Positions 1 through 64,000 of a stretch of DNA of 64,000 nt are shown piece by piece. Within the stretch, counting starts at the first letter, position 1. Each line of letters opens with the position of its first letter. The translations under genes were made by a program, and so were the position numbers. The DNA comes from Sinorhizobium psoraleae (lineage in GTDB: Bacteria; Pseudomonadota; Alphaproteobacteria; Rhizobiales; Rhizobiaceae), in NCBI RefSeq assembly GCF_013283645.1, contig NZ_JABEKV010000006.1, positions 124,001 through 188,000 on the forward strand, written 5' to 3'. The notes beneath the pieces were generated by a model. The model had not been told where the DNA came from. It did no database searches and saw only the letters and a program-made list of their open reading frames with translations.

Positions 1-194
1 AGCGGAACGACCTGGCGCCCCAACTGCGTGATCTGGCCGCATGTTTCCTCCAGCGCGCTGGCTTCGCGGGCCGTGATGGCGACATCCGCGCCAGCGCTGG
101 CGAGCGCTGCCGCGATCGCCTGGCCAATGCCGCGGCTGGCCCCCGTTACGAGCGCCTTGCGGCCGGAAAGGCTGAAAAGGGTGGAAACTTCCAT
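1..194 (-). CDS. SDR-family oxidoreductase, N-terminal part (runs off the window)
   Basis: The minus strand opens with ATG at 194 and reads METSTLFSLSGRKALVTGAS, followed by RGIGQAIAAALASAGADVAIT. This is the Rossmann start of a short-chain dehydrogenase: TGxxxGIG NAD(P)-binding motif at about residues 18-24, then the acidic/basic end of strand beta-2. Only about 64 residues are inside the window, so the catalytic YxxxK and the substrate cannot be read. It is divergent from the aminotransferase gene at 319. The family call is firm. A gluconate 5-dehydrogenase-like activity is one possibility but is not shown by this fragment. Confidence 0.8.
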   Translation of the reverse strand, partial: MEVSTLFSLSGRKALVTGASRGIGQAIAAALASAGADVAITAREASALEETCGQITQLGRQVVP

Positions 195-318
195 GGTCTC
201 GATCTCCCTTCGAACGGCATAGGATACAGCACACCACGTTTGATATTAAATGTCTATACATATCTGTACAAATTGCGCCGACTGCGCTTATGATGTGCCG
301 CAGCTAGAGTGGAGATTG

Positions 319-1443
319 ATGGAAATGCCGAAATCCGTGTCGCTGGTCCGCCCCGAGATAAGGAGCATTTTGCCCTACAATGCCGGTCTCACACTCCAGG
401 AGGTTCGTGACCGCTTCGATCCTCCGCAAATCGCGAAACTTGGCTCCAATGAAAATCCGCTTGGTCCCTCCCCGGCCGTCGCGGCCTCGCTTGCAAACAG
501 CATCGAGTTGTTCCGCCTTTATCCCGATCCTTCTGGACGCGAGCTTGCGCAGCGGCTGGCGGCTGACTTCGCCGTCAGCGACAGCCGCATCATCCTCGGC
601 AACGGCTCGGAGGATCTCATTGCTGTCGTAGCGCGAACAGTCCTGCGCCCGGGAGACCGGGTCATAACGCTCTACCCCTCGTTTCCCCTCCACGAAGATT
701 ATGCCACGCTCATGGGGGCGAAGGTTGATCGCGTTGGTCTTCGAGCAGACCTGTCCATCGACACGGAGGCCTTGCTTGCGGCGGTTGCGGGGCCGGCGCG
801 AATGGTCATCTTCGCCAATCCCATGAATCCGGTCGGAAGCTGGCTGACAAGCGGTGAACTCGGCCAGGTTATAGCTGCCGTTGACGACAACGCCCTCATT
901 GTGATCGACGAGGCCTATGCTGAATATGCCGCGGGCAACGACTATTCTTCCGCCCTGCCACTTCTGGAGAGGTCGGGCAAGCCATGGGTCGTGCTGCGCA
1001 CCTTCTCGAAGGCATACGGCCTTGCCGGGCTGCGCATCGGCTTTGGTGTAGTCAGCGATCCGGAATTGCGCTCCTATCTCGACCGCGCCCGAACGCCGTT
1101 CAATACAAACGCCATCGCCCAGGCCGCTGCCGTGCTTGCGCTTGGCGACACCGATCATCTCCATGCGACAGTGGCGCATGCCACGCGTGAACGGGAGCGG
1201 GTAAAAACGGCCCTGCTCCAGCGCGGTCTGCGTGTCGCGCCGTCGAAGGGGAATTTCCTGTTCATCGATGTTGGACGAAATGGCTCAATAGTCGCAGAGG
1301 CCTTGCTGAGGCAGGGGGTCATCGTCAAGCCGTGGAAGCAGCCGGGCTATGAGAACTTCATTCGCGTAAGCATCGGAACGTCCGAAGAAAATGACCTGTT
1401 CACCACGGCCCTGGCCAGTGCCCTTCGCGACCATTCGTCGTGA
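319..1443 (+). CDS. hisC: HisC-like pyridoxal-phosphate aminotransferase
   Basis: Class I/II aminotransferase of the histidinol-phosphate type, expected to move an amino group between histidinol phosphate (or an aromatic amino acid) and 2-oxoglutarate. From the ATG at 319 it has 374 residues, the usual length. Visible landmarks are LGSNENPLGPSP near the N-terminus, a GNGSEDLI cofactor loop, FANPMNPVG, DEAYAEY, and the PLP lysine in RTFSKAYGLAGLRIG. The reading frame is open back to 250, but GGAG lies just before 319 and the extra residues are unlike the family. It stands alone rather than in a his operon, so it may be a second, broad-specificity HisC. Function beyond the family is inferred. 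Confidence 0.85.
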   Translation: MEMPKSVSLVRPEIRSILPYNAGLTLQEVRDRFDPPQIAKLGSNENPLGPSPAVAASLANSIELFRLYPDPSGRELAQRLAADFAVSDSRIILGNGSEDLIAVVARTVLRPGDRVITLYPSFPLHEDYATLMGAKVDRVGLRADLSIDTEALLAAVAGPARMVIFANPMNPVGSWLTSGELGQVIAAVDDNALIVIDEAYAEYAAGNDYSSALPLLERSGKPWVVLRTFSKAYGLAGLRIGFGVVSDPELRSYLDRARTPFNTNAIAQAAAVLALGDTDHLHATVAHATRERERVKTALLQRGLRVAPSKGNFLFIDVGRNGSIVAEALLRQGVIVKPWKQPGYENFIRVSIGTSEENDLFTTALASALRDHSS

Positions 1444-1464
1444 CTCTCTAATCGAAGCACGGCA

Positions 1465-1487
1465 ACGGCAATCATTGCCGTCTCTTT
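1465..1487 (+). terminator. Possible terminator after the aminotransferase
   Basis: ACGGCAAT and ATTGCCGT form an inverted repeat (stem ACGGC/GCCGT with an AATCATT loop) followed by CTCTTTCC, 20 bases after the stop codon at 1443. The T-tract is short and interrupted, so efficiency is uncertain. Confidence 0.4.
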
Positions 1488-1937
1488 CCACCACCATGGA
1501 ATGAGAGGTTTTTCACAGCGTCAGGTCAGACGCAAAGCTCGACACCAGAATTTGGAGCCTTTTGTGTAGAAGGGGCCCCCAGCGCCGTCCCAGACAAAAC
1601 CGCATCAATTGCATCATCTCGTGGAACTGACATTCGGATTAAACCCATGGCGCTGGCTTCGTCACCTCGGCATCCTCAATCTTCGCGTCCGGTAGAGGTT
1701 TCGCTGTAGACCCTAGCCTCACCTCTCGCACCACGGTTTCAATCTCGCTAAAGTGTGTCGGTTCCGCCATGCCATACCGCGTGCCTTTAGCAATTAGAAT
1801 GGCCCAGCGACGGTGATATTGGCTCAGCGATCCCCGGAACCGGGGAGCCCAAGCCCAACTTTGAACCCCCGTCGCCGTTAGGCCCGGCCGTAGCCCGTCA
1901 GCGCGGGCAGCAGGCGCCGAATGTGTGTGATCCGCGC
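1488..1937. other. Intergenic stretch, no gene recognised
   Basis: About 450 bases between the aminotransferase and the converging SDR gene. I see no open frame resembling a known family, no tRNA and no clear repeat. It may hold decayed sequence. Confidence 0.5.
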
Positions 1938-2684
1938 TTAACCGACGTGATAACCGCCATCCACCGGCAGCGTGACACCGGTGACGAATTCAGCTGCGGG
2001 CGAGGAAAGAAAGAGAACGGGCCCGACCACGTCTTCCGTCGTACCCCAGCGCTTCAGCGCGGATCGATCGCTGATCTTGTTTTCGCTTTCAGGTACCGAC
2101 CACAAGGGCTTGGTCATGTCGGTGCGATGATAACCCGGCGCAATCGCATTCACGCGCACACCATCACGGCCATATTTGTGCGCGAGTGCCCGCGTCAGGC
2201 CGACGATACCGGTCTTGCTGGCCGTGTAGGCCGGCACTGTCTCGTCGGCAAGATAGCTCAGCATGGACGCGATGTTGACGATGCTGCCCCGCGTCGCCTT
2301 GAGCAGCGGGAAGGCCTCGCGCGAAAGCCGCATGGCGCTCGAGAGATTGATGTCCATGACATCCATGAAGGTCTCTTCATTCCATTCCGCATCCGGCCGG
2401 GCGACCCCCTGGCAATTGACGAGTACGTCGAGGCGGTCGAGCCCGGCAAAGAATGCGGCAACGGCAGCCTTGTCGCGCACGTCGAGACGTTGAAAGTCAC
2501 GTCCGCTGCCGCTCTCAGCCCTTGCCGCGACGAGGCGGCTTTCCGAGCTACCGGTTGCGATGACAGTCGCGCCGGCTTCCGCAAAACCCTTGGCGAGAGA
2601 CAAACCGATGCCGCTCGTGCCGCCGGAGACAACCACCGTCTTGCCGACAAAAAGTCCGGCCTGGAATGTGTCCACTTCCTTCAT
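1938..2684 (-). CDS. SDR-family oxidoreductase, last gene of the leftward sugar operon
   Basis: NAD(P)-dependent short-chain dehydrogenase of 248 residues. The cofactor motif GGTSGIG is near residue 20, the NCQG motif (variant of NNAG) near 85, catalytic Ser in NIASMLSY, YTASK as YxxxK, and a VDGGYHVG C-terminus typical of sugar/polyol dehydrogenases. The ATG at 2684 has GGAGGAG directly upstream, so it is preferred to the GTG at 2702. The gene follows the glycerol-dehydrogenase-like gene by 14 bases and is transcribed with it. The substrate is probably a polyol or ketose handled by this operon; that is inferred from neighbours only. Confidence 0.88.
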   Translation of the reverse strand: MKEVDTFQAGLFVGKTVVVSGGTSGIGLSLAKGFAEAGATVIATGSSESRLVAARAESGSGRDFQRLDVRDKAAVAAFFAGLDRLDVLVNCQGVARPDAEWNEETFMDVMDINLSSAMRLSREAFPLLKATRGSIVNIASMLSYLADETVPAYTASKTGIVGLTRALAHKYGRDGVRVNAIAPGYHRTDMTKPLWSVPESENKISDRSALKRWGTTEDVVGPVLFLSSPAAEFVTGVTLPVDGGYHVG

Positions 2685-2698
2685 CTTCTCCTCCGAAG

Positions 2699-3790
2699 TC
2701 ACACGAGCGCCTTGAGCGCCTCGACGACCATATTCTCTGTCACCTTTATCGGCTCGTTATGAATGATTTCGCCGGACCGGCAGGCGCGCTTCGCGACAAT
2801 CGCAAGCTTTTCCGGCGTCGCTTCCGTGATTCCGATGTCGCCGAGTTTCGTCGGCAGACGCACGGTAAGGCAGAATTGCCGGACGCGCTCATAGTCTTCC
2901 TCCAGCCCGTGCAGCTTCAGTCCGGCGAGCACACCGATTGCAACTTTCTCGCCGTGCAGGTGGTGGTGGACGTCATCGAGTTCGCAGAGGCCGTGATGGA
3001 CAGCATGGGCCGTTGCAACGCCGCCAGACTCGAAGCCGATGCCGGAAAGGAGGATATTCGCTTCCACCACGCGTTCAAGCGCGGGGCCGGCCTCCCGTGC
3101 ATCGCATTCTCCGAGCGCTAACGCGCCAAACTCGAAGACGGTGTCCCGGCAGAAACGGGCGACTTCATAGGCGAGCGGCACGCCCGGCATCTTCATGCAG
3201 TTGAAGGCGCCGCTTCGGCGGCAGGATTCCGCCTCGTACCAGGTGGCAAGCGCATCGCCGATCCCGGCCGCGAGGAATCGGGCGGGCGCCTTGGCGATTA
3301 ATGCTGTATCCACCAGCACAAGATCGGGATTGCTCGGCAGGAAGGTATCGTAGGCAACGGTGCCGTCCTCATTATACACCACGGCGAGCGCGCTGCATGG
3401 CGCGTCGGAGGCCGCGATTGTCGGAAAGACGATGACGGGAAGCGCTGCGTCGCGCGCGGCCGCCTTCGCGGTGTCGAGCGCCTTGCCGCCGCCAGCGCCG
3501 ACGATCACTGAAGCCCCGGCGATCCTTGCCGCCTCGGCCAGGTTCGCGATCGCCCACTCGGAACATTCGCCGCCATGGCGGACGATCTCGATATCCGGAC
3601 CGTTTGCGAAGGACGCCTCGATATCCGCTTTCAACAGGTCGAAAACGCCATTGTCGAGAAGGACGATCGCCTTTTCGCCAAAGCCCCTCGCCTCCTCGCC
3701 GAGCCGCGCGATCGTGCCGGCGCCCTGGATATAGCGTCCGGGAAAACGCGCGCCGCGCACGGCGCCAGCCTGATCGGCCTTCACCAGCAT
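2699..3790 (-). CDS. Glycerol-dehydrogenase-like iron/zinc alcohol dehydrogenase
   Basis: Group III metal-dependent alcohol dehydrogenase (GldA type), 363 residues from the ATG at 3790, which overlaps the end of the preceding SDR by 10 bases. It has the nucleotide-binding GAGGGKALDTAK and the GldA signature PTIAASDAPCSALAVVY. The metal ligands are visible as Asp in GIGDALATWYEA and His in AHAVHHGL and HHLHGEKVAIG. GldA enzymes oxidise glycerol to dihydroxyacetone with NAD+. In this operon, with an FGGY kinase, HAD phosphatase and two SDRs, a longer polyol or 2-keto sugar is as likely. A frame open much further upstream is read-through on the SDR antisense frame, not part of the gene. Confidence 0.9.
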   Translation of the reverse strand: MLVKADQAGAVRGARFPGRYIQGAGTIARLGEEARGFGEKAIVLLDNGVFDLLKADIEASFANGPDIEIVRHGGECSEWAIANLAEAARIAGASVIVGAGGGKALDTAKAAARDAALPVIVFPTIAASDAPCSALAVVYNEDGTVAYDTFLPSNPDLVLVDTALIAKAPARFLAAGIGDALATWYEAESCRRSGAFNCMKMPGVPLAYEVARFCRDTVFEFGALALGECDAREAGPALERVVEANILLSGIGFESGGVATAHAVHHGLCELDDVHHHLHGEKVAIGVLAGLKLHGLEEDYERVRQFCLTVRLPTKLGDIGITEATPEKLAIVAKRACRSGEIIHNEPIKVTENMVVEALKALV

Positions 3791-4554
3791 ACGTAGCCTC
3801 CATCCGCGAGTACGATGGAGCCGGTCATCAGGCTCGCCGCGTCGCTTGCGAGGAAGAGGATGACCGAGGCGACCTCGTCGGTGCGGCCCAGCCTGTTCAT
3901 CGGCGTTCCGCCGACCCAGTGGCGATACATCTCCTCGTCCTCGTAGACATATTTGTTCATCTCCGTATCGATGTAGGTCGGCGCGACGGAGTTGACGCGC
4001 ACCCCGCGCGCGCCCCACTCGGCCGCGAGCGACTTCGTCAGGTGATGCACTGCCGCCTTCGACGCGTTGTAGTTTGCCTGTTCCTGCGGGCGGTTGACGA
4101 TGAAACCCGACATCGAGCCGACATTGACGATAGAGCCCGATCCCTGCTTCAGCATGGTGTTGCCGAAGGCGCGGCAGCACCAGAAGACGCCATTGAGGTT
4201 GACATCAATCACCTTGTTCCAGACCTCGTCCGCCATCGTCTCGGCCGGATGATTGGAGATCGCGATTCCGGCGTTGTTGATCAGCACGTCGACGCGTTCG
4301 TGGCGGGAGACGATCGTGTCGTGCACGGCCTGCACGGCCTTCGCGTCCGTCACGTCGAGGATCTCGCTCTCCACGGAATAACCTTTGACCTTCAGGCCGT
4401 CCGTTGCGGTGGCAAGCACATCCGCATTCATGTCGGTCAAAACGACAGTGGCGCCAGCTTCGGCGAGCGCTTCGGCTGTCGAGAGCCCGATACCGCGCGC
4501 GGCGCCCGTGACGACGGCGACCTTGCCGGTGAGCTTGAATTTATCGAGATACAT
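3781..4554 (-). CDS. SDR-family oxidoreductase (polyol/sugar type)
   Basis: Short-chain dehydrogenase of 257 residues starting MYLDKFKLTGKVAVVTGAAR. Family landmarks are TGAARGIG, NNAGIA, NVGSMSG with the catalytic Ser, YNASK as YxxxK, and the C-terminal DGGYVCW. It begins 2 bases after the HAD gene stop and overlaps the GldA-like gene, so the three are translationally coupled. The sequence style (FKLTGKVAVVTGAARGIG) is that of the sorbitol/threitol/gluconate dehydrogenase group. A second SDR in the same operon suggests two oxidation steps or two epimeric substrates; the exact substrate is not determinable here. Confidence 0.9.
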   Translation of the reverse strand: MYLDKFKLTGKVAVVTGAARGIGLSTAEALAEAGATVVLTDMNADVLATATDGLKVKGYSVESEILDVTDAKAVQAVHDTIVSRHERVDVLINNAGIAISNHPAETMADEVWNKVIDVNLNGVFWCCRAFGNTMLKQGSGSIVNVGSMSGFIVNRPQEQANYNASKAAVHHLTKSLAAEWGARGVRVNSVAPTYIDTEMNKYVYEDEEMYRHWVGGTPMNRLGRTDEVASVILFLASDAASLMTGSIVLADGGYVCW

Positions 4555-4555
4555 G

Positions 4556-5239
4556 TCAGGCGATCCTTGGGACGGTAAGGGTTTCAGATGAGTTAGAGAG
4601 GAGCGGCCGAAGCGTCGCGACGAGACTGTCCGCCTCCGCAACTATCGTTCCGGCAGGAAAGGCGATGTCCGGGCGATGTGGCTCGGGCCAGCCGATGACG
4701 GTCATGCCCGCCGCAAGTCCGGCGTAGGCCCCGGGCGCGCTGTCCTCCACGACGATGCAGTCGGAGGGCTCGATACCGAGCAGCCAGGCGGCCCGAAGAT
4801 AGGGCTCCGGGTCCGGCTTGCCGTAGCGAACATCGTTGCGCGTCACGCTGACCAGGCCAGGCGCCTGAAGGCCAATGGCTGAGAGGTTGGCGCTGGTCAG
4901 CATGCGATCGGAATTCGAGACGACAGCCATGGCCGCTCCCGACGCGCGGACGAACGCCATTGCCGCATCGGCCCCCGCGCGCTTTCTTAGGCCGTTGGCG
5001 CGATCGATATAGGCGGCATATTTCCGCCCGACCAGCTCACCTACACCCGGCGCAAAGCCGATCGTCTCGACGAGCAACCTATGGCAGTCGCCGATCGCCA
5101 TTCCCGTGATGCGCTCGCCAAACCCCTCTGGCAGCGCATAGCCGAAGCTTTCGACAGCCGCCGCCATCGTCTCGAAATGCAGCAACTCGCTGTCGACCAG
5201 CGTTCCGTCCATGTCGAAGAGAACTGCTTTACGGCTCAT
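4556..5239 (-). CDS. HAD-superfamily sugar-phosphate phosphatase/phosphoglucomutase-like
   Basis: 227 residues, HAD-IA subfamily. The catalytic loop FDMDGTLVDSE is at residues 8-18 with both Asp. Motif II is VVSNSD, motif III lysine is in YGKPDPEPY, and motif IV is VVEDSAPGA. The cap inserted after motif I fits the beta-phosphoglucomutase/2-deoxyglucose-6-phosphatase group. The ATG overlaps the end of the kinase gene by 4 bases, so it should act on a phosphorylated intermediate of that pathway, either dephosphorylating it or clearing a toxic sugar phosphate. The reaction is inferred from family and context. Confidence 0.85.
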   Translation of the reverse strand: MSRKAVLFDMDGTLVDSELLHFETMAAAVESFGYALPEGFGERITGMAIGDCHRLLVETIGFAPGVGELVGRKYAAYIDRANGLRKRAGADAAMAFVRASGAAMAVVSNSDRMLTSANLSAIGLQAPGLVSVTRNDVRYGKPDPEPYLRAAWLLGIEPSDCIVVEDSAPGAYAGLAAGMTVIGWPEPHRPDIAFPAGTIVAEADSLVATLRPLLSNSSETLTVPRIA

Positions 5240-6738
5240 GAGGGCAACCGGTCCAGATCATCGTAGAGCGATTGGCTGTGGAAATAGAGCCTTTCGAAGA
5301 AGCCCTGCATCGGCCGGTAGGTCTCCGCCCATCGGCGATCCGGCAGGATTTCTTCGGAGTAACGGACATAGGCCTCGGCCGCATCTTCCACCCGCGAATA
5401 GAGCCCGGTAGCGGTTGCCGCCATTGCCGCGCAACCGACGATGCCGCATTCGGCCTCGGCCGGCACGAGGATCGGAATGCCGTAGACGCTCGCCTTGATC
5501 TTCATCCAGAGTTTCGTCTTGGCGCCACCGCCTGATGCAATGACACGCTCGATCGGCGCGCCCGAGATTCTGTCGAGAGTGTTGATGTGCCGCTTGACCG
5601 CGAAGGCAACGCCCTCGAGGATCGCGCGGTGCATATGCGCGAGCCCATGCGCCGCGCCGATACCAAAGAATTGCGCCCGAGCATTGCGGTGGTCGCCGAG
5701 CCGCTCGCCGCTAAGGTAAGGCATGAAGAAGAGGCGGTCGGCACCCGCTGGCGCCTCGGCTGCCTTGGCGACGATCTCCTCATAGCCGACCTGCTTCTCG
5801 TGAATGGCACGCCGCGCCCAGCGCATGGCGTCACCACCGGATTCGAGCAGCATGAATGCGCCCCAATTACCCTCGACGGTACCGACGTTCGAGACTCGTG
5901 CATCGAGCAGCGGCTTTTCGGCGATGGCTGTGATGATTGCCGAGGTGCCCATCACCTCCGAGCCGATACCGGGCCGGCAAACCCCGGAGCCGAGCAACGC
6001 AACCGGATAGTCGCCGCCACCGACAAGCACAGGTGTTCCTTCTCGAAGGCCCGTCTCGCGCGCCGCTTTGGCGGTTACGTGGCCCAAAATCTCGACGGGG
6101 TTGCGCAGCGGCGCGAGTTTCGCCATGTCGAGGCCAAGCAGAGAGATCATCCGTTCGGACCATTCGCCCGTGCGCGGATCCATCAGGAAGCTCGCGCCAC
6201 CGTCGGTGCGATCCATCGCGACCTCGCCGGTCAGTCTCAGGTTGATCCAGTCCTTGGGCATGAGGACGGCAGCCGTCCGGCGCCAGGCTTCCGGGTCACT
6301 GTCGCGCAACCATTGCAGCTTGAAGCCGGGCCAGGCGGGCGTCGCGGGATTTGCGCTGTCGGCGAGATAGCTGTCTGGCCGGTGTACCTTCTCAAAGGCC
6401 GCGACATGGCCGATCGTGCGCTTGTCGTTCCACAGCGGCGCTGTCTCGCGGGCGAGATCGCCGCGGTCGTCAACCAGCACCGTCCCGTGCATCTGGCCGC
6501 AGGCCGAGATGGCTGCAATTCGGCGGCTGGCGTCTGGCTCACTGGAGAGAACTTCGCGGATCGAGGCAATGACGCCGTTCCACCAATCGATCGGCCGCTG
6601 CTCGGACCAGCCGAATTGCGGCACGATCTGCTCGTGCTCGCGCGCCGCGATCTCGACCACTTTGCCGCGCCGGTCGACGAGGGCCGCGCGAACGCTGCCA
6701 GTTCCAACGTCGATCGTCAAAAACAAGTCTTCAGACAT
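5236..6738 (-). CDS. FGGY-family carbohydrate kinase (xylulokinase-like)
   Basis: About 500 residues. The N-terminal ATPase lobe starts LFLTIDVGTGSVRAAL. GQMHG and PLWNDKR are typical of xylulokinase-type FGGY enzymes, catalytic Asp is in MDRTDGGASF, and the C-terminal lobe has ASGGGAKTKLWMKIKA. The enzyme should phosphorylate a ketose or polyol using ATP in the cytoplasm. The ATG at 6738 is preferred: the frame opens at 6807 but the first 23 residues are not family-like. An ATG at 6750 is also possible. The gene lies 160 bases after the permease gene, the largest gap in this operon. Substrate is unknown; xylulose-like ketoses are a guess from the family. Confidence 0.88.
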   Translation of the reverse strand: MSEDLFLTIDVGTGSVRAALVDRRGKVVEIAAREHEQIVPQFGWSEQRPIDWWNGVIASIREVLSSEPDASRRIAAISACGQMHGTVLVDDRGDLARETAPLWNDKRTIGHVAAFEKVHRPDSYLADSANPATPAWPGFKLQWLRDSDPEAWRRTAAVLMPKDWINLRLTGEVAMDRTDGGASFLMDPRTGEWSERMISLLGLDMAKLAPLRNPVEILGHVTAKAARETGLREGTPVLVGGGDYPVALLGSGVCRPGIGSEVMGTSAIITAIAEKPLLDARVSNVGTVEGNWGAFMLLESGGDAMRWARRAIHEKQVGYEEIVAKAAEAPAGADRLFFMPYLSGERLGDHRNARAQFFGIGAAHGLAHMHRAILEGVAFAVKRHINTLDRISGAPIERVIASGGGAKTKLWMKIKASVYGIPILVPAEAECGIVGCAAMAATATGLYSRVEDAAEAYVRYSEEILPDRRWAETYRPMQGFFERLYFHSQSLYDDLDRLPS

Positions 6739-6900
6739 GAACCCACCCATCTCCGCGTCCTCCACCCGGGCACTCGCCCGGGCGGGTGTGCTGCGGCCCT
6801 GGATCACTTCACTGTTTCATAGAGACAATGAGAGGATCTAACTCTTTGAAGCGACGCAATTCCGGACGGAAAACGATTACACATTGTTCCTGAAATTGCT

Positions 6901-7884
6901 CTAGCGGCGCAGCCAGTTGGATGCGTATTGCAGGAGCATGGCGCCAATGATGATGCAACCCATGAAGACCTGCTGATGATAGCCGGGCACACGGGCGAGA
7001 TTCATCATATTGGCGATAATGCCGAGCACAATGACGCCGATAAAGGTGTTGAACGCGCCCCCGCGCCCACCCATCAGGCTCGCGCCTCCAATGACCACGG
7101 CGGCGATCGCGTCGAGTTCCGCACCGACCCCGATATTGGCCGAACCAACGCCGGTTCGGCTGGCGGAAACGACACCGGCGGCGGCGGCGAGCGCGCCAGA
7201 GATGACATAGACCGACATGGTATACCAAGCCACCGGAATGCCCGAGAGCCGGACCGCCTCGACGTTCGAACCGATCGCCTTCACGAGACGGCCGTACCGC
7301 GTGAACATCAGCACCGTGCCCGCAACCAGGAACACGAACGTCATCAGGATCACCGGATACGGAACGCCCGCAATCGCGCCTGAGCCGAACGCAGTTATCG
7401 CTGCGCCGCTGTCGCCCATCACGATCGGCTGGCCGGCCGAGATGATCAGCGAGACCCCGCGCGCCACTGTCATCATCGCGAGTGTCGTCACGAAGGGCGG
7501 CAGCTTCAGGAAGGCGACAAGCACGCCTGAAACCAGACCGCAAGCCGCGCCGGCAAATAGAGTTGCTGTCATCGAAAGGCCGGTCCCGTATTGCTGGATC
7601 AGGATCGCGGAAAGGACGCTGCCGAGGGCGGCGACGGAGCCGACTGAAAGGTCGATGCCGCGCGTCAGGATCACGAATAGCATGCCGATCGCCATGAGGC
7701 TGGTCCCGGAGATCTGGCGCAGAACGTTCAAGATGTTGCGCTCGGTCAGGAACACGTCTGACATCGAGGCCGCCACGATGACCAGCGCAACCAGGATCGC
7801 GATCGTGCCGTAGCGCTGCAGGATCTGGCTGACGTTCAGCGACGGGCGAGTGGTTTCGGCTAGGTCTGACATGGTGCTGCTCAT
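6901..7884 (-). CDS. Ribose-type ABC transporter permease (RbsC family)
   Basis: 327-residue inner-membrane protein with about 8-10 hydrophobic segments and the RbsC/AraH signature MLFVILTRGIDLSVGS, followed by GGASLMGGRGG. It forms the channel of a monosaccharide importer with the ATPase at 7881-9395 and the binding protein at 9498-10478. Its ATG overlaps the ATPase stop codon (ATGA), so the two are co-translated. Substrate class (pentose, hexose or polyol) cannot be read from the permease. Confidence 0.92.
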   Translation of the reverse strand: MSSTMSDLAETTRPSLNVSQILQRYGTIAILVALVIVAASMSDVFLTERNILNVLRQISGTSLMAIGMLFVILTRGIDLSVGSVAALGSVLSAILIQQYGTGLSMTATLFAGAACGLVSGVLVAFLKLPPFVTTLAMMTVARGVSLIISAGQPIVMGDSGAAITAFGSGAIAGVPYPVILMTFVFLVAGTVLMFTRYGRLVKAIGSNVEAVRLSGIPVAWYTMSVYVISGALAAAAGVVSASRTGVGSANIGVGAELDAIAAVVIGGASLMGGRGGAFNTFIGVIVLGIIANMMNLARVPGYHQQVFMGCIIIGAMLLQYASNWLRR

Positions 7885-9395
7885 GAGTTCACAACCATCT
7901 TTTCGGGCGAGGTGACGGTGTTCACCATCGCAAGCTTCAGGAGATTTTCCTCAGTGTAGTCTTCGGGTCCGAGTTCGCCCGTGATCTCGCCCTCCCGCAT
8001 GACGAGGATGCGGTCGCAGAGCCCGAAGAGCTCCAGGTGCTCGGAAGAGATGACGAGAACCGCCCGCCCCTCGGCGGCGAGTGCCTTGATCAGCGAATAG
8101 ATCTCGGTCTTCGCGCCGACATCGACGCCGCGCGTCGGTTCGTCGAAGATCATGATGTCGCCATCGGCATGGAACCACTTGGCGAGCACGACCTTCTGCT
8201 GGTTCCCGCCAGACAGGCTGGACGCCGGATCGTTGAGGCTGCCGGCTTTAAGGCGCAAGCGTTTCGCGAGGTTCTCGACCGCCGCCCGCTCGACGGCGCG
8301 GCGCACGAAGCCGAAGCGGTTCACGAGGGGCCCGAGTTTCGCCATGGTCGCGTTCACCCGGATCGGAAAGTCGAGAATGAGCCCCTGCTCCTTGCGGTTT
8401 TCGGGGACAAGGCCAATGCCCGCCTTGACCCCGTCGCCCGGCGAGCGGATCGACTTTTCCTTGCCATGCACGAAAATGCGGCCGGACTGCGCCCGCTCCG
8501 CCCCGAAAACCAGTCGGACGAATTCCGTTCGGCCCGCCCCGACAAGCCCGCCGAGCCCGACGATCTCGCCCGCGCGAACGCTGAGCGACACGCCCTTGAT
8601 GCGGTCTCCATCCGAGAGGTTCTCGATGCGCAGCACCTCTGCGCCAGGCCGGCGCTCGACACCTTCGCCGAAAAGCGCCTTCAGCGACCGACCCACCATC
8701 ATACGGATGACGTCATCGATCTCGACCGCGGAACGGTCCACGGTCGCGACAGACGCTCCGTCCTTCATGACGGTAATGCGGTCGGCGATGCGGAAGACCT
8801 CGTCGAGACGGTGGGAAATATAGATGACACCGACACCGCGGGCGCGAAGCGTGCGGATGATGCCGAGCAATCGTTCGGCGTCCTGTACGGAAAGCACAGC
8901 CGTCGGCTCGTCGAAGACCATCACGCGGGCGTTGCGCGACAGCGCTTTGGCGATCTCGACCACCTGCTGGTGCGCGACGGAAAGGTCGCCGACGGTCGCG
9001 CCCGGGTGAATCGAAAAGCCGAGGCTGTCGATAAGCTCGCGCGCCCGCCGGTTGAGGTCGCGCCAGGAAATGACGGAGGGAATTTCGGAAAGGAAGATGT
9101 TTTCAGCGACGGTCAGATCCGTCGCGAGCGCCATTTCCTGATGGATGATCGCGATTCCCTTCGAGATGGCGTCCGACGGAGAGCGAAAATGTGGCTCCTC
9201 GCCCACGACTTTCACCATGCCGGCCTCGGCGATATATTCGCCGCCGAGCACCCGCATGAGGGTCGACTTACCCGCGCCGTTCTCGCCGAGAAGCGCGTGG
9301 ACTTCGCCTGGCCGAAGCGCGAAATCCACGCCCTGCAGGGCATGAACGCCGCCGAAGGATTTGCGGATGCCCGAAAGTTCTACGAGATTTTCCAT
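7881..9395 (-). CDS. Ribose-type ABC transporter ATP-binding protein (RbsA family)
   Basis: 504 residues with two fused nucleotide-binding domains. The first has Walker A GENGAGKST and DEPTAVLS; the second has the degenerate Walker A GLVGAGRTE, signature LSGGNQQKVVLAKW and Walker B IMIFDEPTRGVD. That arrangement (second P-loop degenerate) is normal for CUT2 importers. The start MENLVELSGIRKSFGG at 9395 is the family-like one; the frame stays open to 9440. It energises uptake through the adjacent permease. The gap to the binding-protein gene is 102 bases, which may hold a processing hairpin that favours the binding protein, but I did not find a convincing stem. Confidence 0.93.
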   Translation of the reverse strand: MENLVELSGIRKSFGGVHALQGVDFALRPGEVHALLGENGAGKSTLMRVLGGEYIAEAGMVKVVGEEPHFRSPSDAISKGIAIIHQEMALATDLTVAENIFLSEIPSVISWRDLNRRARELIDSLGFSIHPGATVGDLSVAHQQVVEIAKALSRNARVMVFDEPTAVLSVQDAERLLGIIRTLRARGVGVIYISHRLDEVFRIADRITVMKDGASVATVDRSAVEIDDVIRMMVGRSLKALFGEGVERRPGAEVLRIENLSDGDRIKGVSLSVRAGEIVGLGGLVGAGRTEFVRLVFGAERAQSGRIFVHGKEKSIRSPGDGVKAGIGLVPENRKEQGLILDFPIRVNATMAKLGPLVNRFGFVRRAVERAAVENLAKRLRLKAGSLNDPASSLSGGNQQKVVLAKWFHADGDIMIFDEPTRGVDVGAKTEIYSLIKALAAEGRAVLVISSEHLELFGLCDRILVMREGEITGELGPEDYTEENLLKLAMVNTVTSPEKMVVNS

Positions 9396-9497
9396 AGTGC
9401 GATGTCTCTTCGACGCAGGGGTCCGCTTCCTGGCGACCACCGTCGGGTGGTGGCCGGCGAGCCGCGAAGGACCCGCCGGCCTGGGAGGATCAGTTGA

Positions 9498-10478
9498 TCA
9501 GAAGACCGCGTCGGCCTTGTAATACTGGTCGACATTGTCCTTGGTGATCGCCGTGGGCGTCGTGTAGGTAATCTTCGACGTGTCGCCCGGCAGCTCTCCG
9601 TCGAGTGCCTTCTTGGCGAGGTCCACGGCCGTCGAGGCGACGAGCGCCGGATCGTTGAGACCGGTGGCGCCGTAAGTGCCCTCCTTGATCATCTGGAGCG
9701 CTTCCTTCTGCCCGTCGGCAGCGGCAAGCAGCAGCACGTCATCGACGCGGCCCGCCTGTTCCAGCGCCTTGCGGGCGCCGAGCACCATGGAATCATTCTC
9801 CCCGAGCACAACGTTGATGTCCGGATTGGCCACCAGAAGGTCTTCCATCGCCTTCAGGCCACCCTCGTGCCCCCACAGCCCCCAGCCCTGACCGACGACT
9901 TCGAAGCGGGCCCGGCCTTCGTTGCGCAGCTGGCCCTCGAGCAGGCCGGCCAGCACGCCGAGGCGGCGCTCCTGCCCCACCTCATTGCCCTTGTCGCCGG
10001 AAAGCAGCGCGATCTTCAGGTCCTTGCCCTTGGTCTGGTCGGCCAGCCACTGGCCGACGAGCATGCCGTTGCGGCTGTTGGAAGACTGCACCAGTGTCAC
10101 GAAATTCGCCGTTGGGTCGAGGGTGGAGTCGATGACGAAGACCTTCACGCCGGCGGCGGAGGCGGCGTTTACCGCCGGAACCATGCCCTTGCTGTCGCGC
10201 GGATTGACGATCAGTGCGCCGATGCCCTGGGCGACCATGTCCTCGATGTCGGCGATCTGCTTGTTAAGGTCGTTCTGCGCGTCGGCCGAGATCACTTCGC
10301 ACCCGAGCTCTTCGGCATGTTTCTTGGCAGAAACTTCCTGGGCGGCGAAATAGGGCGCGTCGAGCGTCTTCATCGAAATGCCGATCTTGCAATCGGCGGC
10401 CGCGGCGGCGCCGATGGCCAGCAGCGAGGCGGCAGCCGCCAATGCGATCTTCAGGGCGGTCCTTGGTATGCGGGTCAT
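9498..10478 (-). CDS. Ribose-type periplasmic sugar-binding protein
   Basis: 326 residues, first gene of the leftward operon. Signal peptide: MTRIPRTALKIALAAAASLL followed by an alanine-rich cleavage region ending AAAADCKIG. The mature part is a Peripla_BP_4 protein: IADIEDMVAQGIGALIVNPRDSKG, VFVIDSTLD, LLSGDKGNEVGQERR, VVLGENDSM. GGAGGAG lies just upstream of the ATG at 10478. It captures a sugar or polyol in the periplasm for the permease/ATPase pair downstream. The promoter region upstream contains two putative regulator boxes. Confidence 0.92.
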   Translation of the reverse strand: MTRIPRTALKIALAAAASLLAIGAAAAADCKIGISMKTLDAPYFAAQEVSAKKHAEELGCEVISADAQNDLNKQIADIEDMVAQGIGALIVNPRDSKGMVPAVNAASAAGVKVFVIDSTLDPTANFVTLVQSSNSRNGMLVGQWLADQTKGKDLKIALLSGDKGNEVGQERRLGVLAGLLEGQLRNEGRARFEVVGQGWGLWGHEGGLKAMEDLLVANPDINVVLGENDSMVLGARKALEQAGRVDDVLLLAAADGQKEALQMIKEGTYGATGLNDPALVASTAVDLAKKALDGELPGDTSKITYTTPTAITKDNVDQYYKADAVF

Positions 10479-10533
10479 GATTTCTCCTCCGGGTGGACGC
10501 GATTGATCGCGAGCCAGTTTTTCTTGGCTGAAA

Positions 10534-10548
10534 TGTAGCGTAGTTACA
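10534..10548. promoter_or_regulatory. Putative RpiR-type operator box 1
   Basis: TGTAGCGTAGTTACA has the TGTA-N7-TACA symmetry known for RpiR/HexR regulators. It is 56 bases upstream of the binding-protein ATG and is matched by a second copy at 10648. An RpiR gene ends the divergent operon. Assignment is by pattern only. Confidence 0.45.
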
Positions 10549-10647
10549 GACTTTTTTTCCGTCAACATAAAATTTCGGGCACAGGGCGATTTAATGCGCT
10601 GCAAAACGGCGTATTTTTGCACTTGTCAGATTTTTGCCAGTCATTTA

Positions 10648-10662
10648 TGTAATTTTCCTACG
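10648..10662. promoter_or_regulatory. Putative RpiR-type operator box 2
   Basis: TGTAATTTTCCTACG fits TGTA-N7-TACR and lies 18 bases upstream of the rightward operon start at 10680, where it would overlap the promoter or early transcript. With box 1 it brackets the divergent control region, so one regulator could govern both operons. Confidence 0.42.
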
Positions 10663-10679
10663 TAACTGCGGAGATTGAA

Positions 10680-11303
10680 ATGTTGAGAGAACCGGTCACG
10701 AGCGTCGTCGACGCAAGCAGAGGCGGAATGAGTGGAAACACCGGGCGCTATGAAAAGCGGCTGAGCGACCTCGCAGGCCTTTACGAGGACGCCGCCGCCC
10801 ATTCAGACCTCACCCGCCGCCTCGATGACCCGGTCGTCTACGCGGTCGAGGACTTTCGTCCGGGCGATCATGCCGGCGACCTGATCTATGGTGTGACGCG
10901 GATGATGCCGGGCCTGATCGGCCGCGAATTCTTCCTGACGCGCGGCCATATTCACGCAAAGGCCGACCGCCCGGAAATCTATTACGGCCAGAAGGGCAAG
11001 GGGCTGATGCAGCTCGAATCGCCCGAGGGCGAGACGCGTATCGTCGAGATCGGTCCGCAGACAATCTGCTACGTGCCGCCCTACTGGATCCACCGATCCA
11101 TCAATGTCGGCGAAGACGACCTCGTCATGGTCTTCGCCTACCCGTCCGACAGCGGCCAGGACTACGGGATCATCGAAGCCTCGAACGGCATGCGCCATCG
11201 CGTCATGGCTGATGGGAACGGTGGCTGGAGCCTTGTCGAGAACAAAGACTACCGTCCGCGCAGCGGCGAAAACATCGCAGACCTGATGAAACGATACGCG
11301 TAA
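10680..11303 (+). CDS. Cupin-type phosphoglucose isomerase-like protein
   Basis: 207 residues with the archaeal/Thermococcales-type GPI cupin fold. The metal-binding motif is GHIHAKADRPEIYYGQKGKG, followed by YVPPYWIHRSINVG, giving the His/Glu/His metal site. Classical members interconvert glucose 6-phosphate and fructose 6-phosphate using Fe or Mn. In a bacterial sugar operon an equivalent aldose-ketose isomerisation of another sugar or sugar phosphate is likely. GGAG precedes the ATG at 10680 by 6 bases. It is the first gene of the rightward operon; the next gene follows after 28 bases. Confidence 0.82.
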   Translation: MLREPVTSVVDASRGGMSGNTGRYEKRLSDLAGLYEDAAAHSDLTRRLDDPVVYAVEDFRPGDHAGDLIYGVTRMMPGLIGREFFLTRGHIHAKADRPEIYYGQKGKGLMQLESPEGETRIVEIGPQTICYVPPYWIHRSINVGEDDLVMVFAYPSDSGQDYGIIEASNGMRHRVMADGNGGWSLVENKDYRPRSGENIADLMKRYA

Positions 11304-11331
11304 GAACCGAACGGACGCAAGGAAAAGCCCT

Positions 11332-11985
11332 ATGGACAACTCTATCGACCTGATCGCCAGCCTCGGCGTCGTGCCCGTCATCGCGATCGAGCGTGTCTCC
11401 GACGCAGTGCCGCTCGCCGATGCCCTGCTGGAAGGCGGACTGCCGGTGGCCGAGATCACCTTCCGCACGCAAGCCGCCGGCGATGTGCTGGCGGCGATCC
11501 GTGACGCGCGACCGGAGCTCTGCATTGGCGCCGGCACTATCCTCGACAAAGAGAGTCTGGATCGCGCGATCCAAAGCGGCGCCCGATTCGCTCTCGCACC
11601 CGGCTACGACCCTGAGATCGTCGACGCTGCGAAGGCCGCCACCCTTCCCTTCTGCCCCGGAATCATGACGCCTACGGACCTCACTCTTGCCACCGCGCAT
11701 GGCGTCCGGCTGGCAAAGTTCTTCCCGGCGGGCGTTGCGGGCGGCCCGAAGGCACTCTGCGGCATCGCCGCTCCCTTCGCCCACCTCGATGTCCGCTTCA
11801 TCCCTACAGGTGGCGTCACCCAGGCGACGATCGGCGAGTGGCTTGCGGTCAGGCACGTCGTTGCCGTTGGCGGCACCTGGATCGCCAAGACGGAGGATAT
11901 CCGGGAGGGCCGCTTCGCCGATATCTCCCGCAACGCGGCAGAAGCCGTGAAGGCAGCCAAGGAAGCCCTGGAGAAGCGCGCGTGA
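11332..11985 (+). CDS. eda: KDPG/KHG-type aldolase
   Basis: 217-residue class I aldolase. Substrate-binding Glu is in VAEITFRT, then IGAGTIL, and the Schiff-base lysine lies in RLAKFFPAG, followed by FIPTGGV. Members cleave 2-keto-3-deoxy-6-phosphogluconate or 4-hydroxy-2-oxoglutarate to pyruvate plus glyceraldehyde 3-phosphate or glyoxylate. Here it probably cleaves a 2-keto-3-deoxy acid phosphate made by this operon. The stop codon overlaps the GTG start of the next gene. It could be a paralogue specialised for another 2-keto-3-deoxy acid. Confidence 0.85.
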   Translation: MDNSIDLIASLGVVPVIAIERVSDAVPLADALLEGGLPVAEITFRTQAAGDVLAAIRDARPELCIGAGTILDKESLDRAIQSGARFALAPGYDPEIVDAAKAATLPFCPGIMTPTDLTLATAHGVRLAKFFPAGVAGGPKALCGIAAPFAHLDVRFIPTGGVTQATIGEWLAVRHVVAVGGTWIAKTEDIREGRFADISRNAAEAVKAAKEALEKRA

Positions 11986-12935
11986 CCCTCTATCAGCCAG
12001 CTAAGCAGGCGACGCTCTATTTCATCGGCGTGACAACGGCCAAAAGCTCGATCATGAAGGTCTTCCCGGCATGGGCGGAGCATCTCGGCCTGAAGGACGC
12101 CGTCATCGAAGGTATCGACTTCAAGCTCCACGACGACCCGACCGCCTACCGTGCCGCCGTCGAATTCATCCGCGACGATCCTCTTTCCATGGGCGCGTTG
12201 GTGACGACGCACAAGATCGACCTCTTTGCGGCCTGCAAGGACCTGTTCAACGTTATCGATCCCCACGCGAAGCTCATGGACGAGACGAGCTGCATCTCGA
12301 AACGTAATGGCAAGTTTGTCTGCCATGCCAAGGATCCGATTTCCTCCGGCCTTGCAATCGATGGCTTCCTTGGTGAGGGCTATTTCGCCCGGACGGGAGC
12401 CGACCTGTTTTCGATGGGCGCCGGCGGATCGACAATCGCGATCACTTGGCACCTGATGCGCCGTTCGCGCGACAGGGACGTGCCCGGGCGTATCGTCGTC
12501 TCCAACCGGAGCCAGCATCGACTCGACGAGATAAAGCGCATTCATGAAAGCGTCGAAAGCGATGTGCCCGTCGAATACGTGCTTGCCCCGAAACCCGAGG
12601 ACAACGATGCCGTGCTTGCCGGCCTGAAGCCCGGCTCGCTTGTCATCAATGCCACGGGCCTTGGGAAGGACGCGCCGGGCTCGCCTTTGTCTGGTGCCGC
12701 ACGTTTTCCCGAGAAGGCGGTCGCCTGGGATCTCAATTATCGCGGCGAACTCATGTTTCTCGACCAAGCACGCGGCCAGCAGAAACAACGCGCGCTGCAG
12801 GTCGAGGATGGATGGACCTATTTCATTCACGGCTGGACGCAGGTCATCGCCGAGGTTTTCGATGTTGAAATTCCGACATCCGGCCCCTCCTTCGATCGCA
12901 TCTCCGAAATAGCACGCGAGGCAGCAGGACGATGA
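11982..12935 (+). CDS. Shikimate-dehydrogenase-like protein
   Basis: 317 residues from a GTG at 11982 that overlaps the aldolase stop (GTGA), with GGAG about 9 bases upstream. The N-terminal half resembles the shikimate-dehydrogenase substrate domain (MGALVTTHKIDLF, where the lysine is the catalytic one), and the C-terminal half is a Rossmann domain with GAGGSTIAI, VVSNRS and VINATGLGKD. In a sugar operon it is unlikely to serve aromatic synthesis; it may reduce a keto-acid or act on a quinate/inositol-like ring. Classical shikimate dehydrogenases are about 270-290 residues, so this is a longer variant. Function is inferred. Confidence 0.75.
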   Translation: MTLYQPAKQATLYFIGVTTAKSSIMKVFPAWAEHLGLKDAVIEGIDFKLHDDPTAYRAAVEFIRDDPLSMGALVTTHKIDLFAACKDLFNVIDPHAKLMDETSCISKRNGKFVCHAKDPISSGLAIDGFLGEGYFARTGADLFSMGAGGSTIAITWHLMRRSRDRDVPGRIVVSNRSQHRLDEIKRIHESVESDVPVEYVLAPKPEDNDAVLAGLKPGSLVINATGLGKDAPGSPLSGAARFPEKAVAWDLNYRGELMFLDQARGQQKQRALQVEDGWTYFIHGWTQVIAEVFDVEIPTSGPSFDRISEIAREAAGR

Positions 12936-13867
12936 CGACAACCGCCCGTATCCTTGTAACGCCTCGCTCGCTCACTGCAGAACCGCATCCGGACGTGGAG
13001 CGCCTGCGCGATGGCGGGTTCGACGTCGTCTATTCGCGCGCCGGCGCCACGCCCACCGAAGACGAGCTTCTTGAGCTTGTCCCCGATTGCGTCGGCTGGC
13101 TCGCGGGTGTCGAACCGGTGACCCCACGGGTCGTCGAAGCGGCTGGCAATCTGCGGGTCATCAGCCGCAATGGTGTTGGCGTCGATAATCTTCCTGTCGA
13201 CATGCTGGCAAAGAAGGGCGTCAAGATCATGATTGCCGAGGGGGCGAACGCGCTTGGCGTTGCCGAACTCACCATCGGCCTCGTCTTCAGCGCCTTGCGC
13301 TCTATCCCGCGCGCCGATGCAGGCATCAAGGCGGGCGACTGGCCGCGCATGCGCGGCATGGAAATCCGCGGCCGGACCGTAGGCATCATCGGATGCGGCG
13401 CGATCGGACGCGAGGTGGCGCGCATGGTCGTCGCTCTCGGCGCAAGAGTCATCGCCCATGATCCGGCGAGGCCTAATCTCGACCTGCCGTCGAGCGCTTT
13501 TGAGTATGCCGACGTCGATGACCTCATGGGCGAGGCGGAAGTCCTCTCCTTGCACTGCCCCCTGCCGAAGGACGGCTCCTCGTTACTCGACCGCAAGCGC
13601 CTGCATTCGGCGCGTCCCGGGCTCGTGCTCGTCAATACGGCGCGAGCACGGCTCGTCGATGAAGACGCCCTGATCGAAGCGTTGGACGCCGGACAGGTTG
13701 GTTGTTATGCCACGGATGTTTTCGAACCCGAGCCTCCGGTCTCCCTGCGCTTGGCAGGCCACGAACGGGTCATTGCAACGAGTCACATCGGGGGCTTCAC
13801 GGCAGAAAGTATCGACCGCGCGACCCGGATCGCCGCCGACAACCTACTTTCGGCGCTCAGGGGTTGA
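12932..13867 (+). CDS. D-isomer-specific 2-hydroxyacid dehydrogenase
   Basis: 311 residues, start codon overlapping the previous stop (ATGA). The NAD-binding motif is GIIGCGAIGREVARM, with catalytic Arg in VNTARARLVDEDAL, Glu in DVFEPEPP and His in ATSHIGGFTAES. It should interconvert a 2-keto acid and its D-2-hydroxy acid, like hydroxypyruvate/glyoxylate or phosphoglycerate dehydrogenases. It is short for SerA (no ACT domain). In this operon it may recycle a hydroxypyruvate- or glyoxylate-like product. Substrate not determinable. Confidence 0.87.
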   Translation: MTTTARILVTPRSLTAEPHPDVERLRDGGFDVVYSRAGATPTEDELLELVPDCVGWLAGVEPVTPRVVEAAGNLRVISRNGVGVDNLPVDMLAKKGVKIMIAEGANALGVAELTIGLVFSALRSIPRADAGIKAGDWPRMRGMEIRGRTVGIIGCGAIGREVARMVVALGARVIAHDPARPNLDLPSSAFEYADVDDLMGEAEVLSLHCPLPKDGSSLLDRKRLHSARPGLVLVNTARARLVDEDALIEALDAGQVGCYATDVFEPEPPVSLRLAGHERVIATSHIGGFTAESIDRATRIAADNLLSALRG

Positions 13868-13873
13868 CAAACG

Positions 13874-14737
13874 ATGACGGGTCGATTGAGGGAAAGGCGG
13901 TTTAACGGTTCGCTGGCCGAGCAATTGGCAAAGCCGTCCGGAAGCGCGGAGCGCCTCCTCTGGCTGGGACAGGCCGGTTTCGTCGTGGATATCGCGGGCT
14001 GCCGCGTGGTCATCGACCCTTATCTTTCCGATTCCCTGGCGGAGAAATATCGGGGAACGCAATATCCGCATCAGCGTATGATGCCGCCGCCGATCGAGCC
14101 GACAGGTCTGATCGGGGTTGACTATGTTCTTTGTACGCATGCCCATACCGATCATATGGATCCGGGAACGCTGCCGGGCCTGTTCGCTGCCAATCCGTCG
14201 GCGCGCCTGGTGGCTCCACGGGCAGTGCGGTCAGCGGCGCTCGAACGATCTGGGCTTAGTGAGGAGCGCATTCTCCTGGTTAATGCTGGCGAGACGCTTG
14301 ACCTTGCGGAGGGTCTTCGTCTCGTTGCCACCCGCTCCGCCCACGAAACCTTGGAACAGGACAACAGTGGCAATCACCGGTTTCTCGGCTTTATGCTCGA
14401 GAGCCCCAACGTGAAGATCTGGCATTCCGGCGACACCATTCCCTTCGACGGTCTTGTCGAGGAGGTCAAAGCAATGCAGCCTGATATCGCGCTCATGCCC
14501 GTAAACGGCCGCCGGCCAGAGCTCTCGTCCCGAGGCGTACCGGGCAATCTCACGCTGCCCGAAGCGGTTGACCTCAGCAGCGCTATCGGCGCGGGTACGA
14601 TCGTCGCCCATCACTATGGCCTATTCGATTTCAACACGATCGGTCCGGAACTCATCGATTCCGTAGCGCGATCAACAGTGTTTCCGCGTCTGCTCAGGGC
14701 AAGAGAAGCAATTGCTCTCGAATGGGCTGCGTCTTAG
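13874..14737 (+). CDS. UlaG-like metallo-beta-lactamase-fold hydrolase
   Basis: 287 residues. The metal-binding motif HAHTDHMD (HxHxDH) is near residue 93, with further ligands in SAHETLEQD, HSGDTIPFDG and VAHHYGLF near the C-terminus. This matches the L-ascorbate-6-phosphate lactonase (UlaG) group, which opens a sugar lactone phosphate with Mn. A lactonase step fits a pathway with dehydrogenases and a KDPG-type aldolase. It starts 7 bases after the 2-hydroxyacid dehydrogenase stop. The general fold is firm, the substrate inferred. Confidence 0.8.
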   Translation: MTGRLRERRFNGSLAEQLAKPSGSAERLLWLGQAGFVVDIAGCRVVIDPYLSDSLAEKYRGTQYPHQRMMPPPIEPTGLIGVDYVLCTHAHTDHMDPGTLPGLFAANPSARLVAPRAVRSAALERSGLSEERILLVNAGETLDLAEGLRLVATRSAHETLEQDNSGNHRFLGFMLESPNVKIWHSGDTIPFDGLVEEVKAMQPDIALMPVNGRRPELSSRGVPGNLTLPEAVDLSSAIGAGTIVAHHYGLFDFNTIGPELIDSVARSTVFPRLLRAREAIALEWAAS

Positions 14738-14766
14738 CATAGGAGCCGATTAAAAGGACATTGCTC

Positions 14767-15657
14767 ATGGATACCGATTCGCGCATCGAAGGGCGCGGCC
14801 TTGGCGGACGAAACATCGTAGAAGTCATCCGGACGATGCGTCCCGAACTGCGTAAATCCGATAGAAAGGTGGCCGATGTCGTCCTAGAGGATCCGCGTCG
14901 CATTCTGAATGCGACAGTCGGTGAGACAGCGGCTTTAGCCCAGGTCAGCCAGCCAACTGTTCTGAGATTCACGACGGCCGTTGGCTGCAATGGCTTTCCC
15001 GATTTCAAGATACGCCTGGCGCAAAGTCTCGCGCTGGGCACTCCCGCGACGCATTCGGTGCTGCTGGATACCGACCAACCTGAGACAGTGGCCGAGAAGA
15101 TCTTCGATTACACGATGACGAGCCTCGACTGGGCCCGTTCCCGCTTGGACAAGCAGGCGATGAACAAGGCGGTCGATATCCTTACGGCGGCCAAGTCGAT
15201 CGTTTTTTTTGGCTTCGGCGCATCAGGCATCGTCGCGCGAGATGCCCAGCAGAAATTCCCCCTCTTTGGCGTGCCTTGTGGCGCCGAGCTGGATTCGCAT
15301 CAGCAAGTCATGGTTGCCTCAATGATGAAGGAGGGAGAGGTCGCCTTCGTCATTTCCAACACCGGCACGACGCGTTCGATTATCGAGATCGCCCGCATCG
15401 CGCGCGGTAATGGGGCGACCGTTATCTGTCTGACTGGATCGGACTCCCCCCTGACCAATTATTGCGACGTCTCATTGATCGTCGAGACGCTCGAAAACAC
15501 GAACATGTACACGCCGACGACCTCGCGCATCGCTGCCCTGGTCGTAATTGATATTCTTTCCACAAGTGTCGCAATGCGGCGACCCTCAGAGTATCAGGCG
15601 CGCATCCATCAAATGAAGCGGCAATTGTCCGATATGAGGCGCATGCAACCTCTTTGA
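14767..15657 (+). CDS. RpiR-family transcriptional regulator
   Basis: 296 residues. The N-terminal HTH_6 domain is visible (MRPELRKSDRKVADVVLEDP, then AQVSQPTVLRFTTAVGCNGF). The C-terminal SIS sugar-phosphate-binding domain has FFGFGASGIVARDAQQKF and FVISNTGTTRSIIEIA. AAGGA precedes the ATG at 14767 by 8 bases. It closes the rightward operon and is the obvious candidate to bind the two TGTA-N7-TACR boxes at 10.5-10.7 kb, with a sugar phosphate as effector. That regulatory link is inferred. Confidence 0.9.
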   Translation: MDTDSRIEGRGLGGRNIVEVIRTMRPELRKSDRKVADVVLEDPRRILNATVGETAALAQVSQPTVLRFTTAVGCNGFPDFKIRLAQSLALGTPATHSVLLDTDQPETVAEKIFDYTMTSLDWARSRLDKQAMNKAVDILTAAKSIVFFGFGASGIVARDAQQKFPLFGVPCGAELDSHQQVMVASMMKEGEVAFVISNTGTTRSIIEIARIARGNGATVICLTGSDSPLTNYCDVSLIVETLENTNMYTPTTSRIAALVVIDILSTSVAMRRPSEYQARIHQMKRQLSDMRRMQPL

Positions 15658-15727
15658 GCGGTATCCAGTTTGTTGACGTCGGCAACGCTACTCTCGATTT
15701 TCGGAGATGAAGCGGCCGCAAGGAACT

Positions 15728-16432
15728 TTATAAGACACCACGCGGGCGGGCGATGTCGTTCACGCCTTCCGCATCGGGCGCCTGGCCGTAGCTCATGCGC
15801 CGCATCTGCGTGATGACGCGCTCCATCTCGTCATCGGGCAGGATCGGCGGTTCGCCGAGCGTCAGGGCTTGAACATACATCCGCGACAGCGTCTCGACCT
15901 CGATCGCAAGCCAGAGTGCGGACTCGAGCGTTTTGCCAAGCGAGATCTGGCCGTGCTGGCCAAGCAGGCAGGCCAACCGGTCCTTGAGCGCGACGAGCGC
16001 ATTGTCGGAGAGCGCCTGCGTGCCAAAGGTCGCGTATTTGGCGCAACGGATGGTGGTGCCGCCGGCAACGCCTGTCATGTAGTGAAAGCTCGGGATGGTC
16101 TTGTGATGGCAGGCGAGCGTCGTCGCATAGATCGAGTGGCAGTGCAGCACCACGTTGATGTCGACGCGTTCGCGCAGGATGTCGCGGTGAAAGCGCCATT
16201 CGGAGGATGGACGACGCCCGACATAGGTGCCATCGAAACCCATCTCCACCAGATCTTCTGGTTGCATCGTCTCATAGGGCATGGAAGACGGGGTGATGAG
16301 GAATCCATCGCTCGTGCGAACGGAGAGATTGCCAGCCGTGCCCTGATTGATACCGCTCGTGTTCATCCGCCGGCAGATATCAACCATCTCGCGCCTCAGC
16401 GCCAGCTTGTCGGTTGTCGCGGGTTCAGCCAT
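15728..16432 (-). CDS. Class II aldolase/adducin-family protein (fuculose-phosphate aldolase-like)
   Basis: 234 residues. The family pattern is clear: GNLSVRTSDGFLITPS near residue 38, Glu in RPSSEWRFHRDIL, zinc ligands in VVLHCHS and a third His in LLGQHGQISLG. These enzymes cleave ketose 1-phosphates (L-fuculose 1-P, L-rhamnulose 1-P, ribulose 1-P) to dihydroxyacetone phosphate and an aldehyde, or epimerise ribulose 5-P. With a 3-epimerase and FGGY kinase upstream, aldol cleavage of a ketose phosphate is the simplest reading. It is the last gene of the second leftward operon. Confidence 0.88.
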   Translation of the reverse strand: MAEPATTDKLALRREMVDICRRMNTSGINQGTAGNLSVRTSDGFLITPSSMPYETMQPEDLVEMGFDGTYVGRRPSSEWRFHRDILRERVDINVVLHCHSIYATTLACHHKTIPSFHYMTGVAGGTTIRCAKYATFGTQALSDNALVALKDRLACLLGQHGQISLGKTLESALWLAIEVETLSRMYVQALTLGEPPILPDDEMERVITQMRRMSYGQAPDAEGVNDIARPRGVL

Positions 16433-16458
16433 TAAATCGTCCTTTCATGTTCTGGATG

Positions 16459-17865
16459 TTATCTCGCTGGGGCTGCGCGGGCGAGGCTCCGCCAATCGGC
16501 GGCGTATCGGGAAAGTTCGCGCGTGAGCGCGCCGAGCTCGATGGGGTCGCTCAAACCAAGTGGCGCCGGCCTCTCGCGCGCTTCGTGACTGGCGAGCAGT
16601 GCAGCCCCGGCGGCTACGCCATAGGTATCGAGATTGAAACGCACCTTGCGCCCCGGTAGCAGGGACGCTACGAGGCTCGCATAAAGCGGATCGCGCAGGA
16701 AGCTCCCGTCGAGCACGACGAAACGGTCGTCGGAAAGCGTATCGATACATTCCACCGTTAAGAGCACGCAATAAAGCAGCGCCAGGGCTTTGCGTTCCAT
16801 TGCTGTTTCGGGCGGCGGCCCGAGGATGCGGCCGCTTCCGGCGCTGCCCGGGAAGAGACCGTCGTCGTCGCCGAAAGAAGGAACCGCGATGGTACGCCGT
16901 GCCAACAGCCGCGCAAGCACTTCGAGCGGCACGGGATCGGTGGGCGGATCGCTGCCAGCGATGTGCGAAAATTCACGGCCGCCCATGGTCAGGATGCCGC
17001 CAAGGCGATTACCGAACACGTCGCTGTTTAAGGTCATGCCGCGATGTTCGTCGAGACGCTCGATCGGGGTCGAGCCGGAAAAGCCGACGATCCAGGTCCC
17101 GGTCGAGATGACCGAAAAACTCCTGAGTCCCGCGGCGTGGTAGCGATAATGGTTGAGGCTGCTGTCGTGGCCTCCCGTGAGCACATGCATTTCTATTGGC
17201 AGGCCGTAGCGATGAACGAGTTCGGGTCGGATCGGCCCAAGCCTCTGCCATGCCCTGGCGAAGGGCGGCATCAGCGGCTCCCAGCCGCGAGTGCCGACGA
17301 TCGGCGCCCAGCGGCGTTCCGCAACATTCCACAGATGCGACTGGGCGCCGAGGAAACTTACCTCCGAAGCAGCAACCCCGGAGAGCCGCCACGCCCAATA
17401 TTGCGGCAGGCCGAGGTACCAACGCGCTTTGCGAAAGGCGCGCGGCTCCCGCTCCTGCATCCAATAGAGCTGGCGGGCCTGGTGGGTCGCGCCATGCATG
17501 GTGGCGCTGCCGCGGTCGAGAAAGGAACCGGATAGCGGCGCATAGCCATCGCGGATCTCCTCGGGCAATGACTGCTCGTAGTCGATCATCGGCAGCACGG
17601 CGCCATCGCCGGCATCTGGATCCGAGCCCGTCAGAACGCCACCGGAACCGTGCCCCGACGGCACGACTGTGCAAAAGTCATGACGCCGTGACAGTACCGC
17701 CAAGGTCTCGAAGACCCATTCCCCCAGGGTCTTGAGGTCATGGTGACGCCAGGGCGGGTCAGGCAGAACGGGATTGGGAACGCTGATGGTCTCCATGACG
17801 GCACTGTCCGCGCCCACGGCACTAAGCTTGATATTGGTCTTGCCGACGTCGAGGACGGCGACCAT
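16459..17865 (-). CDS. FGGY-family carbohydrate kinase (second operon)
   Basis: About 468 residues. The N-terminal phosphate-binding motif MVAVLDVGKTNIKLSAV is of the rhamnulokinase/fuculokinase-like subgroup. Catalytic-region motifs include SFLDRGSATMHG, TGGHDSSLNHY and VLDGSFLRDPLY in the C-terminal lobe. It should phosphorylate the ketose made by the epimerase encoded just upstream. A GTG at 17937, 6 bases after the epimerase stop, keeps the frame open, but GAGGG lies about 10 bases before the ATG at 17865 and the shorter start matches kinase N-termini. The substrate is unknown. Confidence 0.85.
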   Translation of the reverse strand: MVAVLDVGKTNIKLSAVGADSAVMETISVPNPVLPDPPWRHHDLKTLGEWVFETLAVLSRRHDFCTVVPSGHGSGGVLTGSDPDAGDGAVLPMIDYEQSLPEEIRDGYAPLSGSFLDRGSATMHGATHQARQLYWMQEREPRAFRKARWYLGLPQYWAWRLSGVAASEVSFLGAQSHLWNVAERRWAPIVGTRGWEPLMPPFARAWQRLGPIRPELVHRYGLPIEMHVLTGGHDSSLNHYRYHAAGLRSFSVISTGTWIVGFSGSTPIERLDEHRGMTLNSDVFGNRLGGILTMGGREFSHIAGSDPPTDPVPLEVLARLLARRTIAVPSFGDDDGLFPGSAGSGRILGPPPETAMERKALALLYCVLLTVECIDTLSDDRFVVLDGSFLRDPLYASLVASLLPGRKVRFNLDTYGVAAGAALLASHEARERPAPLGLSDPIELGALTRELSRYAADWRSLARAAPAR

Positions 17866-17943
17866 CGCCGCTCTGCCCTCTCGACCGTTCACCAAAACAC
17901 CCACGTGTCGTTCCTCGCTTGCCCGCGTCGCGGACACGGTCCG

Positions 17944-18798
17944 TCAGATCAACCCGTATTGCTTCGCCTTGTTACGCAGGAACGGCAGTCCATTGCCCAT
18001 CACTTCGTCCTCGTCCTTCGCGACCGGTCGCCAGACGGCGAGGCCATAGGCGACTTCCGGCGGCATATTGATGAAACTCTCCATGGCAAGCCCGCCCTTG
18101 AAGCCGATCGCCGCAAGGGTCGAGAAGATCTCGTCCCAGCCGCAGGTGCCGTAGCCCGGCGTGCCGCGGTCACTTTCCGACAGATGGATGTATTTGAGGT
18201 GCTCGCGGGCATCGAGAATGCCCCTGCCGACCCCCTTTTCCTCAATATTCATGTGGTAGGTATCGAGGTGCACGAATATGTTTTCGGCGCCGACGCGCTC
18301 GATCATTTTGACCGCCTGCCAGCCGGTATTGATCAGATGGTTCTCATAGCGGTTCACCGCCTCGACACCGAGCTCGATGCCGCGCGACTTGGCGTGTTTG
18401 GCTGCTGCCTCCAGAACGCGGGCGATATTGTCATACTCCTCCAGCGTCGGGGGAACGCCCGTCCGCTCGCCGATTCCGCCATAGATTACGCCGGAGAGCG
18501 CCTCGCCGCCGAGATCGGCCGTCTTGTCGATGGCGACTTTCAGGTGATCGATCGCCGCATCCGGCCGCACTGACGCCCAGGCGCGTTCGGGCAGACCGAG
18601 CGAGCAGAGCGCCCGCAGCCGGTTTTTTTCGAGCAGCGCACGGGTGTGCTCCGTGTCGACGGCCGGCGGGTTGAGCATCGGAATCTCGATGAAGTCCACC
18701 TTGTATTTGACCGCGGCCGCTACCGCCCGCTCCGCGCCGGGACGGTCCCAATTCATGGTCCACATGCTCGTATGGACGCCAAAACCCTGCATGGTCAT
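17944..18798 (-). CDS. Sugar 3-epimerase (D-tagatose/D-psicose 3-epimerase-like)
   Basis: 284-residue xylose-isomerase-like TIM barrel. Metal and substrate motifs of the tagatose/psicose 3-epimerase family are clear: EAVNRYENHLINT, HLDTYHMNIEEKGVG, HLSESDRGTPGYG and AMESFINMPP. These enzymes invert C3 of free ketohexoses or ketopentoses using Mn/Co. The ATG at 18798 overlaps the permease stop (ATGA), so translation is coupled. The wider open frame upstream is read-through over the permease gene. In context it feeds an epimerised ketose to the kinase and class II aldolase. Confidence 0.88.
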   Translation of the reverse strand: MTMQGFGVHTSMWTMNWDRPGAERAVAAAVKYKVDFIEIPMLNPPAVDTEHTRALLEKNRLRALCSLGLPERAWASVRPDAAIDHLKVAIDKTADLGGEALSGVIYGGIGERTGVPPTLEEYDNIARVLEAAAKHAKSRGIELGVEAVNRYENHLINTGWQAVKMIERVGAENIFVHLDTYHMNIEEKGVGRGILDAREHLKYIHLSESDRGTPGYGTCGWDEIFSTLAAIGFKGGLAMESFINMPPEVAYGLAVWRPVAKDEDEVMGNGLPFLRNKAKQYGLI

Positions 18799-19793
18799 GA
18801 TCCTCTTCTGACAATTGAAATCTTGATCCTGGAAGCGACCCAACGAAGGATCATCACGCCCACAAGCAGGATACCCCAGACGGCAGTCGCGAGATGCTGG
18901 TTGGCTCCGATGAGATTGAGGCCGGACGACAGAAGCTGCAGCACCACGAGCGCCACGAAGACCGGCATCACCCGGCCGAATCCGCCGAACGGATTGACGC
19001 CGCCGAGGAAGCAAGCAAGCACGGTGATCAGCAGGTAAGATTCGCCATGACCTATGCGCACGGAGTTGAACCGGGCCAGCATGATGATACCGGCGACCGC
19101 GCACATGATGCCGGACAGCGTATAGACGAGAACGATGGCCTTGCGCGTGTTGATGCCGGAATAGCGCGTCGCCTCGAGATTTGAGCCGATCATATATGTG
19201 TTGAAGCCGAGCTTGGTGCGGCCAAGAAGCAAGTGCCAGGCAAGCACGCAAAGGATGAAGACGATCAGCGGCGCGGGAATGCCGGCGATCGAGCCATGAC
19301 CGAGCGGCCCTACGAAGGCCGGAAACCCGGAAATATCGCCGCCGCGCGTAAGGAACTCGCCGAGCCCGCGGAGAAAGATCATCATCGAGAGCGAAACGAG
19401 GATCGGGTGGGCGCGGGTAAAGGCAATCACCAGCCCCATGACTGCGCCGCTCGCCGCCCCGACCATCAGCGCCAGGATGCAGCCGACGACGAAGATGCCG
19501 AAGCTCGCATCGAGCCCGCCATTCGCCTTCAAGACCCAGGCCACCGTAAGTCCGGCGACATTTGCCGTGAAGGTGATCGCAAGGTTGAGCCCGCCGGTGA
19601 GGATCGGCAGCAGCATGGCAAGCGTCAGGAGCCCCAGTTCCGGGAGCTGGAAGGCGACCGAGCCGAACGTTGCTGCACTCAAGAACTGTGGCGAGGCGAC
19701 ACCGAAAACGAGGACGACGGCGAGAAAGGCCAGGCCGGGACCGGCCATCTCCGGCCCGAGGACCGCTTTGACGCGATCGGCAACAGTTATCAT
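18795..19793 (-). CDS. Ribose-type ABC transporter permease (second operon, subunit 2)
   Basis: 332 residues, strongly hydrophobic, RbsC family: LPILTGGLNLAITFTANVAG replaces the usual GxxDLSVG motif, followed by MIGSNLEATRYSG and LGGVNPFGGFG. Start overlaps the preceding permease stop by 4 bases. It probably forms a heterodimeric channel with the next-door permease. This NLAIT variant in place of the more usual DLS motif resembles the second permease of two-permease sugar importers. Confidence 0.9.
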   Translation of the reverse strand: MITVADRVKAVLGPEMAGPGLAFLAVVLVFGVASPQFLSAATFGSVAFQLPELGLLTLAMLLPILTGGLNLAITFTANVAGLTVAWVLKANGGLDASFGIFVVGCILALMVGAASGAVMGLVIAFTRAHPILVSLSMMIFLRGLGEFLTRGGDISGFPAFVGPLGHGSIAGIPAPLIVFILCVLAWHLLLGRTKLGFNTYMIGSNLEATRYSGINTRKAIVLVYTLSGIMCAVAGIIMLARFNSVRIGHGESYLLITVLACFLGGVNPFGGFGRVMPVFVALVVLQLLSSGLNLIGANQHLATAVWGILLVGVMILRWVASRIKISIVRRGS

Positions 19794-20791
19794 CGTGCCC
19801 CTCCGCTCTGCCCGATAAAGGGCAGCAGCCGCTCTATCCGGGTATTGGAAATCGTGATGGCGATCAGGATAATGGCCCCGACGATCATCTTGAAGGCAAA
19901 GGGCGAGACGCCCATCAGATTGAGGCCGTTCTGGGTGATCGAGATCAAGAGCACGCCTAGGACGCAGCCGAGCACCGTGCCCTTTCCACCGCCGAGGCGC
20001 GCGCCGCCCAGCACGACCGCAGCAAGCACGTCGAGCTCGCGTCCATAGAGGGCGTTGGGCACCACCTCCTGGGCGTAATGTGCCTGGATCAGCCCACCGA
20101 TCCCTGCCATCAGGCCGAGCCAGCCGAAGGCGATGAACTGCATCGCGCCGATATTGATGCCGAAGCGGCGCGCGCCTTCCGGATTGTCGCCGAAGGCGTA
20201 GAGCTGGCGGCCGGTCGTCGTGCGGGTAATCAGGGTCCAGGTCGCAATGACGCAGAGGATCATCACGAGAACAGGCAATGTGATCTCGATCCAGGTTCCG
20301 TCAGACATCTCATGTTCAAAAAGGATGACACGGTCGGTCAGCCAATCGGGCAGGTCGTAGATCGACACGCCTCTGGTGAAGAACATCAACAGCCCGAAAT
20401 AGATGTTGAACGTGGAGATCGTTGCGACGATTGAAATGATCCGGAAGCGATGGATCAGGAAGGCATTGACGCAGCCGAGGAGGATGCCGAGCGAGCCGGC
20501 GATCAGCAACCCCGAGATCCAGCTGCCGCCGCCGATCCAGCCGAGCGCGATCGCCGTTCCGTATTGGACGACGGAGGCGGCGACGGCAAAGGAGATATCA
20601 ATGCCTCCCGCGACCAGAACGACCAGGAGCCCGACCGCGAAGATGATGTTGACCGCACTGATGTTCAGGAGGTCGAAGGCGTTGCTGAGCGAGAAGAAAT
20701 TCGCCGTGGCGACGGAAAGCACCGTGCTGATGACGACAATCACCGCCAATAACGAGAATTCGGTCGCGTGAGTGCGGATCAAGCTACGCAT
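19790..20791 (-). CDS. Ribose-type ABC transporter permease (second operon, subunit 1)
   Basis: 333 residues starting MRSLIRTHATEFSLLAVIVV. RbsC motifs LLVVLVAGGIDISFAVAAS and AFGDNPEGARRFG, then LGGARLGGGKGTVLG. The ATG at 20791 overlaps the end of the ATPase gene by 8 bases. It should pair with the permease at 18795-19793. The frame is open 195 bases further upstream, but that part is antisense read-through of the ATPase gene. Confidence 0.9.
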   Translation of the reverse strand: MRSLIRTHATEFSLLAVIVVISTVLSVATANFFSLSNAFDLLNISAVNIIFAVGLLVVLVAGGIDISFAVAASVVQYGTAIALGWIGGGSWISGLLIAGSLGILLGCVNAFLIHRFRIISIVATISTFNIYFGLLMFFTRGVSIYDLPDWLTDRVILFEHEMSDGTWIEITLPVLVMILCVIATWTLITRTTTGRQLYAFGDNPEGARRFGINIGAMQFIAFGWLGLMAGIGGLIQAHYAQEVVPNALYGRELDVLAAVVLGGARLGGGKGTVLGCVLGVLLISITQNGLNLMGVSPFAFKMIVGAIILIAITISNTRIERLLPFIGQSGGAR

Positions 20792-22298
20792 AGACGGCCG
20801 CCTCGATCTCTTCAAGCCGCGCCTCGCGCGGATCGTAGCTGCCGACGATGCGGCCCTGCGCCATATGCAAGACCCGGTCGGCGTTGAAATAGACCTCCGG
20901 CACCTCGTCGGAGATAAGGATGATCGCAAGGCCGCCCTCGGCGAGCTTCGCAACGATGTCAAAGATGCCGGCGCGGGCGCCGACATCGACCCCGACGGTG
21001 GGACAGTCGAGAATCAAGATTTTCGGATCGATGGCGAGCCACTTGGCAATCGCGACGCGCTGCTGGTTGCCGCCGGAAAGCGTCGATATCGCGTCGGCCT
21101 GCCGCCCAATCCTGATGCCGAGATCGGCGATCCAGCGCGAAACGAGGCTACGCTTGCGATCCTCTGACAGCAGCCCTCCGGAAAGGATCTTGCGAAGCGA
21201 GGCAATGACGAGATTGTCGGCGATCGACTGTGGCTGGATGAGCCCCAGGGACAGCCTGTCCTCCGAGAGATAGGCGACGCCGGCCTTGATCGCATCGCGG
21301 TTGGACGAGAAGCGGACCTCCCTGCCCTCAATCCTGATGACGCCCCGTGCGGGCCTCAGCATGCCGAAGAGCGAGAGCGCCAGTTCGGTCCGTCCGGCGC
21401 CGAGCAGACCTGTAATGCCGAGTGTTTCGCCACGCCGGAGGGTCAAGGAAATGTCCTCGAACTGCCCCGGTCGCGTCAGCCCCTGAACCTCAAGCACGAC
21501 TGGCTGGTCTTTCTTCGACCGGGCGCGGACGTTCTGGTCGAAGGTCTTGCCGGTCATCAATTCGGTAATACGCGACTGGGTCATGCCCTCGGCCGGGTAG
21601 ACGCCGACCAGCGCGCCGTCGCGCAGCACCGTAATGCGATCCGAGATTTCAAGAACCTCCGCGAGGCGATGGCTCACGAAGACGACCGCGACACCAGAAG
21701 TTGAGAGATTGCGCACGATGTCGAGCAGATGGTCGGTTTCCGATTGCGTAAGCGATGCGGTCGGCTCGTCCATGAAAACGAGCTTCGCTTCACCGATGAG
21801 CGCGCGGGCGATCGCCACGATCTGCCGTTGTGCGATCGCATACTCCTTAAGCGGCAGGTCGACATCGAGTGTGACGCCAAGCCGCCGAAGGGCGTCATTG
21901 GCAATCTGTCGCATGCGGCCGTAATCCACGAGACGCGGACCACGACCGAGTACCGTATGAAAGGCGATGTTCTCCGCCACACTCATTTCCGGAAAAAGCG
22001 CCAGGTCCTGCCAGATGACCTGGATGCCGCGATCCTGCGCGGTGACCGGCGACATGTGCGCGTAGGTCTCGCCGTCATATTCGATGACCGCGCCGTCTGC
22101 CGGCCGATAGACCCCGGTGATCACCTTGATAAGCGTGCTCTTACCGCATCCGTTCTCGCCGGCAAGACAGTGCACCTCGCCAGGGCGCACCTCGAAGCTT
22201 ACGTTCTTCAGTGCCTTGACGCCGCCGAACGTCATATTGATGTTGCGAAGGGACAGAAGCGGCATTTCGCCAGCCGTCGCGCTCGTTACTTGATGCAT
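20784..22298 (-). CDS. Ribose-type ABC transporter ATP-binding protein (second operon)
   Basis: 504 residues with two nucleotide-binding domains. Domain 1: GENGCGKSTLIKV, MDEPTASLTQ; domain 2: GLLGAGRTELALS, STLSGGNQQRVAIAKW, ILILDCPTVGVDVGA. In domain 2 the Walker B region reads ILDCPTVG, with Cys in place of the usual Glu, as can happen in the non-hydrolysing half of CUT2 ATPases. It drives sugar uptake through the two permeases downstream. An alternative ATG is at 22265. Confidence 0.92.
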   Translation of the reverse strand: MHQVTSATAGEMPLLSLRNINMTFGGVKALKNVSFEVRPGEVHCLAGENGCGKSTLIKVITGVYRPADGAVIEYDGETYAHMSPVTAQDRGIQVIWQDLALFPEMSVAENIAFHTVLGRGPRLVDYGRMRQIANDALRRLGVTLDVDLPLKEYAIAQRQIVAIARALIGEAKLVFMDEPTASLTQSETDHLLDIVRNLSTSGVAVVFVSHRLAEVLEISDRITVLRDGALVGVYPAEGMTQSRITELMTGKTFDQNVRARSKKDQPVVLEVQGLTRPGQFEDISLTLRRGETLGITGLLGAGRTELALSLFGMLRPARGVIRIEGREVRFSSNRDAIKAGVAYLSEDRLSLGLIQPQSIADNLVIASLRKILSGGLLSEDRKRSLVSRWIADLGIRIGRQADAISTLSGGNQQRVAIAKWLAIDPKILILDCPTVGVDVGARAGIFDIVAKLAEGGLAIILISDEVPEVYFNADRVLHMAQGRIVGSYDPREARLEEIEAAVYA

Positions 22299-22422
22299 GG
22301 ACCCTGCGCCCGTCGAACTTCGTTTCTGAAGACTTGCCAGGCCGGCCGGAGCCGGCCCAGCAGCCGGGAGAACCCGTCAATCGCGTGGGATGCGCCCCGC
22401 ATATCGTCGGAACGTTTGTTAT

Positions 22423-23415
22423 CTAGAGACCCATGGCGGCGAGATCGGCGACGGTGTCCTTGTTGATCGGTACAAGCTGGTCAACGATGATGTTGCGATT
22501 TTCGAAGTCTGGATGAACAACGCCGAGACCTTCGATCTCGTCACCGTCCTTGACTTCCTCGCCCTTGATCAGCTTGTCGGCGAGTGTCACGAACACCTCA
22601 CCGGCCTGCTTGGGGTTCCACATGAAGCCGCCGGAGATCGCATCGGACTTCACGAGCTTCTGGCCCTGTCCCGGCGAGAAGGGCCCGAGAACGAAGATCT
22701 GGCCCACCTTGCGGCGCTCCTCGATGGCACGACCGGCGCCGATCGGGCCCTGGCTGCCGAAAGCCAGGAAGCCCTTGAGATTCGGATGAGCGGAGATGAG
22801 GTCGAGCGCCGTCGAGCGGCTCTTGTCGACGTCTTCGGCAACACCGTAGCGCTCGCCGACGAGCGTCATCTCGGGATAGTTTTTCTTGATGTAGGCGATC
22901 GCCGCATCCGCCCAGGCATTGTGCAGCGGCACCGTTAGAGAGCCGACGAATACGGCATACTCGCCCTTGCCGCCCATCTTCTCGGCGAGCAGCTTTCCAT
23001 GCGCCTCACCGAAACCGGTAGACGAAGCGAGTTCGAAGTCCCAGTCGGCCCCCTTCTGGCTGGGCGATTCATGCGTGATGACGATGATGCCCTTTTCCTT
23101 GGCCTTAGTCAGGACCGGCTCCAGCACCTTGGCATCGTTGGGCACGACGCCGATGACCTTCACGCCCTGGGCGATCAGATCCTCAATGGCGCGAACCTGC
23201 AGTGCTGGATCGGCGCTGGTCGGCCCGACCATGAAGGCGTCGACGCCAAGCTTCTCACCGCGCTCCTTGATACCCGCTTCCATGGCGTTGAACCACGGGA
23301 TGCCGCCGATCTTGACGACGACACCCACCTTGGCTGCGTCCTGTGCCGCGACGGAAAAGGCACCGGCAAGCGAAAGCGACGCCGCCAGAGCGGCGGCAAG
23401 AATTTTCCTGATCAT
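22423..23415 (-). CDS. Periplasmic sugar-binding protein (second operon)
   Basis: 330 residues with a Sec signal peptide (MIRKILAAALAASLSLAGAF, cleavage near SVAAQDA). Mature Peripla_BP_4 motifs: VVVKIGGIPWFNAMEAGIKE, AIEDLIAQGVKVIGVVPNDA, FLAFGSQGPIGAGRA, FVLGPFSPGQGQKLV. GGAGAGAG precedes the ATG at 23415. It belongs to the autoinducer-2/rhamnose-binding-like branch of the family, consistent with a deoxy- or keto-sugar ligand, but ligand identity is inferred only. It is the first gene of the operon and faces the LacI regulator. Confidence 0.9.
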   Translation of the reverse strand: MIRKILAAALAASLSLAGAFSVAAQDAAKVGVVVKIGGIPWFNAMEAGIKERGEKLGVDAFMVGPTSADPALQVRAIEDLIAQGVKVIGVVPNDAKVLEPVLTKAKEKGIIVITHESPSQKGADWDFELASSTGFGEAHGKLLAEKMGGKGEYAVFVGSLTVPLHNAWADAAIAYIKKNYPEMTLVGERYGVAEDVDKSRSTALDLISAHPNLKGFLAFGSQGPIGAGRAIEERRKVGQIFVLGPFSPGQGQKLVKSDAISGGFMWNPKQAGEVFVTLADKLIKGEEVKDGDEIEGLGVVHPDFENRNIIVDQLVPINKDTVADLAAMGL

Positions 23416-23541
23416 CTCTCTCCTCCACATGTTCCCGCAAAGGGAACGCTCCCGGGCGCTTGGCGCCGGCCTCCAGTTAATTCCCTCGGGCGGAAGGAAG
23501 TTCCCGCCGCCGTTCGCCGCCTCCTCAGACGACCCAAAGAC

Positions 23542-23584
23542 TTGCACAATCGATATTTCTTATTTGCACAATCGATGGTGCAAA
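23542..23584. promoter_or_regulatory. LacI-type operator region with palindrome and direct repeat
   Basis: TTGCACAATCGAT occurs twice (23542-23554 and 23564-23576, 22 bases apart). The second copy is the left part of a 22-bp palindrome at 23563-23584, TTTGCAC-N8-GTGCAAA. It lies between the divergent binding-protein and LacI genes, 67 bases from the LacI ATG. The spacing of two helical turns suits cooperative binding. Confidence 0.7.
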
Positions 23585-23650
23585 GACTATCCTGCAGACT
23601 TAATCTTTCGTCAAGCGGAAATCGGCTCTAAGAGATTCGAGGAGGCTCGG

Positions 23651-24754
23651 ATGGCGAATAGCAGCAGGAAAAAGGCGACGATCTACGATCTCTCCGTGCT
23701 CTCGGGCAGTTCGCCTTCAACGGTCAGCGCAGTCCTGAACGGGACTTGGCGCAAACGACGCATCAAGGAGAGCACCGCCGAGTTCATCCGCAATCTTGCC
23801 GAGACGCATCAATACACGGCGAACCGCCAAGCCCGGGGATTGCGAAGCTCCCGCTCCGGCCTCGTCGGCTTGCTGTTGCCCGTACATGACAACCGGTATT
23901 TCTCCTCGCTTGCCCAAACCTTCGAGGCGCGTGTGCGCAGCAAAGGCCAATGCCCAATTGTTGTCAGCGCCAGCCGCGATCCCGAGGAGGAGCGCAAGAC
24001 GGCCGAGACACTGATCTCCTATTCCATCGACGAGCTGTTCATCTGCGGCGCGACCGATCCCGACGGCGTCCACGAGGTCTGTGAAGCGGCAGGCCTGAAA
24101 CACATCAACATCGATCTGCCCGGTACGAAGGTGTCGTCAGTCATCAGCGACAACTATGAAGGTGGGAGGTTGCTGACCGAGGCGATCATCCGCCACTTTC
24201 CGGCCGACCGGCCTCTCCAGCCTGATGATCTCTACCTGTTCGGCGGCCGCAATGATCATGCCAGCCGCGAGCGTATCCGCGGCTTTCGCGCCGTGAAGAC
24301 GGAATTGCTCCGGAGCGATCCGGATGAATGCATTCAGCCGACCGGCTACGCTGCGGATAATGCGCAAAAAGCCTTCGAAGCTTTTTATATGAGGCACGGC
24401 AAGCTGCCGCGCGGCCTTTTCGTCAACTCCTCAATCAACTTCGAGGGGTTACTGCGATTTATGGCGGGGCATCCGCATGAAAATTTCGCCGACCTCGTCG
24501 TCGGCTGCTACGACTACGATCCTTTTGCGTCATTCCTCCCCTTCCCCGTCATCATGATCCGGCAAAACATCGAGGAGATGATCGCCAAAGCCTTCGAGGT
24601 GATCGAGGAACTGCGGCCGCCGCCGAAAGTTCACCTGGTCCAGCCGGAGCTGGTGCCACCAAGGACGGCGCTCACTGGCCCCCTCGACGCGCTCAAAGAC
24701 ATCGACTTGTCAGGCGGCCAGGACTCGGACTCCGCCGCAAGCCGATCCGCATAG
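23651..24754 (+). CDS. LacI-family transcriptional regulator of the second sugar operon
   Basis: 367 residues from the ATG at 23651, preceded by GGAGG. N-terminal HTH: KKATIYDLSVLSGSSPSTVS then AVLNGTWRKRRIKEST and a hinge helix. The core is a periplasmic-binding-like domain (LVGLLLPVHDNRYFSSLAQT, YLFGGRNDHASRERIRGF, VGCYDYDPF). The C-terminal tail after residue 345 is longer than usual. It is divergent from the ABC operon and should bind the palindrome upstream. Whether it represses or activates is not shown. Confidence 0.9.
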   Translation: MANSSRKKATIYDLSVLSGSSPSTVSAVLNGTWRKRRIKESTAEFIRNLAETHQYTANRQARGLRSSRSGLVGLLLPVHDNRYFSSLAQTFEARVRSKGQCPIVVSASRDPEEERKTAETLISYSIDELFICGATDPDGVHEVCEAAGLKHINIDLPGTKVSSVISDNYEGGRLLTEAIIRHFPADRPLQPDDLYLFGGRNDHASRERIRGFRAVKTELLRSDPDECIQPTGYAADNAQKAFEAFYMRHGKLPRGLFVNSSINFEGLLRFMAGHPHENFADLVVGCYDYDPFASFLPFPVIMIRQNIEEMIAKAFEVIEELRPPPKVHLVQPELVPPRTALTGPLDALKDIDLSGGQDSDSAASRSA

Positions 24755-24863
24755 GGCAAGACCCAGCCATAGGTCGGGTTCGACGGAGGGTCGCAAACGA
24801 CAATAGCCGTTCGAACACGCGCTATGCGGCATCGTGGGTGTAGTGCGCCGTCTGCCCCCGGCT

Positions 24864-25035
24864 CTAGCTCAACACGATCCCGCCATCGACATTCAGCGTC
24901 TGGCCCCGTGATAAAGGCTGCGTCGTCCGAGGCGAAGAAGGCGACGGCGCCGACTACGTCTTCCGGATCACCGATGCGGCGCATGGCGATCTTGTCCCGC
25001 CAGGTCTTGCGGACCTTGGGATCATCGAGGTTCAT
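24864..25035 (-). pseudogene. SDR C-terminal remnant with frameshift
   Basis: The minus strand reads RRIGDPEDVVGAVAFFASDD then AAFITG, and after a one-base shift in a G-run continues GQTLNVDGGIVLS and stop at 24864. This is the C-terminal quarter of a short-chain dehydrogenase; the Rossmann N-terminus and catalytic core are absent. The sequence upstream of 25035 shows no SDR features. It is a decayed, truncated gene sitting between the LacI regulator and the diguanylate cyclase. Confidence 0.75.
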
Positions 25036-25138
25036 ACGGCCTTATGTCGGTGAGGCATCCTACACCGTTCGGCAGAGCGAACCGAGAGAGTCGAGCTCCT
25101 CCATGCTTTGATTTGCGATCGTTTAACTAATTTCCGTC

Positions 25139-27061
25139 ATGAAACCGAAGGTTGAGGTCATAGCGCCTTCAATTGGGCGCAAAGCTGCCATCGAGGTAAC
25201 GACAGCCAAATACTGGAACGTCATGTTCACGATGATCGTCTCGCGACTGCAGTCATTGAGAGGGAACCGCTTCCACTTTGCCACTTCGGACCGGCGGGCC
25301 GGAGCGGATCAGACGCTTAGCCGCAGCCTTTCAATCGGCGTATGCGTCGCAAGTGTCTGCACGAGCATTCTTGCGTTGATGATCATTCAGCGGTCGTATC
25401 AGGATTTTGCCGTTGCACGCCAGAACCTCTATGACCTTGAGGAATACCGACTTGTTCTCGATGCTGCCAACCATCTTTCGGCGGAGCGAGGCCCTTCCAA
25501 TATCGTCATGTCCGAAGATCCGGCACCTACGGGCCAAGGGGCCCGGCGGCTTGCAAAAGCAAGAGCGCGTACCGATGCTGCCCTTGCCCGACTGGCGGCT
25601 CCGAGTGACGGCCCGTGGGGACTACATAATCATTCCATCCCACCCACAATGCTCACCAACGTCCGCGAACAGCTCGACGTCGCCCGCAGGAAGGTCGATC
25701 GCATCGCACCCATACCTCGCGATAGGGTGAGCGCGTTGGAAATGCAGGATGCCATTGAAAACATGTTCCAAGTCGTTGATCGCTACCAGAGCGTGATCGC
25801 TTGGCGCGCTAACGAACTCGTCAAACATGACAGCGGATTGTCGACACCCGTGCTGATCGGACGCATGCTGGGCGAGCTTAGAGAATATGGTGGAAGGCTC
25901 GCTTCGCATCTTATCGCCCCGGTCGCTGTCGGTGAGAAACTGCCGCTCAAAAACGTGATTAGTACGCGCCAGTCCCAGGGTCGCATTCTCGAACTCTGGA
26001 CGCTCACCGAGGGCGAGCCAGCATTTGATACTGACGGGCGGCTCTCCGAACTGCGCCGGCAAACTGAACAGCAGTTCCTTGGGAAAGGCGGAAGCCTCAT
26101 CGAGCAACTTATCGCGGAGAGCCGGCGGGGTGAGACGTACTCGCTCACCGCGACTGAGCTTACCGACCGCTATGTACCCACTATGAAGCCGCTCGAAGCC
26201 TATCGCAGTGCGTTTCTTGACGCCGCGATCGCAAACTACAATGGGGCCCGCAATTGGTCCCTCATTCTGCTACTCACCGCCGCACTGGTCGCAGCCGTCA
26301 TTCTCGCCATCCTGGCAGGGCTCATCTTTGTCGCGAGAATCCACGTCTTCGGCCCTCTTATGCACGTCCACGACGAGGTCATCCGGCTCGCCGACGATGG
26401 TCCCCAGCGACCAGCGTCGGACCACGCCGCCAGACAAGAAATGCTGCGCATCTTCAATGCCATCGACCTGGTGCGCGGACGGCTGCAGGAACGTGCATTC
26501 CTGATGAACCAGCTAAAGGCGCAGGCAGAAACAGATGGGCTGACAGCGCTCACCAACCGTCGCGCGCTCGACCGCATAGCCCAGAACGAGACCGAGGGCG
26601 GATTCGCCGACAAGAATGTCTCACTGATCCTGATCGACATCGATCATTTCAAGGCTGTCAACGACACGCATGGCCATCTGGCCGGCGACCGGGCGCTGAT
26701 CCAGACGGCAGAACTGCTTCGCTCCATTCTGCGCGAAAGCGACGTCGTGGCCCGGTTCGGCGGCGAGGAATTCGCCGTTCTCGTTCCCACCACTCTTCGT
26801 GGCGCCATATCGGTTGCGCGGAAAATTCGGATCGCGCTGCAGAATCATAGCTTCACGACACCCGATGGACTGCCGCTCAAGTTAACGGCAAGCTTGGGAG
26901 TGGCCCACGGCAGGCGCGGTGTCGATGAATGGCAGGAGCTTGTGGCGGCAGCCGACGAGGCACTTTATCGGGCGAAGGCCGATGGCCGCAACCGAGTACG
27001 CTTCGCTCGACCAGCAATGGAGGCACTCGTTGTCTTGCGGCCAAATACAATGGCCGGTTAA
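25139..27061 (+). CDS. Membrane-anchored GGDEF diguanylate cyclase
   Basis: 640 residues. A first membrane segment (SIGVCVASVCTSILALMIIQ) near residue 65-85 and a second (LILLLTAALVAAVILAILAG) near 375-395 flank a roughly 290-residue periplasmic sensor domain rich in helices. A short HAMP-like linker leads to a C-terminal GGDEF domain. The active site is intact (RFGGEEFAV) and the inhibitory-site RxxD is present as RESD five residues before it, so c-di-GMP synthesis with product inhibition is expected. Start uncertain: the first ATG in frame is used. No phosphodiesterase neighbour. The signal sensed is unknown. Confidence 0.9.
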   Translation: MKPKVEVIAPSIGRKAAIEVTTAKYWNVMFTMIVSRLQSLRGNRFHFATSDRRAGADQTLSRSLSIGVCVASVCTSILALMIIQRSYQDFAVARQNLYDLEEYRLVLDAANHLSAERGPSNIVMSEDPAPTGQGARRLAKARARTDAALARLAAPSDGPWGLHNHSIPPTMLTNVREQLDVARRKVDRIAPIPRDRVSALEMQDAIENMFQVVDRYQSVIAWRANELVKHDSGLSTPVLIGRMLGELREYGGRLASHLIAPVAVGEKLPLKNVISTRQSQGRILELWTLTEGEPAFDTDGRLSELRRQTEQQFLGKGGSLIEQLIAESRRGETYSLTATELTDRYVPTMKPLEAYRSAFLDAAIANYNGARNWSLILLLTAALVAAVILAILAGLIFVARIHVFGPLMHVHDEVIRLADDGPQRPASDHAARQEMLRIFNAIDLVRGRLQERAFLMNQLKAQAETDGLTALTNRRALDRIAQNETEGGFADKNVSLILIDIDHFKAVNDTHGHLAGDRALIQTAELLRSILRESDVVARFGGEEFAVLVPTTLRGAISVARKIRIALQNHSFTTPDGLPLKLTASLGVAHGRRGVDEWQELVAAADEALYRAKADGRNRVRFARPAMEALVVLRPNTMAG

Positions 27062-27218
27062 ACTTGGCTACTGCGGCTAAAGCCGCTGCCTAGCCGGCAC
27101 GAGATCAGATGATTGTCGCAGACCACCCCGCCGACCTCCCACATTCGATGAGCCGACCTCGCCGGCGATTGCAGCGTTTCCATGCAGCGTCGTGCGTACA
27201 GTGCGGTCGCACTTTGCG

Positions 27219-27870
27219 TTAGCGGTTTTGCTGCAGGATCGTTTCCGCAGAAATATAGCCCCAGGTCATGTTTGGACCTATGGTTGTGCCTGCGCCCACG
27301 GCTCGAGTTCCGAAAGGATTGGACATTGCAAGTCCCGCCGTGCCAGCCTTGTGTACCCAGTCGCGCTCGTATGAGGCATTCCAGCGGAAGGGCAAGGACG
27401 CCTTCAGGAACCGATGATCGCCGACGAGATGGCAGGGCAAATGAATTGGGGCGCCGTCCGGTCCACGGCATCAATCGCCTCGCCGATGTTAAAATCGTTT
27501 TCGCTCACGAAGCGCTTGCCTAATCGATTAACGACGATCGAGTGCGGCTCGGCCTGGAAAGTCATCGGCAGTCCATGGGCTTGCCCTGATAGCGCGTAGG
27601 CAGGCAGGGATAGATGTTGGCTTGATCCATACGATCGAGCTCTGCGCCCACGGCAGCCGCCAGTTTCTGGCCGTCACCTTCTTGCTGCGCGGGCTTCCGA
27701 TCCGGTCGACCGGTCCGGGGAAGTGTCGCTCACGCATCTGCAAATCCCAATCAAAGCCGCCGGTTTCAAACGTAAGACGCGCGCCTCCTCGGGCGCGATC
27801 GTGTCCATGACATCGGGCAGGTCATCGTGCCAACTGGGCTGATGGAGAGGAGGATTTGGAAACATGGACT
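27219..27870 (-). pseudogene. Decayed FAD-binding dehydrogenase (fumarate reductase/ketosteroid dehydrogenase-like)
   Basis: Pieces of one protein lie in different minus-strand frames in the right order. First comes FPNPPLHQPSWHDDLPDVMD and WDLQMRERHFPGPVDRIGSPR. Next is MTFQAEPHSIVVNRLGKRFV followed by SENDFNIGEAIDAVD, and then GAPIHLPCHLVGDHR with SYERDWVHKAGT. Last is NPFGTRAVGAGTTIGPNMTW followed by GYISAETILQQNR and stop. The RLGKRFVSEN and NPxGT..AGTTIGPNMTWGYI blocks are those of FAD_binding_2 dehydrogenases. At least three frameshifts are needed, and the N-terminal FAD-binding half is missing. Confidence 0.6.
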
Positions 27871-28102
27871 AGAAGCCGACGATCACGGCGCCGATATGCT
27901 CCAAACTCCCACGATGAACGGACGGCAAGAGAATAGGAACGCGGTGAACACAAGCCGGCATTGGAACTTTCATCAGCAGAACGTCGCATCGGCTTTATTT
28001 GCAGAGGCGTACCGGAATTGAGGAATCCGACCTTCCCTTTCGCCAGCGGATGCCAGTAGCGTCGCGGCGTGGTTTCTCTGGGAACTACATCTTTCCCCGC
28101 AT

Positions 28103-28400
28103 CTATGAGCCAACGGGATGCGCAACTTGCCCCGCCGTCGAGCGGGGTCTTTCTTGAATCGTAGCCCAACCAAACAACGTCGCATTATCCGCCCGCTCCC
28201 CGATCACCTTGAACGAAGAATGCCTGAACCTACCATCGTCGGTCCAGGCGCGATGCTCGACCTCTGCGACGATGCTGCGACGCTCCCCCCAATGCCCTGG
28301 GTGAAACCCTCCTGATGTCTCGCTGAATCCATTCGCCGAAAAAGGACGAGCCACCGGTTCGACCGTCGAAAATCCCTGATCGAACTGCGTTCGCATCCTC
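28103..28400 (-). pseudogene. Possible remnant of an ATP-dependent DNA ligase C-terminus
   Basis: The minus frame contains RRSIVAEVEHRAWTDDGRFR followed by HSSFKVIGERADNATLFGW. Blocks of the form (L/I)VAEVE.RAWT.DG.LRH.SFKG.RE are characteristic of the OB-fold end of LigD/LigC-type ATP-dependent DNA ligases. The catalytic lysine domain is absent and no start or plausible upstream frame exists. It abuts the gamma-carbonic anhydrase stop codon. The identification relies on one motif block. Confidence 0.4.
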
Positions 28401-28961
28401 TCAGAAGTCATTCCTCAGCTTCCGATAGTCCCGAGCGTGGCCGACATTCGTCCGCGCGACGTGCTCGGAAAATGCCGTGACGTCGACTGTCACCTGCGGA
28501 ATGCCGGCGAGATCGGAATCGGAGTGCACAGTTGTGGTGGAAGGAACGTGGAATCCAGCCGGGAGATGGCAGCCTTCGACCACAGAGTTGTGCCGGACCG
28601 CCGCTCCATTCCCGACAGTGCAATTGAACAGGACTGAATTGAAGCCGACGAACACCTCGTCGCCGATCGTACAGGGGCCATGAATAATTGACCGATGCGC
28701 GATCGACGAGTGCGATCCGATCGTCACCGCCTCTCCTGACTTCGAATGGATCACGACGCCGTCCTGGATATTCGTACCCCTTCCGATGCGAATAGGCTCC
28801 AGGTTGCCGGCTTCGTCCGTTTCTTCCGCTCGGATCACGGCGTAGGGGCCGACAAACACGTCATCCTCAATAATCACTAGCCCGCAGATGATTGCGGTTG
28901 GATCGACAAAGGCGCTCTCGGCCACACGTGGCCAATCGCCCCGCGGATTACGGCGAATCAT
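28401..28961 (-). CDS. Gamma-class carbonic anhydrase-like protein
   Basis: 186 residues of left-handed beta-helix hexapeptide repeats. Metal ligands of gamma-carbonic anhydrases are visible: His in GVVIHSKSG and the paired His in SSIAHRSIIHG. The start at 28961 (MIRRNPRGDWPRV) has GGGAG 8 bases upstream; two further in-frame ATGs lie at 28976 and 29000. It is divergent from the COG0523 GTPase at 29094 and shares the palindrome at 29056. Gamma-CA paralogues are known members of zinc-starvation regulons because the fold can use iron or cobalt instead of zinc. That role is inferred here. Confidence 0.82.
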   Translation of the reverse strand: MIRRNPRGDWPRVAESAFVDPTAIICGLVIIEDDVFVGPYAVIRAEETDEAGNLEPIRIGRGTNIQDGVVIHSKSGEAVTIGSHSSIAHRSIIHGPCTIGDEVFVGFNSVLFNCTVGNGAAVRHNSVVEGCHLPAGFHVPSTTTVHSDSDLAGIPQVTVDVTAFSEHVARTNVGHARDYRKLRNDF

Positions 28962-29055
28962 GCAGTTCACTCCCATTTCCTGGTCGGAGCCCCGGACCAC
29001 ACTATGCTGATCACTCGGACCCTTGACTTGGAATTGCCATAAACGCTACAAGAAT

Positions 29056-29078
29056 GCAATGTTATAACGTTTCATTGC
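29056..29078. promoter_or_regulatory. Putative Zur box 1
   Basis: GCAATG-TTATAACGTTT-CATTGC is a 23-bp inverted repeat between the divergent carbonic anhydrase and COG0523 genes, 15 bases before the ATG at 29094. Three related sites follow at 37740, 42459 and 43954. AT-rich GTTATAAC-type palindromes are known for alphaproteobacterial Zur. Confidence 0.75.
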
Positions 29079-29093
29079 TCGCAGGAACGCTCC

Positions 29094-30326
29094 ATGTCGC
29101 AAACGAATCCGATCGATAACCGCCTTCCCGTTACCGTTCTTTCCGGCTTCCTTGGCGCCGGCAAGACGACCCTTCTCAATCACGTCCTCAACAATCGCGA
29201 AGGCCGGCGCGTCGCGGTCATCGTCAACGACATGAGTGAAGTGAATATCGACGCCGATCTCGTTCGCCAGGGCGGCGCAAATCTCTCCAGAACCGACGAG
29301 AAGCTGGTCGAAATGACCAATGGCTGCATCTGCTGCACACTTCGCGACGATCTGCTCCAGGAAGTCCGCCGCCTCAGTGAGAGTGGGCGCTTCGACTACC
29401 TTCTCATCGAAGGCACTGGCATCGCCGAACCGCTGCCCGTCGCCAGCACCTTCTCTTTCCGGGACGAGGAGGGCCGCAGCCTGTCCGACATCACCCGACT
29501 CGACACAATGGTGACCGTCGTCGACGCGGCAAGCCTTTTGAAGGACTACGGCTCAAACGACTTTCTGCGCGATCGTGGCGAAACCGCCGGCGACGGCGAC
29601 GAACGGACGATCGTCGATCTCCTGGTCGAACAGATTGAGTTCGCCGACGTCATCGTGATCAACAAGGTCTCCGAGGTTTCCCCCGAACAGCGTGCCCTGA
29701 TCCGCAAGGTGGTGACGGCCCTCAACGCCGATGCCCGGATCGTCGAAACCGATTTCGGTCGCGCCCCACTGGGCGACATCCTCGACACCGGGCTGTTCAG
29801 CGAAGAGAAGGCTGACCGTCATCCGCTCTGGTTCAAGGAACTTTATGGCTTCAAGGACCATGTCCCCGAAACCGAGGAGTACGGCATCCAGAGCTTCGTC
29901 TATCGCGCGCGCCGTCCATTCCATCCCATGACCTTCAACACCTTCATCAACCAGACTTGGCCAGGCCTGATCCGCGCAAAAGGGCATTTCTGGCTTGCGA
30001 CTCGACCTGACTGGGTCGGCGAATTTTCGCTCGCCGGCGCCATCGCCCGCTCGATTCCCCTGGGGCGCTGGTGGGCCGCGGTTCCGAAACATCGCTGGCC
30101 CGATCATCCGGAGTGGCAGCGCGTTCTCAAGCGCAACTGGCATGACATATGGGGCGATCGCCGCCAGGAGCTGGTCTTCATCGGCACCGGCATGGATGAG
30201 GCCAAGATCCGCGCCGCGCTCAATGCTTGCCTTGTTGGCGAGTCCGACAACGAGCGCTTCGAACCGAAGGCTTGGCGGAACCGCCCTGATCCGTTCCCGG
30301 CATGGGAGCCTGCCAATGCGACCTGA
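29094..30326 (+). CDS. COG0523 GTPase, putative zinc metallochaperone (ZigA/YciC-like)
   Basis: 410 residues of the G3E/CobW family. Walker [14 protein letters not shown] near residue 18, metal-binding CxCC motif in [14 protein letters not shown] near 75, [11 protein letters not shown], and the guanine-specificity motif NKVSE. The C-terminal CobW_C domain contains [20 protein letters not shown] and [16 protein letters not shown]. Family members hydrolyse GTP and are proposed to hand zinc to client proteins under starvation. A Zur box sits directly upstream, so induction by zinc limitation is expected. A second, shorter COG0523 protein is encoded at 38386. Confidence 0.92.
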
Positions 30327-30617
30327 ACCCAGCATCGTGCCGCCATCGCCGCCGCCTCGCTGCCGGACCGCGAAGCGCCTAGCCCGTGACATCCCTTCTC
30401 GACAGTCCCGGCAGCATATTGCAGCTGACGCTCAACAGGGATGTCTCTTCGGCGCTCGACAGAGTGCCTGTCGACCAACTCTTCACGGCTACGCCATTTC
30501 AACGAGATGGATCTTGAGCCCACATGGCTGCGCGACTGGCTCTTCAACGACGTGTTCTTTCTCGCGCGCTTGGCAATGGGAAAATAGAGGCGGTGTCCTG
30601 CGCCAAAGCGCGATGGG
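30327..30617 (+). other. Intergenic region, possibly a decayed gene
   Basis: Overlapping the GTPase end, a frame begins ATGCGACCTGAACCC at 30317 but breaks. Another frame gives SLLDSPGSILQLTLNRDVSS, and a third reads LEPTWLRDWLFNDVFFLARL. These look like one degraded coding sequence following the GTPase. DUF1826 genes often occupy this place in zinc regulons, but the match is too weak to call. Confidence 0.3.
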
Positions 30618-31346
30618 ATGGAGATGAACCAGATCTCTTATGCCGGAAGAGCGACGGCCGAGTATTTTGCAGGACTACTCAATGATTTCTCCAAGGCACG
30701 CGGTGTTTACGACCTGGAGGATATTCTTGGGCGCGTTCTTTTGGCTTATAACTTACAGCAGGTGACCTGCGTAAGTTCGTGGGGTGAGACCAACATAGCA
30801 ATATCTTCCCCCCACATCGCCGTTTCGTCGAGCCTATTGCAGAGCCAATCTGCGATGACGGGCACGGACCAGCCGACGTTGGCCCTCGGCGGGCAGGAAT
30901 TCAGGCGAGCTCGCCTCAATCTCTTCACCGACATCTCGGGTAGCCGAAGGATTGGGCGAATGGGCTTGCGATTTCGCCTTTGTGAATTGGACGGCACGAT
31001 CTCCACCTTCTTGGCAACCACTGATTTCTCAGAAAGAGAGTGGGATCTACTGAAGGCAATCTATCTTCGAGACCTTTACGTGATCGCCAGCATCACGCAT
31101 CGCAAGCTGGCCTCGTTCGTTGGGAACAACCGGAAGCAGCTTTTCTCTCCACGAGAACGGGAATGCTTGCAGGCGGTTGCGGCTGGTCGACGGCCCAAGC
31201 AAATTGCGGGTGATCTTGAGATATCGGAGCATGCGGTTCGCTTGTACTTGAAACGTGCACGTAGAAAGCTCAGCTCAAGAAATATTACCGAGGCCGTAAG
31301 TAGATCTCTCCAGAATGGGCATATAGAGAATCTATATCGCCGTTAG
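30618..31346 (+). CDS. LuxR-type transcriptional regulator
   Basis: 242 residues. The C-terminal GerE/LuxR helix-turn-helix is clear: LFSPRERECLQAVAAGRRPK then QIAGDLEISEHAVRLYLKRA and RRKLSSRNITEAV. The N-terminal 165 residues resemble an autoinducer-binding-type alpha/beta domain in length, but I cannot see the conserved Trp/Tyr/Asp acyl-homoserine-lactone pocket with confidence, so it may be a solo regulator responding to something else. It is 245 bases upstream of the small peptide gene, and a perfect-arm palindrome lies between. No luxI is present in the window. An ATG at 30624 is an alternative start. Confidence 0.82.
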   Translation: MEMNQISYAGRATAEYFAGLLNDFSKARGVYDLEDILGRVLLAYNLQQVTCVSSWGETNIAISSPHIAVSSSLLQSQSAMTGTDQPTLALGGQEFRRARLNLFTDISGSRRIGRMGLRFRLCELDGTISTFLATTDFSEREWDLLKAIYLRDLYVIASITHRKLASFVGNNRKQLFSPRERECLQAVAAGRRPKQIAGDLEISEHAVRLYLKRARRKLSSRNITEAVSRSLQNGHIENLYRR

Positions 31347-31444
31347 AAAACCCCTCGCGGTTTGCCCGACGCGGTTTTGGATCACTTCCGATGGCCATCC
31401 TCCAAGCAAATCGAGTGGCTTGCTCAACTGCGTAAAGCCGATTG

Positions 31445-31460
31445 ATCCCAAGTTTGGGAT
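31445..31460. promoter_or_regulatory. Palindrome upstream of the peptide gene
   Basis: ATCCCAA-GT-TTGGGAT, 7-base arms with a 2-base centre, about 130 bases upstream of the peptide ATG and 100 bases after the LuxR-type gene. Its size fits a dimeric regulator such as the adjacent LuxR-type protein; binding is inferred. Confidence 0.45.
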
Positions 31461-31591
31461 ATTGAGAGCACGGCCCAATTCCCTACTCTTCGAGATGCCG
31501 TCAGCATCCTTCGGACATGCAAGTTACCGATCCGATGGCTTGGCGGCGAGACGATGCACTTGCATCACAACCAACATCGAAGGAATGAGCA

Positions 31592-31735
31592 ATGAGCAAG
31601 AAGTCAAGTCCCGGCGATGGAACGTTCGCCAATGGCGTCAAAGGCATGTCCCCGGGCGGAGCGGACAAGGTGTCCGTTGCAGCGACTGTTGGCAACTTGA
31701 TCGCCGGCGTAGCCCGGGTCTGGCACTGGAAGTAA
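31592..31735 (+). CDS. 47-residue peptide, candidate RiPP precursor
   Basis: Small open frame with AAGGA 6 bases before its ATG. The N-terminal half is polar and glycine-rich (MSKKSSPGDGTFANGVKGMS). The second half, SVAATVGNLIAGVARVWHWK, is hydrophobic and ends in an aromatic, basic tail. The stop codon is only 3 bases before the GTG of the asparagine-synthetase-like gene, in the same frame, so the two are translationally coupled. Thr32-Val33-Gly34 recalls the Thr(-2)/Gly(1) cleavage site of lasso precursors, but residues 7-9 of that putative core (V, A, R) are not acidic, so a canonical lasso ring is not supported. No cysteine is present. Function is inferred from context only. Confidence 0.55.
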   Translation: MSKKSSPGDGTFANGVKGMSPGGADKVSVAATVGNLIAGVARVWHWK

Positions 31736-31738
31736 TCA

Positions 31739-33058
31739 GTGCGAACAATCGCACCCCGCTATCGTGGCGCGTGCGGGCGTCTCTACAGAGATCCCCTCCT
31801 CGCCGCTAGCGGGGTGCCCACGATCAGTCTCGACGGTACCGCCTGTCTATTAGCAAATCCCTCGCTTCTCGGGGAAGTCACCCCCGAACATTTGTGGAAG
31901 GATACATGGCTAGAATGGCCAAATCCGACCGCTACGGAGACGCCCGGATCACTGTCGCGAGCGTTTCAACTGGCTCTCAGCGATCTTTGCTTTGGTCATT
32001 CGACGATCGCCGTTCAAACATCAGGTGGCCTCGATAGCCTTGCCGTCCTCTACCACACTTGCAGGCTGTTTCCTGATCGCCGTGTCATTTCCGTTTGCGG
32101 CGACGTGCTCGATGACAACGGGACCTCGACGCTCGCTGTTGTTCAGCAACTGATAAAGAGCCTTCGTTTGACCTGCGAGCTTGTTGCCGTACATCGCAAA
32201 GATTGGACTCGCTGGCCAGCCTGGTCTCCCCATGGGCCATTTCGCACAGCCTCGCCGGAAGCTCATATGGCGATGGTTGCCTGCGCAAAACGCTTGGGAG
32301 CAACCACACTCTTATCGGGCGACGGTTCGGACGAATTGGTCGCTGCCCACCGCTTCATGACTAAGGAAATCGGCCAACAGTTGGGGCTCCGCGCGGCTCT
32401 ACAATATCTGCGGGACGCCCGACATACCGGACCAGGCGTTGCTGGAGAGATTCTTGCACTTGCGGCAAATTTTGCGCCCCCGCGTTCGCGGATTAAAATG
32501 TACTGGGCAGTCAACTGGCCGGACTGGTGCGAACCAAGGGCTGCTGCAATTTTGACGCCACGTTATCGAAGTGTAGCGACGGATTGGGCGTCGGATTGGT
32601 CGAAAGCGACACTCAAGGATCATGTGCTGAATAGACGGAGTTGGGCAGAGGCCGAGGCGTATGATGCCTGGTGGCCTCAACCATATTTGCCGCCAGCAGA
32701 CGATCTGGAGGAAGGATCACCATTCCTGCACGAGGCATTTGTCGCTACCGCTTTAGGTCAGCCGCTTGCAAGAAAGTACTCACCAGCTCCATTAACGGAA
32801 TACCATCGATTTAAGGTGTCTGTAATCGAGTTGTTCGATGAAGACGATCGCCGCTATCTTCCCAGAGAAAAGCAGTATTTCAAATCTCTGGCCGCCGAGA
32901 TTGATGATGTACCCGGCGACGCACCCTTTGCCGTCGATTTGGGACTGTTTGATCAGAATGCGCTCAAACGAGAGACAGACACGGCAACCAGAAAACTGGC
33001 ACGCTCAGTCGAACGCTGGCTGAGAGACGCGTCCGAACAAGGCGTATTGTTCACCTAA
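31739..33058 (+). CDS. Asparagine-synthetase-like ATP-dependent amide synthetase
   Basis: 439 residues. The ATP-pyrophosphatase signature VQTSGGLDSLAVLYHT is at about residues 92-107 and the second motif LLSGDGSDELVAAHRF near 197. The C-terminal half matches the Asn_synthase domain as used by lasso-peptide cyclases and beta-lactam synthetases, which adenylate a carboxylate and form an amide. The N-terminal glutaminase-like domain is reduced to about 90 residues (GRLYRDPLLAASGVPTISLD is reminiscent of its end) and there is no N-terminal Cys, so ammonia from glutamine is not used. Starts at GTG with GGAAG 6 bases upstream inside the peptide gene. Product inferred: modification of the upstream peptide. 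Confidence 0.8.
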   Translation: MRTIAPRYRGACGRLYRDPLLAASGVPTISLDGTACLLANPSLLGEVTPEHLWKDTWLEWPNPTATETPGSLSRAFQLALSDLCFGHSTIAVQTSGGLDSLAVLYHTCRLFPDRRVISVCGDVLDDNGTSTLAVVQQLIKSLRLTCELVAVHRKDWTRWPAWSPHGPFRTASPEAHMAMVACAKRLGATTLLSGDGSDELVAAHRFMTKEIGQQLGLRAALQYLRDARHTGPGVAGEILALAANFAPPRSRIKMYWAVNWPDWCEPRAAAILTPRYRSVATDWASDWSKATLKDHVLNRRSWAEAEAYDAWWPQPYLPPADDLEEGSPFLHEAFVATALGQPLARKYSPAPLTEYHRFKVSVIELFDEDDRRYLPREKQYFKSLAAEIDDVPGDAPFAVDLGLFDQNALKRETDTATRKLARSVERWLRDASEQGVLFT

Positions 33059-33918
33059 CGCTTGAAATCATAGGAGAACAGACGATCGATCTCCTTGAAA
33101 CCAACGCTGTCGTAAAGGCGGTTTGCTGCTGTCCTGTTCCTCTCGCTGCCGGGGACTCTATCGTCGTCGTCAACATACAGGATTATCTCGCCTGCTCCAT
33201 GCGAACGAAGTTGCTTTATCGCTGTTCCGAGTAGCTTCCTTCCAACACCTTGTCCTCTGTATTCTTTCTCGACCTCTATGAGCCAGATTACGCCGATTCC
33301 TTGAAACAGCGAACCGGCGCTTACAAAACCGATCTCCTTGTCCCCTTCTTGGGCGCTGATACGCCAACCATGGACTGATTCATCGACCTTGATGACTGCA
33401 CCCTCCAGTGTGGAGAGTTCTCTCGAGGGAGTCGTGAAATGCATGTATCGCCAAAGGTCCGTCGCTGAGAACCCTTTGCCGACCAAAGTGGCGTGTGTCG
33501 ATGGTCGCGCGGCGACGGGTAGAGCCTCCAAACCAGAGGTGAGCGCGGTGGCGAATTGAAAAGCTTGGATCGTCGGTGCCGTCGTGCTCGAAAGGAACTT
33601 GTCGACCAAGGCCGAGATGGCGTCATCGTTCTCGCGGGCGTGAAGCCAGAGCAGGTGGGCTATTTCTCCATTCTGATGCTCTGCATATGACATGACGCCG
33701 GGCACCTTGGATCCGCGCTCAAGAACCTCAATGACCGGAGACTTCAGTTCCATCCACCAGCCCGAGTCCACCTCGGACCGCCCACTTTGCGCCAACCGCA
33801 ACATGCTAAGATCGCAGTATGGTTGGCCGATGAGCCTATCGGCATTGATCAGTTCCAGCACTGCCGCAGCATGCAGGTCTTCATTGTAGCTAACTATCTG
33901 ATTCAAGCTCTTACCCAT
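33055..33918 (-). CDS. GNAT-family acetyltransferase, two-domain
   Basis: 287 residues. The C-terminal half is a standard GNAT domain: IWLIEVEKEYRGQGVGRKLL carries the acetyl-CoA motif (RGQGVG), followed by NRTAANRLYDSVGF. The N-terminal half looks like a degenerate second GNAT-type domain, as in MccE- or mycothiol-synthase-like tandem proteins. The ATG at 33918 has AGAGGTGG 6 bases upstream; the frame is open to 33948. It ends tail-to-tail with the synthetase gene (4-base overlap) and follows the ABC exporter on the minus strand. It could acetylate the peptide, for maturation or self-immunity; inferred. Confidence 0.8.
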   Translation of the reverse strand: MGKSLNQIVSYNEDLHAAAVLELINADRLIGQPYCDLSMLRLAQSGRSEVDSGWWMELKSPVIEVLERGSKVPGVMSYAEHQNGEIAHLLWLHARENDDAISALVDKFLSSTTAPTIQAFQFATALTSGLEALPVAARPSTHATLVGKGFSATDLWRYMHFTTPSRELSTLEGAVIKVDESVHGWRISAQEGDKEIGFVSAGSLFQGIGVIWLIEVEKEYRGQGVGRKLLGTAIKQLRSHGAGEIILYVDDDDRVPGSERNRTAANRLYDSVGFKEIDRLFSYDFKR

Positions 33919-33977
33919 GAATACCACCTCTTCCAGAGAGCGAGACAACCTGAATCTCGCTTTGAGCAGTCCGTTGG

Positions 33978-35693
33978 CTAACGAACGAATGTTTTCCTTT
34001 GCGTCTTGCTGTTCGCTTGCGGGTCTGTGGTCTTGCGGTCGAGTTCGATGACCGTATCCGTATCTGCGATGACCGTTCTGCGATGTGTGATCGCGAGGAC
34101 CGTCACGGCAGTACTAAGCATGCGGATGTGATCCATGATGTCGCGCTCCGTCGCCTCATCGAGCGCCGAACTCGCCTCGTCGAGAAAGAGGATCGCCGGA
34201 TTGCCGTAGAGCGCACGGGCAATGGCGACACGCTGCCGCTCACCACCCGACAGCTTCAAACCCCGCTCGCCGACCTTTGTCTCTAGACCGTCGGGCAAGG
34301 CTTCGATGAAGGATAGGATCGCAGCCTTTTCGATGGCACTGCGCAATCGCGTCTCGTCCCGTGGGCGGCCGAGCAGAATGTTGTCCGCCAGACTTTCATT
34401 GAGCAACACGACGTCCTGTGGCACGACGGCGACCGCGCTGTACCAGTCGGCGCGTTCGATGCAGGCGAGATTGACGCCGTCTACGCGGATTTGGCCTGAG
34501 TTAGGTTCGATCGACCTCCATGCGAGCTTGAAGAGAGTCGATTTGCCCGAGCCGGTTTCGCCGACGATGAAGGTAATGCCGCCGCGCTGTGCCGTGAAGT
34601 TGACGCTGTTGACACCTCGGGCATTGTCGTAGGCGTAGGCAACATCCTCGAAGTCCATGCGTCCTTCGCTGGGGACGAAAGTCGGTGCATGCGCGCCCTG
34701 TCGCTCTTCCGGAGCGTCCCACATGGCGGCCAGCGGTGCCAGCGATGCGCGCGATCTGGTGACATCGTCGATGGCATGAGCGATCATCTCAAAGGGCATA
34801 TTGAGCTGGAGCAACAAGGTGTTGAACAGCACTATACCGCCAATTGTCAGTTCACCGGTCGCGTAGCGCGGTAGCAGTAGCAGGAACGTGACGGCAAACT
34901 GGATCGTCAGACCCAGGCCGAGAATAGCGACATAGCCTACGCGTCTCAGCGCATAGGCACGCCAGTTGTCGCGCACCTCTTTTGCTTTCGTGTTAAAGCG
35001 TCCGCTCAGCCAGCCATGGCTACTAAAATATCTCAGCGTCTCCATGGCGTTCATAGCATTGCCGACGAAACGAGCATTCTCCTGACCAGCTGCGACGGCG
35101 GCGTTGAGGAGCGCGCGAGTGCGTCGGTTGGCAAGGATGGTGAGTGCGATCGAGCCTGCTCCATACGCAATGACGATTGCGACCACCTCAATTTTGATCA
35201 ATGCGCCGAGGGTGATAAGCGAGAGCAGGATCTGGGTGACGCCCGGAATGAAGACGATGAGGGCCAGTTGCACCAATATCGTCAACGCATCGCGCCCCTT
35301 CTCGCCCGCTGCCTGGATTTCGGCCGGGTTATTCTCGATGAAGAAGACGGCGGTCTTCTTCAGCAGGCGTTCGAAAAAGCGCCTGCTGGTGATAAAGCCC
35401 AGATTCTCAGCGCTCATGAAGGAGAGATACTGCACCATGCGCTGGAGCGCCGACGACACGCCGAGTAGCACAGCGTAAGTAACAAATCCCCAGATCAACG
35501 CGCTGACGGCCCCAACATGCGGCAGGCTGTCGACAAGACGTGAGAAGAGGTACGGGGCAGCCACACTCGAGGCACTTGAAAGAAAGACCACCGCTGCAAC
35601 CACCATGAGGGTCCAACGATCGGACGTCCAATACGCGCGAAGTATCTCGGAAATCGGGGCGTTGAAAGTGACCGTTTGCCTCGATTGGTTCAT
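33978..35693 (-). CDS. ABC exporter, fused membrane and ATPase domains
   Basis: 571 residues. An N-terminal ABC_membrane domain of six predicted helices (residues about 25-320) is fused to one nucleotide-binding domain: Walker A FIVGETGSGKSTLFKLAW, Q-loop VVPQDVV, signature LKLSGGERQRVAIARA, Walker B AILFLDEASSALDEAT, and the H-loop in AITHRRT. The size and layout match homodimeric exporters such as McjD of lasso-peptide clusters and Atm1/MsbA. There is no N-terminal C39 peptidase domain. It precedes the GNAT gene in a two-gene minus-strand unit. Export of the peptide product or self-protection is the likely role; inferred. Confidence 0.9.
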   Translation of the reverse strand: MNQSRQTVTFNAPISEILRAYWTSDRWTLMVVAAVVFLSSASSVAAPYLFSRLVDSLPHVGAVSALIWGFVTYAVLLGVSSALQRMVQYLSFMSAENLGFITSRRFFERLLKKTAVFFIENNPAEIQAAGEKGRDALTILVQLALIVFIPGVTQILLSLITLGALIKIEVVAIVIAYGAGSIALTILANRRTRALLNAAVAAGQENARFVGNAMNAMETLRYFSSHGWLSGRFNTKAKEVRDNWRAYALRRVGYVAILGLGLTIQFAVTFLLLLPRYATGELTIGGIVLFNTLLLQLNMPFEMIAHAIDDVTRSRASLAPLAAMWDAPEERQGAHAPTFVPSEGRMDFEDVAYAYDNARGVNSVNFTAQRGGITFIVGETGSGKSTLFKLAWRSIEPNSGQIRVDGVNLACIERADWYSAVAVVPQDVVLLNESLADNILLGRPRDETRLRSAIEKAAILSFIEALPDGLETKVGERGLKLSGGERQRVAIARALYGNPAILFLDEASSALDEATERDIMDHIRMLSTAVTVLAITHRRTVIADTDTVIELDRKTTDPQANSKTQRKTFVR

Positions 35694-35720
35694 GATCGTG
35701 AAACAGAGCCTCCCCGTTCG

Positions 35721-35887
35721 TCACGCTATCATCAGGACCTCGCCGATCCGGCGTCGGTGGTCAGGACAGGGATCGGACCATCGGCGTTGGATCTCGGCGA
35801 GAGAAGCGCGCCTGCTTCGACCGCTTCGACGGACAGCCGCCGCGCAAGTTGAATCGTTTGGCCAGGATTAGACACGCTCTTCGTCAT
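35721..35887 (-). pseudogene. hisI: Second, decayed hisI 5' fragment
   Basis: The minus strand opens MTKSVSNPGQTIQLARRLSV and continues EAVEAGALLSPRSNADGPIP before VLTTDA; a frameshift later GEVLMIA stops at 35721. This parallels the hisI copy at 36584-37067 residue for residue ([32 protein letters not shown]). Just upstream, the minus strand can be read SGSRGAFG and stop, after removing one G from a G-run. That matches the C-terminus of FolE (SGSRETFG), so this is a relic of a folE-hisI junction. Confidence 0.65.
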
Positions 35888-36169
35888 CCGAAGGCCCCCC
35901 CCGCGAACCCGAGATCGAGGTGAGAGAGTTGATGGAAGAACGAATGCATCGTGAATATTTGTGTCCGGAAATAGGCCCAAATCCTACGATCACGAAATGA
36001 TTTGACATCGCGCGTCCTTTGAAACTCAGAGATAATTACTCACATAACGCTGGAAATTTCTTCCTCGCTCTTGCGTTGACTACTCCTTCTCATATGCACG
36101 ACAATTCAATCAAGTTAGATCCAATCTGGAATCTAGATGGATTTTAGCTTTGGGGATTTTCGTCCCGCA

Positions 36170-36360
36170 CGTCAGGTCTCGACGGGGACGGCGGCGGAGC
36201 GCGCCGCCGCATCCAGCGCTATCTGCCAGAAATCCGCCTCCAAGCGCGAGGCCTTGCCGAAGAGAGCGGCGCGATCGTCGAAGCGCTGCTCGGTCATGGC
36301 CCGGGCGGCAAGGTCATCGAGATGGCGGCGGGCGGCGGCGACGCTCTGATTGCCTCGCAG
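36170..36360 (-). pseudogene. Unidentified C-terminal gene fragment (TenA-like?)
   Basis: A minus-strand frame reads SVAAARRHLDDLAARAMTEQ, RFDDRAALFGKASRLEADFW and QIALDAAARSAAVPVET before a stop near 36176. It has the codon usage of a real gene end, but no upstream continuation. The FGKASRLEADFWQIAL stretch resembles the end of TenA/thiaminase-II-like helical proteins; the match is weak. The rest of 35.9-36.5 kb shows no gene. Confidence 0.35.
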
Positions 36361-36583
36361 ACATATTCCAGCGGTTTCTCAGCCCTTTGCCAGGCTCCCC
36401 TTGGTGGGACGAGAAAGGGAGGTGATGTGGTCATTTCCCGATGGTTCCCGATGATGGTTTAGCTGAAATTTCAATGTTGAGGATGAAGATATGGTGAGGC
36501 ATTCATTGTGTGGGACGGGTTAGCCAGCATCCCAAAAGTTGGCTCGCCGCGAAGCTGGTGCGGATATATTCATTCGCAACCCT

Positions 36584-37067
36584 TCAGAGGCGGGTGGGGT
36601 TTGGTGCGTCCCCATAGACGGCCACTGGATCGAATACCTTCTCCGTCTCCTCGAAGGCGAGGGGGATCGGGGTCTCCCCGAGAGGTTCAACGGGGATGGA
36701 GCGATAGAAGCAGGATCGGTAGCCGACATGGCAACTCGCGTCACCCGCGACTTCGACCCTGAGCCAGATCGCGTCCTGGTCATCGTCCACGCGGATCTGC
36801 ACGACTCTCTGAGACAGCCCGCTCGTAGCGCCCTTGTGCCATAGGCATTGCCGGCTACGGCTCCAATAATGGGCTTCGCCCGTCTCTATCGTGCGCATTC
36901 ATCACGCCCATCATCAGGACCTCGCCCGATGTGGCGTCTGTCGTCACCACAGGGATCAAACCGTCCGCGTCGAACCTGGGCGCAAGAAATGCACCTTCTT
37001 CGACGGCTTCGACCGAGAGCCGCGGCCCGAATTGAACAGGACGGCGGGTGTTGAGTGGGCTGGTCAT
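36584..37067 (-). pseudogene. hisI: hisI (phosphoribosyl-AMP cyclohydrolase) paralogue, frameshifted
   Basis: The gene starts [20 protein letters not shown] at 37067, overlapping the folE stop (ATGA), and is in frame through VLMMGVMNA. It then jumps frame near 36898 to [20 protein letters not shown], followed by [24 protein letters not shown] and a stop at 36584. The family reads [15 protein letters not shown] at the junction, so roughly 11-14 bases are deleted. HisI is a zinc enzyme of histidine synthesis, and its paralogues recur in Zur regulons. As read it is inactive. Confidence 0.8.
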
Positions 37068-37708
37068 CCGAACGTCTCCCGCGATCCTGAGACCAGGGAG
37101 AGGAAGTCTCGCTTGAGCTCCGCATCCGTTTCGAACGCGCCGGTCAACCGGCGCGTCACCATGGTGACACCGGGCTTGCGAATGCCACGTGTCGTCATGC
37201 ACATATGCGCCGCTTCGATCACCACCGCGACGCCCTTCGGCTTCAACACCTCGTTGATCGTGTCGGCGATCTGCGCCGTCAGCGTTTCCTGAATCTGAAG
37301 GCGCTTGGAATAAACCTCGATCAGCCGGGCGAGCTTGCTGATTCCGACGACGCGATTCGAAGGCACATAGGCGACATGCGCCTTGCCAATGATCGGGACG
37401 ATGTGGTGCTCACAGTGCGATTCCAGGCGAACGTCGCGCAGCACAACCATGTCGCCATAGTTCTGGGTCTCCTCGAAGGTGCGGCCGAGCAGCTCGACCG
37501 GGTCGGCGCGATAGCCCTCGAAAAACTCCTCATAGGCCCGCACCACGCGGTCCGGTGTGCCGACCAGACCTTCACGGTCCGGATCGTCACCCGCCCATTC
37601 AATCAGCGTTCGCACCGCTAACTCAGCAGCCTCGCGCGTCGGGCGCTTTCGAGGGGCAACAGGCGGCGCCAAGCCCGCAACGGGCTCACTCAGCATAACG
37701 TCACTCAT
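37064..37708 (-). CDS. folE: GTP cyclohydrolase I (paralogue in the zinc island)
   Basis: 214 residues. It makes dihydroneopterin triphosphate from GTP, the first step of folate/pterin synthesis. The zinc ligands of FolE type IA are all present: Cys and His in ESHCEHHI and Cys in [10 protein letters not shown]. Also visible are [15 protein letters not shown] and [12 protein letters not shown]. Zinc-regulated islands usually carry the zinc-independent FolE2, so a canonical zinc-type FolE here is unexpected; it may tolerate other metals. The Zur box at 37740 is 32 bases upstream of its ATG. It is followed by overlapping, broken hisI. Confidence 0.92.
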
Positions 37709-37739
37709 GATTTCTCCAGCACAGATTGCGCATCATCAT

Positions 37740-37761
37740 GCAATGTTATAACGTATCATTC
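37740..37761. promoter_or_regulatory. Putative Zur box 2
   Basis: GCAATGTTATAACGTATCATTC lies between folE (minus) and the Fur-family gene (plus). It shares GCAATGTTATAACGT with box 1 and so could control both directions, including autoregulation of the Fur-type gene. Confidence 0.75.
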
Positions 37762-37803
37762 AAGAGACTTTGTCGTCTCGACAAGAGCTTGTTGGAGACA
37801 TCC

Positions 37804-38303
37804 ATGGCAGAGCGCATGACGGCGCATCACCGCAGCCCCGCTTCCCACAGCATCATTGCTGCGGCGTTCGAAGCCGCCGCCAAGACATGCCGAGAACGCG
37901 GGCTCCAGTTCACAACGATACGCCGCCAGGTCATTGAGACGCTGATCAGCTCCGAACGACCACTCAGCGCCTATGAGCTGATAGATGCTCTACTGGAACC
38001 CTCGCCCGGCGTCTCACGCCGCCGACGGTTTACCGCTCGCTCGAGTATCTCCAAGAGCAGCACTTCGTCTCTCGCATTGAGAGCCGGAACGCTTTCGTGC
38101 CGTGCGCTCATCCCGATCATCCGCACGCCTGCGTGTTCTTCATCTGCGACAATTGCGGCGCCTCCCCCGAGCTCGAGGATCGCGCGGTCGCCCGCGACGC
38201 CGCCTTTATCGGATTTCAAGTCGCTCGCCGCGTCGTCGAGCTGCAGGGCACCTGCGCGACCTGTCTCTCGACCGGCGATCCTGCCCCTTCCCATCACCCG
38301 TAG
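37804..38303 (+). pseudogene. Fur/Zur-family regulator with a one-base frameshift
   Basis: Frame 1 from ATG 37804 reads CRERGLQFTTIRRQVIETLI then SSERPLSAYELIDALLEPSPGVS, the winged-helix start of Fur proteins. At about 38017-38021 the frame is lost; in the next frame PPTVYRSLEYLQEQHFVSRI continues perfectly. It goes on through CAHPDHPHACVFFICDNCG and VELQGTCATC to the stop at 38303. A single missing C in a CGCC run explains it. Cys pairs CDNC and CATC are the structural zinc site of Zur/Fur. Either a recent mutation or a base-calling error; if real, this regulator copy is dead. Confidence 0.8.
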
Positions 38304-38385
38304 GAAACCGCCCGACGGCGCAGCCGGTGATTAGCTGCACCCGCATGCGGGCTCCAGACAAACCCAAAAAGGAGATTCCTCAAAA

Positions 38386-39357
38386 ATGCAGCCCGCTTCG
38401 CCTCAGACTCCCGTCACGGTGCTCACCGGCTTTCTCGGCTCGGGAAAGACGACCCTTCTCAACCGCATCCTCACTGAGAGCCACGGCAAAAAATACGCCG
38501 TCATCGTCAACGAGTTCGGTGAGGTCGGCATCGACAACGATCTTATCGTCGACGCTGACGAAGAGATCTTCGAAATGAACAATGGCTGCATCTGCTGTAC
38601 CGTGCGCGGCGATCTGATCCGCATCATCGACGGACTCATGCGCCGCCGTGATCGCTTTGACGCCATCCTTGTCGAGACGACCGGCCTCGCCGATCCCGCG
38701 CCAGTCGCGCAGACCTTTTTCGTCGATGACGACGTCCGTTTGAAGACCAAGCTCGATTCCATTGTCACGGTCGTGGATGCCAAGCACCTGCTCGGCGAAA
38801 TCGATTCCGCTCACGAAGCCCAGGAGCAGCTCGCCTTCGCCGACACGATCCTGATCAACAAGACCGATCTGGTCTCCGCAGACGAGTTGAAGCGGGTCGA
38901 AGAACGTGTCCGCCGGATCAATCCGACGGCGACCATGCATCAAACCCAGCGCTGTGATATCGACCTAGACCAAGTGCTCGGCCGCGGCGCATTCGACCTC
39001 GATCGCGTACTGGAGATCGAGCCGGACTTCCTCGACGAGTTCCACGAGCATGAGCATGACGACCATGTCTCAAGCTTCGCGCTCGTCGCCAAGGAGCCGC
39101 TGGATCCCGAGAGATTCATGCGCTGGCTCAGCGTGATCGTACAGCATTTCGGCATGGATATCCTGCGTATGAAGGGCATCATTTCATTCAAGGACGATGA
39201 TGACCGGTTCGTGGTGCAGGCCGTCCATATGCTCCTCGACGGCGCCCATCAACGCCCGTGGAAGCCGGACGAGGAACGGGTCACGCGCCTCGTGTTCATA
39301 GGCCGAAACCTCCCGAAAGACGTCATCGAAACGGGCTTCAACGCATGCCGGGCGTAA
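38386..39357 (+). CDS. COG0523 GTPase with His-rich loop, putative metal chaperone
   Basis: 323 residues, CobW/P47K type. Walker A GFLGSGKTTLLNR near residue 15, CxCC in MNNGCICCTVRGDL, ETTGLADPAPV, and NKTD for guanine specificity. A histidine/acid-rich loop (FHEHEHDDHVSSF) near residue 220 is suited to metal binding. The CobW_C domain follows (GMDILRMKGIISFKDDDDRF). It follows the Fur-family gene by 82 bases and precedes cysS, in the same direction. It probably supplies zinc to one of the island's zinc-dependent paralogues; the client is unknown. Confidence 0.92.
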   Translation: MQPASPQTPVTVLTGFLGSGKTTLLNRILTESHGKKYAVIVNEFGEVGIDNDLIVDADEEIFEMNNGCICCTVRGDLIRIIDGLMRRRDRFDAILVETTGLADPAPVAQTFFVDDDVRLKTKLDSIVTVVDAKHLLGEIDSAHEAQEQLAFADTILINKTDLVSADELKRVEERVRRINPTATMHQTQRCDIDLDQVLGRGAFDLDRVLEIEPDFLDEFHEHEHDDHVSSFALVAKEPLDPERFMRWLSVIVQHFGMDILRMKGIISFKDDDDRFVVQAVHMLLDGAHQRPWKPDEERVTRLVFIGRNLPKDVIETGFNACRA

Positions 39358-39502
39358 TCACTGCGAGAACCCATTCAGGAACCCCGCCGCACCGGCTGGG
39401 GGGCTTCCGCCGCTTTCGGCATTTCCTTGGCGAGACGAACTGTTGCGACCTCGATTGCCGCCTCTCGTAAGGCCCACGCAGCATTTTCGACAAGGAAACA
39501 TC

Positions 39503-40870
39503 ATGTCACTCGTCCTCACCAACAGCTTCGGAGGCCAAAAAGAGTCCTTCGTTCCGCGGGATCCAAGACACATCCGCATCTATGTCTGCGGGCCGACCGT
39601 CTACAACTATGCCCATATCGGCAATGCTCGGCCCGCGGTGATCTTCGACGTTCTCGTTCGGTTGCTGCGCGACCGCTTCCCGGCGGTCACCTATGCCCGC
39701 AATTTCACCGACGTCGACGACAAGATCAACGATGCCGCCCGCGCCGCAGGCGAGGCCATCGGCTCAATCACCGAGCGCTATATCGAAGCCTACCACGCCG
39801 ACATGGCCGCGCTCGGTGTCCTCCCGCCATCGGTCGAACCCCGTGTCACCGAGCACATCCCGGAGATCATCGACCTGATCAGTCGCTTGATCGGCAAAGG
39901 CCATGCCTACGAGGTGGAAAACCACGTTCTCTATAACGTCCCGTCCTTCCCGCCCTACGGCGCGCTGTCCCGCCGCACGCTGGATGAAATGATCGCTGGC
40001 GCTCGCATCGAGGTCGCGCCCTTCAAGAAGCACCCGGCCGACTACGTCCTGTGGAAACCCTCCGCGCCCGACCTGCCGGGATGGGACAGTCCCTGGGGGC
40101 GTGGCAGGCCCGGCTGGCATATCGAATGCTCGGCGATGATCGAGCGTCATCTCGGCCCGCGGATCGACATCCATGGCGGCGGCCAGGACCTGATCTTCCC
40201 GCACCACGAAAACGAAATCGCGCAGGGGACCAGGGCGACGTATTGGCTGCACAACGGCTTCGTCTCCGTCGACGGGCGGAAAATGTCGAAGTCGCTCGGC
40301 AATGTGCTTCTCGTGCGGGATCTCCTCAGCCAGGCGCCTGGCGAGGCGATCCGCTATGCCCTTCTCACCGCGCACTACCGCCAGCCACTCGACTGGAGCG
40401 CTCGTGCTCTCCAGCAGGCCAGGCGCAGCCTCGACCGTCTGTACGCGACTCTCCGGGATCTCGGTGATGTCGCAGATGACGGCGCTGATGCGCGACCATA
40501 TCTCGAGACCTTCCGCGCCAAGCTCGATGACGATCTCAACACGCCCGCGGCCATCGCCGAACTCTTCCGTCTCGCGCGCATGGCGCAAGTCGAGCGGTCG
40601 CCGCGCATCCGCGCATCCTTGCGCGCGACCATGCTCACCGCTGGCGCTTTGCTCGGCCTGATCCAGCAACCGCCCGCCAAATGGTTCGAGCGCAACGACG
40701 GCCACACCGTCGATGAGGCCGACATCGAGCGACTGATCGCCGAACGCAACGCCGCTCGCGCAAAACGCGATTTCGTCGCCGCAGATAAGCTCCGTGACCG
40801 GCTCCATGGGCTCGGCGTCGTCGTCGAGGATCGATCCGACCGCACAATCTGGCGAAGGGCGCCGGCGTGA
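39503..40870 (+). CDS. cysS: Cysteinyl-tRNA synthetase (paralogue in the zinc island)
   Basis: 455 residues, class I synthetase charging tRNA-Cys. The signatures are HIGN (HIGH) at YAHIGNARPAVIFDVL and KMSKS at GRKMSKSLGNVL. The zinc site that recognises cysteine is retained: Cys in YVCGPTVY, Cys in HIECSAMI, and His/Glu in FPHHENE. The ATG at 39503 follows AAGGAAAC. The DALR-like anticodon region and the C-terminal LRDRLHGLGVVVEDRSDRT are complete. As a zinc enzyme its duplication in a Zur-linked island may ensure charging under zinc stress. A second chromosomal cysS is expected but is outside this window. Confidence 0.92.
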   Translation: MSLVLTNSFGGQKESFVPRDPRHIRIYVCGPTVYNYAHIGNARPAVIFDVLVRLLRDRFPAVTYARNFTDVDDKINDAARAAGEAIGSITERYIEAYHADMAALGVLPPSVEPRVTEHIPEIIDLISRLIGKGHAYEVENHVLYNVPSFPPYGALSRRTLDEMIAGARIEVAPFKKHPADYVLWKPSAPDLPGWDSPWGRGRPGWHIECSAMIERHLGPRIDIHGGGQDLIFPHHENEIAQGTRATYWLHNGFVSVDGRKMSKSLGNVLLVRDLLSQAPGEAIRYALLTAHYRQPLDWSARALQQARRSLDRLYATLRDLGDVADDGADARPYLETFRAKLDDDLNTPAAIAELFRLARMAQVERSPRIRASLRATMLTAGALLGLIQQPPAKWFERNDGHTVDEADIERLIAERNAARAKRDFVAADKLRDRLHGLGVVVEDRSDRTIWRRAPA

Positions 40871-40929
40871 CGACGACCAACAACCGCCGCGCCGCGCCTT
40901 CACGCACCCTTGCTTCTCGAGGTTTTATT

Positions 40930-41278
40930 ATGATCCGTGTCACGCTTGTCGATGGTGCCAGCCGGAAATTTGACTCGCTCGTGTCCGGTAGCCGGCGACC
41001 ATCGCGCCAACTCTGCGCAGCAAGCTGTCGCGATGCTGGTTGACAGCGCGCTTCTCGATCTCAGCGATGTCATCGAAACCGATGCGTCGATCGAGATCGT
41101 CACGCGCAGCGATCCCCGTGCGCTCGATCTCACCGTCACGACTGACGCGCATGTCCTCGCCCAGGCCGTGCAAGAACTCTATCCCTATACACAGGTTACG
41201 ATCGGCCCCGTGATCGAGAACGGCTTCTTCTACGATTTCGCCCGTGAAGAGCCGTTCACGCCGGCCGACCTGCCTCTC
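40930..41278 (+). pseudogene. thrS: Truncated, frameshifted threonyl-tRNA synthetase N-terminus
   Basis: It starts [15 protein letters not shown] like the TGS domain of ThrRS, then shifts frame. [40 protein letters not shown] and [20 protein letters not shown] then follow, before [15 protein letters not shown]. This is the editing-domain start. The protein breaks off at 41278, exactly where the converging AraC-type gene ends. The catalytic and anticodon domains are missing. ThrRS is another zinc enzyme whose paralogues occur in Zur regulons. Confidence 0.8.
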
Positions 41279-42282
41279 AGGTGTCCGCAGCACGCGACGT
41301 GGCAAAACGCTCGCGATATTCGCGCGGCGTGAGGGAAAAGCGCCGCACGAACACCTTGCGCATCTGTTCGTCAGACGGAAACCCGGCGCGATGCGCAATT
41401 GATTTCATAGGCAGCGCCGTGTCGAGCAGAAGTGAAATCGCCCGTTCGCAACGCGCCGTCAGGAGAAAGTCCGTGGGAGTCATCCCCGTCTCTTTTGAAA
41501 ACACTCTTGCGAAGTTGCGCACACTCATGCCGAAGCGGTTTGCGAGATCAGCGGTGTTAAGCGGCCTGTCGAGATTGGCGAACATCCATGCCTGGATATC
41601 GCGTATTTCAGGCTGGGCGGTCATTTGGCTCGTCAGCAAAGCGCTGAACTGCGATTGGACGCCGGCCTTTTGAGATAGATCACCAGATCCCGCGCCACCT
41701 CCAGCGCGAGGTCGCGGCCGAAGTCCTGTTCGACAAAGGCAAGCGCGAGATCGATCGCCGCTGTCACGCCAGCTGAGGTCCATAGGTTCCCATCCTGCAG
41801 GAAGATCGCATCGGAATTGACAAGGACCTTCGGGAACCGACGCTGGAGCCGTTCGCCGACACTCCAGTGCGTTGTTGCGCGCCGCCCGTCCTGCACCCCG
41901 GCCGCAGCCAGAAAGAAGCTTCCTGAACAAAGCGCTGCGAAGCGCTCGGCTTCTGACGCGCGAGTCCGACACCACTCTACCAGCCGCGTTTGCTCGCTCA
42001 GTGCAGCCTCGATGTCGACCGCGCCGGCGATCATCACCGTCGAGAGCGGATCACATTCCTCAAGCGCGATCGAAGCATCCAGCGTCAGAAAGGTATTGGA
42101 GGGAACTGGCCGGCAAAGGGCGCTACAAGATCGATCTGATAGCGCCGCGAATCTCCGCGTGCCGCCAGATGTCGGTTGGCATAGGTCAGAACATTGATCG
42201 GTCCCACTGCCTCCATCGATTTGAAGCCGGGATAGATGATGACGTGGACCTGGATGGAGGAATTCTCCCTCTCAACCGTCAA
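41277..42282 (-). pseudogene. GlxA-type AraC-family regulator with two frameshifts
   Basis: Frame 1 from 42282 reads VHVIIYPGFKSMEAVGPINV then YQIDLVAPFAGQFPPIPF. After a missing base near 42087, LTLDASIALEECDPLSTVMI and FAALCSGSFFLAAAGVQDGR follow, with GNLWTSAGVTAAIDLALAFV. After a second shift near 41670, QSQFSALLTSQM leads into the AraC helix-turn-helix (RFGMSVRNFARVFSKETGMT, IAHRAGFPSDEQMRKVFVRR). The DJ-1/PfpI-like plus AraC architecture is complete in sequence but not in one frame. It converges on the thrS stub. Confidence 0.8.
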
Positions 42283-42458
42283 AGGATGGATCCCACGCCG
42301 TGCGACGCCACATGTTTGTTGTCCGTCATCTGGATTCGTCTTCCCTCCTGAAACTCGCCCCTTACCGATTCACCGCAGCAGGTGGGACGGGCTCGTCGAT
42401 GCCTGACCGCTTCGACGCCCATATTGTCCGAAAACGTCCGGATCGCTCAGTTTTACAT

Positions 42459-42486
42459 GAGGCGCAATGATATAACATTGCGCCTC
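42459..42486. promoter_or_regulatory. Putative Zur box 3, perfect extended palindrome
   Basis: GAGGCGCAATG-ATATAA-CATTGCGCCTC: 11-base perfect arms around a 6-base centre, 27 bases before the alcohol dehydrogenase ATG. The inner GCAATGATATAACATTGC matches the other boxes. It is the most symmetric of the four. Confidence 0.8.
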
Positions 42487-42513
42487 AGATTCAATGAACG
42501 GAGATATCGTCGA

Positions 42514-43677
42514 ATGAAAACGCGCGCTGCGATCGCCTGGGAGCCCAACCGCCCTCTCGAGATTGAAGAAATCGACCTCGAAGGCCCCAAGGAGGGGGAG
42601 GTGCTGGTCCGGATCGTTACGACCAGCCTGTGCCATACCGATCTGTTTACGCTCTCGGGACGAGATCCGGAGGGGCTGTTCCCTACGATCCTCGGCCATG
42701 AAGGCTGCGGCGTCGTCGAGGAAGTAGGCCGCGGTGTGATCTCGGTCAAGCCGGGCGACCATGTCATCCCGCTCTATATACCGGAAGATCCCAACTGCCC
42801 CTACATCAAGTCGGGCAAGACCAATCTCTGCCAGACCATCCGTGAAACGCAGGGACGCGGCGTTATGCCCGATGGCACGTCCCGCTTCTCCTACAAGGGG
42901 AAGATGATCCATCATTACATGGGCACAAGCACCTTCAGCGAATACACGGTTCTGCCCGAAATCGCCGTAGCGAAGATCTCGCCGGAGGCCCCTTTGACAA
43001 AGGCGTGCGTGATGGGCTGTGCGGTACCCACCGGAATTGGTGCCGTGCGCAACACCGCCAAAATCGAAGCCGGTGCCACAGTCGCCGTCTTTGGCTTGGG
43101 TGCCATCGGCATGGCTGTCATCCAGGGCGCTAAGATGGTTGGCGCCAGCCGCATCATCGGCATCGACACCAATCCCAACAAGTTCCCGCTTGCTCGTAGC
43201 CTCGGGGCTACCGATTGCGTGAACCCAAAGGAGTTCTCGCAGCCGATCCATCAGGTCATCATCGACATGACCAATGGCGGTGTCGACTACTCGTTCGAAT
43301 GCATTGGCAACGTGAACGTCATGAGGGCGGCGCTCGAATGCTGCCACAAGGGCTGGGGTGAATGCACCGTCATCGGCGTTGCGGGCGCAGGCGAGGAGAT
43401 CGCAACCAGACCGTTTCAGCTCGTGACGGGTCGCGTTTGGCGCGGCTCTGCCTTTGGCGGTGTCCGTGGCCGCTCCCAACTGCCCGGCATGGTGGATGAA
43501 TGGCTGCGCGGCGATTTCAGTGTCGATCCCTACATCACGCACAATATGACGCACGAGAACATCAACACCGCTTTCGACCTGCTCCACGCCGGCAAATCCA
43601 TCCGCTCTGTCATCCATTATCAGCCACAGCGCACCATGCTGGCAAATGACGTCCCGGGGGAGATCGTGACGGCATAA
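42514..43677 (+). CDS. Class III alcohol dehydrogenase-like, degenerate structural zinc site
   Basis: 387 residues, medium-chain dehydrogenase closest to S-(hydroxymethyl)glutathione dehydrogenase. Catalytic zinc ligands are intact: Cys in SLCHTD, His/Glu in LGHEGCG, Cys in VMGCAVPTG. The NAD-binding motif is [11 protein letters not shown] with Asp in [11 protein letters not shown]. The structural zinc lobe, normally ECxxCxxC...C, reads [17 protein letters not shown], keeping only two of four Cys. It would therefore hold one zinc per subunit rather than two. Directly downstream of Zur box 3. An attractive reading is a zinc-sparing stand-in for the normal enzyme, detoxifying formaldehyde or S-nitrosoglutathione; inferred. 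Confidence 0.9.
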
Positions 43678-43716
43678 CACGCGACCAACGACCGATGCGC
43701 GCATGAGCCTTCAAGA

Positions 43717-43748
43717 ACATGCCTCGGACTTTTTTGTCCGAGGCATGT
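43717..43748. terminator. Strong hairpin after the alcohol dehydrogenase
   Basis: ACATGCCTCGGAC-TTTTTT-GTCCGAGGCATGT, a perfect 13-bp stem with a T6 loop, 40 bases after the stop codon. There is no T-tract after the stem, so it may be a terminator or a transcript-stabilising/transposon-derived inverted repeat. Confidence 0.55.
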
Positions 43749-43953
43749 TGTGTCACAAGGCCTACTGGGCCCCACCCGCGTGCATGAGTCCTGGACACCC
43801 CGAGGCTTGGAGAGGCCGGTCGCGACCCGCAGAGCGAGACTTGTGGCCAACATCTTGATCTGCGATGCCCTGAGGTCAAAACTCCTTTTGGACAAAGCCC
43901 TATCGATCAACCCTCGAGCCTTGAGCCTCACGGCATACACGACTATCATGGAT

Positions 43954-43971
43954 GCAATGTTATAACATTTC
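43954..43971. promoter_or_regulatory. Putative Zur box 4
   Basis: GCAATGTTATAACATTTC contains the perfect palindrome AATGTTATAACATT. It lies 67 bases upstream of the GcrA-family ATG and heads the gcrA-hupE transcription unit. Confidence 0.75.
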
Positions 43972-44037
43972 GGAGTCAGGAAGATGTGCGGAGATGGAGA
44001 CCGCGCGCATCGCCCCTGAAGAAAGGTCGTATGTCGG

Positions 44038-44592
44038 ATGCCAGCAACATGGACCGAGGCACGTGTCGAGAGGCTCAAGAGCCTTTGGGCCGAGGGGCTC
44101 AGTGCAAGCCAGATCGCCGGCGAACTGGGCGGCGTCACCCGCAACGCCGTCATCGGCAAGGTCCATCGCCTCGGCTTGTCCGGGCGGGCCAAAGGGTCGG
44201 CCAAACCTGTGCGCCAGAAAAGCCGGGCCAATAATCAAGCGCCGGCTCATCCCAGATCGCAGGCAGTCCGTGCCCGAATAATTGGAAATACGGTGCTCGC
44301 ACTCCCTGCCGATGAGATTGAGGCCGAGCCGCTTCGCCTCGGATCTACGGTCGAGCTGACCGAGGTCTTTCCTATCAATGGGCGCCTGACGCTCATGGAA
44401 CTCGGCGAGACGACCTGCCGCTGGCCGATCGGCGATCCGCGCTCGTCCGATTTCCGGTTCTGCGGCGCCCGCATCACCCCAGGGGCGACCTATTGCTCGG
44501 CCCACTCCTGCCTGGCCTACCAGCCTCGCTCCAGCGGCGCGTCCCACAGCGCACCTCGCATTCAGTCGTCATTTCTAAGGAAATCAACGTGA
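44038..44592 (+). CDS. gcrA: GcrA-family cell-cycle regulator paralogue
   Basis: 184 residues. The GcrA DNA-binding N-terminus is clear: WTEARVERLKSLWAEGLSAS followed by QIAGELGGVTRNAVIGKVHR and LGLSGRAK. The C-terminal block CRWPIGDPRSSDFRFCG and YCSAHSCLAYQP keeps the conserved Cys/His residues. GcrA binds sigma-70 RNA polymerase at methylated GANTC promoters. An additional copy under a Zur-like box is unusual. Its stop overlaps the GTG of the HupE-like gene (4 bases). It may couple zinc status to transcription, or replace a chromosomal GcrA that needs a metal; both are speculation. Confidence 0.85.
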   Translation: MPATWTEARVERLKSLWAEGLSASQIAGELGGVTRNAVIGKVHRLGLSGRAKGSAKPVRQKSRANNQAPAHPRSQAVRARIIGNTVLALPADEIEAEPLRLGSTVELTEVFPINGRLTLMELGETTCRWPIGDPRSSDFRFCGARITPGATYCSAHSCLAYQPRSSGASHSAPRIQSSFLRKST

Positions 44593-45218
44593 ACACTCGA
44601 TCCATCTGGAACTCGCGCTGGCGAGCTCCGAGCGCCATTGCGCTTACTCTCCTGGCATCGATCCTCAGCACCCGCACTGCCGACGCCCATGTCCTCGGCG
44701 GCTCCTTTGGCGGCTTCGGTAGCGGCTTTCAGCACCCCATCCTCGGCTTCGACCATTTTCTCGCAATGGCCTCCGTCGGCATCTGGGGCGCTCAACTCGG
44801 CGGCCGATCGGTCTGGACGCTGCCGGTAACCTTCCCTCTGATCATGTGCATCGGTGGGGTGATCGGCATGTTGGGCGCATTCCAGCTCCCCTATGTCGAA
44901 GCCGTCATCGCGCTGTCCGTCGTCACGCTCGGTATCGCGATCGCCCTGCGCTGGCGACCGCCGGAAGCGCTCTCACTCATCGTCGTCGCGGTGTTCGCGA
45001 TTTTCCACGGCTATGCGCATGGTGTCGAACTTCCGCAGGCGGCCGACCCTGCCGCCTATGCCGTCGGTTTCGTCGTTGCCACCGGCCTCATCCATGTCTT
45101 CGGCCTTCTCCTGGGCCTCGCCGTCGAACGGCTCTATCGCGGCGGCGCCACGCGTGGTGTCGGTGGCGCCATCACGGCATGCGGCCTCTATTTCCTCTTC
45201 GCGTCAGGTGGCCTTTGA
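44589..45218 (+). CDS. HupE/UreJ-family membrane protein
   Basis: 209 residues from GTG 44589, with AAGGA 8 bases before. A signal-like first segment ends TADAHVLGG, then the family motif QHPILGFDHFLAMASVGIWG and FHGYAHGVELPQ with several His in membrane helices; six or seven segments in all. HupE/UreJ proteins are permeases for nickel/cobalt-type metals. Under a Zur box it could import zinc or a substitute metal. Stop overlaps the next gene's TTG start. Specificity is inferred. Confidence 0.87.
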   Translation: MNTRSIWNSRWRAPSAIALTLLASILSTRTADAHVLGGSFGGFGSGFQHPILGFDHFLAMASVGIWGAQLGGRSVWTLPVTFPLIMCIGGVIGMLGAFQLPYVEAVIALSVVTLGIAIALRWRPPEALSLIVVAVFAIFHGYAHGVELPQAADPAAYAVGFVVATGLIHVFGLLLGLAVERLYRGGATRGVGGAITACGLYFLFASGGL

Positions 45219-45907
45219 CCACGCGGCTCTCAACGACGCAAATCAGAACGCTCGCCTTGTTCGTGGTGCTGCCAGCGCTGATCGCGGCATCGCAACTCAT
45301 CCCGCACGACTTCTTCTTCCCGGAGATGGGGGCGCTTTTCACGCTCTCGGTCTACGATGTTGCGCTCGCAATGGTCGGGCTCAGCCTGAATTCCGCGCAG
45401 GTGCCTGACATACGCTTCTCGTTGTCACTGATCGCACTCTTCCTGTGCGCCCTTCTGCCGACAGTCCAGTTTACGGAGCCATTGCTTCGGTTCCTCGAGC
45501 GCTTGGCGATCGACGGCAACCTCTACGCGCTTCCACCGTCTGCGGTTGTATTGACCGGGTTGGGTCTCTGGGCTCCCGATCGCTGGCGCCGAGCAGCCTG
45601 CCTGACCGTTGCGCCGCTCCTAGGTTTCACACTCGGGCTGTTCATCGGCCTGGAGGATCTCGCCATCTTCTCCTTCATCTGCGGCGCCATTACCTCCGCG
45701 CTGTGGTGCTTGATCGCGCCCAGTCTACTCGCGCGCCACTTCATTCCCGCGCGCCCGCTGCGCATCGCCGCCCGGATTCTCGGCAGTTGGCTCCTTGTGA
45801 TCGGGCTCATCGTGTTCCTGACCGCCCTGCTTCCGGCCCGGGAGCAAGTGCCTACGGACGGGACCAATTCGCCACTCAGTGATGGAACCTCGGTCCAACA
45901 AGAATGA
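45215..45907 (+). CDS. Multi-spanning membrane protein following hupE
   Basis: 230 residues from a TTG that overlaps the hupE stop (TTGA). Seven or so hydrophobic segments (TLALFVVLPALIAASQLIPH, LIALFLCALLPTVQFTEPLL, GFTLGLFIGLEDLAIFSFIC, LGSWLLVIGLIVFLTALLPA). I do not recognise a conserved domain beyond a loose likeness to HupE-type proteins; coupling to hupE suggests a partner in metal transport. The C-terminal 20 residues are polar and likely cytoplasmic. The start codon is uncertain. Confidence 0.7.
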   Translation: MTTRLSTTQIRTLALFVVLPALIAASQLIPHDFFFPEMGALFTLSVYDVALAMVGLSLNSAQVPDIRFSLSLIALFLCALLPTVQFTEPLLRFLERLAIDGNLYALPPSAVVLTGLGLWAPDRWRRAACLTVAPLLGFTLGLFIGLEDLAIFSFICGAITSALWCLIAPSLLARHFIPARPLRIAARILGSWLLVIGLIVFLTALLPAREQVPTDGTNSPLSDGTSVQQE

Positions 45908-46105
45908 AACATCATCCAGAAGGAAATCCTCACATCTTCAGCCACATCATTCTCGGCACACGCGGTCTCAATACGCTCGCGCGCTTTTATGACGCCGTGC
46001 TCGCGCCAATTGGCCTTTAGCGGAGGCTTGCAGGAAGACGACGGTGGACCGGCCGGTCACGCCCGGCGGCGTCCCGGCAAGGCATGGCCGCATTTCATCG
46101 TCCCG
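45904..46105 (+). pseudogene. Glyoxalase/VOC-family fragment, frameshifted and truncated
   Basis: ATG at 45904 gives MKHHPEGNPHIFSHIILGTR and LNTLARFYDAVLAPIGL before a stop at 46020. A second frame continues with LQEDDGGPAGHARRRPGKAW then PHFIV. Together these match the first half of a VOC/glyoxalase domain (FSHIILGTxxLxxxxRFYDAVL). Homology ends at about 46105 in GC-mixed, non-coding sequence. Confidence 0.65.
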
Positions 46106-46484
46106 GGTTGTCGCGAATTCTCTTTTCATGAGGTCGTCGGCACGACGACACAGGCTTGTCTACCGGGCTCACCCCTGACCCTTGCTCAGCGGAGTTGCCC
46201 GGAGGGCTAGAGTGACGGGGGTGAAATCCCCATCGTGTGAGTCGGCATGGTTGCTTAGGGAGTCATTTCGCCCCCTACCGGAACCGACGCCATCCATCCT
46301 GTTGTGCAGGTCTCGGGCCACGCCAGCGGAAGTTTGAACCTTTCATGGAGAAACTGAAAAACAGCTGAGAATGCCTGTTACCGAACTGACATAGGAGCCC
46401 CCTAAAGAGTCCGCCAGCCACGCTGGGCGGGGAAATCAGGCCTCCGGCACGGCGCTTTCATGACAATCGCCGGAGCCATGCCCC
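46106..46484. other. Non-coding stretch with structured look, unassigned
   Basis: About 380 bases between the broken VOC gene and the phosphoesterase. It includes GGGGGTGAAATCCCC (46218-46232), GAGTCGGCATGG and several short G/C-rich complementary stretches. This style recalls a group II intron 5' part or another structured RNA, but I could not place conserved elements, and no reverse transcriptase is present. Confidence 0.3.
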
Positions 46485-47321
46485 ATGAAGATCGTCCAGA
46501 TCAGCGACACCCATCTCAGCCCCTCCAAGACCCATTTCAACGACAATTGGGAGCCCGTCGCCCGCTGGATCGAAACCACCGGCGCCGACCTCGTCATCCA
46601 CACCGGCGATCTCACCATCGACGGCGCGGACCACGAGGAAGACATCCTCTTTTCGATGGAGCTGATGCGGAAGCTGCCGGTACCGGTGCTGATCGTGCCC
46701 GGCAACCACGATGTCGGCCACCTGCCCGGCTCGGACCAGCCGGTCGACGCTGACCGGCTGGTCCGCTGGCGCACGCTCGTCGGCCCGGACTACTGGGTCT
46801 GCGACCACGGCACTTGGCGGCTGATCGGTCTCAACAGTCTGCTTCTCGGCTTCGAAAATGCGGAGGAGGAGAAGCAATTCCAATGGCTGGAACAGGCGCT
46901 TGCCAACCGCGACGGCCGGCGCGTCGCGATCTTCGCGCACAAGCCGCTTTTCGTCGACGATCCGATGGAAGGCGATACCGGCTACTGGAGCGTCACGCCG
47001 AAGCAGCGCCGGCGTCTCTACGAGCTTATGGCGGAGCACGACGTCGCGCTCCACGCCAGCGGTCACCTGCACTGGGCCTGGCAGGGTCACCACGAGGGCA
47101 CAGACCTCGTCTGGGGGCCGCCGACGTCCTTCATCATCGACACGCTGGAGCGCGAAATGCCTGGCGAGCGCCTCGTCGGTGCGGTTCTCCACCACCTTGG
47201 CGACGAATGGATCGACAGCAAGATCGTGGCGCTGCCCGGGCTGACATCCTATTTCATCGATCACGTGATCGACGAGGTCTACCCGCGCCATGCCAAGAAG
47301 CTCGCGGAGGCGGCACAATGA
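46485..47321 (+). CDS. Metallophosphoesterase (CpdA/GpdQ-like)
   Basis: 278 residues of the calcineurin-like family with all metal motifs: QISDTHLS (DxH), IHTGDLTIDG (GDxxxDG), VPGNHDVGH (GNHD), IFAHKPLF and SGHLHWAW (GHxH). Members hydrolyse cyclic nucleotides or glycerophosphodiesters in the cytoplasm. The stop overlaps the ATG of an Ugp/Mal-type ATPase gene, so it is the first gene of an import operon. A glycerophosphodiesterase-type role on an imported phosphodiester fits best (as UgpQ does in ugp operons); inferred. Confidence 0.87.
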   Translation: MKIVQISDTHLSPSKTHFNDNWEPVARWIETTGADLVIHTGDLTIDGADHEEDILFSMELMRKLPVPVLIVPGNHDVGHLPGSDQPVDADRLVRWRTLVGPDYWVCDHGTWRLIGLNSLLLGFENAEEEKQFQWLEQALANRDGRRVAIFAHKPLFVDDPMEGDTGYWSVTPKQRRRLYELMAEHDVALHASGHLHWAWQGHHEGTDLVWGPPTSFIIDTLEREMPGERLVGAVLHHLGDEWIDSKIVALPGLTSYFIDHVIDEVYPRHAKKLAEAAQ

Positions 47322-48484
47322 GCATCCTGTCGCTCCGCAACATCACCAAGTCCTTTGGCGACAACGCGATCCTCAAGGGCGTGAGCCTGGAGGCGGAGGA
47401 AGGCGAATTCATCGCCCTCGTCGGCCCCTCCGGCTGCGGCAAGAGCACGCTGCTTCGCATCGTCGCGGGATTGGACCATGCCGACAGCGGCGAGATCGTC
47501 ATCGGCGGCCGCGAGGTCTCGCCGGTCGTCGCCGCCGATCGCAATATCGCCATGGTGTTCCAGTCCTACGCGCTCTATCCGCATCTGACCGCCGGGCAGA
47601 ACATCGCCGTGCCTCTCGCGATGCGGCGCCTGACTGCCGCCCAGCGCTTTCCCTTCATTAGCAACCTCCTTCCCGCCCAGCGCCAGATCCGCGCCGACAT
47701 CCAGCGTCAGGTCCGGGAAATGGCGACATCGCTGAAGATCGACCATCTGCTCGACCGCAAACCGGGGCAGATGTCGGGCGGTCAGCGCCAGCGCGTGGCA
47801 CTCGCCCGCGCCATGGTCCGCCATCCGAGCGTCTTCCTGATGGACGAGCCGCTCTCAAACCTTGACGCGAATCTGCGCGTGCACGCCCGCGGCGAGATCG
47901 TCGATCTTCACCGGCGCGCCGGCGTGCCGACGCTCTATGTCACCCATGATCAGTCCGAGGCGCTGTCCATGGCCGACCGCGTCGCGGTGATGATCGGCGG
48001 CACGCTGCTGCAGCTGGCCTCGCCCCAGGAGATCTATGACGATCCCGCGCATATCGAGGTCGCCCGCTTCCTCGGCCAACCGCGCATCAATGTCATGGAA
48101 ACGCGGATGGATGCGGCCGGCACGGTGCGCTTCGGCGTGTTGACGCTGGCTGCGCAACACGCGCTGCGAAGCGAGACGTTGGTCATGATCGGCGTGCGGC
48201 CGGAATTCGTCCGTCTCAGTGCAAGGGTGGACGGCATATTAAGGGCCCGCGTCGAGCGGACGGAGTTCCTCGGCTCCGAGGTGATCGTGCATGCGCGCCT
48301 CGACGCCCTCGGCGAGGCAATCGTCGCCAAGGCCACCCCGGCCGAGGCGGCGAAGCTCTCTCCGGGCATGCCCGTTTCCGTCGACCTCGATCCGGATCGG
48401 GTGATGCTCTTCGCCCCCAGGGGCGAACGGCTGCCGGCGAGAACGGTCGCCGTCGCATCGACGCTGGAGAAGGCCCATGGCTAG
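47318..48484 (+). CDS. Sugar/glycerol-phosphate ABC transporter ATPase (UgpC/MalK type)
   Basis: 388 residues. Walker A GPSGCGKSTLLRIV, Q-loop VFQSYALYPHLT, signature MSGGQRQRVALARAM, Walker B VFLMDEPLSNLDANLR, H-loop YVTHDQSEALSMADR, then a TOBE/MalK-type regulatory domain (MIGVRPEFVRL). A 15-residue-or-so insertion around residues 105-130 (RLTAAQRFPFISNLLPAQRQ) lies between the Q-loop and signature and is not usual for UgpC. ATG overlaps the phosphoesterase stop; the end overlaps the first permease by 8 bases. Confidence 0.9.
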   Translation: MSILSLRNITKSFGDNAILKGVSLEAEEGEFIALVGPSGCGKSTLLRIVAGLDHADSGEIVIGGREVSPVVAADRNIAMVFQSYALYPHLTAGQNIAVPLAMRRLTAAQRFPFISNLLPAQRQIRADIQRQVREMATSLKIDHLLDRKPGQMSGGQRQRVALARAMVRHPSVFLMDEPLSNLDANLRVHARGEIVDLHRRAGVPTLYVTHDQSEALSMADRVAVMIGGTLLQLASPQEIYDDPAHIEVARFLGQPRINVMETRMDAAGTVRFGVLTLAAQHALRSETLVMIGVRPEFVRLSARVDGILRARVERTEFLGSEVIVHARLDALGEAIVAKATPAEAAKLSPGMPVSVDLDPDRVMLFAPRGERLPARTVAVASTLEKAHG

Positions 48485-49388
48485 CATCGCGACCGATCTG
48501 CCGATTGCGCTTGCCGACCGGCGCGAGGCGCGGATCGCCTGGCTGCTCGCCGCGCCGGCGATTCTACTCCTCTTCCTCTTCATCCTCTTGCCGACGCTCG
48601 CCGTGCTGGTCCTCGGCTTCACCGATTTCGAGCTCGGCTTCGGCGGCTTCCGCTTCGTCGGCTTCGAGAATTATGCGGAGCTCATCGGTGACCGCACCTT
48701 CCGCCGCTCGCTCTCGAACACCGCCGTCTACACCGCAATTGTCACACCGGTATCGATCGTGCTGGCGCTTGCGATCGCGATGCTGATCGAGGCGGAGACG
48801 CGCGCCAAGGCGTTCTTCCGCACCGTCTATTTCCTTCCCGTCGCCTCGCTTGTCGTCGCCATGGCGACGGTCTGGCAGTTCCTGTTCCATCCGACGATCG
48901 GGCCGATCAACGCCCTCCTTGCGGAGTTCGGCATCGCCGGACCGAACTGGCTCGGTGCCTCCGGCACGGTGCTCTATGGCCTTGCGATCATCGGCATCTG
49001 GCAGTCGGTCGGCTTCAACATGGTGCTCTTCCTCGCCGGGCTCACCGCGATCCCGCGCGACCTCTACGCGGCCGCGGAAGTGGACGGCGCAAAATCCTGG
49101 TTCGAGCGCTTCCGGCTCGTCACCTGGCCGATGCTCGGACCGACGACGCTCTTCGTCACCACGATCAGCATCATCAATTCCGTCAAGGTCTTCGAAACGG
49201 TGAAGACGCTGACCGAAGGCGGGCCGAACAAAGCCTCCGAGGTGCTGCTGTTCACGATCTACCAGGAAGGCTTCGTCTATCTCCGGGTCGGTTACGCCTC
49301 GGCGATGACGGTCGTCTTCCTCGCAATCCTCGTCATCCTGGTGTTCCTGCAGTACCGCGTTCTCGACCGGAAGGTGCATTACGCATGA
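48477..49388 (+). CDS. ABC transporter permease (UgpA/MalF type)
   Basis: 303 residues, six membrane segments. First helix AWLLAAPAILLLFLFILLPT, then the coupling-helix EAA motif AAAEVDGAKSWFERFRLVTW PMLGP, typical of CUT1 permeases. It forms a heterodimeric channel with the permease encoded immediately after it (4-base overlap). The substrate could be sn-glycerol 3-phosphate, its diesters or an oligosaccharide. Confidence 0.92.
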   Translation: MASIATDLPIALADRREARIAWLLAAPAILLLFLFILLPTLAVLVLGFTDFELGFGGFRFVGFENYAELIGDRTFRRSLSNTAVYTAIVTPVSIVLALAIAMLIEAETRAKAFFRTVYFLPVASLVVAMATVWQFLFHPTIGPINALLAEFGIAGPNWLGASGTVLYGLAIIGIWQSVGFNMVLFLAGLTAIPRDLYAAAEVDGAKSWFERFRLVTWPMLGPTTLFVTTISIINSVKVFETVKTLTEGGPNKASEVLLFTIYQEGFVYLRVGYASAMTVVFLAILVILVFLQYRVLDRKVHYA

Positions 49389-50215
49389 CCAGCCTTTCTC
49401 TCGGCCGCGTCCTGCGGCTCAGCGTCCTGTCGCTCGGCGCGCTCATCTTCATCGCGCCCTACATCTTCATGATTTCGACTGCCGGCAAGGCGCAGAGCGA
49501 GATCTTTACCTCCTCGCTCTCGCTGATTCCCGAACAATGGTCCTATATCGAGAACTTCACAAAGGCGCTGTCGCGCGTCTCGATGACGACCCTGCTCCTG
49601 AACGGCGTCATCGTCTGCGCGCTGATCTTCGTCGTCCAGGTGGTCGTCGCCATCCCCTGCGCCTATGCCATGGCAAAGCTCAAGTTCCGCGCCGCGCGCT
49701 TCATGATGGTGCTCGTCATGCTGGGGCTGCTGGTGCCGATCCATGCAACCGCGCTGCCGCTCTATGTCGCCTTTGACCGGCTTTCCGTGCTCAACAGCTA
49801 CACGGCACTCGTCGCACCCTTCTCCATCTCGGTCTTCGCGATCTTCCTGTTCCTGCAGTTCTTCCGCGCCATTCCCGACGACCTGATCCATGCGGCGCGC
49901 CTTGACGGTATGTCGGAGGCCGGCATCGTCGCGCGCGTCGTCGTGCCGAACGCCTGGCCGGCGATCACCGCCTTCGCGATCTTCTCGGCGGTGGCGCACT
50001 GGAACGACCTGTTCTGGCCGCTGGTGGTCGTCACCAACCAAGACTTTGCCACTCCGCCGCTCGGCCTTCTCTATTTCCGTGCAGCCGAAGCCGGCGACGA
50101 CTACGGCGCACTGATGGCCGCCACCTTGATCATCACCCTTCCCCTCGTCGCCGCGTTCCTCATCGCGCAGAAGCGCTTCGTCGAGGGCATCACCATGACC
50201 GGTCTCAAGGGCTGA
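49385..50215 (+). CDS. ABC transporter permease (UgpE/MalG type)
   Basis: 276 residues, six membrane segments. The EAA motif reads IHAARLDGMSEAGIVARVVV PNAWP, typical of the MalG/UgpE partner. Start overlaps the UgpA-like gene (ATGA). It ends 23 bases before the binding-protein gene. Confidence 0.92.
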   Translation: MTSLSLGRVLRLSVLSLGALIFIAPYIFMISTAGKAQSEIFTSSLSLIPEQWSYIENFTKALSRVSMTTLLLNGVIVCALIFVVQVVVAIPCAYAMAKLKFRAARFMMVLVMLGLLVPIHATALPLYVAFDRLSVLNSYTALVAPFSISVFAIFLFLQFFRAIPDDLIHAARLDGMSEAGIVARVVVPNAWPAITAFAIFSAVAHWNDLFWPLVVVTNQDFATPPLGLLYFRAAEAGDDYGALMAATLIITLPLVAAFLIAQKRFVEGITMTGLKG

Positions 50216-50238
50216 CCGGTTTAAACCAGGAGAGCGTC

Positions 50239-51510
50239 ATGAAACATTTCAGGCAACTTCTCGCCGCCGCCGCGGCGGCGGTGTCGATGACCTTGGCCAT
50301 TCCGGCTCACGCCGAAACGGTGCTGACGGTGCACTATCCGATGCCCGGCTTCTTCAAGGACGTGATGGACACGATCTCGAAGAAGTTCATGGAGGAAAAT
50401 CCGGAGATCAAGATCACCTTCGCCAATCCCTCGGCGACCTACGAGGAAGGCATCCAGACGATCATGCGCCAGGCCGGAACGGCCGAGATGCCCGACATCA
50501 CCTTCATCGGCTTGAACCGCCTGCGCATGGTCAACGAGCGCGACATCCCGGTTGATCTCGGACCGTTCGTCGAGAAAGACGGCAACATGACCGAGCAGGG
50601 CTTCTCGGAAAACATCCTGAAGCTCGCCCAGGTTAGCGGCAAGCAGGTGGGCCTTGCCTTCGCGACCTCGAACCCGATCATGTACTACAATGCGGATCTC
50701 GTCCGCAAAGCCGGCGGCGACCCTGAAAACCCGCCGAAGACCTGGGACGAGGTGATCGCGCTCGGCGGCAAGATCAAGGCGCTCGGCGACGGCGTCGAAG
50801 GCATCGACTTCCGTTGGCAGGGCGACGACTGGATGTTCTCTGCCCTCCTCTTCGGCGCCGACGGCCACATGCTGAATGAAGATGAGACGAAGGTCGCCTT
50901 CAATGGCCCGGAAGGGCGCAAGGCAATCGAACTCCTCGACCGCATGGTGAAGGAAGGCGGCCTGCCGGTGCTGACGAAACAGGCCGGCGAACAGGCCTTC
51001 GTCGCTGGCAAGGTCGGCTTCGCCTTCCAGACGACCGGGGCGCTGCGCAACACCATCAAGAATGTCGGCGGCAAGTTCGACCTGCGCACGGCGCATATCC
51101 CGCTGATCGACCCGGTGAACGGCAAGCTGCCGACCGGCGGCAACGCCGTCGTCATCCTGACGCGCGACACCGAGAAGCAAGAGGCGGCCTGGAAATTCGC
51201 GAAATTCGCCGCCGGTCCCTACGGCGCCTCGGTCGTGGTTCCCGGCACCGGCTATGTGCCGAACAACGAACTTGCAGCGAAGTCGCCGGAATACCTCGCC
51301 AACTTCTATAAGGAGCACCCGCTCTTCCGCGCCGGCCTCGAGCAGATGCCCCGGATGATCCCGTGGTACGCTTTCCCCGGCACCAATGGCGTCAAGGTGA
51401 CCCAGACGATCGTCGAGAACCTGTCACGCGTCGTCGAACAGTCGGCAACACCCGAGGAAGCGCTCGACGATGCCGCCGTGGAGGTGGAAAGCCTGCTGCC
51501 CCGGAGCTGA
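50239..51510 (+). CDS. Extracellular solute-binding protein (family 1, UgpB-like)
   Basis: 423 residues with a Sec signal peptide (hydrophobic AAAAAVSMTLAIPAHAE, cleavage after HA-E). Type 1 solute-binding features: EENPEIKITFANPSATYEEG, SNPIMYYNADLVRKAGGDPE, PPKTWDEV, and LPTGGNAVVILTRDTEKQEA in the C-lobe. The GGAG before the ATG at 50239 is good. The pattern resembles UgpB (sn-glycerol-3-phosphate/glycerophosphodiester binding) more than maltose binding, which agrees with the leading phosphoesterase; ligand inferred. Confidence 0.9.
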   Translation: MKHFRQLLAAAAAAVSMTLAIPAHAETVLTVHYPMPGFFKDVMDTISKKFMEENPEIKITFANPSATYEEGIQTIMRQAGTAEMPDITFIGLNRLRMVNERDIPVDLGPFVEKDGNMTEQGFSENILKLAQVSGKQVGLAFATSNPIMYYNADLVRKAGGDPENPPKTWDEVIALGGKIKALGDGVEGIDFRWQGDDWMFSALLFGADGHMLNEDETKVAFNGPEGRKAIELLDRMVKEGGLPVLTKQAGEQAFVAGKVGFAFQTTGALRNTIKNVGGKFDLRTAHIPLIDPVNGKLPTGGNAVVILTRDTEKQEAAWKFAKFAAGPYGASVVVPGTGYVPNNELAAKSPEYLANFYKEHPLFRAGLEQMPRMIPWYAFPGTNGVKVTQTIVENLSRVVEQSATPEEALDDAAVEVESLLPRS

Positions 51511-51530
51511 CGGGCGTAAAAAGTGTGAAC

Positions 51531-51562
51531 AGGCCACCTGTTGGGAGACCGGCGGGTGGCCT
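51531..51562. terminator. Bidirectional hairpin between converging genes
   Basis: AGGCCACC and GGTGGCCT are 8-base perfect arms around a 16-base loop, 20 bases after the binding-protein stop and 10 bases before the end of the LacI gene. No strong T-tract follows, so terminator strength is uncertain. Confidence 0.45.
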
Positions 51563-51572
51563 TCGTCTGTGG

Positions 51573-52556
51573 TCATGGCACGGTTCGGACGGTCGCGCCC
51601 AAATAGAGTCGGTGGTGGAGGCAGAGATGTCGGCATTCCCCGGCGTTCTCGGCGATGTCGAGCAGCATGGCGGCGGCCGCGATTCCCATATCGCCGTCTG
51701 GCATCGCCACAGTCGTAAGCGAAGGCGCGATCAGACGACTGATCGCGATGCCGTCGAAGCCAGCAACGGAGACATCACCGGGAACCATCAGGCCCTCACG
51801 CCTAAGTGCCGCGATAACGCCGAGCGCCAGCAGATCGTTGGAAGCGATTATTGCGGTCGGCCGATGTTGCTCCATCGTTTCTGAGAGTTCCAGGTGCTCG
51901 TATCCGTCGACAAAGGGTATCTCCAATGCCGGCAAAGGCTCGCACGACGCCTCCTGCATTGCCACGCAATACCCCTCATAGCGCAGCCGCGCGCGGTCGG
52001 AAGACGCGAAATGACCCGAAACGAAGAGGATGCGGCTATGCCGATGCTGAAGAATATGCCGGGTGATTTCGTAGCCGGCACGATGGTTGTCAACGGTCAC
52101 TGCGGCGGGAAAGCGCGCAACCGGCCGATTGTTGAGCAGGACCGTCGGCGGCAGGGCTGCGGATAACGCCTGACTGGTCTCGGCATTGCAGAGCGTCAGG
52201 ATCAGCCCCGTCGGCCGCTGCTCCAGGAGCGCGCCGACCGCCGCTGTTTCCGAGCCCGGATCGTAATTCGACTGCGCAATGAGGACGCCATGCTTGGCGG
52301 CCTGCAGCCGATGCTGGATGCCAGCGAGCGAGGCGGCGAAGACGGGATTGGTCACGCTCGGAACAAGCACTCCGACGACCGGCCTGTTGCGCCCCCCGGC
52401 GCTCGCCGGAGACTTCGGCCGGTAACCGAGCTCCGCCGCGGCCCGCCGCACACGGCGCACCATCTCGTCGCTTGCTGTTCCCTCCCCTTTGAGAACGCGC
52501 GAAACCGTCGCCAACGAGCAACCGGCATGAAAGGCTATTTGCTGCAAGGTCACCAT
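51573..52556 (-). CDS. LacI-family transcriptional regulator
   Basis: 327 residues. N-terminal HTH: TLQQIAFHAGCSLATVSRVL KGEG with the hinge region AAAELGYRPKS. Core domain: VVGVLVPSVTNPVFAASLAG, ILFVSGHFASSDRARLRYEG, AIIASNDLLALGVIAALRRE, DVSVAGFDGIAISRLIAPSL TTV, all standard. It converges on the Ugp-like operon and is the obvious local regulator, though no matching palindrome was found upstream of 46485. Effector unknown. Confidence 0.9.
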   Translation of the reverse strand: MVTLQQIAFHAGCSLATVSRVLKGEGTASDEMVRRVRRAAAELGYRPKSPASAGGRNRPVVGVLVPSVTNPVFAASLAGIQHRLQAAKHGVLIAQSNYDPGSETAAVGALLEQRPTGLILTLCNAETSQALSAALPPTVLLNNRPVARFPAAVTVDNHRAGYEITRHILQHRHSRILFVSGHFASSDRARLRYEGYCVAMQEASCEPLPALEIPFVDGYEHLELSETMEQHRPTAIIASNDLLALGVIAALRREGLMVPGDVSVAGFDGIAISRLIAPSLTTVAMPDGDMGIAAAAMLLDIAENAGECRHLCLHHRLYLGATVRTVP

Positions 52557-52618
52557 CCATTCCGCCTATCGCGACTTTGTGACAGCGGATTGGTCCGGCC
52601 GCCAGGTCCCGGCAATGT

Positions 52619-52888
52619 TCATTGGGACTGGGCCGCGACTTCAGGGAGGGACATCGAAGCCGCAGTCAGGTCGCGCAGCCCCTCCACCTTCTCATTCGCG
52701 TAGAGCTTGGCATGCGCGACAAAGTAAAGATCGTCGTCGCAGCCGTTGTAGCTCAGTTCGCCCGCCAGTTTCGCAAGACGCTGGGAACAGCCTCTGGCGA
52801 ACATCAGCGCTCCTCTCAGTGCAGCAGTGCGGAAGGACGCTGCGAGCGCTCGTGGGTGCCCGGCTCGTGATGCTCTTTGATGCTGCAT
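52619..52888 (-). CDS. Small hypothetical protein or gene tail
   Basis: 89-residue frame rich in Ala/Leu, with RLAKLAGELSYNGCDDDLYF followed by VAHAKLYANEKVEGLRDL. Helical, soluble, no motif recognised. The C-terminal 60 residues look more like real protein than the first 25, so it may be the end of a broken gene. No good ribosome-binding site seen. The rest of 52.56-53.06 kb holds no other supported gene. Confidence 0.3.
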   Translation of the reverse strand: MQHQRASRAGHPRALAASFRTAALRGALMFARGCSQRLAKLAGELSYNGCDDDLYFVAHAKLYANEKVEGLRDLTAASMSLPEVAAQSQ

Positions 52889-53060
52889 TAGCGAAAGAGA
52901 GAGTCATTTATGACCAACCCGCCAAATTGGCTTGGGCCGGCTCCGCGCGCTTAACTACCGGTATCTACATTCAGGAGATGCGGGAATGACGACCGCCCGG
53001 TTATCGTGTTGTTCACGCTGACCGCACTCACTGCGATGGCGGCGAGCCGTCAACGGAACT

Positions 53061-53205
53061 CCATTCACCTTGCGCGCAGCCGAATGGTTCATCGCCTTTT
53101 CTATGGTGGTTCTGGCGATGATGAAACTCCAGAACGTCGAGACCTTTGCGACCATGTTCCTGAACTATGACCTCCTGGCAAAGCGCTGGGTGCCATACAG
53201 CTACG
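53061..53205 (+). pseudogene. MauE/DoxX-like membrane protein fragment
   Basis: The plus frame reads PFTLRAAEWFIAFSMVVLAM then MKLQNVETFATMFLNYDLLA and KRWVPYSY. The block matches MauE-type membrane proteins that accompany copper and thiol-redox genes. Both ends are missing; the next frame directly enters a multicopper oxidase tail, marking a deletion joint. Confidence 0.55.
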
Positions 53206-53700
53206 TACGGAGCTTTGATCATCGATCCCAATGACCTCTCCGACGATATTCCCGCCGATCTGGAATATACTATGCAGCTTCAGGAGTGGCTAAAGCGCGA
53301 GTGGCTAACCTTCCCCGCGATGCCGATGGAGGGCGCGCTCCCGAACTTCTTCACGATCAACGGGAAATCGTATCCGGCAACCGACGCGATCAGAATGAAG
53401 GTCGGGCAAACGCTCAAGGTTCGCTTCGTCGGGTTGCACACGACGGCAATCCACCCGATGCACATCCACGGCGGGCCTTTCGAGGTTGCCGCAGTCGACG
53501 GCGTGACACTTCGACAGAGTGCCCGCTATCTCGCGGATACTGTAAATGTCGGCCCTGGTCAGCGGTTCGACGTTCTGTGGAAAGACCAGCGTCCCGGAAA
53601 ATGGCTCGTTCACTGCCATATCTCCCATCACACCACGAACAACAATGTCGAGATTCAGGGAGGCGGCGGGTTGATGCAGGTGACCGATGTGCAGAGTTGA
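53206..53700 (+). pseudogene. Multicopper oxidase C-terminal remnant
   Basis: Reads ALIIDPNDLSDDIPADLEYT and PMEGALPNFFTINGKSYPAT, then the copper ligands HPMHIHGG and HCHISHHTTNNN before GGGGLMQVTDVQS and stop. This is the third cupredoxin domain (type 1/type 3 copper half) of a CopA-like oxidase; the first two domains and the signal peptide are gone. An intact multicopper oxidase is encoded at 62427. Confidence 0.75.
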
Positions 53701-53781
53701 TCCTTGGCATGCGTGTCCCTGCCGCGTTGAATTCGAGAACTTGGATGTACAGACGCTCGGCTGCGCGAACGCGCATCCGTG

Positions 53782-54165
53782 CTAGAAAGAGCGCGGGGGC
53801 ACAAACAGACATATCGCTCGAGAGCGGATTTTACCCGGTCGCAAACATAGATGAAACTCATCATCGGGGGAGGGTTTCAGTCGCGAGTCCTTGTAGCCGA
53901 TGATCTCGCCTGTCTCTTCGACGACATATCCGTGCGGCCCTTCAATAATCGCGGTACCGTGAACCGGCTGACAATCGCGGTCACTACAACACTGGTATGG
54001 ATAGTACCATCCTGAAGGGGCGCTATGCGCAGCCGCCTTCAAGGGGAAACACACCCCAACGATCAGTCCCAGGAGTAAGCTCGACAACGTTCGTGCGGCA
54101 TCCCACGCCTGACTCGGGGTCTGTAAATGTGGAGGACAACCGACCTGAGGGCTGAAGCTGTGCAT
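53782..54165 (-). CDS. Exported cysteine-containing hypothetical protein
   Basis: 127 residues from the ATG at 54165 (GAGGA 7 bases upstream). A hydrophobic segment, TLSSLLLGLIVGVCFPLKAA, ends AAHS, so export is likely. The mature part has GWYYPYQCCSDRDCQPV with a CC and a further Cys, then GYVVEETGEIIGYKDSRLKP and LCLRPG. Such small proteins recur next to rhizobial copper genes; the cysteines suggest metal or redox function. Not assigned to a known family. Confidence 0.65.
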   Translation of the reverse strand: MHSFSPQVGCPPHLQTPSQAWDAARTLSSLLLGLIVGVCFPLKAAAHSAPSGWYYPYQCCSDRDCQPVHGTAIIEGPHGYVVEETGEIIGYKDSRLKPSPDDEFHLCLRPGKIRSRAICLFVPPRSF

Positions 54166-54444
54166 GACCAATCCTCGTCGTCCCAACATTGCCTGCAAAC
54201 CGATCGGCCCGCGCTTCGTTTCTGAGGCTTTCGTATTTCACCATTGGTTTTAAGTCACGTAGCAGAGGCTTTCCTGACGGAGGGGTTCCCGCTTCGAGAC
54301 ATTGAGAACCGCTCTACGAGTTCGGCGGAGCGGTGCGAAACAGACCAGACATCGCGGCGCGGGCCAAAGCCCTGGCGTTCATGGAGGAAAGCAGCTCCCG
54401 ACCAAATGATCACGTTCTGAATGCGTCCCACGGCACGACCTTTA

Positions 54445-54900
54445 TCAACTCTTCAGTCTAACCGCCTGATAGACCGTGCTGGACCCTTCGCTGTTGACGG
54501 CAAAGACATCATAGGCTGCGCGAGGATCCTCGCCCATGCCCAACGATCCCTTGGGCATTCCGGGTACCGCAAGTCAGGCAATGTCCGGGCGTTCTCCAAG
54601 CAGCCTGTTGACGGCATCCAGTGGCACATGACCTTCGACGTAGTAATCGGCGACAATTGCCGTATGGCAGCCCTGCATCTCTGCGGGGATGGCGTAGCGC
54701 TCCTTCAGCGCAGCAAGGTCAGCAGCTTCCTCGGTGGTGACCGAGAACCCCGCCGCCTTCATCGCCTCGGTCCATGCACGGCAGCAGCCGCAGTTCGGGC
54801 CCTTGTAGACGACCATCTTTTTAATCGCCGCCCGGGCCCGTGCGATCAGGGAGATTGATCCGACAGCGGCGACCGACAACAGGAACTCTCTTCTTCGCAT
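54445..54900 (-). pseudogene. DUF411 metal-binding protein with an in-frame stop
   Basis: ATG at 54900 has GGAG 8 bases upstream. It encodes MRRREFLLSVAAVGSISLIA, a signal peptide, then VVYKGPNCGCCRAWTEAMKA and MQGCHTAIVADYYVEGHVPL. The frame meets TGA at 54576-54574 after ERPDIA. Reading through it gives LAVPGMPKGSLGMGEDPRAA then YDVFAVNSEG to a normal stop at 54445, which is the conserved C-terminus of DUF411. The TGA stands where the family has Gly (GGA to TGA). CGCC is the probable copper site. Confidence 0.8.
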
Positions 54901-54960
54901 CTTTTGCTCTCCATGCACTGAGATGGACGGACGATCGTCTGCTATTTTTCTCGCCGGGTA

Positions 54961-54991
54961 TTGACCTTACCACCGTTGGAAACGCCACATT
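54961..54991 (+). promoter_or_regulatory. CueR/MerR-type promoter for the copper chaperone
   Basis: TTGACC - 19 bases - CACATT, with the spacer carrying the partial dyad CCTTACCACCGTTGGAA. A 19-bp spacer and an ACCTT...GGAA dyad are hallmarks of CueR-type copper-activated promoters. The chaperone ATG is 32 bases downstream. A near-identical site occurs at 60110. Confidence 0.65.
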
Positions 54992-55022
54992 GGATCGTGT
55001 CAAAACCTACAAGGAGACCTCG

Positions 55023-55244
55023 ATGTATCATCTGAAGATACCCGAAATGACCTGCGGACACTGCGTACGCACGGTGGAAAAAGCGGTCAAATCTGTCCAT
55101 CCCAACGCAGAAGTAGCGGTCACTCTCGATGCAAGGACCGCTTCAATCGACTCCCAGGCCTCCTCCGAAGCGTTCGTCGCCGCGATTGGAGACGCTGGCT
55201 ACAAGGCTTCGTTCGCGAAGTCCTGCTGCAGCCAAGTCGCATGA
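55023..55244 (+). CDS. copZ: CopZ-like copper chaperone (HMA domain)
   Basis: 73 residues, a single heavy-metal-associated domain. The metal site MTCGHC is at residues 9-14 (MxCxxC), followed by the beta-alpha-beta pattern VRTVEKAVKSVHPNAEVAVT and a C-terminal SCC. It carries Cu(I) to a P-type ATPase or regulator in the cytoplasm. The gene is divergent from the DUF411 gene and sits under the 54961 promoter. No copper ATPase is seen in the window. Confidence 0.88.
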   Translation: MYHLKIPEMTCGHCVRTVEKAVKSVHPNAEVAVTLDARTASIDSQASSEAFVAAIGDAGYKASFAKSCCSQVA

Positions 55245-55360
55245 ACTCAACAGGCGCCGTCGCAACGGCGCGTGTTGTTGGTGAACAAAGATCGAAAGCA
55301 AGTGCACGGTGACAGACGACTGCTGTCCAGGGAAGACGGGGCACCCTAACAGGCCTTGTC

Positions 55361-55879
55361 CTACCGAGAATATCCGCGCAACTCATTGTAGCGGTCGATC
55401 TGGCTCGCGCTTAGAACCTTCAGCATCTGCAGGTGTGCTGCCAGATGGATGTAACGGAGATTGGCGCGGCTCGCCTCAATCCGCCGGAGACGTTCGCGCA
55501 GCCCACCATGGTTTATCGAGCGCTCGCGGAAAGCGATCTCGAGCGCCTGTTCCCCGGCCACTAATCTCTTGCCTTCCGCAACCGCTTCGGCGCGCATTCT
55601 CTGGAAAATGCTCCGCGTTCTATCCTCCTGTTCGCCAGTCAAATGAAGCTCGGCCTTCATCGTTAACACATGTGACGGCCCGGGCATTCCGTTCAGCTCG
55701 GCGGCCTTCGCCAAGCCCCAGCCTCCTCCAGTCTCCAGCTCGGAAATGTCGTCCGCCGATAGGCTTTTTATGTCGCGATGCTCCTGTCCGGCATAGGGCG
55801 AAGAATGGACGTGTTCGCCCTCCGCAGCAGCGGAAACTGGAAGCAGCAAAACTGCGAGCGCAGGGACAAGCTTTTTCAT
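55361..55879 (-). CDS. Periplasmic heavy-metal sensor-like protein (Spy/CpxP/ZraP-like)
   Basis: 172 residues with signal peptide MKKLVPALAVLLLPVSAAAE. The mature part begins with His-containing EGEHVHSSPYAGQEHRDIKS, then helical sequence with the motif LHLTGEQEDRTRSIFQRMRA EAVAEGKRL, which is the LTxxQ region of the Spy family, and a second LRRIEASRANLRYIHLAAHL. It probably binds metal or misfolded proteins in the periplasm. It is divergent from the Crp-family gene at 55922. Confidence 0.75.
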   Translation of the reverse strand: MKKLVPALAVLLLPVSAAAEGEHVHSSPYAGQEHRDIKSLSADDISELETGGGWGLAKAAELNGMPGPSHVLTMKAELHLTGEQEDRTRSIFQRMRAEAVAEGKRLVAGEQALEIAFRERSINHGGLRERLRRIEASRANLRYIHLAAHLQMLKVLSASQIDRYNELRGYSR

Positions 55880-55921
55880 GAGTCACCGTTCACGAGTTCG
55901 AGGCCTCGAGCTTGCCAAACG

Positions 55922-56506
55922 ATGATCGTCCTGGACATGATAGCTATCATGTCGGATCAAATTCTCGTCCATCTCCAGCCGAAAGCGGTCGCGAAAAAGT
56001 CGCTCGAAAAGAACGAGCACCTCTTTCATCGAGGCGACCCCGTTCAGGCGTTGTTCCTCGTAACGGAGGGGTGCGTCAACCTCCTGCGCTACCAGGAGGA
56101 CGGCAACCCTGCTGTCTTACAGCGTTCAAGGGGCCGCTCGATTCTAGCGGAGGCCTCCGTGTTTTCGGATCATTATCACTGCGATGCCGTGGCGGCGACG
56201 CAGACGGACATTCTGGTTGTCCCCGTGGGCGTCGTTCGTGACCTGCTGGACAAAGAGCCCGCATTTGCCCGCGCTTGGGCACGGCATCTATCGCACGAGC
56301 TTCAGAGCGCCAGGAAACGAGCCGAGATCGTGTCGTTGCGCACGGTGGGAGCCAGGCTCGACGCTTGGCTAACGTGGAACGACGGGCAGCTCCCAGCCAA
56401 GGGTGAATGGCGCAGACTGGCCGAGGAAATCGGCGTATCTCCCGAAGCGCTCTATCGGGAATTGTCCTGCCGCCGACACCTGCTCCTACAGGAGGTCGAT
56501 CGATGA
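55922..56506 (+). CDS. Crp/Fnr-family transcriptional regulator
   Basis: About 194 residues. The cyclic-nucleotide-binding-like beta-roll is present (EHLFHRGDPVQALFLVTEGC VNLLRY, GRSILAEASVFSDHYHCDAV), followed by the C-terminal winged helix (EWRRLAEEIGVSPEALYREL). No Fe-S cysteine cluster is evident. Start unclear: ATGs at 55922, 55937 and 55949 are possible, and the last lies inside a 16-bp perfect palindrome. Effector unknown; placement suggests control of the neighbouring metal gene. Confidence 0.82.
   Translation: MIVLDMIAIMSDQILVHLQPKAVAKKSLEKNEHLFHRGDPVQALFLVTEGCVNLLRYQEDGNPAVLQRSRGRSILAEASVFSDHYHCDAVAATQTDILVVPVGVVRDLLDKEPAFARAWARHLSHELQSARKRAEIVSLRTVGARLDAWLTWNDGQLPAKGEWRRLAEEIGVSPEALYRELSCRRHLLLQEVDR
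55936..55951. promoter_or_regulatory. Perfect 16-bp palindrome at the start of the Crp-family gene
   Basis: CATGATAGCTATCATG reads the same on both strands and overlaps two candidate start codons. It may be an autoregulatory operator or an RNA hairpin that limits initiation. Position and symmetry are seen; function is inferred. Confidence 0.4.
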
Positions 56507-56695
56507 AGCCCAGCAGCAAACGAGCCATCACCCCTTGACGCCAACCACTGTCAGGCGCCGATCGGCCGGAATGCCCGATCATCGAAGAGATCGCCAATGC
56601 GGCCGATGCCAAGAAGCCCCCGGCGTCAACGCGCGTTTTCGGCCTGAACGGCTTGTGACGCGTTGAAATCGGCATCCGCCTTTCTTCGCGGGGGG

Positions 56696-57946
56696 TCATT
56701 TCGGAGGGAGAACACGATCCCGAACGAGGAGGAACGTTCTCTCCACGCAGAACCACAGCACGGTCGCGGCCGCGAAACTGGTCGCCAGGTAGACCGCGAA
56801 GCCGAGACCGTCCTGAAGGTTCTCTTCCCCAAAGATAAGCCCATCGATGTGGAAGACCGACTTGTGAGTCAGATAGAGGCTATAGGACAAGGTGGCGACG
56901 GTCGCAGCACCCGGAATCGGCCACCGTTTCAGAACATGCTCCAAGTCGAGCATAGCGCCGAGGATCAGAGCGATTCCGATCGAGATGAGCGGGAACTCGG
57001 CGACTGCACCGAATTGCGCCTGAAAGACGAGGAAGAGATTCGTTTCCGCAAGCGGACCGCGGATCGAGAACAGCACAAGTGCTGCGACGATCAAGACGAC
57101 GCCGATCGGAAACGCAATTCGCGGAGGCGCGTAGCGCTTGCAGAGTTCCGGTTTGAAAAATCTCGCCGCGGCAAGGATCACGCCGAACATGAGGCCGTCC
57201 AGGCGGGTGTAAGTCGGGTAGTACACGTCCCTGAGATATACTGCGAAGGCATCCCTCAGCTTGTCGGCTGCGACGAGGACGCCGACCTGGCTTTCCCAGA
57301 TCGTGTATCGGAGGATCATCCCCCCGACCACCATCGCCCCTGCGATCAGAAGCGCCCAACCCATGCTGATTTGACGATACAGGAGCAACACGAGGAGCGG
57401 CAGAACCAGATAGAAATGCTCCTCGACACAAAGCGACCATGCCTGTGAAAAGGCTCGGCCGACGCGAGGGTCGAAGTCGAAATTCACGGTGAAGGTCGCG
57501 AAACTCCAGACCGCTTGCATCGTCGGAGCGTCCCGAATAACGGGGAAGATGGCATAAAGGCCGAGAACAACGAAAAACGCCGGGAAGATACGGAAGGCGC
57601 GGCGGAGATAGAAGGATTTCAGGTCTACGCGTCCCGTCCGCGAGACTTCTTTGAAGAGTTGAGTTCCAATCAGGAAACCGCTCAGTACGAAGAAGACATC
57701 GACGCCCAGCCACGCATAGGTACGGACGCCGACCAGAAAGGGCGGGGTCGCCTCGACGGGGAGATGCACGAGCATGACGAGCAGGATCGCCAATGACCGA
57801 AGAACATCAGGACCAACCGCCCTGGATTGAACCTTCTCCATGATTCCAGCCGCGAGACTTTGTGCTGTTGGGAAGTACGCAGAATTTGAAGCGGCAGTAG
57901 TGTTCACTGTGACGTTCCGCGGCTGAACCAGAAGGGATTTGGACAC
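56696..57946 (-). CDS. Acyltransferase 3 family membrane protein (OafA/YrhL-like)
   Basis: 416 residues from the GTG at 57946, or 381 from the ATG at 57841, which fits family length better. Motifs: GPDVLRSLAILLVMLVHLPV (catalytic His region), FFVLSGFLIG, FYLRRAFRIFPAFF, WSLCVEEHFYLVLPLL and a C-terminal YSLYLTHKSVF. About 10 membrane segments. It would transfer acyl groups onto a surface polysaccharide or other extracytoplasmic acceptor. No polysaccharide genes are nearby, so its link to the metal genes is unclear. Confidence 0.88.
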   Translation of the reverse strand: MSKSLLVQPRNVTVNTTAASNSAYFPTAQSLAAGIMEKVQSRAVGPDVLRSLAILLVMLVHLPVEATPPFLVGVRTYAWLGVDVFFVLSGFLIGTQLFKEVSRTGRVDLKSFYLRRAFRIFPAFFVVLGLYAIFPVIRDAPTMQAVWSFATFTVNFDFDPRVGRAFSQAWSLCVEEHFYLVLPLLVLLLYRQISMGWALLIAGAMVVGGMILRYTIWESQVGVLVAADKLRDAFAVYLRDVYYPTYTRLDGLMFGVILAAARFFKPELCKRYAPPRIAFPIGVVLIVAALVLFSIRGPLAETNLFLVFQAQFGAVAEFPLISIGIALILGAMLDLEHVLKRWPIPGAATVATLSYSLYLTHKSVFHIDGLIFGEENLQDGLGFAVYLATSFAAATVLWFCVERTFLLVRDRVLPPK

Positions 57947-58114
57947 GCCTAAGTAGGTGCCAGGAACAGTTGTAGATGACTTATTTCAGATCGAAATAGG
58001 CCGTTTCAGATCGACAAAATTAACTTAAATATTTCGTAAACTCTGAGGTGTTGCAAAACTCCCGATAGAACGTCGGACCATGGGACCGGATGCTAAGATG
58101 GCGGAGACAAAGAG

Positions 58115-58294
58115 ATGGCCGAGGGAAACGACTATCCTGGCATGCCGCGCTGGGTGAAAACCTCCGGGATCGTTGCCGCGGTGCTGATATTGCTGGCGGC
58201 GATGATCGTCGTCTTCGATATCGGCGGTCCCCACGGCCCAGGCCGCCACATGTCGCCCGACAGCGAAATGCCGCCAGCAGGTGACCGTCCATGA
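58115..58294 (+). CDS. Small single-pass membrane protein
   Basis: 59 residues: MAEGNDYPGMPRWVKTSGIV starts a transmembrane helix AAVLILLAAMIVVFDIG, followed by a short Gly/Pro/His/Met-rich tail (GPHGPGRHMSPDSEMPP). Its stop overlaps the next gene's ATG (ATGA), so they form a pair. His/Met in the tail could touch copper; that is inference. Not recognised as a named family. Confidence 0.65.
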   Translation: MAEGNDYPGMPRWVKTSGIVAAVLILLAAMIVVFDIGGPHGPGRHMSPDSEMPPAGDRP

Positions 58295-58812
58295 CGATGT
58301 CTCCTGCCCTGCGGAAGTTCACTCTCGTGGTGCATGTCATCTCATCCGTCAGTTCGCTCGGTGCGGTGGCGTGCTTCCTTGCGCTGGGGCTCGTCAGCAT
58401 CGGCAGCGCGGATGCCCAGACAGCAGGAAGCCTTTATGTGGCGATGGACGCCATTGCGCGGCTCGTCATACTTCCTATGGTTTTGACATCGCTCATCACA
58501 GGACTCGTCCAGGCACTCGGAACAGTCTGGGGCCTGCTCCGCCACTACTGGGTGCTTGCGAAATTCCTACTGACGGTGCTGACCGCCGTCGTCCTGCTGC
58601 TGCAGTTGGACCTGATAGGCTATGTCGCGGCAGCGGCAGCGACGGGACTGGCGGAAGCCGATCTTCTCGGTCTGAGAAGGTCACTCGTGGTTCACGCCGC
58701 TGGCGGCACAGTCGTGCTGATCACGACGACGGCGCTTTCGATCTACAAGCCGCGCGGGCTGACACGCTACGGTTGGCGCAAACAGCAAAGACAACTCGCC
58801 AATCGACCTTAA
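58291..58812 (+). CDS. Four-helix membrane protein (DUF2269-like)
   Basis: 173 residues, four hydrophobic helices. TLVVHVISSVSSLGAVACFL contains a His in the first helix; others are ILPMVLTSLITGLVQALGTV, YWVLAKFLLTVLTAVVLLLQ and VVHAAGGTVVLITTTALSIY. The layout and conserved His resemble DUF2269-type predicted integral membrane proteins. It is coupled to the 59-residue protein. Function unknown; neighbours suggest metal or redox stress. Confidence 0.7.
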   Translation: MTMSPALRKFTLVVHVISSVSSLGAVACFLALGLVSIGSADAQTAGSLYVAMDAIARLVILPMVLTSLITGLVQALGTVWGLLRHYWVLAKFLLTVLTAVVLLLQLDLIGYVAAAAATGLAEADLLGLRRSLVVHAAGGTVVLITTTALSIYKPRGLTRYGWRKQQRQLANRP

Positions 58813-58827
58813 CTCCTAATACCTCGG

Positions 58828-59394
58828 CTACTCGGGCCGCACCCGAAATTGGGCATGGCAGGAGGTGCAGGTCTGAAGCATCAGATGAAACGCATGCTCC
58901 GCCGGCATTGACCTGACATCCCGATCCGGCTGCGCTTTCCTGGCAAGCGGTCCGCCCATCATCGCCTCTCCAGCTTGCATGCGCATCTGAGGGCTGAGAA
59001 CATGCAAATTGCGCTCTGCCGCCGCCGCGAGCGCCGAAGCATAGACGGCAAGTTCGGCGGCCAGTTTGTCGAACTTCTGCCGTTCGGCTCCGATATTGAC
59101 GCTGGCCTTCGAACCGGATGCAGCGATAGACCCGTCGAATTGCGATGATAGCTTCTCTCCGGAATGAGACCCGATTGTTTCAGCGGCGGCCTTGAACGCC
59201 TTCGCGTCGTATGGAGACGATCCCTTGAACATGGCGTCGATGGTCTTGGCTGCATTCGCCATCGCTTTCATGTCTTGCTGTCTTTGCTGCACGATGTCGC
59301 GCGGCTGAGACTCAGGTGTCGCCGCTGCGGGGATCGCCGCCACGGCCGCCCCTGCGAGGACGAGCCTGAACGTCATCGCCGCCTTTGGCCCCAT
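58828..59394 (-). CDS. Cytochrome c' family protein
   Basis: 188 residues with an N-terminal signal sequence (FRLVLAGAAVAAIPAAATPE) and the haem-binding CTSCH close to the C-terminus (LMLQTCTSCHAQFRVRPE). The four-helix pattern (QQRQQDMKAMANAAKTIDAM at the start) is that of cytochrome c', which binds NO or CO in the periplasm. A likely alternative ATG is at 59376 (MTFRL). It converges on the DUF2269-like gene. Confidence 0.85.
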   Translation of the reverse strand: MGPKAAMTFRLVLAGAAVAAIPAAATPESQPRDIVQQRQQDMKAMANAAKTIDAMFKGSSPYDAKAFKAAAETIGSHSGEKLSSQFDGSIAASGSKASVNIGAERQKFDKLAAELAVYASALAAAAERNLHVLSPQMRMQAGEAMMGGPLARKAQPDRDVRSMPAEHAFHLMLQTCTSCHAQFRVRPE

Positions 59395-59592
59395 TCAGCT
59401 ATCCCCTTCCACTAATTAATCGAACCCCGCGATCGATCATGGTCAACGCGAGCGGCACTGCGCGGCCTCGCTTCAAGCGAGATGATGAGAGATCGGTGGC
59501 CGTTTTGGGGCGGTGTCTTGTTGCGATCGTCGGGCCAGGTCCTTCCTGGATGAGCGTCTCCAAGCCGCGATCAACGCTCACCCTGTTATAGG

Positions 59593-60045
59593 CTAACCAC
59601 CCAGCACCGACTGAGTCCCCAGCGTGGCTGCGGTGAGGACGAGATACCGTCCGGCCTTTGCGACCGTCACCAGCAGCAAGAAAGACCAGAGGGGCTCCCG
59701 CAACACCCCGGCAAGCACCGTGAGGGCGTCCCCGAACAGCGGCATCCAGGAGAGAAGCAGCGACCAGCGGCCATAGCGCCGATACCATCCGCTAGCGTTG
59801 TTTAGGGAGGACGGCTTAACCGGGAACCAGGACCGGTCATGGAAACGGTCGATGAAACGGGCGAGAACCCAATTGAAGACTGCGCCTAGTACGTTGCCGA
59901 TAGTGGCAACAACAAGGAGCCATGCGGTCGAAAATTTGCCGGATACAAGGAGGCCAACAAGCAAGGGCTCAGATTGGAATGGCAACACCGTCGCCGCGCC
60001 GAAGGCGACCAAGAACAATCCAAGATACGCAGCGAGGCTCGTCAT
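59593..60045 (-). CDS. YqaA/DedA-like membrane protein
   Basis: 150 residues, SNARE-associated (DedA-like) small version of the YqaA type: LGLFLVAFGAATVLPFQSEP LLVGLLVSG, ATIGNVLGAVFNWVLARFID, SLLLSWMPLFGDALTVLAGV LREPLW, then a last helix. These proteins are associated with membrane homeostasis and lipid flipping. Frequently found beside copper-resistance genes. Direct function is not known. The 198 bases after it (59395-59592) hold no gene. Confidence 0.82.
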   Translation of the reverse strand: MTSLAAYLGLFLVAFGAATVLPFQSEPLLVGLLVSGKFSTAWLLVVATIGNVLGAVFNWVLARFIDRFHDRSWFPVKPSSLNNASGWYRRYGRWSLLLSWMPLFGDALTVLAGVLREPLWSFLLLVTVAKAGRYLVLTAATLGTQSVLGG

Positions 60046-60109
60046 CGGGTCTCATAAAGTGACAAGAACGATCGAGTCGTCGTCGTTCTGGTTTCGAAAA
60101 CTTTCTCGC

Positions 60110-60140
60110 TTGACCTTACCATCGTTGGAACCAATACACT
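60110..60140 (+). promoter_or_regulatory. CueR/MerR-type promoter of the efflux/oxidase operon
   Basis: TTGACC - 19 bases - TACACT, with spacer CTTACCATCGTTGGAA nearly identical to that at 54961. It faces the 60255-64000 gene group. A good -10 box and the long spacer support a copper-activated promoter. The CueR gene is not in the window. Confidence 0.7.
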
Positions 60141-60254
60141 TTCAATCAGCATCGCAAGACGATCAGCCGATTTGCTGCAGTGCCACATAATAGACGCGAA
60201 TACGAACGACGATAGAAGCTGACAACTGAACGGGCCGATGGTAGTCCTCGGGGC

Positions 60255-60635
60255 ATGGGTATGGTTCGAATCACATTGCAAAAGATGTTGGTTCTGCTCC
60301 GCTTGGCGATTGTCATGTCGCTGACGGTTTACTCATTGCCGACGGCGGCTGCGGCCATGCATGGCACTTGGTCCAATCCGGAAATCGCGCAGTCCGACAA
60401 TCATCATCATGAGGTGGCGAGCGGCGGACATACAGACGGCGACCAGAAATCTTCCCCAGACGGTACGCAGAAGCTTGCGAAGACCGACTGCTGCAAGGGA
60501 TTCTGCATCAGCATGGCGATTGTTGCGGAAACCGACCCTGTTGGTGGACCGCGGGTAGCCTCCATCCGCGAGTTCATCGACGACGCCCGGACCACGGGCG
60601 AGCTTCCGCTTCTGCACCGACCCCCGAACATCTGA
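60255..60635 (+). CDS. Exported His/Cys-containing hypothetical protein
   Basis: 126 residues. N-terminal signal (MLVLLRLAIVMSLTVYSLPT, then AAAAMHG). The mature part has a His-rich patch (NHHHEVASGGHTDGD) and a CC..C group (TDCCKGFCIS), both plausible copper ligands. First gene after the 60110 promoter, 115 bases downstream. No named family recognised; it resembles small CopL/CusF-neighbour-type proteins in composition only. Confidence 0.65.
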   Translation: MGMVRITLQKMLVLLRLAIVMSLTVYSLPTAAAAMHGTWSNPEIAQSDNHHHEVASGGHTDGDQKSSPDGTQKLAKTDCCKGFCISMAIVAETDPVGGPRVASIREFIDDARTTGELPLLHRPPNI

Positions 60636-60726
60636 ATAGGACACACCCGTTCTTCACACGGGTCTCAGGAGTGTTCGCGAGTAAGTTGCTCTCGAGCGCC
60701 ACAGCAATTCCTATTCGGATAACACC

Positions 60727-60954
60727 ATGAAACTATCGTTCTTCGTGGCTGCCCTGCCGCTTTTCGCAAGCGGATGCGCCGCCACATTGCCTCCCGATGT
60801 CATTGCTTCGGGCGATCTTGCCGCCTCCCAGGCAGGAGTCCGCCCCCTCAGATATACGAGCCCGGTCTCGGGCTACACCCACCGTGTCCCGGTCGATCCC
60901 AAACCGTGGCGCGACCAGAATGACGCGCAGTCTCCGGAAGGAGGCGCGTCATGA
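60727..60954 (+). CDS. Small lipoprotein before the TolC-like gene
   Basis: 75 residues. Lipobox: ALPLFASGC at residues 9-17, so it is a predicted lipoprotein. Mature part ends VSGYTHRVPVDPKPWRDQND. Stop overlaps the TolC-like ATG (ATGA). Function unknown, likely accessory to the efflux/oxidase operon. Confidence 0.72.
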   Translation: MKLSFFVAALPLFASGCAATLPPDVIASGDLAASQAGVRPLRYTSPVSGYTHRVPVDPKPWRDQNDAQSPEGGAS

Positions 60955-62411
60955 TCAGAAACAACTTGAAACTGACTGCAGTGCTCGGCCTTCCGCTGAT
61001 GCTCGGCGGCTGTGTCTCGACCCCCGAGTATGCGGCGAACAATGCTGGGTTCGCCTCTGTCGAGGCGAACATGGCCGAGGCCACCGGCAAGCAGACCGTC
61101 TGGGTGCAGAACCAGCAGCAAGCCCGCGCCGTCTCCGACCGGGTGAAGACGCTGATGGCGAAGAAGACCGTCGACGTCGAAACCGCCGTGCAGGTGGCGC
61201 TGCTGAACAACAAGGGGCTGCAGGCCGCCTATGCCGATCTCGGCGACTCCGCCGCCGACGCCTGGCAGTCGACACTGTTCGTCAATCCGACCGTCGCCGT
61301 CGGGCTGACGGGCATCGGCACGCCAGGACTCGAAGCGTTCAAGACGGTCGAAGGCATGATCGCCAACAACATCCTGGCGCTCGCCACCCGTGAACGCGAC
61401 ATCGCCATCGCCGACACCCGCTTCCGTCAGGCGCAGTTGAACGCGGCACTGCGGACCCTGCAGCTTGCCGCGGACACGCGTCGCGCCTGGATCAACGCCG
61501 TCGCCGCCTGGGAAACGGTCGGCCAGCTTAACCAGGCGCAGGCCGCGGCGGATGCGGCCTCCGAACTCGCCCAGAAGCTCGGCGAATCCGGAGCGATGGC
61601 GAAGGGGTCCCAAGCCCGCGAGCACGTCTTCTACGCGGAGCTGGCGGGACAGTCGGCAAAGGCCCGCCTGGAGGCGCGGCTCGCCAAGGAAGAGCTGACG
61701 CGGCTGATGGGGCTCTGGGGCTCTGGCATCGACTACCAGGTTCCGAACCGCTTGCCCTCCTTGCCGAAGGGTCTGATGAAGCGCGACCTGATCGAGGCGG
61801 AGGCGTTGCAGCGGCGCGTCGACCTGCAGATAGCGAAGCTCGACCTCGAGGCGACGGCCAAATCCTACAGGCTGACCGAAGCGACCCGCTACGTGACCGA
61901 TCTCGAACTCTTGACCGGCTTCGAGACCGAACGGGAGAAGGAGGACGGCAATGTCGAAACCGAGACGACCGGCCAGGCCGAACTGGAGTTCGTCATCCCG
62001 ATCTTCGACAGCGGCAAGGCCCGGATGCGCAAGGCGGAACTCGCCTATATGCGGTCGGCGAACCTGCTCGCCGAGAAGGCCGTCAACGTCCGCTCCGAGG
62101 CCCGCTCCGCCTACCAGGCGTACCGCGCCAACTACGACATCGCCCGGCACTACCGCAACAGCGTCGTGCCGCTGCGCACGAAAATCGAGGAGGAGTCCCT
62201 CCTCACCTACAATGCGATGATCACCAACACCTTCGAACTGCTCGCTGACAGCCGCGAGAAGGTCAATGCGAACCTGCTTGCCGTCAACGCCAAGCGCGAC
62301 TTCTGGCTGGCCGAGGCCAATCTCGCCCCCGCCATCTACGGCGGCGCGGGTGCGGACGCTGGCGGAACGGAAGTTGCGGCTGCCGCCGAAAGCGGCGGCG
62401 GCGGACACTGA
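60951..62411 (+). CDS. TolC/CusC-family outer-membrane efflux lipoprotein
   Basis: 486 residues. Lipobox in LPLMLGGC, then two OEP repeats with long coiled-coil helices (ATRERDIAIADTRFRQAQLN, AELAGQSAKARLEARLAKEE, IPIFDSGKARMRKAELAYMR SANLL). The FDSGKARxR motif is typical of the RND-partner outer-membrane channel. No RND pump or membrane-fusion protein is in view, so partners may lie beyond 64000. It precedes the multicopper oxidase gene by 15 bases. Confidence 0.87.
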   Translation: MIRNNLKLTAVLGLPLMLGGCVSTPEYAANNAGFASVEANMAEATGKQTVWVQNQQQARAVSDRVKTLMAKKTVDVETAVQVALLNNKGLQAAYADLGDSAADAWQSTLFVNPTVAVGLTGIGTPGLEAFKTVEGMIANNILALATRERDIAIADTRFRQAQLNAALRTLQLAADTRRAWINAVAAWETVGQLNQAQAAADAASELAQKLGESGAMAKGSQAREHVFYAELAGQSAKARLEARLAKEELTRLMGLWGSGIDYQVPNRLPSLPKGLMKRDLIEAEALQRRVDLQIAKLDLEATAKSYRLTEATRYVTDLELLTGFETEREKEDGNVETETTGQAELEFVIPIFDSGKARMRKAELAYMRSANLLAEKAVNVRSEARSAYQAYRANYDIARHYRNSVVPLRTKIEEESLLTYNAMITNTFELLADSREKVNANLLAVNAKRDFWLAEANLAPAIYGGAGADAGGTEVAAAAESGGGGH

Positions 62412-62426
62412 GGAAAGGAACAGACA

Positions 62427-63776
62427 ATGTTCAACAGAAGACAGTTACTCGGCGCGAGTGCCGCGCTGGTGTCGACCGCCGCCTGGGCGAAGACCTCCAA
62501 CATGGGACTGCCGGAGGCCGCGGTGATGGAGACGGCGCAGACGCAGCCGCCGCTAAAGCCCACCTCCGGCCCCGACTACAACCCGGTCGTCACGCTCAAT
62601 GGCTGGACGCTCCCCTACCGGATGAACAACGGCGTCAAGGAATTCCACCTCGTCGCCGAACCGGTCGAGCGCGAGATGGCCGAAGGCATGACCGCCTATC
62701 TGTGGGGCTATAACGGCCAGTCGCCGGGCCCGACCATCGAGGCGGTCGAAGGCGACCGGGTGCGCATCTTCGTCACCAACAAGCTGCCGGAGCACACGAC
62801 CATCCATTGGCACGGCATGATCCTGCCGTCCGGCATGGACGGCGTCGGCGGCCTGACGCAGCCGCATATCCCGGTCGGCAAGACCTTCGTCTACGAGTTC
62901 GACCTCGTGAAGTCGGGCACCTTCATGTACCACCCGCATTCTGACGAGATGGTGCAGATGGCGATGGGCATGATGGGCATGTTCATCATCCATCCCAAGA
63001 ACCCGCAATTCATGCCGGTCGACCGCGACTTCGTCTTCCTGCTCAACGCCTACGACATCGATCCCGGCTCCTATGTGCCGCGGATCATGGAGATGACCGA
63101 TTTCAACATGTGGTGCTGGAACAGCCGCGTGTTTCCAGACATCAGCCCCCTCGTCGTCTCCAAGAACGACCGGGTGCGGGTGCGGGTCGGCAATCTGACG
63201 ATGACCAACCATCCGATCCACATGCACGGCTACGACTTCGAGGTCACCTGCACCGACGGTGGCTGGGTGCGGCCGGAGGCCCGCTGGCCGGAGGTCAGCA
63301 TCGACATCCCCGTCGGGGCGATGCGGGCATACGAGTTCGACGCCAAGTACGAGGGCGACTGGGCGATTCATTGCCACAAGTCGCACCACACGATGAACGC
63401 CATGGGGCACGACATCCCGACGTTTATCGGCGTCGACAAATCGAAGGTCGCCGAGAAGATCAAGAAGATCCAGCCGGAATACATGCCGATGGGCACCAAA
63501 GGCATGGCCGACATGGGCGAGATGGAGATGGAAATCCCCGAAAACACCATCCCGATGATGACCGGCTGGGGTCCGCACGGGCCTATCGAGATGGGCGGCA
63601 TGTTCTCGGTCGTCAAGGTGCGCGAGGGCATCTCGGCGGGCGACTACGCCGATCCCGGCTGGTACGAAAATCCGCCCGGAACCCAGGCCTGGGAATGGAC
63701 GGGCGAGCTTCCCGACTGGACCAAGGCCAAGGACGCCAAGACCCGGATCACGCCGACGCATTCAAACCACGGCTGA
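62427..63776 (+). CDS. Multicopper oxidase (CopA-like), Tat-exported
   Basis: 449 residues. N-terminal twin-arginine signal MFNRRQLLGASAALVSTAAW. Copper-ligand motifs in order: TIHWHGMI, FMYHPHSDEM, NHPIHMHGYDF, and IHCHKSHHTMNAMGH with the type 1 His/Cys/His. A Met-rich stretch near residues 350-390 (MPMGTKGMADMGEMEMEIPE) is suited to Cu(I) binding. It should oxidise Cu(I) in the periplasm. In operon with TolC-like and cupredoxin genes. It is shorter than plasmid CopA (about 600). Confidence 0.92.
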   Translation: MFNRRQLLGASAALVSTAAWAKTSNMGLPEAAVMETAQTQPPLKPTSGPDYNPVVTLNGWTLPYRMNNGVKEFHLVAEPVEREMAEGMTAYLWGYNGQSPGPTIEAVEGDRVRIFVTNKLPEHTTIHWHGMILPSGMDGVGGLTQPHIPVGKTFVYEFDLVKSGTFMYHPHSDEMVQMAMGMMGMFIIHPKNPQFMPVDRDFVFLLNAYDIDPGSYVPRIMEMTDFNMWCWNSRVFPDISPLVVSKNDRVRVRVGNLTMTNHPIHMHGYDFEVTCTDGGWVRPEARWPEVSIDIPVGAMRAYEFDAKYEGDWAIHCHKSHHTMNAMGHDIPTFIGVDKSKVAEKIKKIQPEYMPMGTKGMADMGEMEMEIPENTIPMMTGWGPHGPIEMGGMFSVVKVREGISAGDYADPGWYENPPGTQAWEWTGELPDWTKAKDAKTRITPTHSNHG

Positions 63777-63815
63777 TCCCGCATGCCGATGTTCAACCAA
63801 CTCAAGGACCACACC

Positions 63816-64000
63816 ATGAAAGCTCGAATCTTTGGACTTCTCGTCGCCGCGCTCGCCACCCCGGCGCTCGCCGGTGGCAATCACGCAGGCGGCCACGGCG
63901 AGGCCGTGGCCGTCGGCGAACCCGGCAAAAGAGCCAACGCCACTCAGACGATCCAGGTCACAATGAAGGAGACGGACGACGGCAAGATGATCTTCACCCC
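63816..64000 (+). CDS. Cupredoxin-like copper-binding protein, N-terminal part
   Basis: Starts at ATG 63816 with AAGGA 8 bases upstream. Signal peptide MKARIFGLLVAALATPALAG, then the His-rich NHAGGHGE and the start of a cupredoxin domain (ATQTIQVTMKETDDGKMIFT). It runs off the window, so the copper ligands are not visible. Such proteins accompany copper multicopper oxidases and store or deliver copper in the periplasm. Confidence 0.78.
   Translation, partial: MKARIFGLLVAALATPALAGGNHAGGHGEAVAVGEPGKRANATQTIQVTMKETDDGKMIFT

Follow-up and report, generated by a model that had tools for sequence, protein, structure and literature searches.

A 47-residue peptide encoded directly before an AsnB-like gene, with no leader peptidase beside it, raises the question of which product, if any, such a locus can make. 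The locus lies in a window of 64,000 nucleotides, the whole stretch of Sinorhizobium psoraleae DNA analysed here, and an earlier, sequence-only reading regarded it as a peptide natural-product locus that could represent either a lasso cluster in decay or an amide-forming RiPP family not yet described. The comparisons given below argue strongly for a laterally acquired, leaderless lasso-peptide locus of the lariocidin/triculamin family, which would work by the pathway set out in the last section.

Gene layout of the locus

The gene set and its positions, as first described, were borne out by Pfam searches and by reading of the sequence. A LuxR-type (GerE) regulator of 242 aa is encoded at 30618..31346 on the plus strand (PF00196, 53.4 bits, residues 175–228); no domain was recognised by Pfam in its N-terminal part, and its position makes it the probable cluster regulator. 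The precursor gene (31592..31735, plus strand, 47 aa) carries the ribosome-binding site attributed to it, an AGGA at 31581..31584 located 7 nt 5′ of the ATG, and is followed in the same frame by TAA, a single TCA codon and the GTG start of the AsnB-like cyclase gene (31739..33058, plus strand, 439 aa). Tail to tail with the cyclase gene lies a GNAT-family acetyltransferase gene (33055..33918, minus strand, 287 aa from the ATG; PF00583, 45.2 bits), adjoined by the gene for an ABC half-exporter of 571 aa (33978..35693, minus strand) with ABC_membrane and ABC_tran domains (PF00664 and PF00005), in which no peptidase domain was recognised by Pfam. The description of the acetyltransferase as a tandem GNAT holds for its C-terminal half, recognised by Pfam at about residues 183–276; a second GNAT half was not recognised by Pfam, and the structure model, built from two aligned sequences and of low confidence (mean pLDDT 52 overall), is unreliable for the N-terminal half. 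All five genes are open, and their motifs are conserved.

Promoter and terminator scans of the locus gave no excess, and no inverted repeat of note was seen upstream of the precursor gene. Both flanks of the cluster carry a cobW gene, accompanied on one side by a hexapeptide-repeat gene and on the other by folE and a cysS-like gene (named via a plasmid match). A 21-bp site occurs at 29056 and 37740, both positions lying beyond the cluster, which itself contains none.

Precursor, cyclase and missing B proteins

Residues 1–19 of the precursor match NF050022, the curated lariocidin/triculamin core domain, with 44.7 bits against a cut-off of 27. This is the only NF050022 match in the genome at E ≤ 1 (E 2.3e-10), and three of 14 control genomes contained a match below the cut-off and none a match over it; on these grounds, the 47-aa peptide is more than a chance reading frame. 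The lasso frame of the sequence-only reading (macrolactam closure by an AsnB-like enzyme, GNAT, exporter) is apt, and an N-terminal core of a curated lasso family is present. The core itself had been sought after Thr32-Val33, where no Asp/Glu was found at ring positions 7–9; the NF050022 match sits at the N-terminus instead, and the claim about the ring acid fails because Asp9 of the precursor there becomes core position 8 after Met1 removal. A C-terminal core was rejected, as the six-cluster alignment has no conservation in that part. The precursor can be divided into Met1, the predicted mature core SKKSSPGDGTFANGVKG (31595..31645, plus strand, 17 residues, putative macrolactam Ser1–Asp8) and a C-terminal follower of 29 aa (31646..31732, plus strand) with a hydrophobic end (VAATVGNLIAGVARVWHWK).

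When the cores of six clusters were aligned with those of lariocidin and triculamin, K3, S4, P6, G7, D8, G9, G14 and K/R16 were found in all eight, as was Ser or Ala at position 1, and G17 in 7/8. The predicted monoisotopic mass of the core is 1617.811; lariocidin, calculated in the same way, comes to 1870.065, and the value reported for it in the available part of PMC11451635 is 1870.06. The core holds three Lys/Arg compared with seven in lariocidin, so that uptake or target of the predicted peptide may differ from that of lariocidin. Against the full-length models, the precursor scores 20.3 bits with NF050031 (triculamin_pre, cut-off 65), where the core part alone is matched and model positions 1–18 of 50 align to precursor residues 1–18, and 31.3 bits with NF050021 (lariocidin, cut-off 40), where model positions 19–36 alone are matched. 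The core stands at the start of NF050031 and at the end of NF050021 (positions 19–36 of 36), and the core family therefore includes both leaderless and leader-bearing formats. A PDB sequence search with the precursor gave nothing useful.

An N-terminal leader on the precursor (31592..31735) is excluded by an in-frame TGA stop (31586..31588, plus strand), which is separated from the ATG by a single codon, the frame reading ...SKE(stop)AMSKK...; a leader hidden 5′ of the ATG was likewise rejected on this ground. The precursors of Pseudonocardia, Rhodospirillaceae and genome G1374 also have an in-frame upstream stop, with no ATG, GTG or TTG between that stop and the start (by eye); the Amycolatopsis precursor would gain at most four residues if its ATG were taken rather than its GTG, and in genome G1253 the frame is open upstream and the start call rests on the ribosome-binding site. 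The layout is that of NF050031, with the core at the very N-terminus and a C-terminal extension behind it, and it recurs in the five relatives. The follower diverges in sequence among the aligned clusters, and most members have a hydrophobic C-terminal stretch (by eye).

The putative cyclase, an AsnB-like ATP-PPase, belongs to the Asn_synthase family (PF00733, 31.5 bits, cut-off 21), carries the motifs SGGLDS and LLSGDGSDE, and reaches none of the NCBIfam lasso-cyclase models at E ≤ 1. As had been pointed out, it is without the N-terminal glutaminase-like domain; this domain was not seen in the cyclases of the relatives either, one of which is frameshifted and another cut by a contig end. The relatives are 30–41% identical. 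The structure model is of low confidence (mean pLDDT 57, three sequences aligned); its best PDB folds in Foldseek (hydroxyamidotransferase, carbapenam synthetase and AsnB, TM about 0.3) support an AsnB-like core only. A PDB sequence search with the cyclase gave nothing useful.

The reported lack of a leader peptidase extends from the locus to the 7.43-Mb draft genome, in which no B2 match exceeds a cut-off: the best score is 17.4 bits with PF13471 (cut-off 26) and 20.0 bits with NF033537 (cut-off 33). At the latter place (C1:886721) there is an arginine-rich frame of 113 aa in overlap with longer ones, which is not a credible gene and was rejected as a B2 candidate; the other NF033537 match, at C1:1784889, has 16.6 bits. 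A search of the same genome for RRE genes yielded pqqD only: the single PqqD over the cut-off is flanked by PqqC- and PqqE-like frames, which is a PQQ operon (PQQ names by eye). The "missing" B1/B2 are explained by the absence of a leader to bind or cut. At the level of sequence, the identity of the core, the absence of a leader and the absence of B2 over the cut-off in the genome are established.

Relatives and rival readings

A cyclase homologue preceded by a core of this kind occurs in five relatives: a Rhodospirillaceae MAG, Pseudonocardia, Amycolatopsis and the genomes G1253 and G1374. In 5/5 the core exceeds the NF050022 cut-off and adjoins the cyclase gene on its upstream side, with a gap of −4 to +41 nt. 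AsnB homologues lacking such a peptide had been proposed as a refutation; the peptide stands directly upstream in the Rhodospirillaceae MAG, Pseudonocardia (one of two records examined) and Amycolatopsis. Exceptions are three Streptomyces plasmid matches, in which the cyclase is reduced to its C-terminal 38% and, in the one of the three examined, no core peptide was seen. A further exception is a general AsnB relative of 26% identity, located on a viral contig that has no such peptide; it was the one match of the cyclase alignment among viral contigs, where neither the cyclase sequence nor the precursor alignment led to a relative. A GNAT homologue adjoins the cyclase in 3/5 relatives (Amycolatopsis, G1253 and Pseudonocardia), those of the first two being 45.6% and 44% identical and in the same convergent position; none was found in 17 kb around the Rhodospirillaceae cyclase, and no ABC or LuxR homologue was found in the fetched flanks of any relative (tblastn, E 1e-3). 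No B2 over the cut-off was found in the Rhodospirillaceae or G1253 genomes, and in Amycolatopsis and G1374 the B2 genes are on other contigs. In Pseudonocardia the cyclase, the GNAT and a B2-like stretch after it are frameshifted, the last scoring 18.0 and 16.8 bits where the cut-off is 33; a B2-type peptidase may thus belong to some members.

The cyclase was found in 1/33 genus, 1/297 family and 2/385 class genomes with its own genome counted, and in 0/32 other sampled genus genomes; the surveys may miss members, since at most five candidates per genome were scored in the family, four in the class and 22 in two others, as may a scan of 84,980 species with two short patterns. In the sister genome G306, the left flank is about 90% and the right flank 86% identical, and the cluster is absent. 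By homology, precursor, short cyclase and GNAT co-occur across phyla in a patchy distribution.

That the AsnB-like enzyme acts on the C-terminal part of the peptide, in an undescribed amide-forming RiPP family, is scarcely credible: the C-terminal 29 residues are rich in hydrophobic residues and the cyclase has neither the usual N-terminal domain nor a match to the lasso-cyclase models, but in the six clusters it is mainly the 17 residues behind Met that are conserved, the ring Asp in every case, while the C-terminal part diverges, and it is the N-terminus that aligns to a curated domain of lasso cores. Decay of a lasso cluster, with loss of the glutaminase-like domain as well as of B1/B2 and with no product made, would agree with the genome-wide lack of B2 over the cut-off and of an RRE gene other than pqqD, and the Pseudonocardia relative is visibly broken; this is very improbable, however, as all five genes here are open with conserved motifs, B1/B2 would have no substrate where a leader is absent, and the short cyclase is common to intact relatives and therefore no sign of decay. 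With the core misplaced and the ring acid missed, both earlier interpretations are very likely wrong, and the locus very likely adds to a known family.

It is also unlikely, though less so, that the leaderless lasso peptide is a signal or metal-related compound rather than an antibiotic, controlled by the LuxR gene or by zinc-type flanking genes. The LuxR-type gene, the cobW genes and their neighbours on both flanks and a core far less cationic than lariocidin would fit such a role, but the residues conserved in lariocidin and triculamin are conserved here, the 21-bp site lies outside the cluster, and the adjoining GNAT, reported for triculamin and lariocidin as a means of self-resistance, suggests a product that is toxic to its producer. 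The locus very likely makes a lasso peptide of the lariocidin/triculamin family; it is probably intact, with self-protection by GNAT and ABC exporter, and its product probably targets the ribosome.

Proposed pathway and comparison with known systems

In the lariocidin/triculamin-type pathway proposed here, the precursor would be translated without a leader, and host methionine aminopeptidase would remove Met1 before Ser, so that the Ser1 amine is free at once; a literature search for lasso peptides with methionine aminopeptidase returned no title about lasso biosynthesis. The short AsnB-like cyclase would bind the precursor, perhaps with the hydrophobic follower as recognition element, adenylate Asp8 and join it to Ser1, as family chemistry suggests, to form an 8-residue ring around the tail. 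A host protease would then trim the follower near Gly17, no trimming protease having been recognised in the locus, and the ABC exporter would secrete the peptide, serving export and immunity. The GNAT (33055..33918) probably confers self-resistance by acetylating a ring lysine, most likely Lys3, by analogy with triculamin and lariocidin, for which Lys acetylation is described as self-resistance in the available part of PMC13352647. The product would probably be a ribosome-binding antibiotic; the accessible text of PMC11451635 reports the ribosome as the lariocidin target and lrc-like clusters in Alphaproteobacteria. In a search for lariocidin with rhizobial terms, the word lariocidin was absent among the matches listed.

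A more far-reaching version is held tentatively: a natural lasso pathway pared down to two dedicated biosynthetic genes, for precursor and trimmed cyclase, in which methionine aminopeptidase replaces the leader peptidase, the follower replaces leader and RRE, and the cyclase dropped its glutaminase-like domain as no B protein docks, which spread between Actinomycetota and Alphaproteobacteria and by which a Gram-negative bacterium makes a ribosome inhibitor similar to lariocidin but weakly cationic. If true, hardly any natural route to the lasso fold would be simpler; without leader, RRE and leader peptidase, a core could be encoded directly after an ATG, and what a cyclase needs for threading a peptide would become directly testable. 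No lasso peptide was reported to target the ribosome before lariocidin, and there is a demand for natural variants; the locus would offer one from an alphaproteobacterial source that diverges in sequence, is less cationic and has a predicted mass.

Classical lasso peptides of the microcin J25 type are closed by an AsnB-like ATP-dependent macrolactam cyclase, of which the Asn_synthase-family enzyme here is a candidate counterpart, and the exporter here resembles McjD, the single ABC exporter of such peptides. In contrast to them, the present system lacks a leader and a B2 cysteine peptidase, pqqD is the one RRE gene of the genome, and the cyclase, at about 440 aa, is missing its N-terminal domain. 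Pseudomycoidin has reportedly, by the title of a paper, been synthesised in vivo without both leader and leader peptidase and would be a precedent for leader-free cyclisation; that result is said to concern an otherwise leader-bearing lasso peptide, and its core AGPGKRLVDQVFEDEDEQGALHHS is unrelated to the core here. Albusnodin is likewise made by a lasso cluster with an acetyltransferase, and in the available part of PMC9266682 no product was seen without albT; its core is different, its cluster is a canonical A-B-C set, and its cyclase model NF033561 is not matched by the cyclase here at E ≤ 1 and only weakly by that of Rhodospirillaceae (31.7 bits, cut-off 300).

Lariocidin from Paenibacillus sp. 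M2 has the core SKKSKPGDGKFGRGVKRG, whose first 17 residues are 12/17 identical to the core here, and shares the 8-residue Ser1–Asp8 ring (predicted here) and the cyclase, GNAT and ABC export genes (PMC11451635, available part). The lrc cluster, by the same portion of that source, also encodes LrcB1, LrcB2, D1/D2 and the clostripain-like LrcF, and the NF050021 core lies at the C-terminal end, whereas at the present locus leader and B2 are absent, there is one ABC half-transporter, and none of the five recognised genes is LrcF-like. Triculamin from Streptomyces (NF050031), with the core SKKSKPGDGIRGKGVRG, 11/17 identical to the core here, shares Lys acetylation as self-resistance (PMC13352647, in the part available) and the leaderless layout with a follower, its model having the core at the start and about 32 further positions. 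The precursor here is not a triculamin equivalog, matching NF050031 in the core part alone and far below the cut-off, and it comes from an alphaproteobacterial host with LuxR and ABC genes in the locus.

Gene content and format of the precursor

The locus holds five genes, whose coordinates and Pfam domains agree with their placement in the sequence-only reading: a LuxR-type gene (30618–31346, + strand; GerE, 53.4 bits), a gene for a 47-residue precursor peptide (31592–31735, +), an AsnB-like cyclase gene with a GTG start (31739–33058, +; Asn_synthase, 31.5 bits), a GNAT gene (33055–33918, −) and an ABC half-exporter gene (33978–35693, −; ABC_membrane, 49 bits, and ABC_tran, 100 bits). A single codon separates the TAA of the precursor from the GTG of the cyclase, and the GNAT gene lies downstream of the half-exporter gene, tail to tail with the AsnB-like gene. 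The GNAT had been described as tandem; its C-terminal half is a GNAT domain (45.2 bits), but its N-terminal half is not recognized by Pfam, so the tandem form is unproven.

The precursor reads M-SKKSSPGDGTFANGVKG-MSPGGADKVSVAATVGNLIAGVARVWHWK, which we divide into Met1, core and follower, the follower being the residues C-terminal of the core. NF050022, the lariocidin/triculamin core-domain model, matches residues 1–19 with 44.7 bits (curated cut-off 27). The 7.43-Mb draft genome gives no other match at E ≤ 1 to this model (E 2.3e-10 for the precursor), and among 14 control genomes it matched below the cut-off in three and above it in none. The core is thus N-terminal, which refutes its earlier placement after Thr32-Val33, and its Asp takes position 8 after Met1 removal, the same as the ring Asp of lariocidin. 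The codons ahead of the precursor ATG are GAA TGA GCA, and the frame is therefore shut one codon upstream by the in-frame TGA; as read from the DNA, the precursor has no N-terminal leader. The whole-precursor models align differently: the core falls on positions 19–36 of 36 in NF050021 (lariocidin; 31.3 bits, cut-off 40) and on positions 1–18 of 50 in NF050031 (triculamin; 20.3 bits, cut-off 65), so the core family has both a leader-bearing format and a leaderless, follower-bearing one, the latter being that of this precursor. Because it scores below both whole-length cut-offs, it is filed under the core family and not under either equivalog. All six clusters (this one and the five relatives described below) have Gly at position 17 and a variable residue after it, which by analogy with triculamin places the putative core/follower boundary after Gly17. 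The predicted monoisotopic mass of the resulting 17-mer macrolactam is 1617.811 ([M+2H]2+ 809.91), or 1748.85 were Met18 retained; the same arithmetic gives the reported 1870.06 for lariocidin.

Relatives and the short cyclase

The cyclase was found in one of 33 genus genomes, in at least one of 297 family genomes (up to five candidates scored per genome) and in at least two of 385 class genomes (up to four candidates per genome), its own genome being included in each count. A tblastn search of 72,556 plasmid records gave five matches, two from Pseudonocardia (35.7% identity, 94% coverage) and three from Streptomyces, the latter being cyclase fragments (38% coverage). A scan of 84,980 species, each represented by a single genome, used two short patterns and yielded 221 candidate stretches and two relatives: Amycolatopsis sp. 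GM8 (cyclase identity 39%, E 1e-84) and the metagenome-assembled Rhodospirillaceae bacterium ECT2AJA-110-B, in which both cyclase and precursor have the same sequence as in the class hit. With up to 22 candidates scored per genome, the core model was found in at least two of 398 genomes of the phylum (this one and the class hit) and in at least three of 394 in the class of Amycolatopsis, namely Amycolatopsis itself and two genomes, G1253 and G1374, with cyclases 39% and 41% identical to the present one.

Each of the five relatives has a core peptide directly upstream of the cyclase homologue (gaps of −4 to +41 nt), and these peptides score 30.5, 29.1, 28.5, 31.4 and 27.5 bits with NF050022 (cut-off 27). 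G1253 and G1374 were found through the peptide, so that their cyclase is the independent observation; the other three were found through the cyclase, and their peptide is independent. The cores are AKKSTPGDGAHACGVKG in Rhodospirillaceae, AAKSSPGDGSHGRGIRG in Pseudonocardia, SAKSHPGDGQHGRGVKG in Amycolatopsis, SKKSHPGDGSHGLGAKG in G1374 and SAKSNPGDGTHGRGTKG in G1253. The ant-associated Pseudonocardia sp. EC080610-09 carries a frameshifted lasso cluster on a plasmid (fetched record L003, 7842–10534), where the precursor gene is intact, the cyclase, the GNAT and a B2-like stretch are fragmented, and an IS110 transposase gene is next.

The sequence-only reading had noted that the synthetase lacks most of the glutaminase-like domain and had allowed for a decayed lasso cluster. 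The intact cyclases of the relatives have 458 (Rhodospirillaceae), 457 (Amycolatopsis) and 440 (G1253) residues, the Pseudonocardia gene being frameshifted and that of G1374 cut by the contig end; Pfam finds no glutaminase-like domain in either cyclase scanned (the present one and that of Amycolatopsis). The ATP-binding SGGLDS/SGGMDS is conserved in 6/6 cyclases, as is the motif LL(S/V)G(D/N)G(S/A)DE, which is followed by L in five and by T in Pseudonocardia. With the short form present in the complete relatives and these motifs in all six, the domain loss is not decay, and a short cyclase is normal for the group. The first PDB matches of a low-confidence cyclase model were the hydroxyamidotransferase TsnB9, a carbapenam synthetase and AsnB.

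Accessory genes and a proposed route

A GNAT homologue adjoins the cyclase convergently in Amycolatopsis (45.6% identity) and G1253 (44%), and in Pseudonocardia it lies in pieces beside the cyclase on the same strand; none was found in 17 kb of sequence around the Rhodospirillaceae cyclase, and G1374 is left out of this count since its contig ends inside the cyclase. Downstream of the Rhodospirillaceae cyclase, from about 9406 in record L009, a long frame occupies the place of the GNAT and by eye resembles a serine beta-lactamase/PBP-like hydrolase, possibly an alternative protection or follower-trimming gene. In addition, GNATs 28–34% identical to that of the cluster lie on four actinobacterial plasmid records. 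In the three of these that were examined, from Nonomuraea, Streptomyces sp. 3211 and Kitasatospora (L006 6001–6762, L007 6001–6777 and L008 6001–6801), the 6 kb around the GNAT contain neither a cyclase match nor a core-like peptide; these genes are possibly stand-alone self-protection against this peptide family.

Classical lasso clusters encode an RRE protein (B1) and a leader peptidase (B2). Two B2 models gave no match above cut-off in the own genome, where the best scores were 17.4 bits (cut-off 26) and 20.0 bits (cut-off 33), and the genomes of Rhodospirillaceae and G1253 likewise have no B2 above cut-off; B2 genes lie on contig C1 in Amycolatopsis, with the cluster on C17, and on C1 and C85 in G1374, with the cluster on C25. 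The only PqqD (an RRE-type protein) above cut-off in the own genome sits in a PQQ operon, named by eye. In Pseudonocardia, two adjoining B2-like stretches in different frames, scoring 18.0 and 16.8 bits against a cut-off of 33, follow the GNAT; a B2-type peptidase, perhaps acting on the follower, may therefore have been present in some members in the past.

Pseudomycoidin is reportedly a precedent for a lasso cyclase working without leader and leader peptidase. The core identity, the leader's absence, the missing B2 and the recurrent gene company being established, a route may be proposed. Methionine aminopeptidase would take off Met1, position 1 being Ser or Ala in 6/6 clusters, and free the amine otherwise released by a leader peptidase; the cyclase would activate Asp8 and close the ring; the follower, divergent in sequence with a hydrophobic stretch at its end, may be the enzyme's handle, later trimmed by a host protease; and the ABC exporter would secrete the product. 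The GNAT would protect the producer, as lysine acetylation is reported as self-resistance in triculamin and lariocidin (PMC13352647). Lys3 is the predicted acetylation site because it is the only lysine conserved in all eight cores, those of the six clusters, lariocidin and triculamin.

Genomic setting and comparison with lariocidin and triculamin

One sister genome (G306) matches the window at 28391–30569 (about 90%) and 36584–40926 (86%), with nothing aligned to the cluster between these flanks and no cyclase match; another (G257) matches 28931–30327 and 36597–37758, the cluster between them being unmatched. The host belongs to the same class as the Rhodospirillaceae genome and is hence taken to be an alphaproteobacterium. 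Cyclase identity is 39–41% with the relatives in the class of Amycolatopsis against 30% with the alphaproteobacterial one. Together with the single occurrence in 33 genus genomes, these best relatives make lateral acquisition the natural reading of the sequences. A short stretch at 35715–35853, close to where the cluster ends on the right, matches the same sister-genome region as DNA further right (36584–37202), and its frame is by eye similar to the beginning of a HisI-like frame (36855–37202); Pfam matches neither frame. This stretch is perhaps a partial duplication remaining at the island border. A 21-bp site, GCAATGTTATAACGTWTCATT, occurs twice (29056–29076 and 37740–37760; two matches, none in 100 shuffles), upstream of a cobW gene at 29094 and of frames preceding a second cobW, and resembles a Zur-type zinc-regulon operator. 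The genes around the cluster include the two cobW, folE, a hexapeptide-repeat protein gene and a cysS-like gene, and the lasso cluster looks to sit within a zinc-starvation regulon.

The core is identical at 12 of 17 positions to lariocidin (SKKSKPGDGKFGRGVKRG; table in PMC12427821), whose ring is reported to close from Ser1 to Asp8 (PMC11451635), and at 11 of 17 to triculamin (SKKSKPGDGIRGKGVRG; table in PMC13192320). The preprint PMC11451635 reports 29 lrc-like clusters, identified via LrcC similarity, from Alpha- and Gammaproteobacteria, Bacillota and Actinomycetota; by that account, alphaproteobacterial lrc-like clusters as such are already published. The present locus thus belongs to a known family and has a leaderless, B-free layout that is worth testing.
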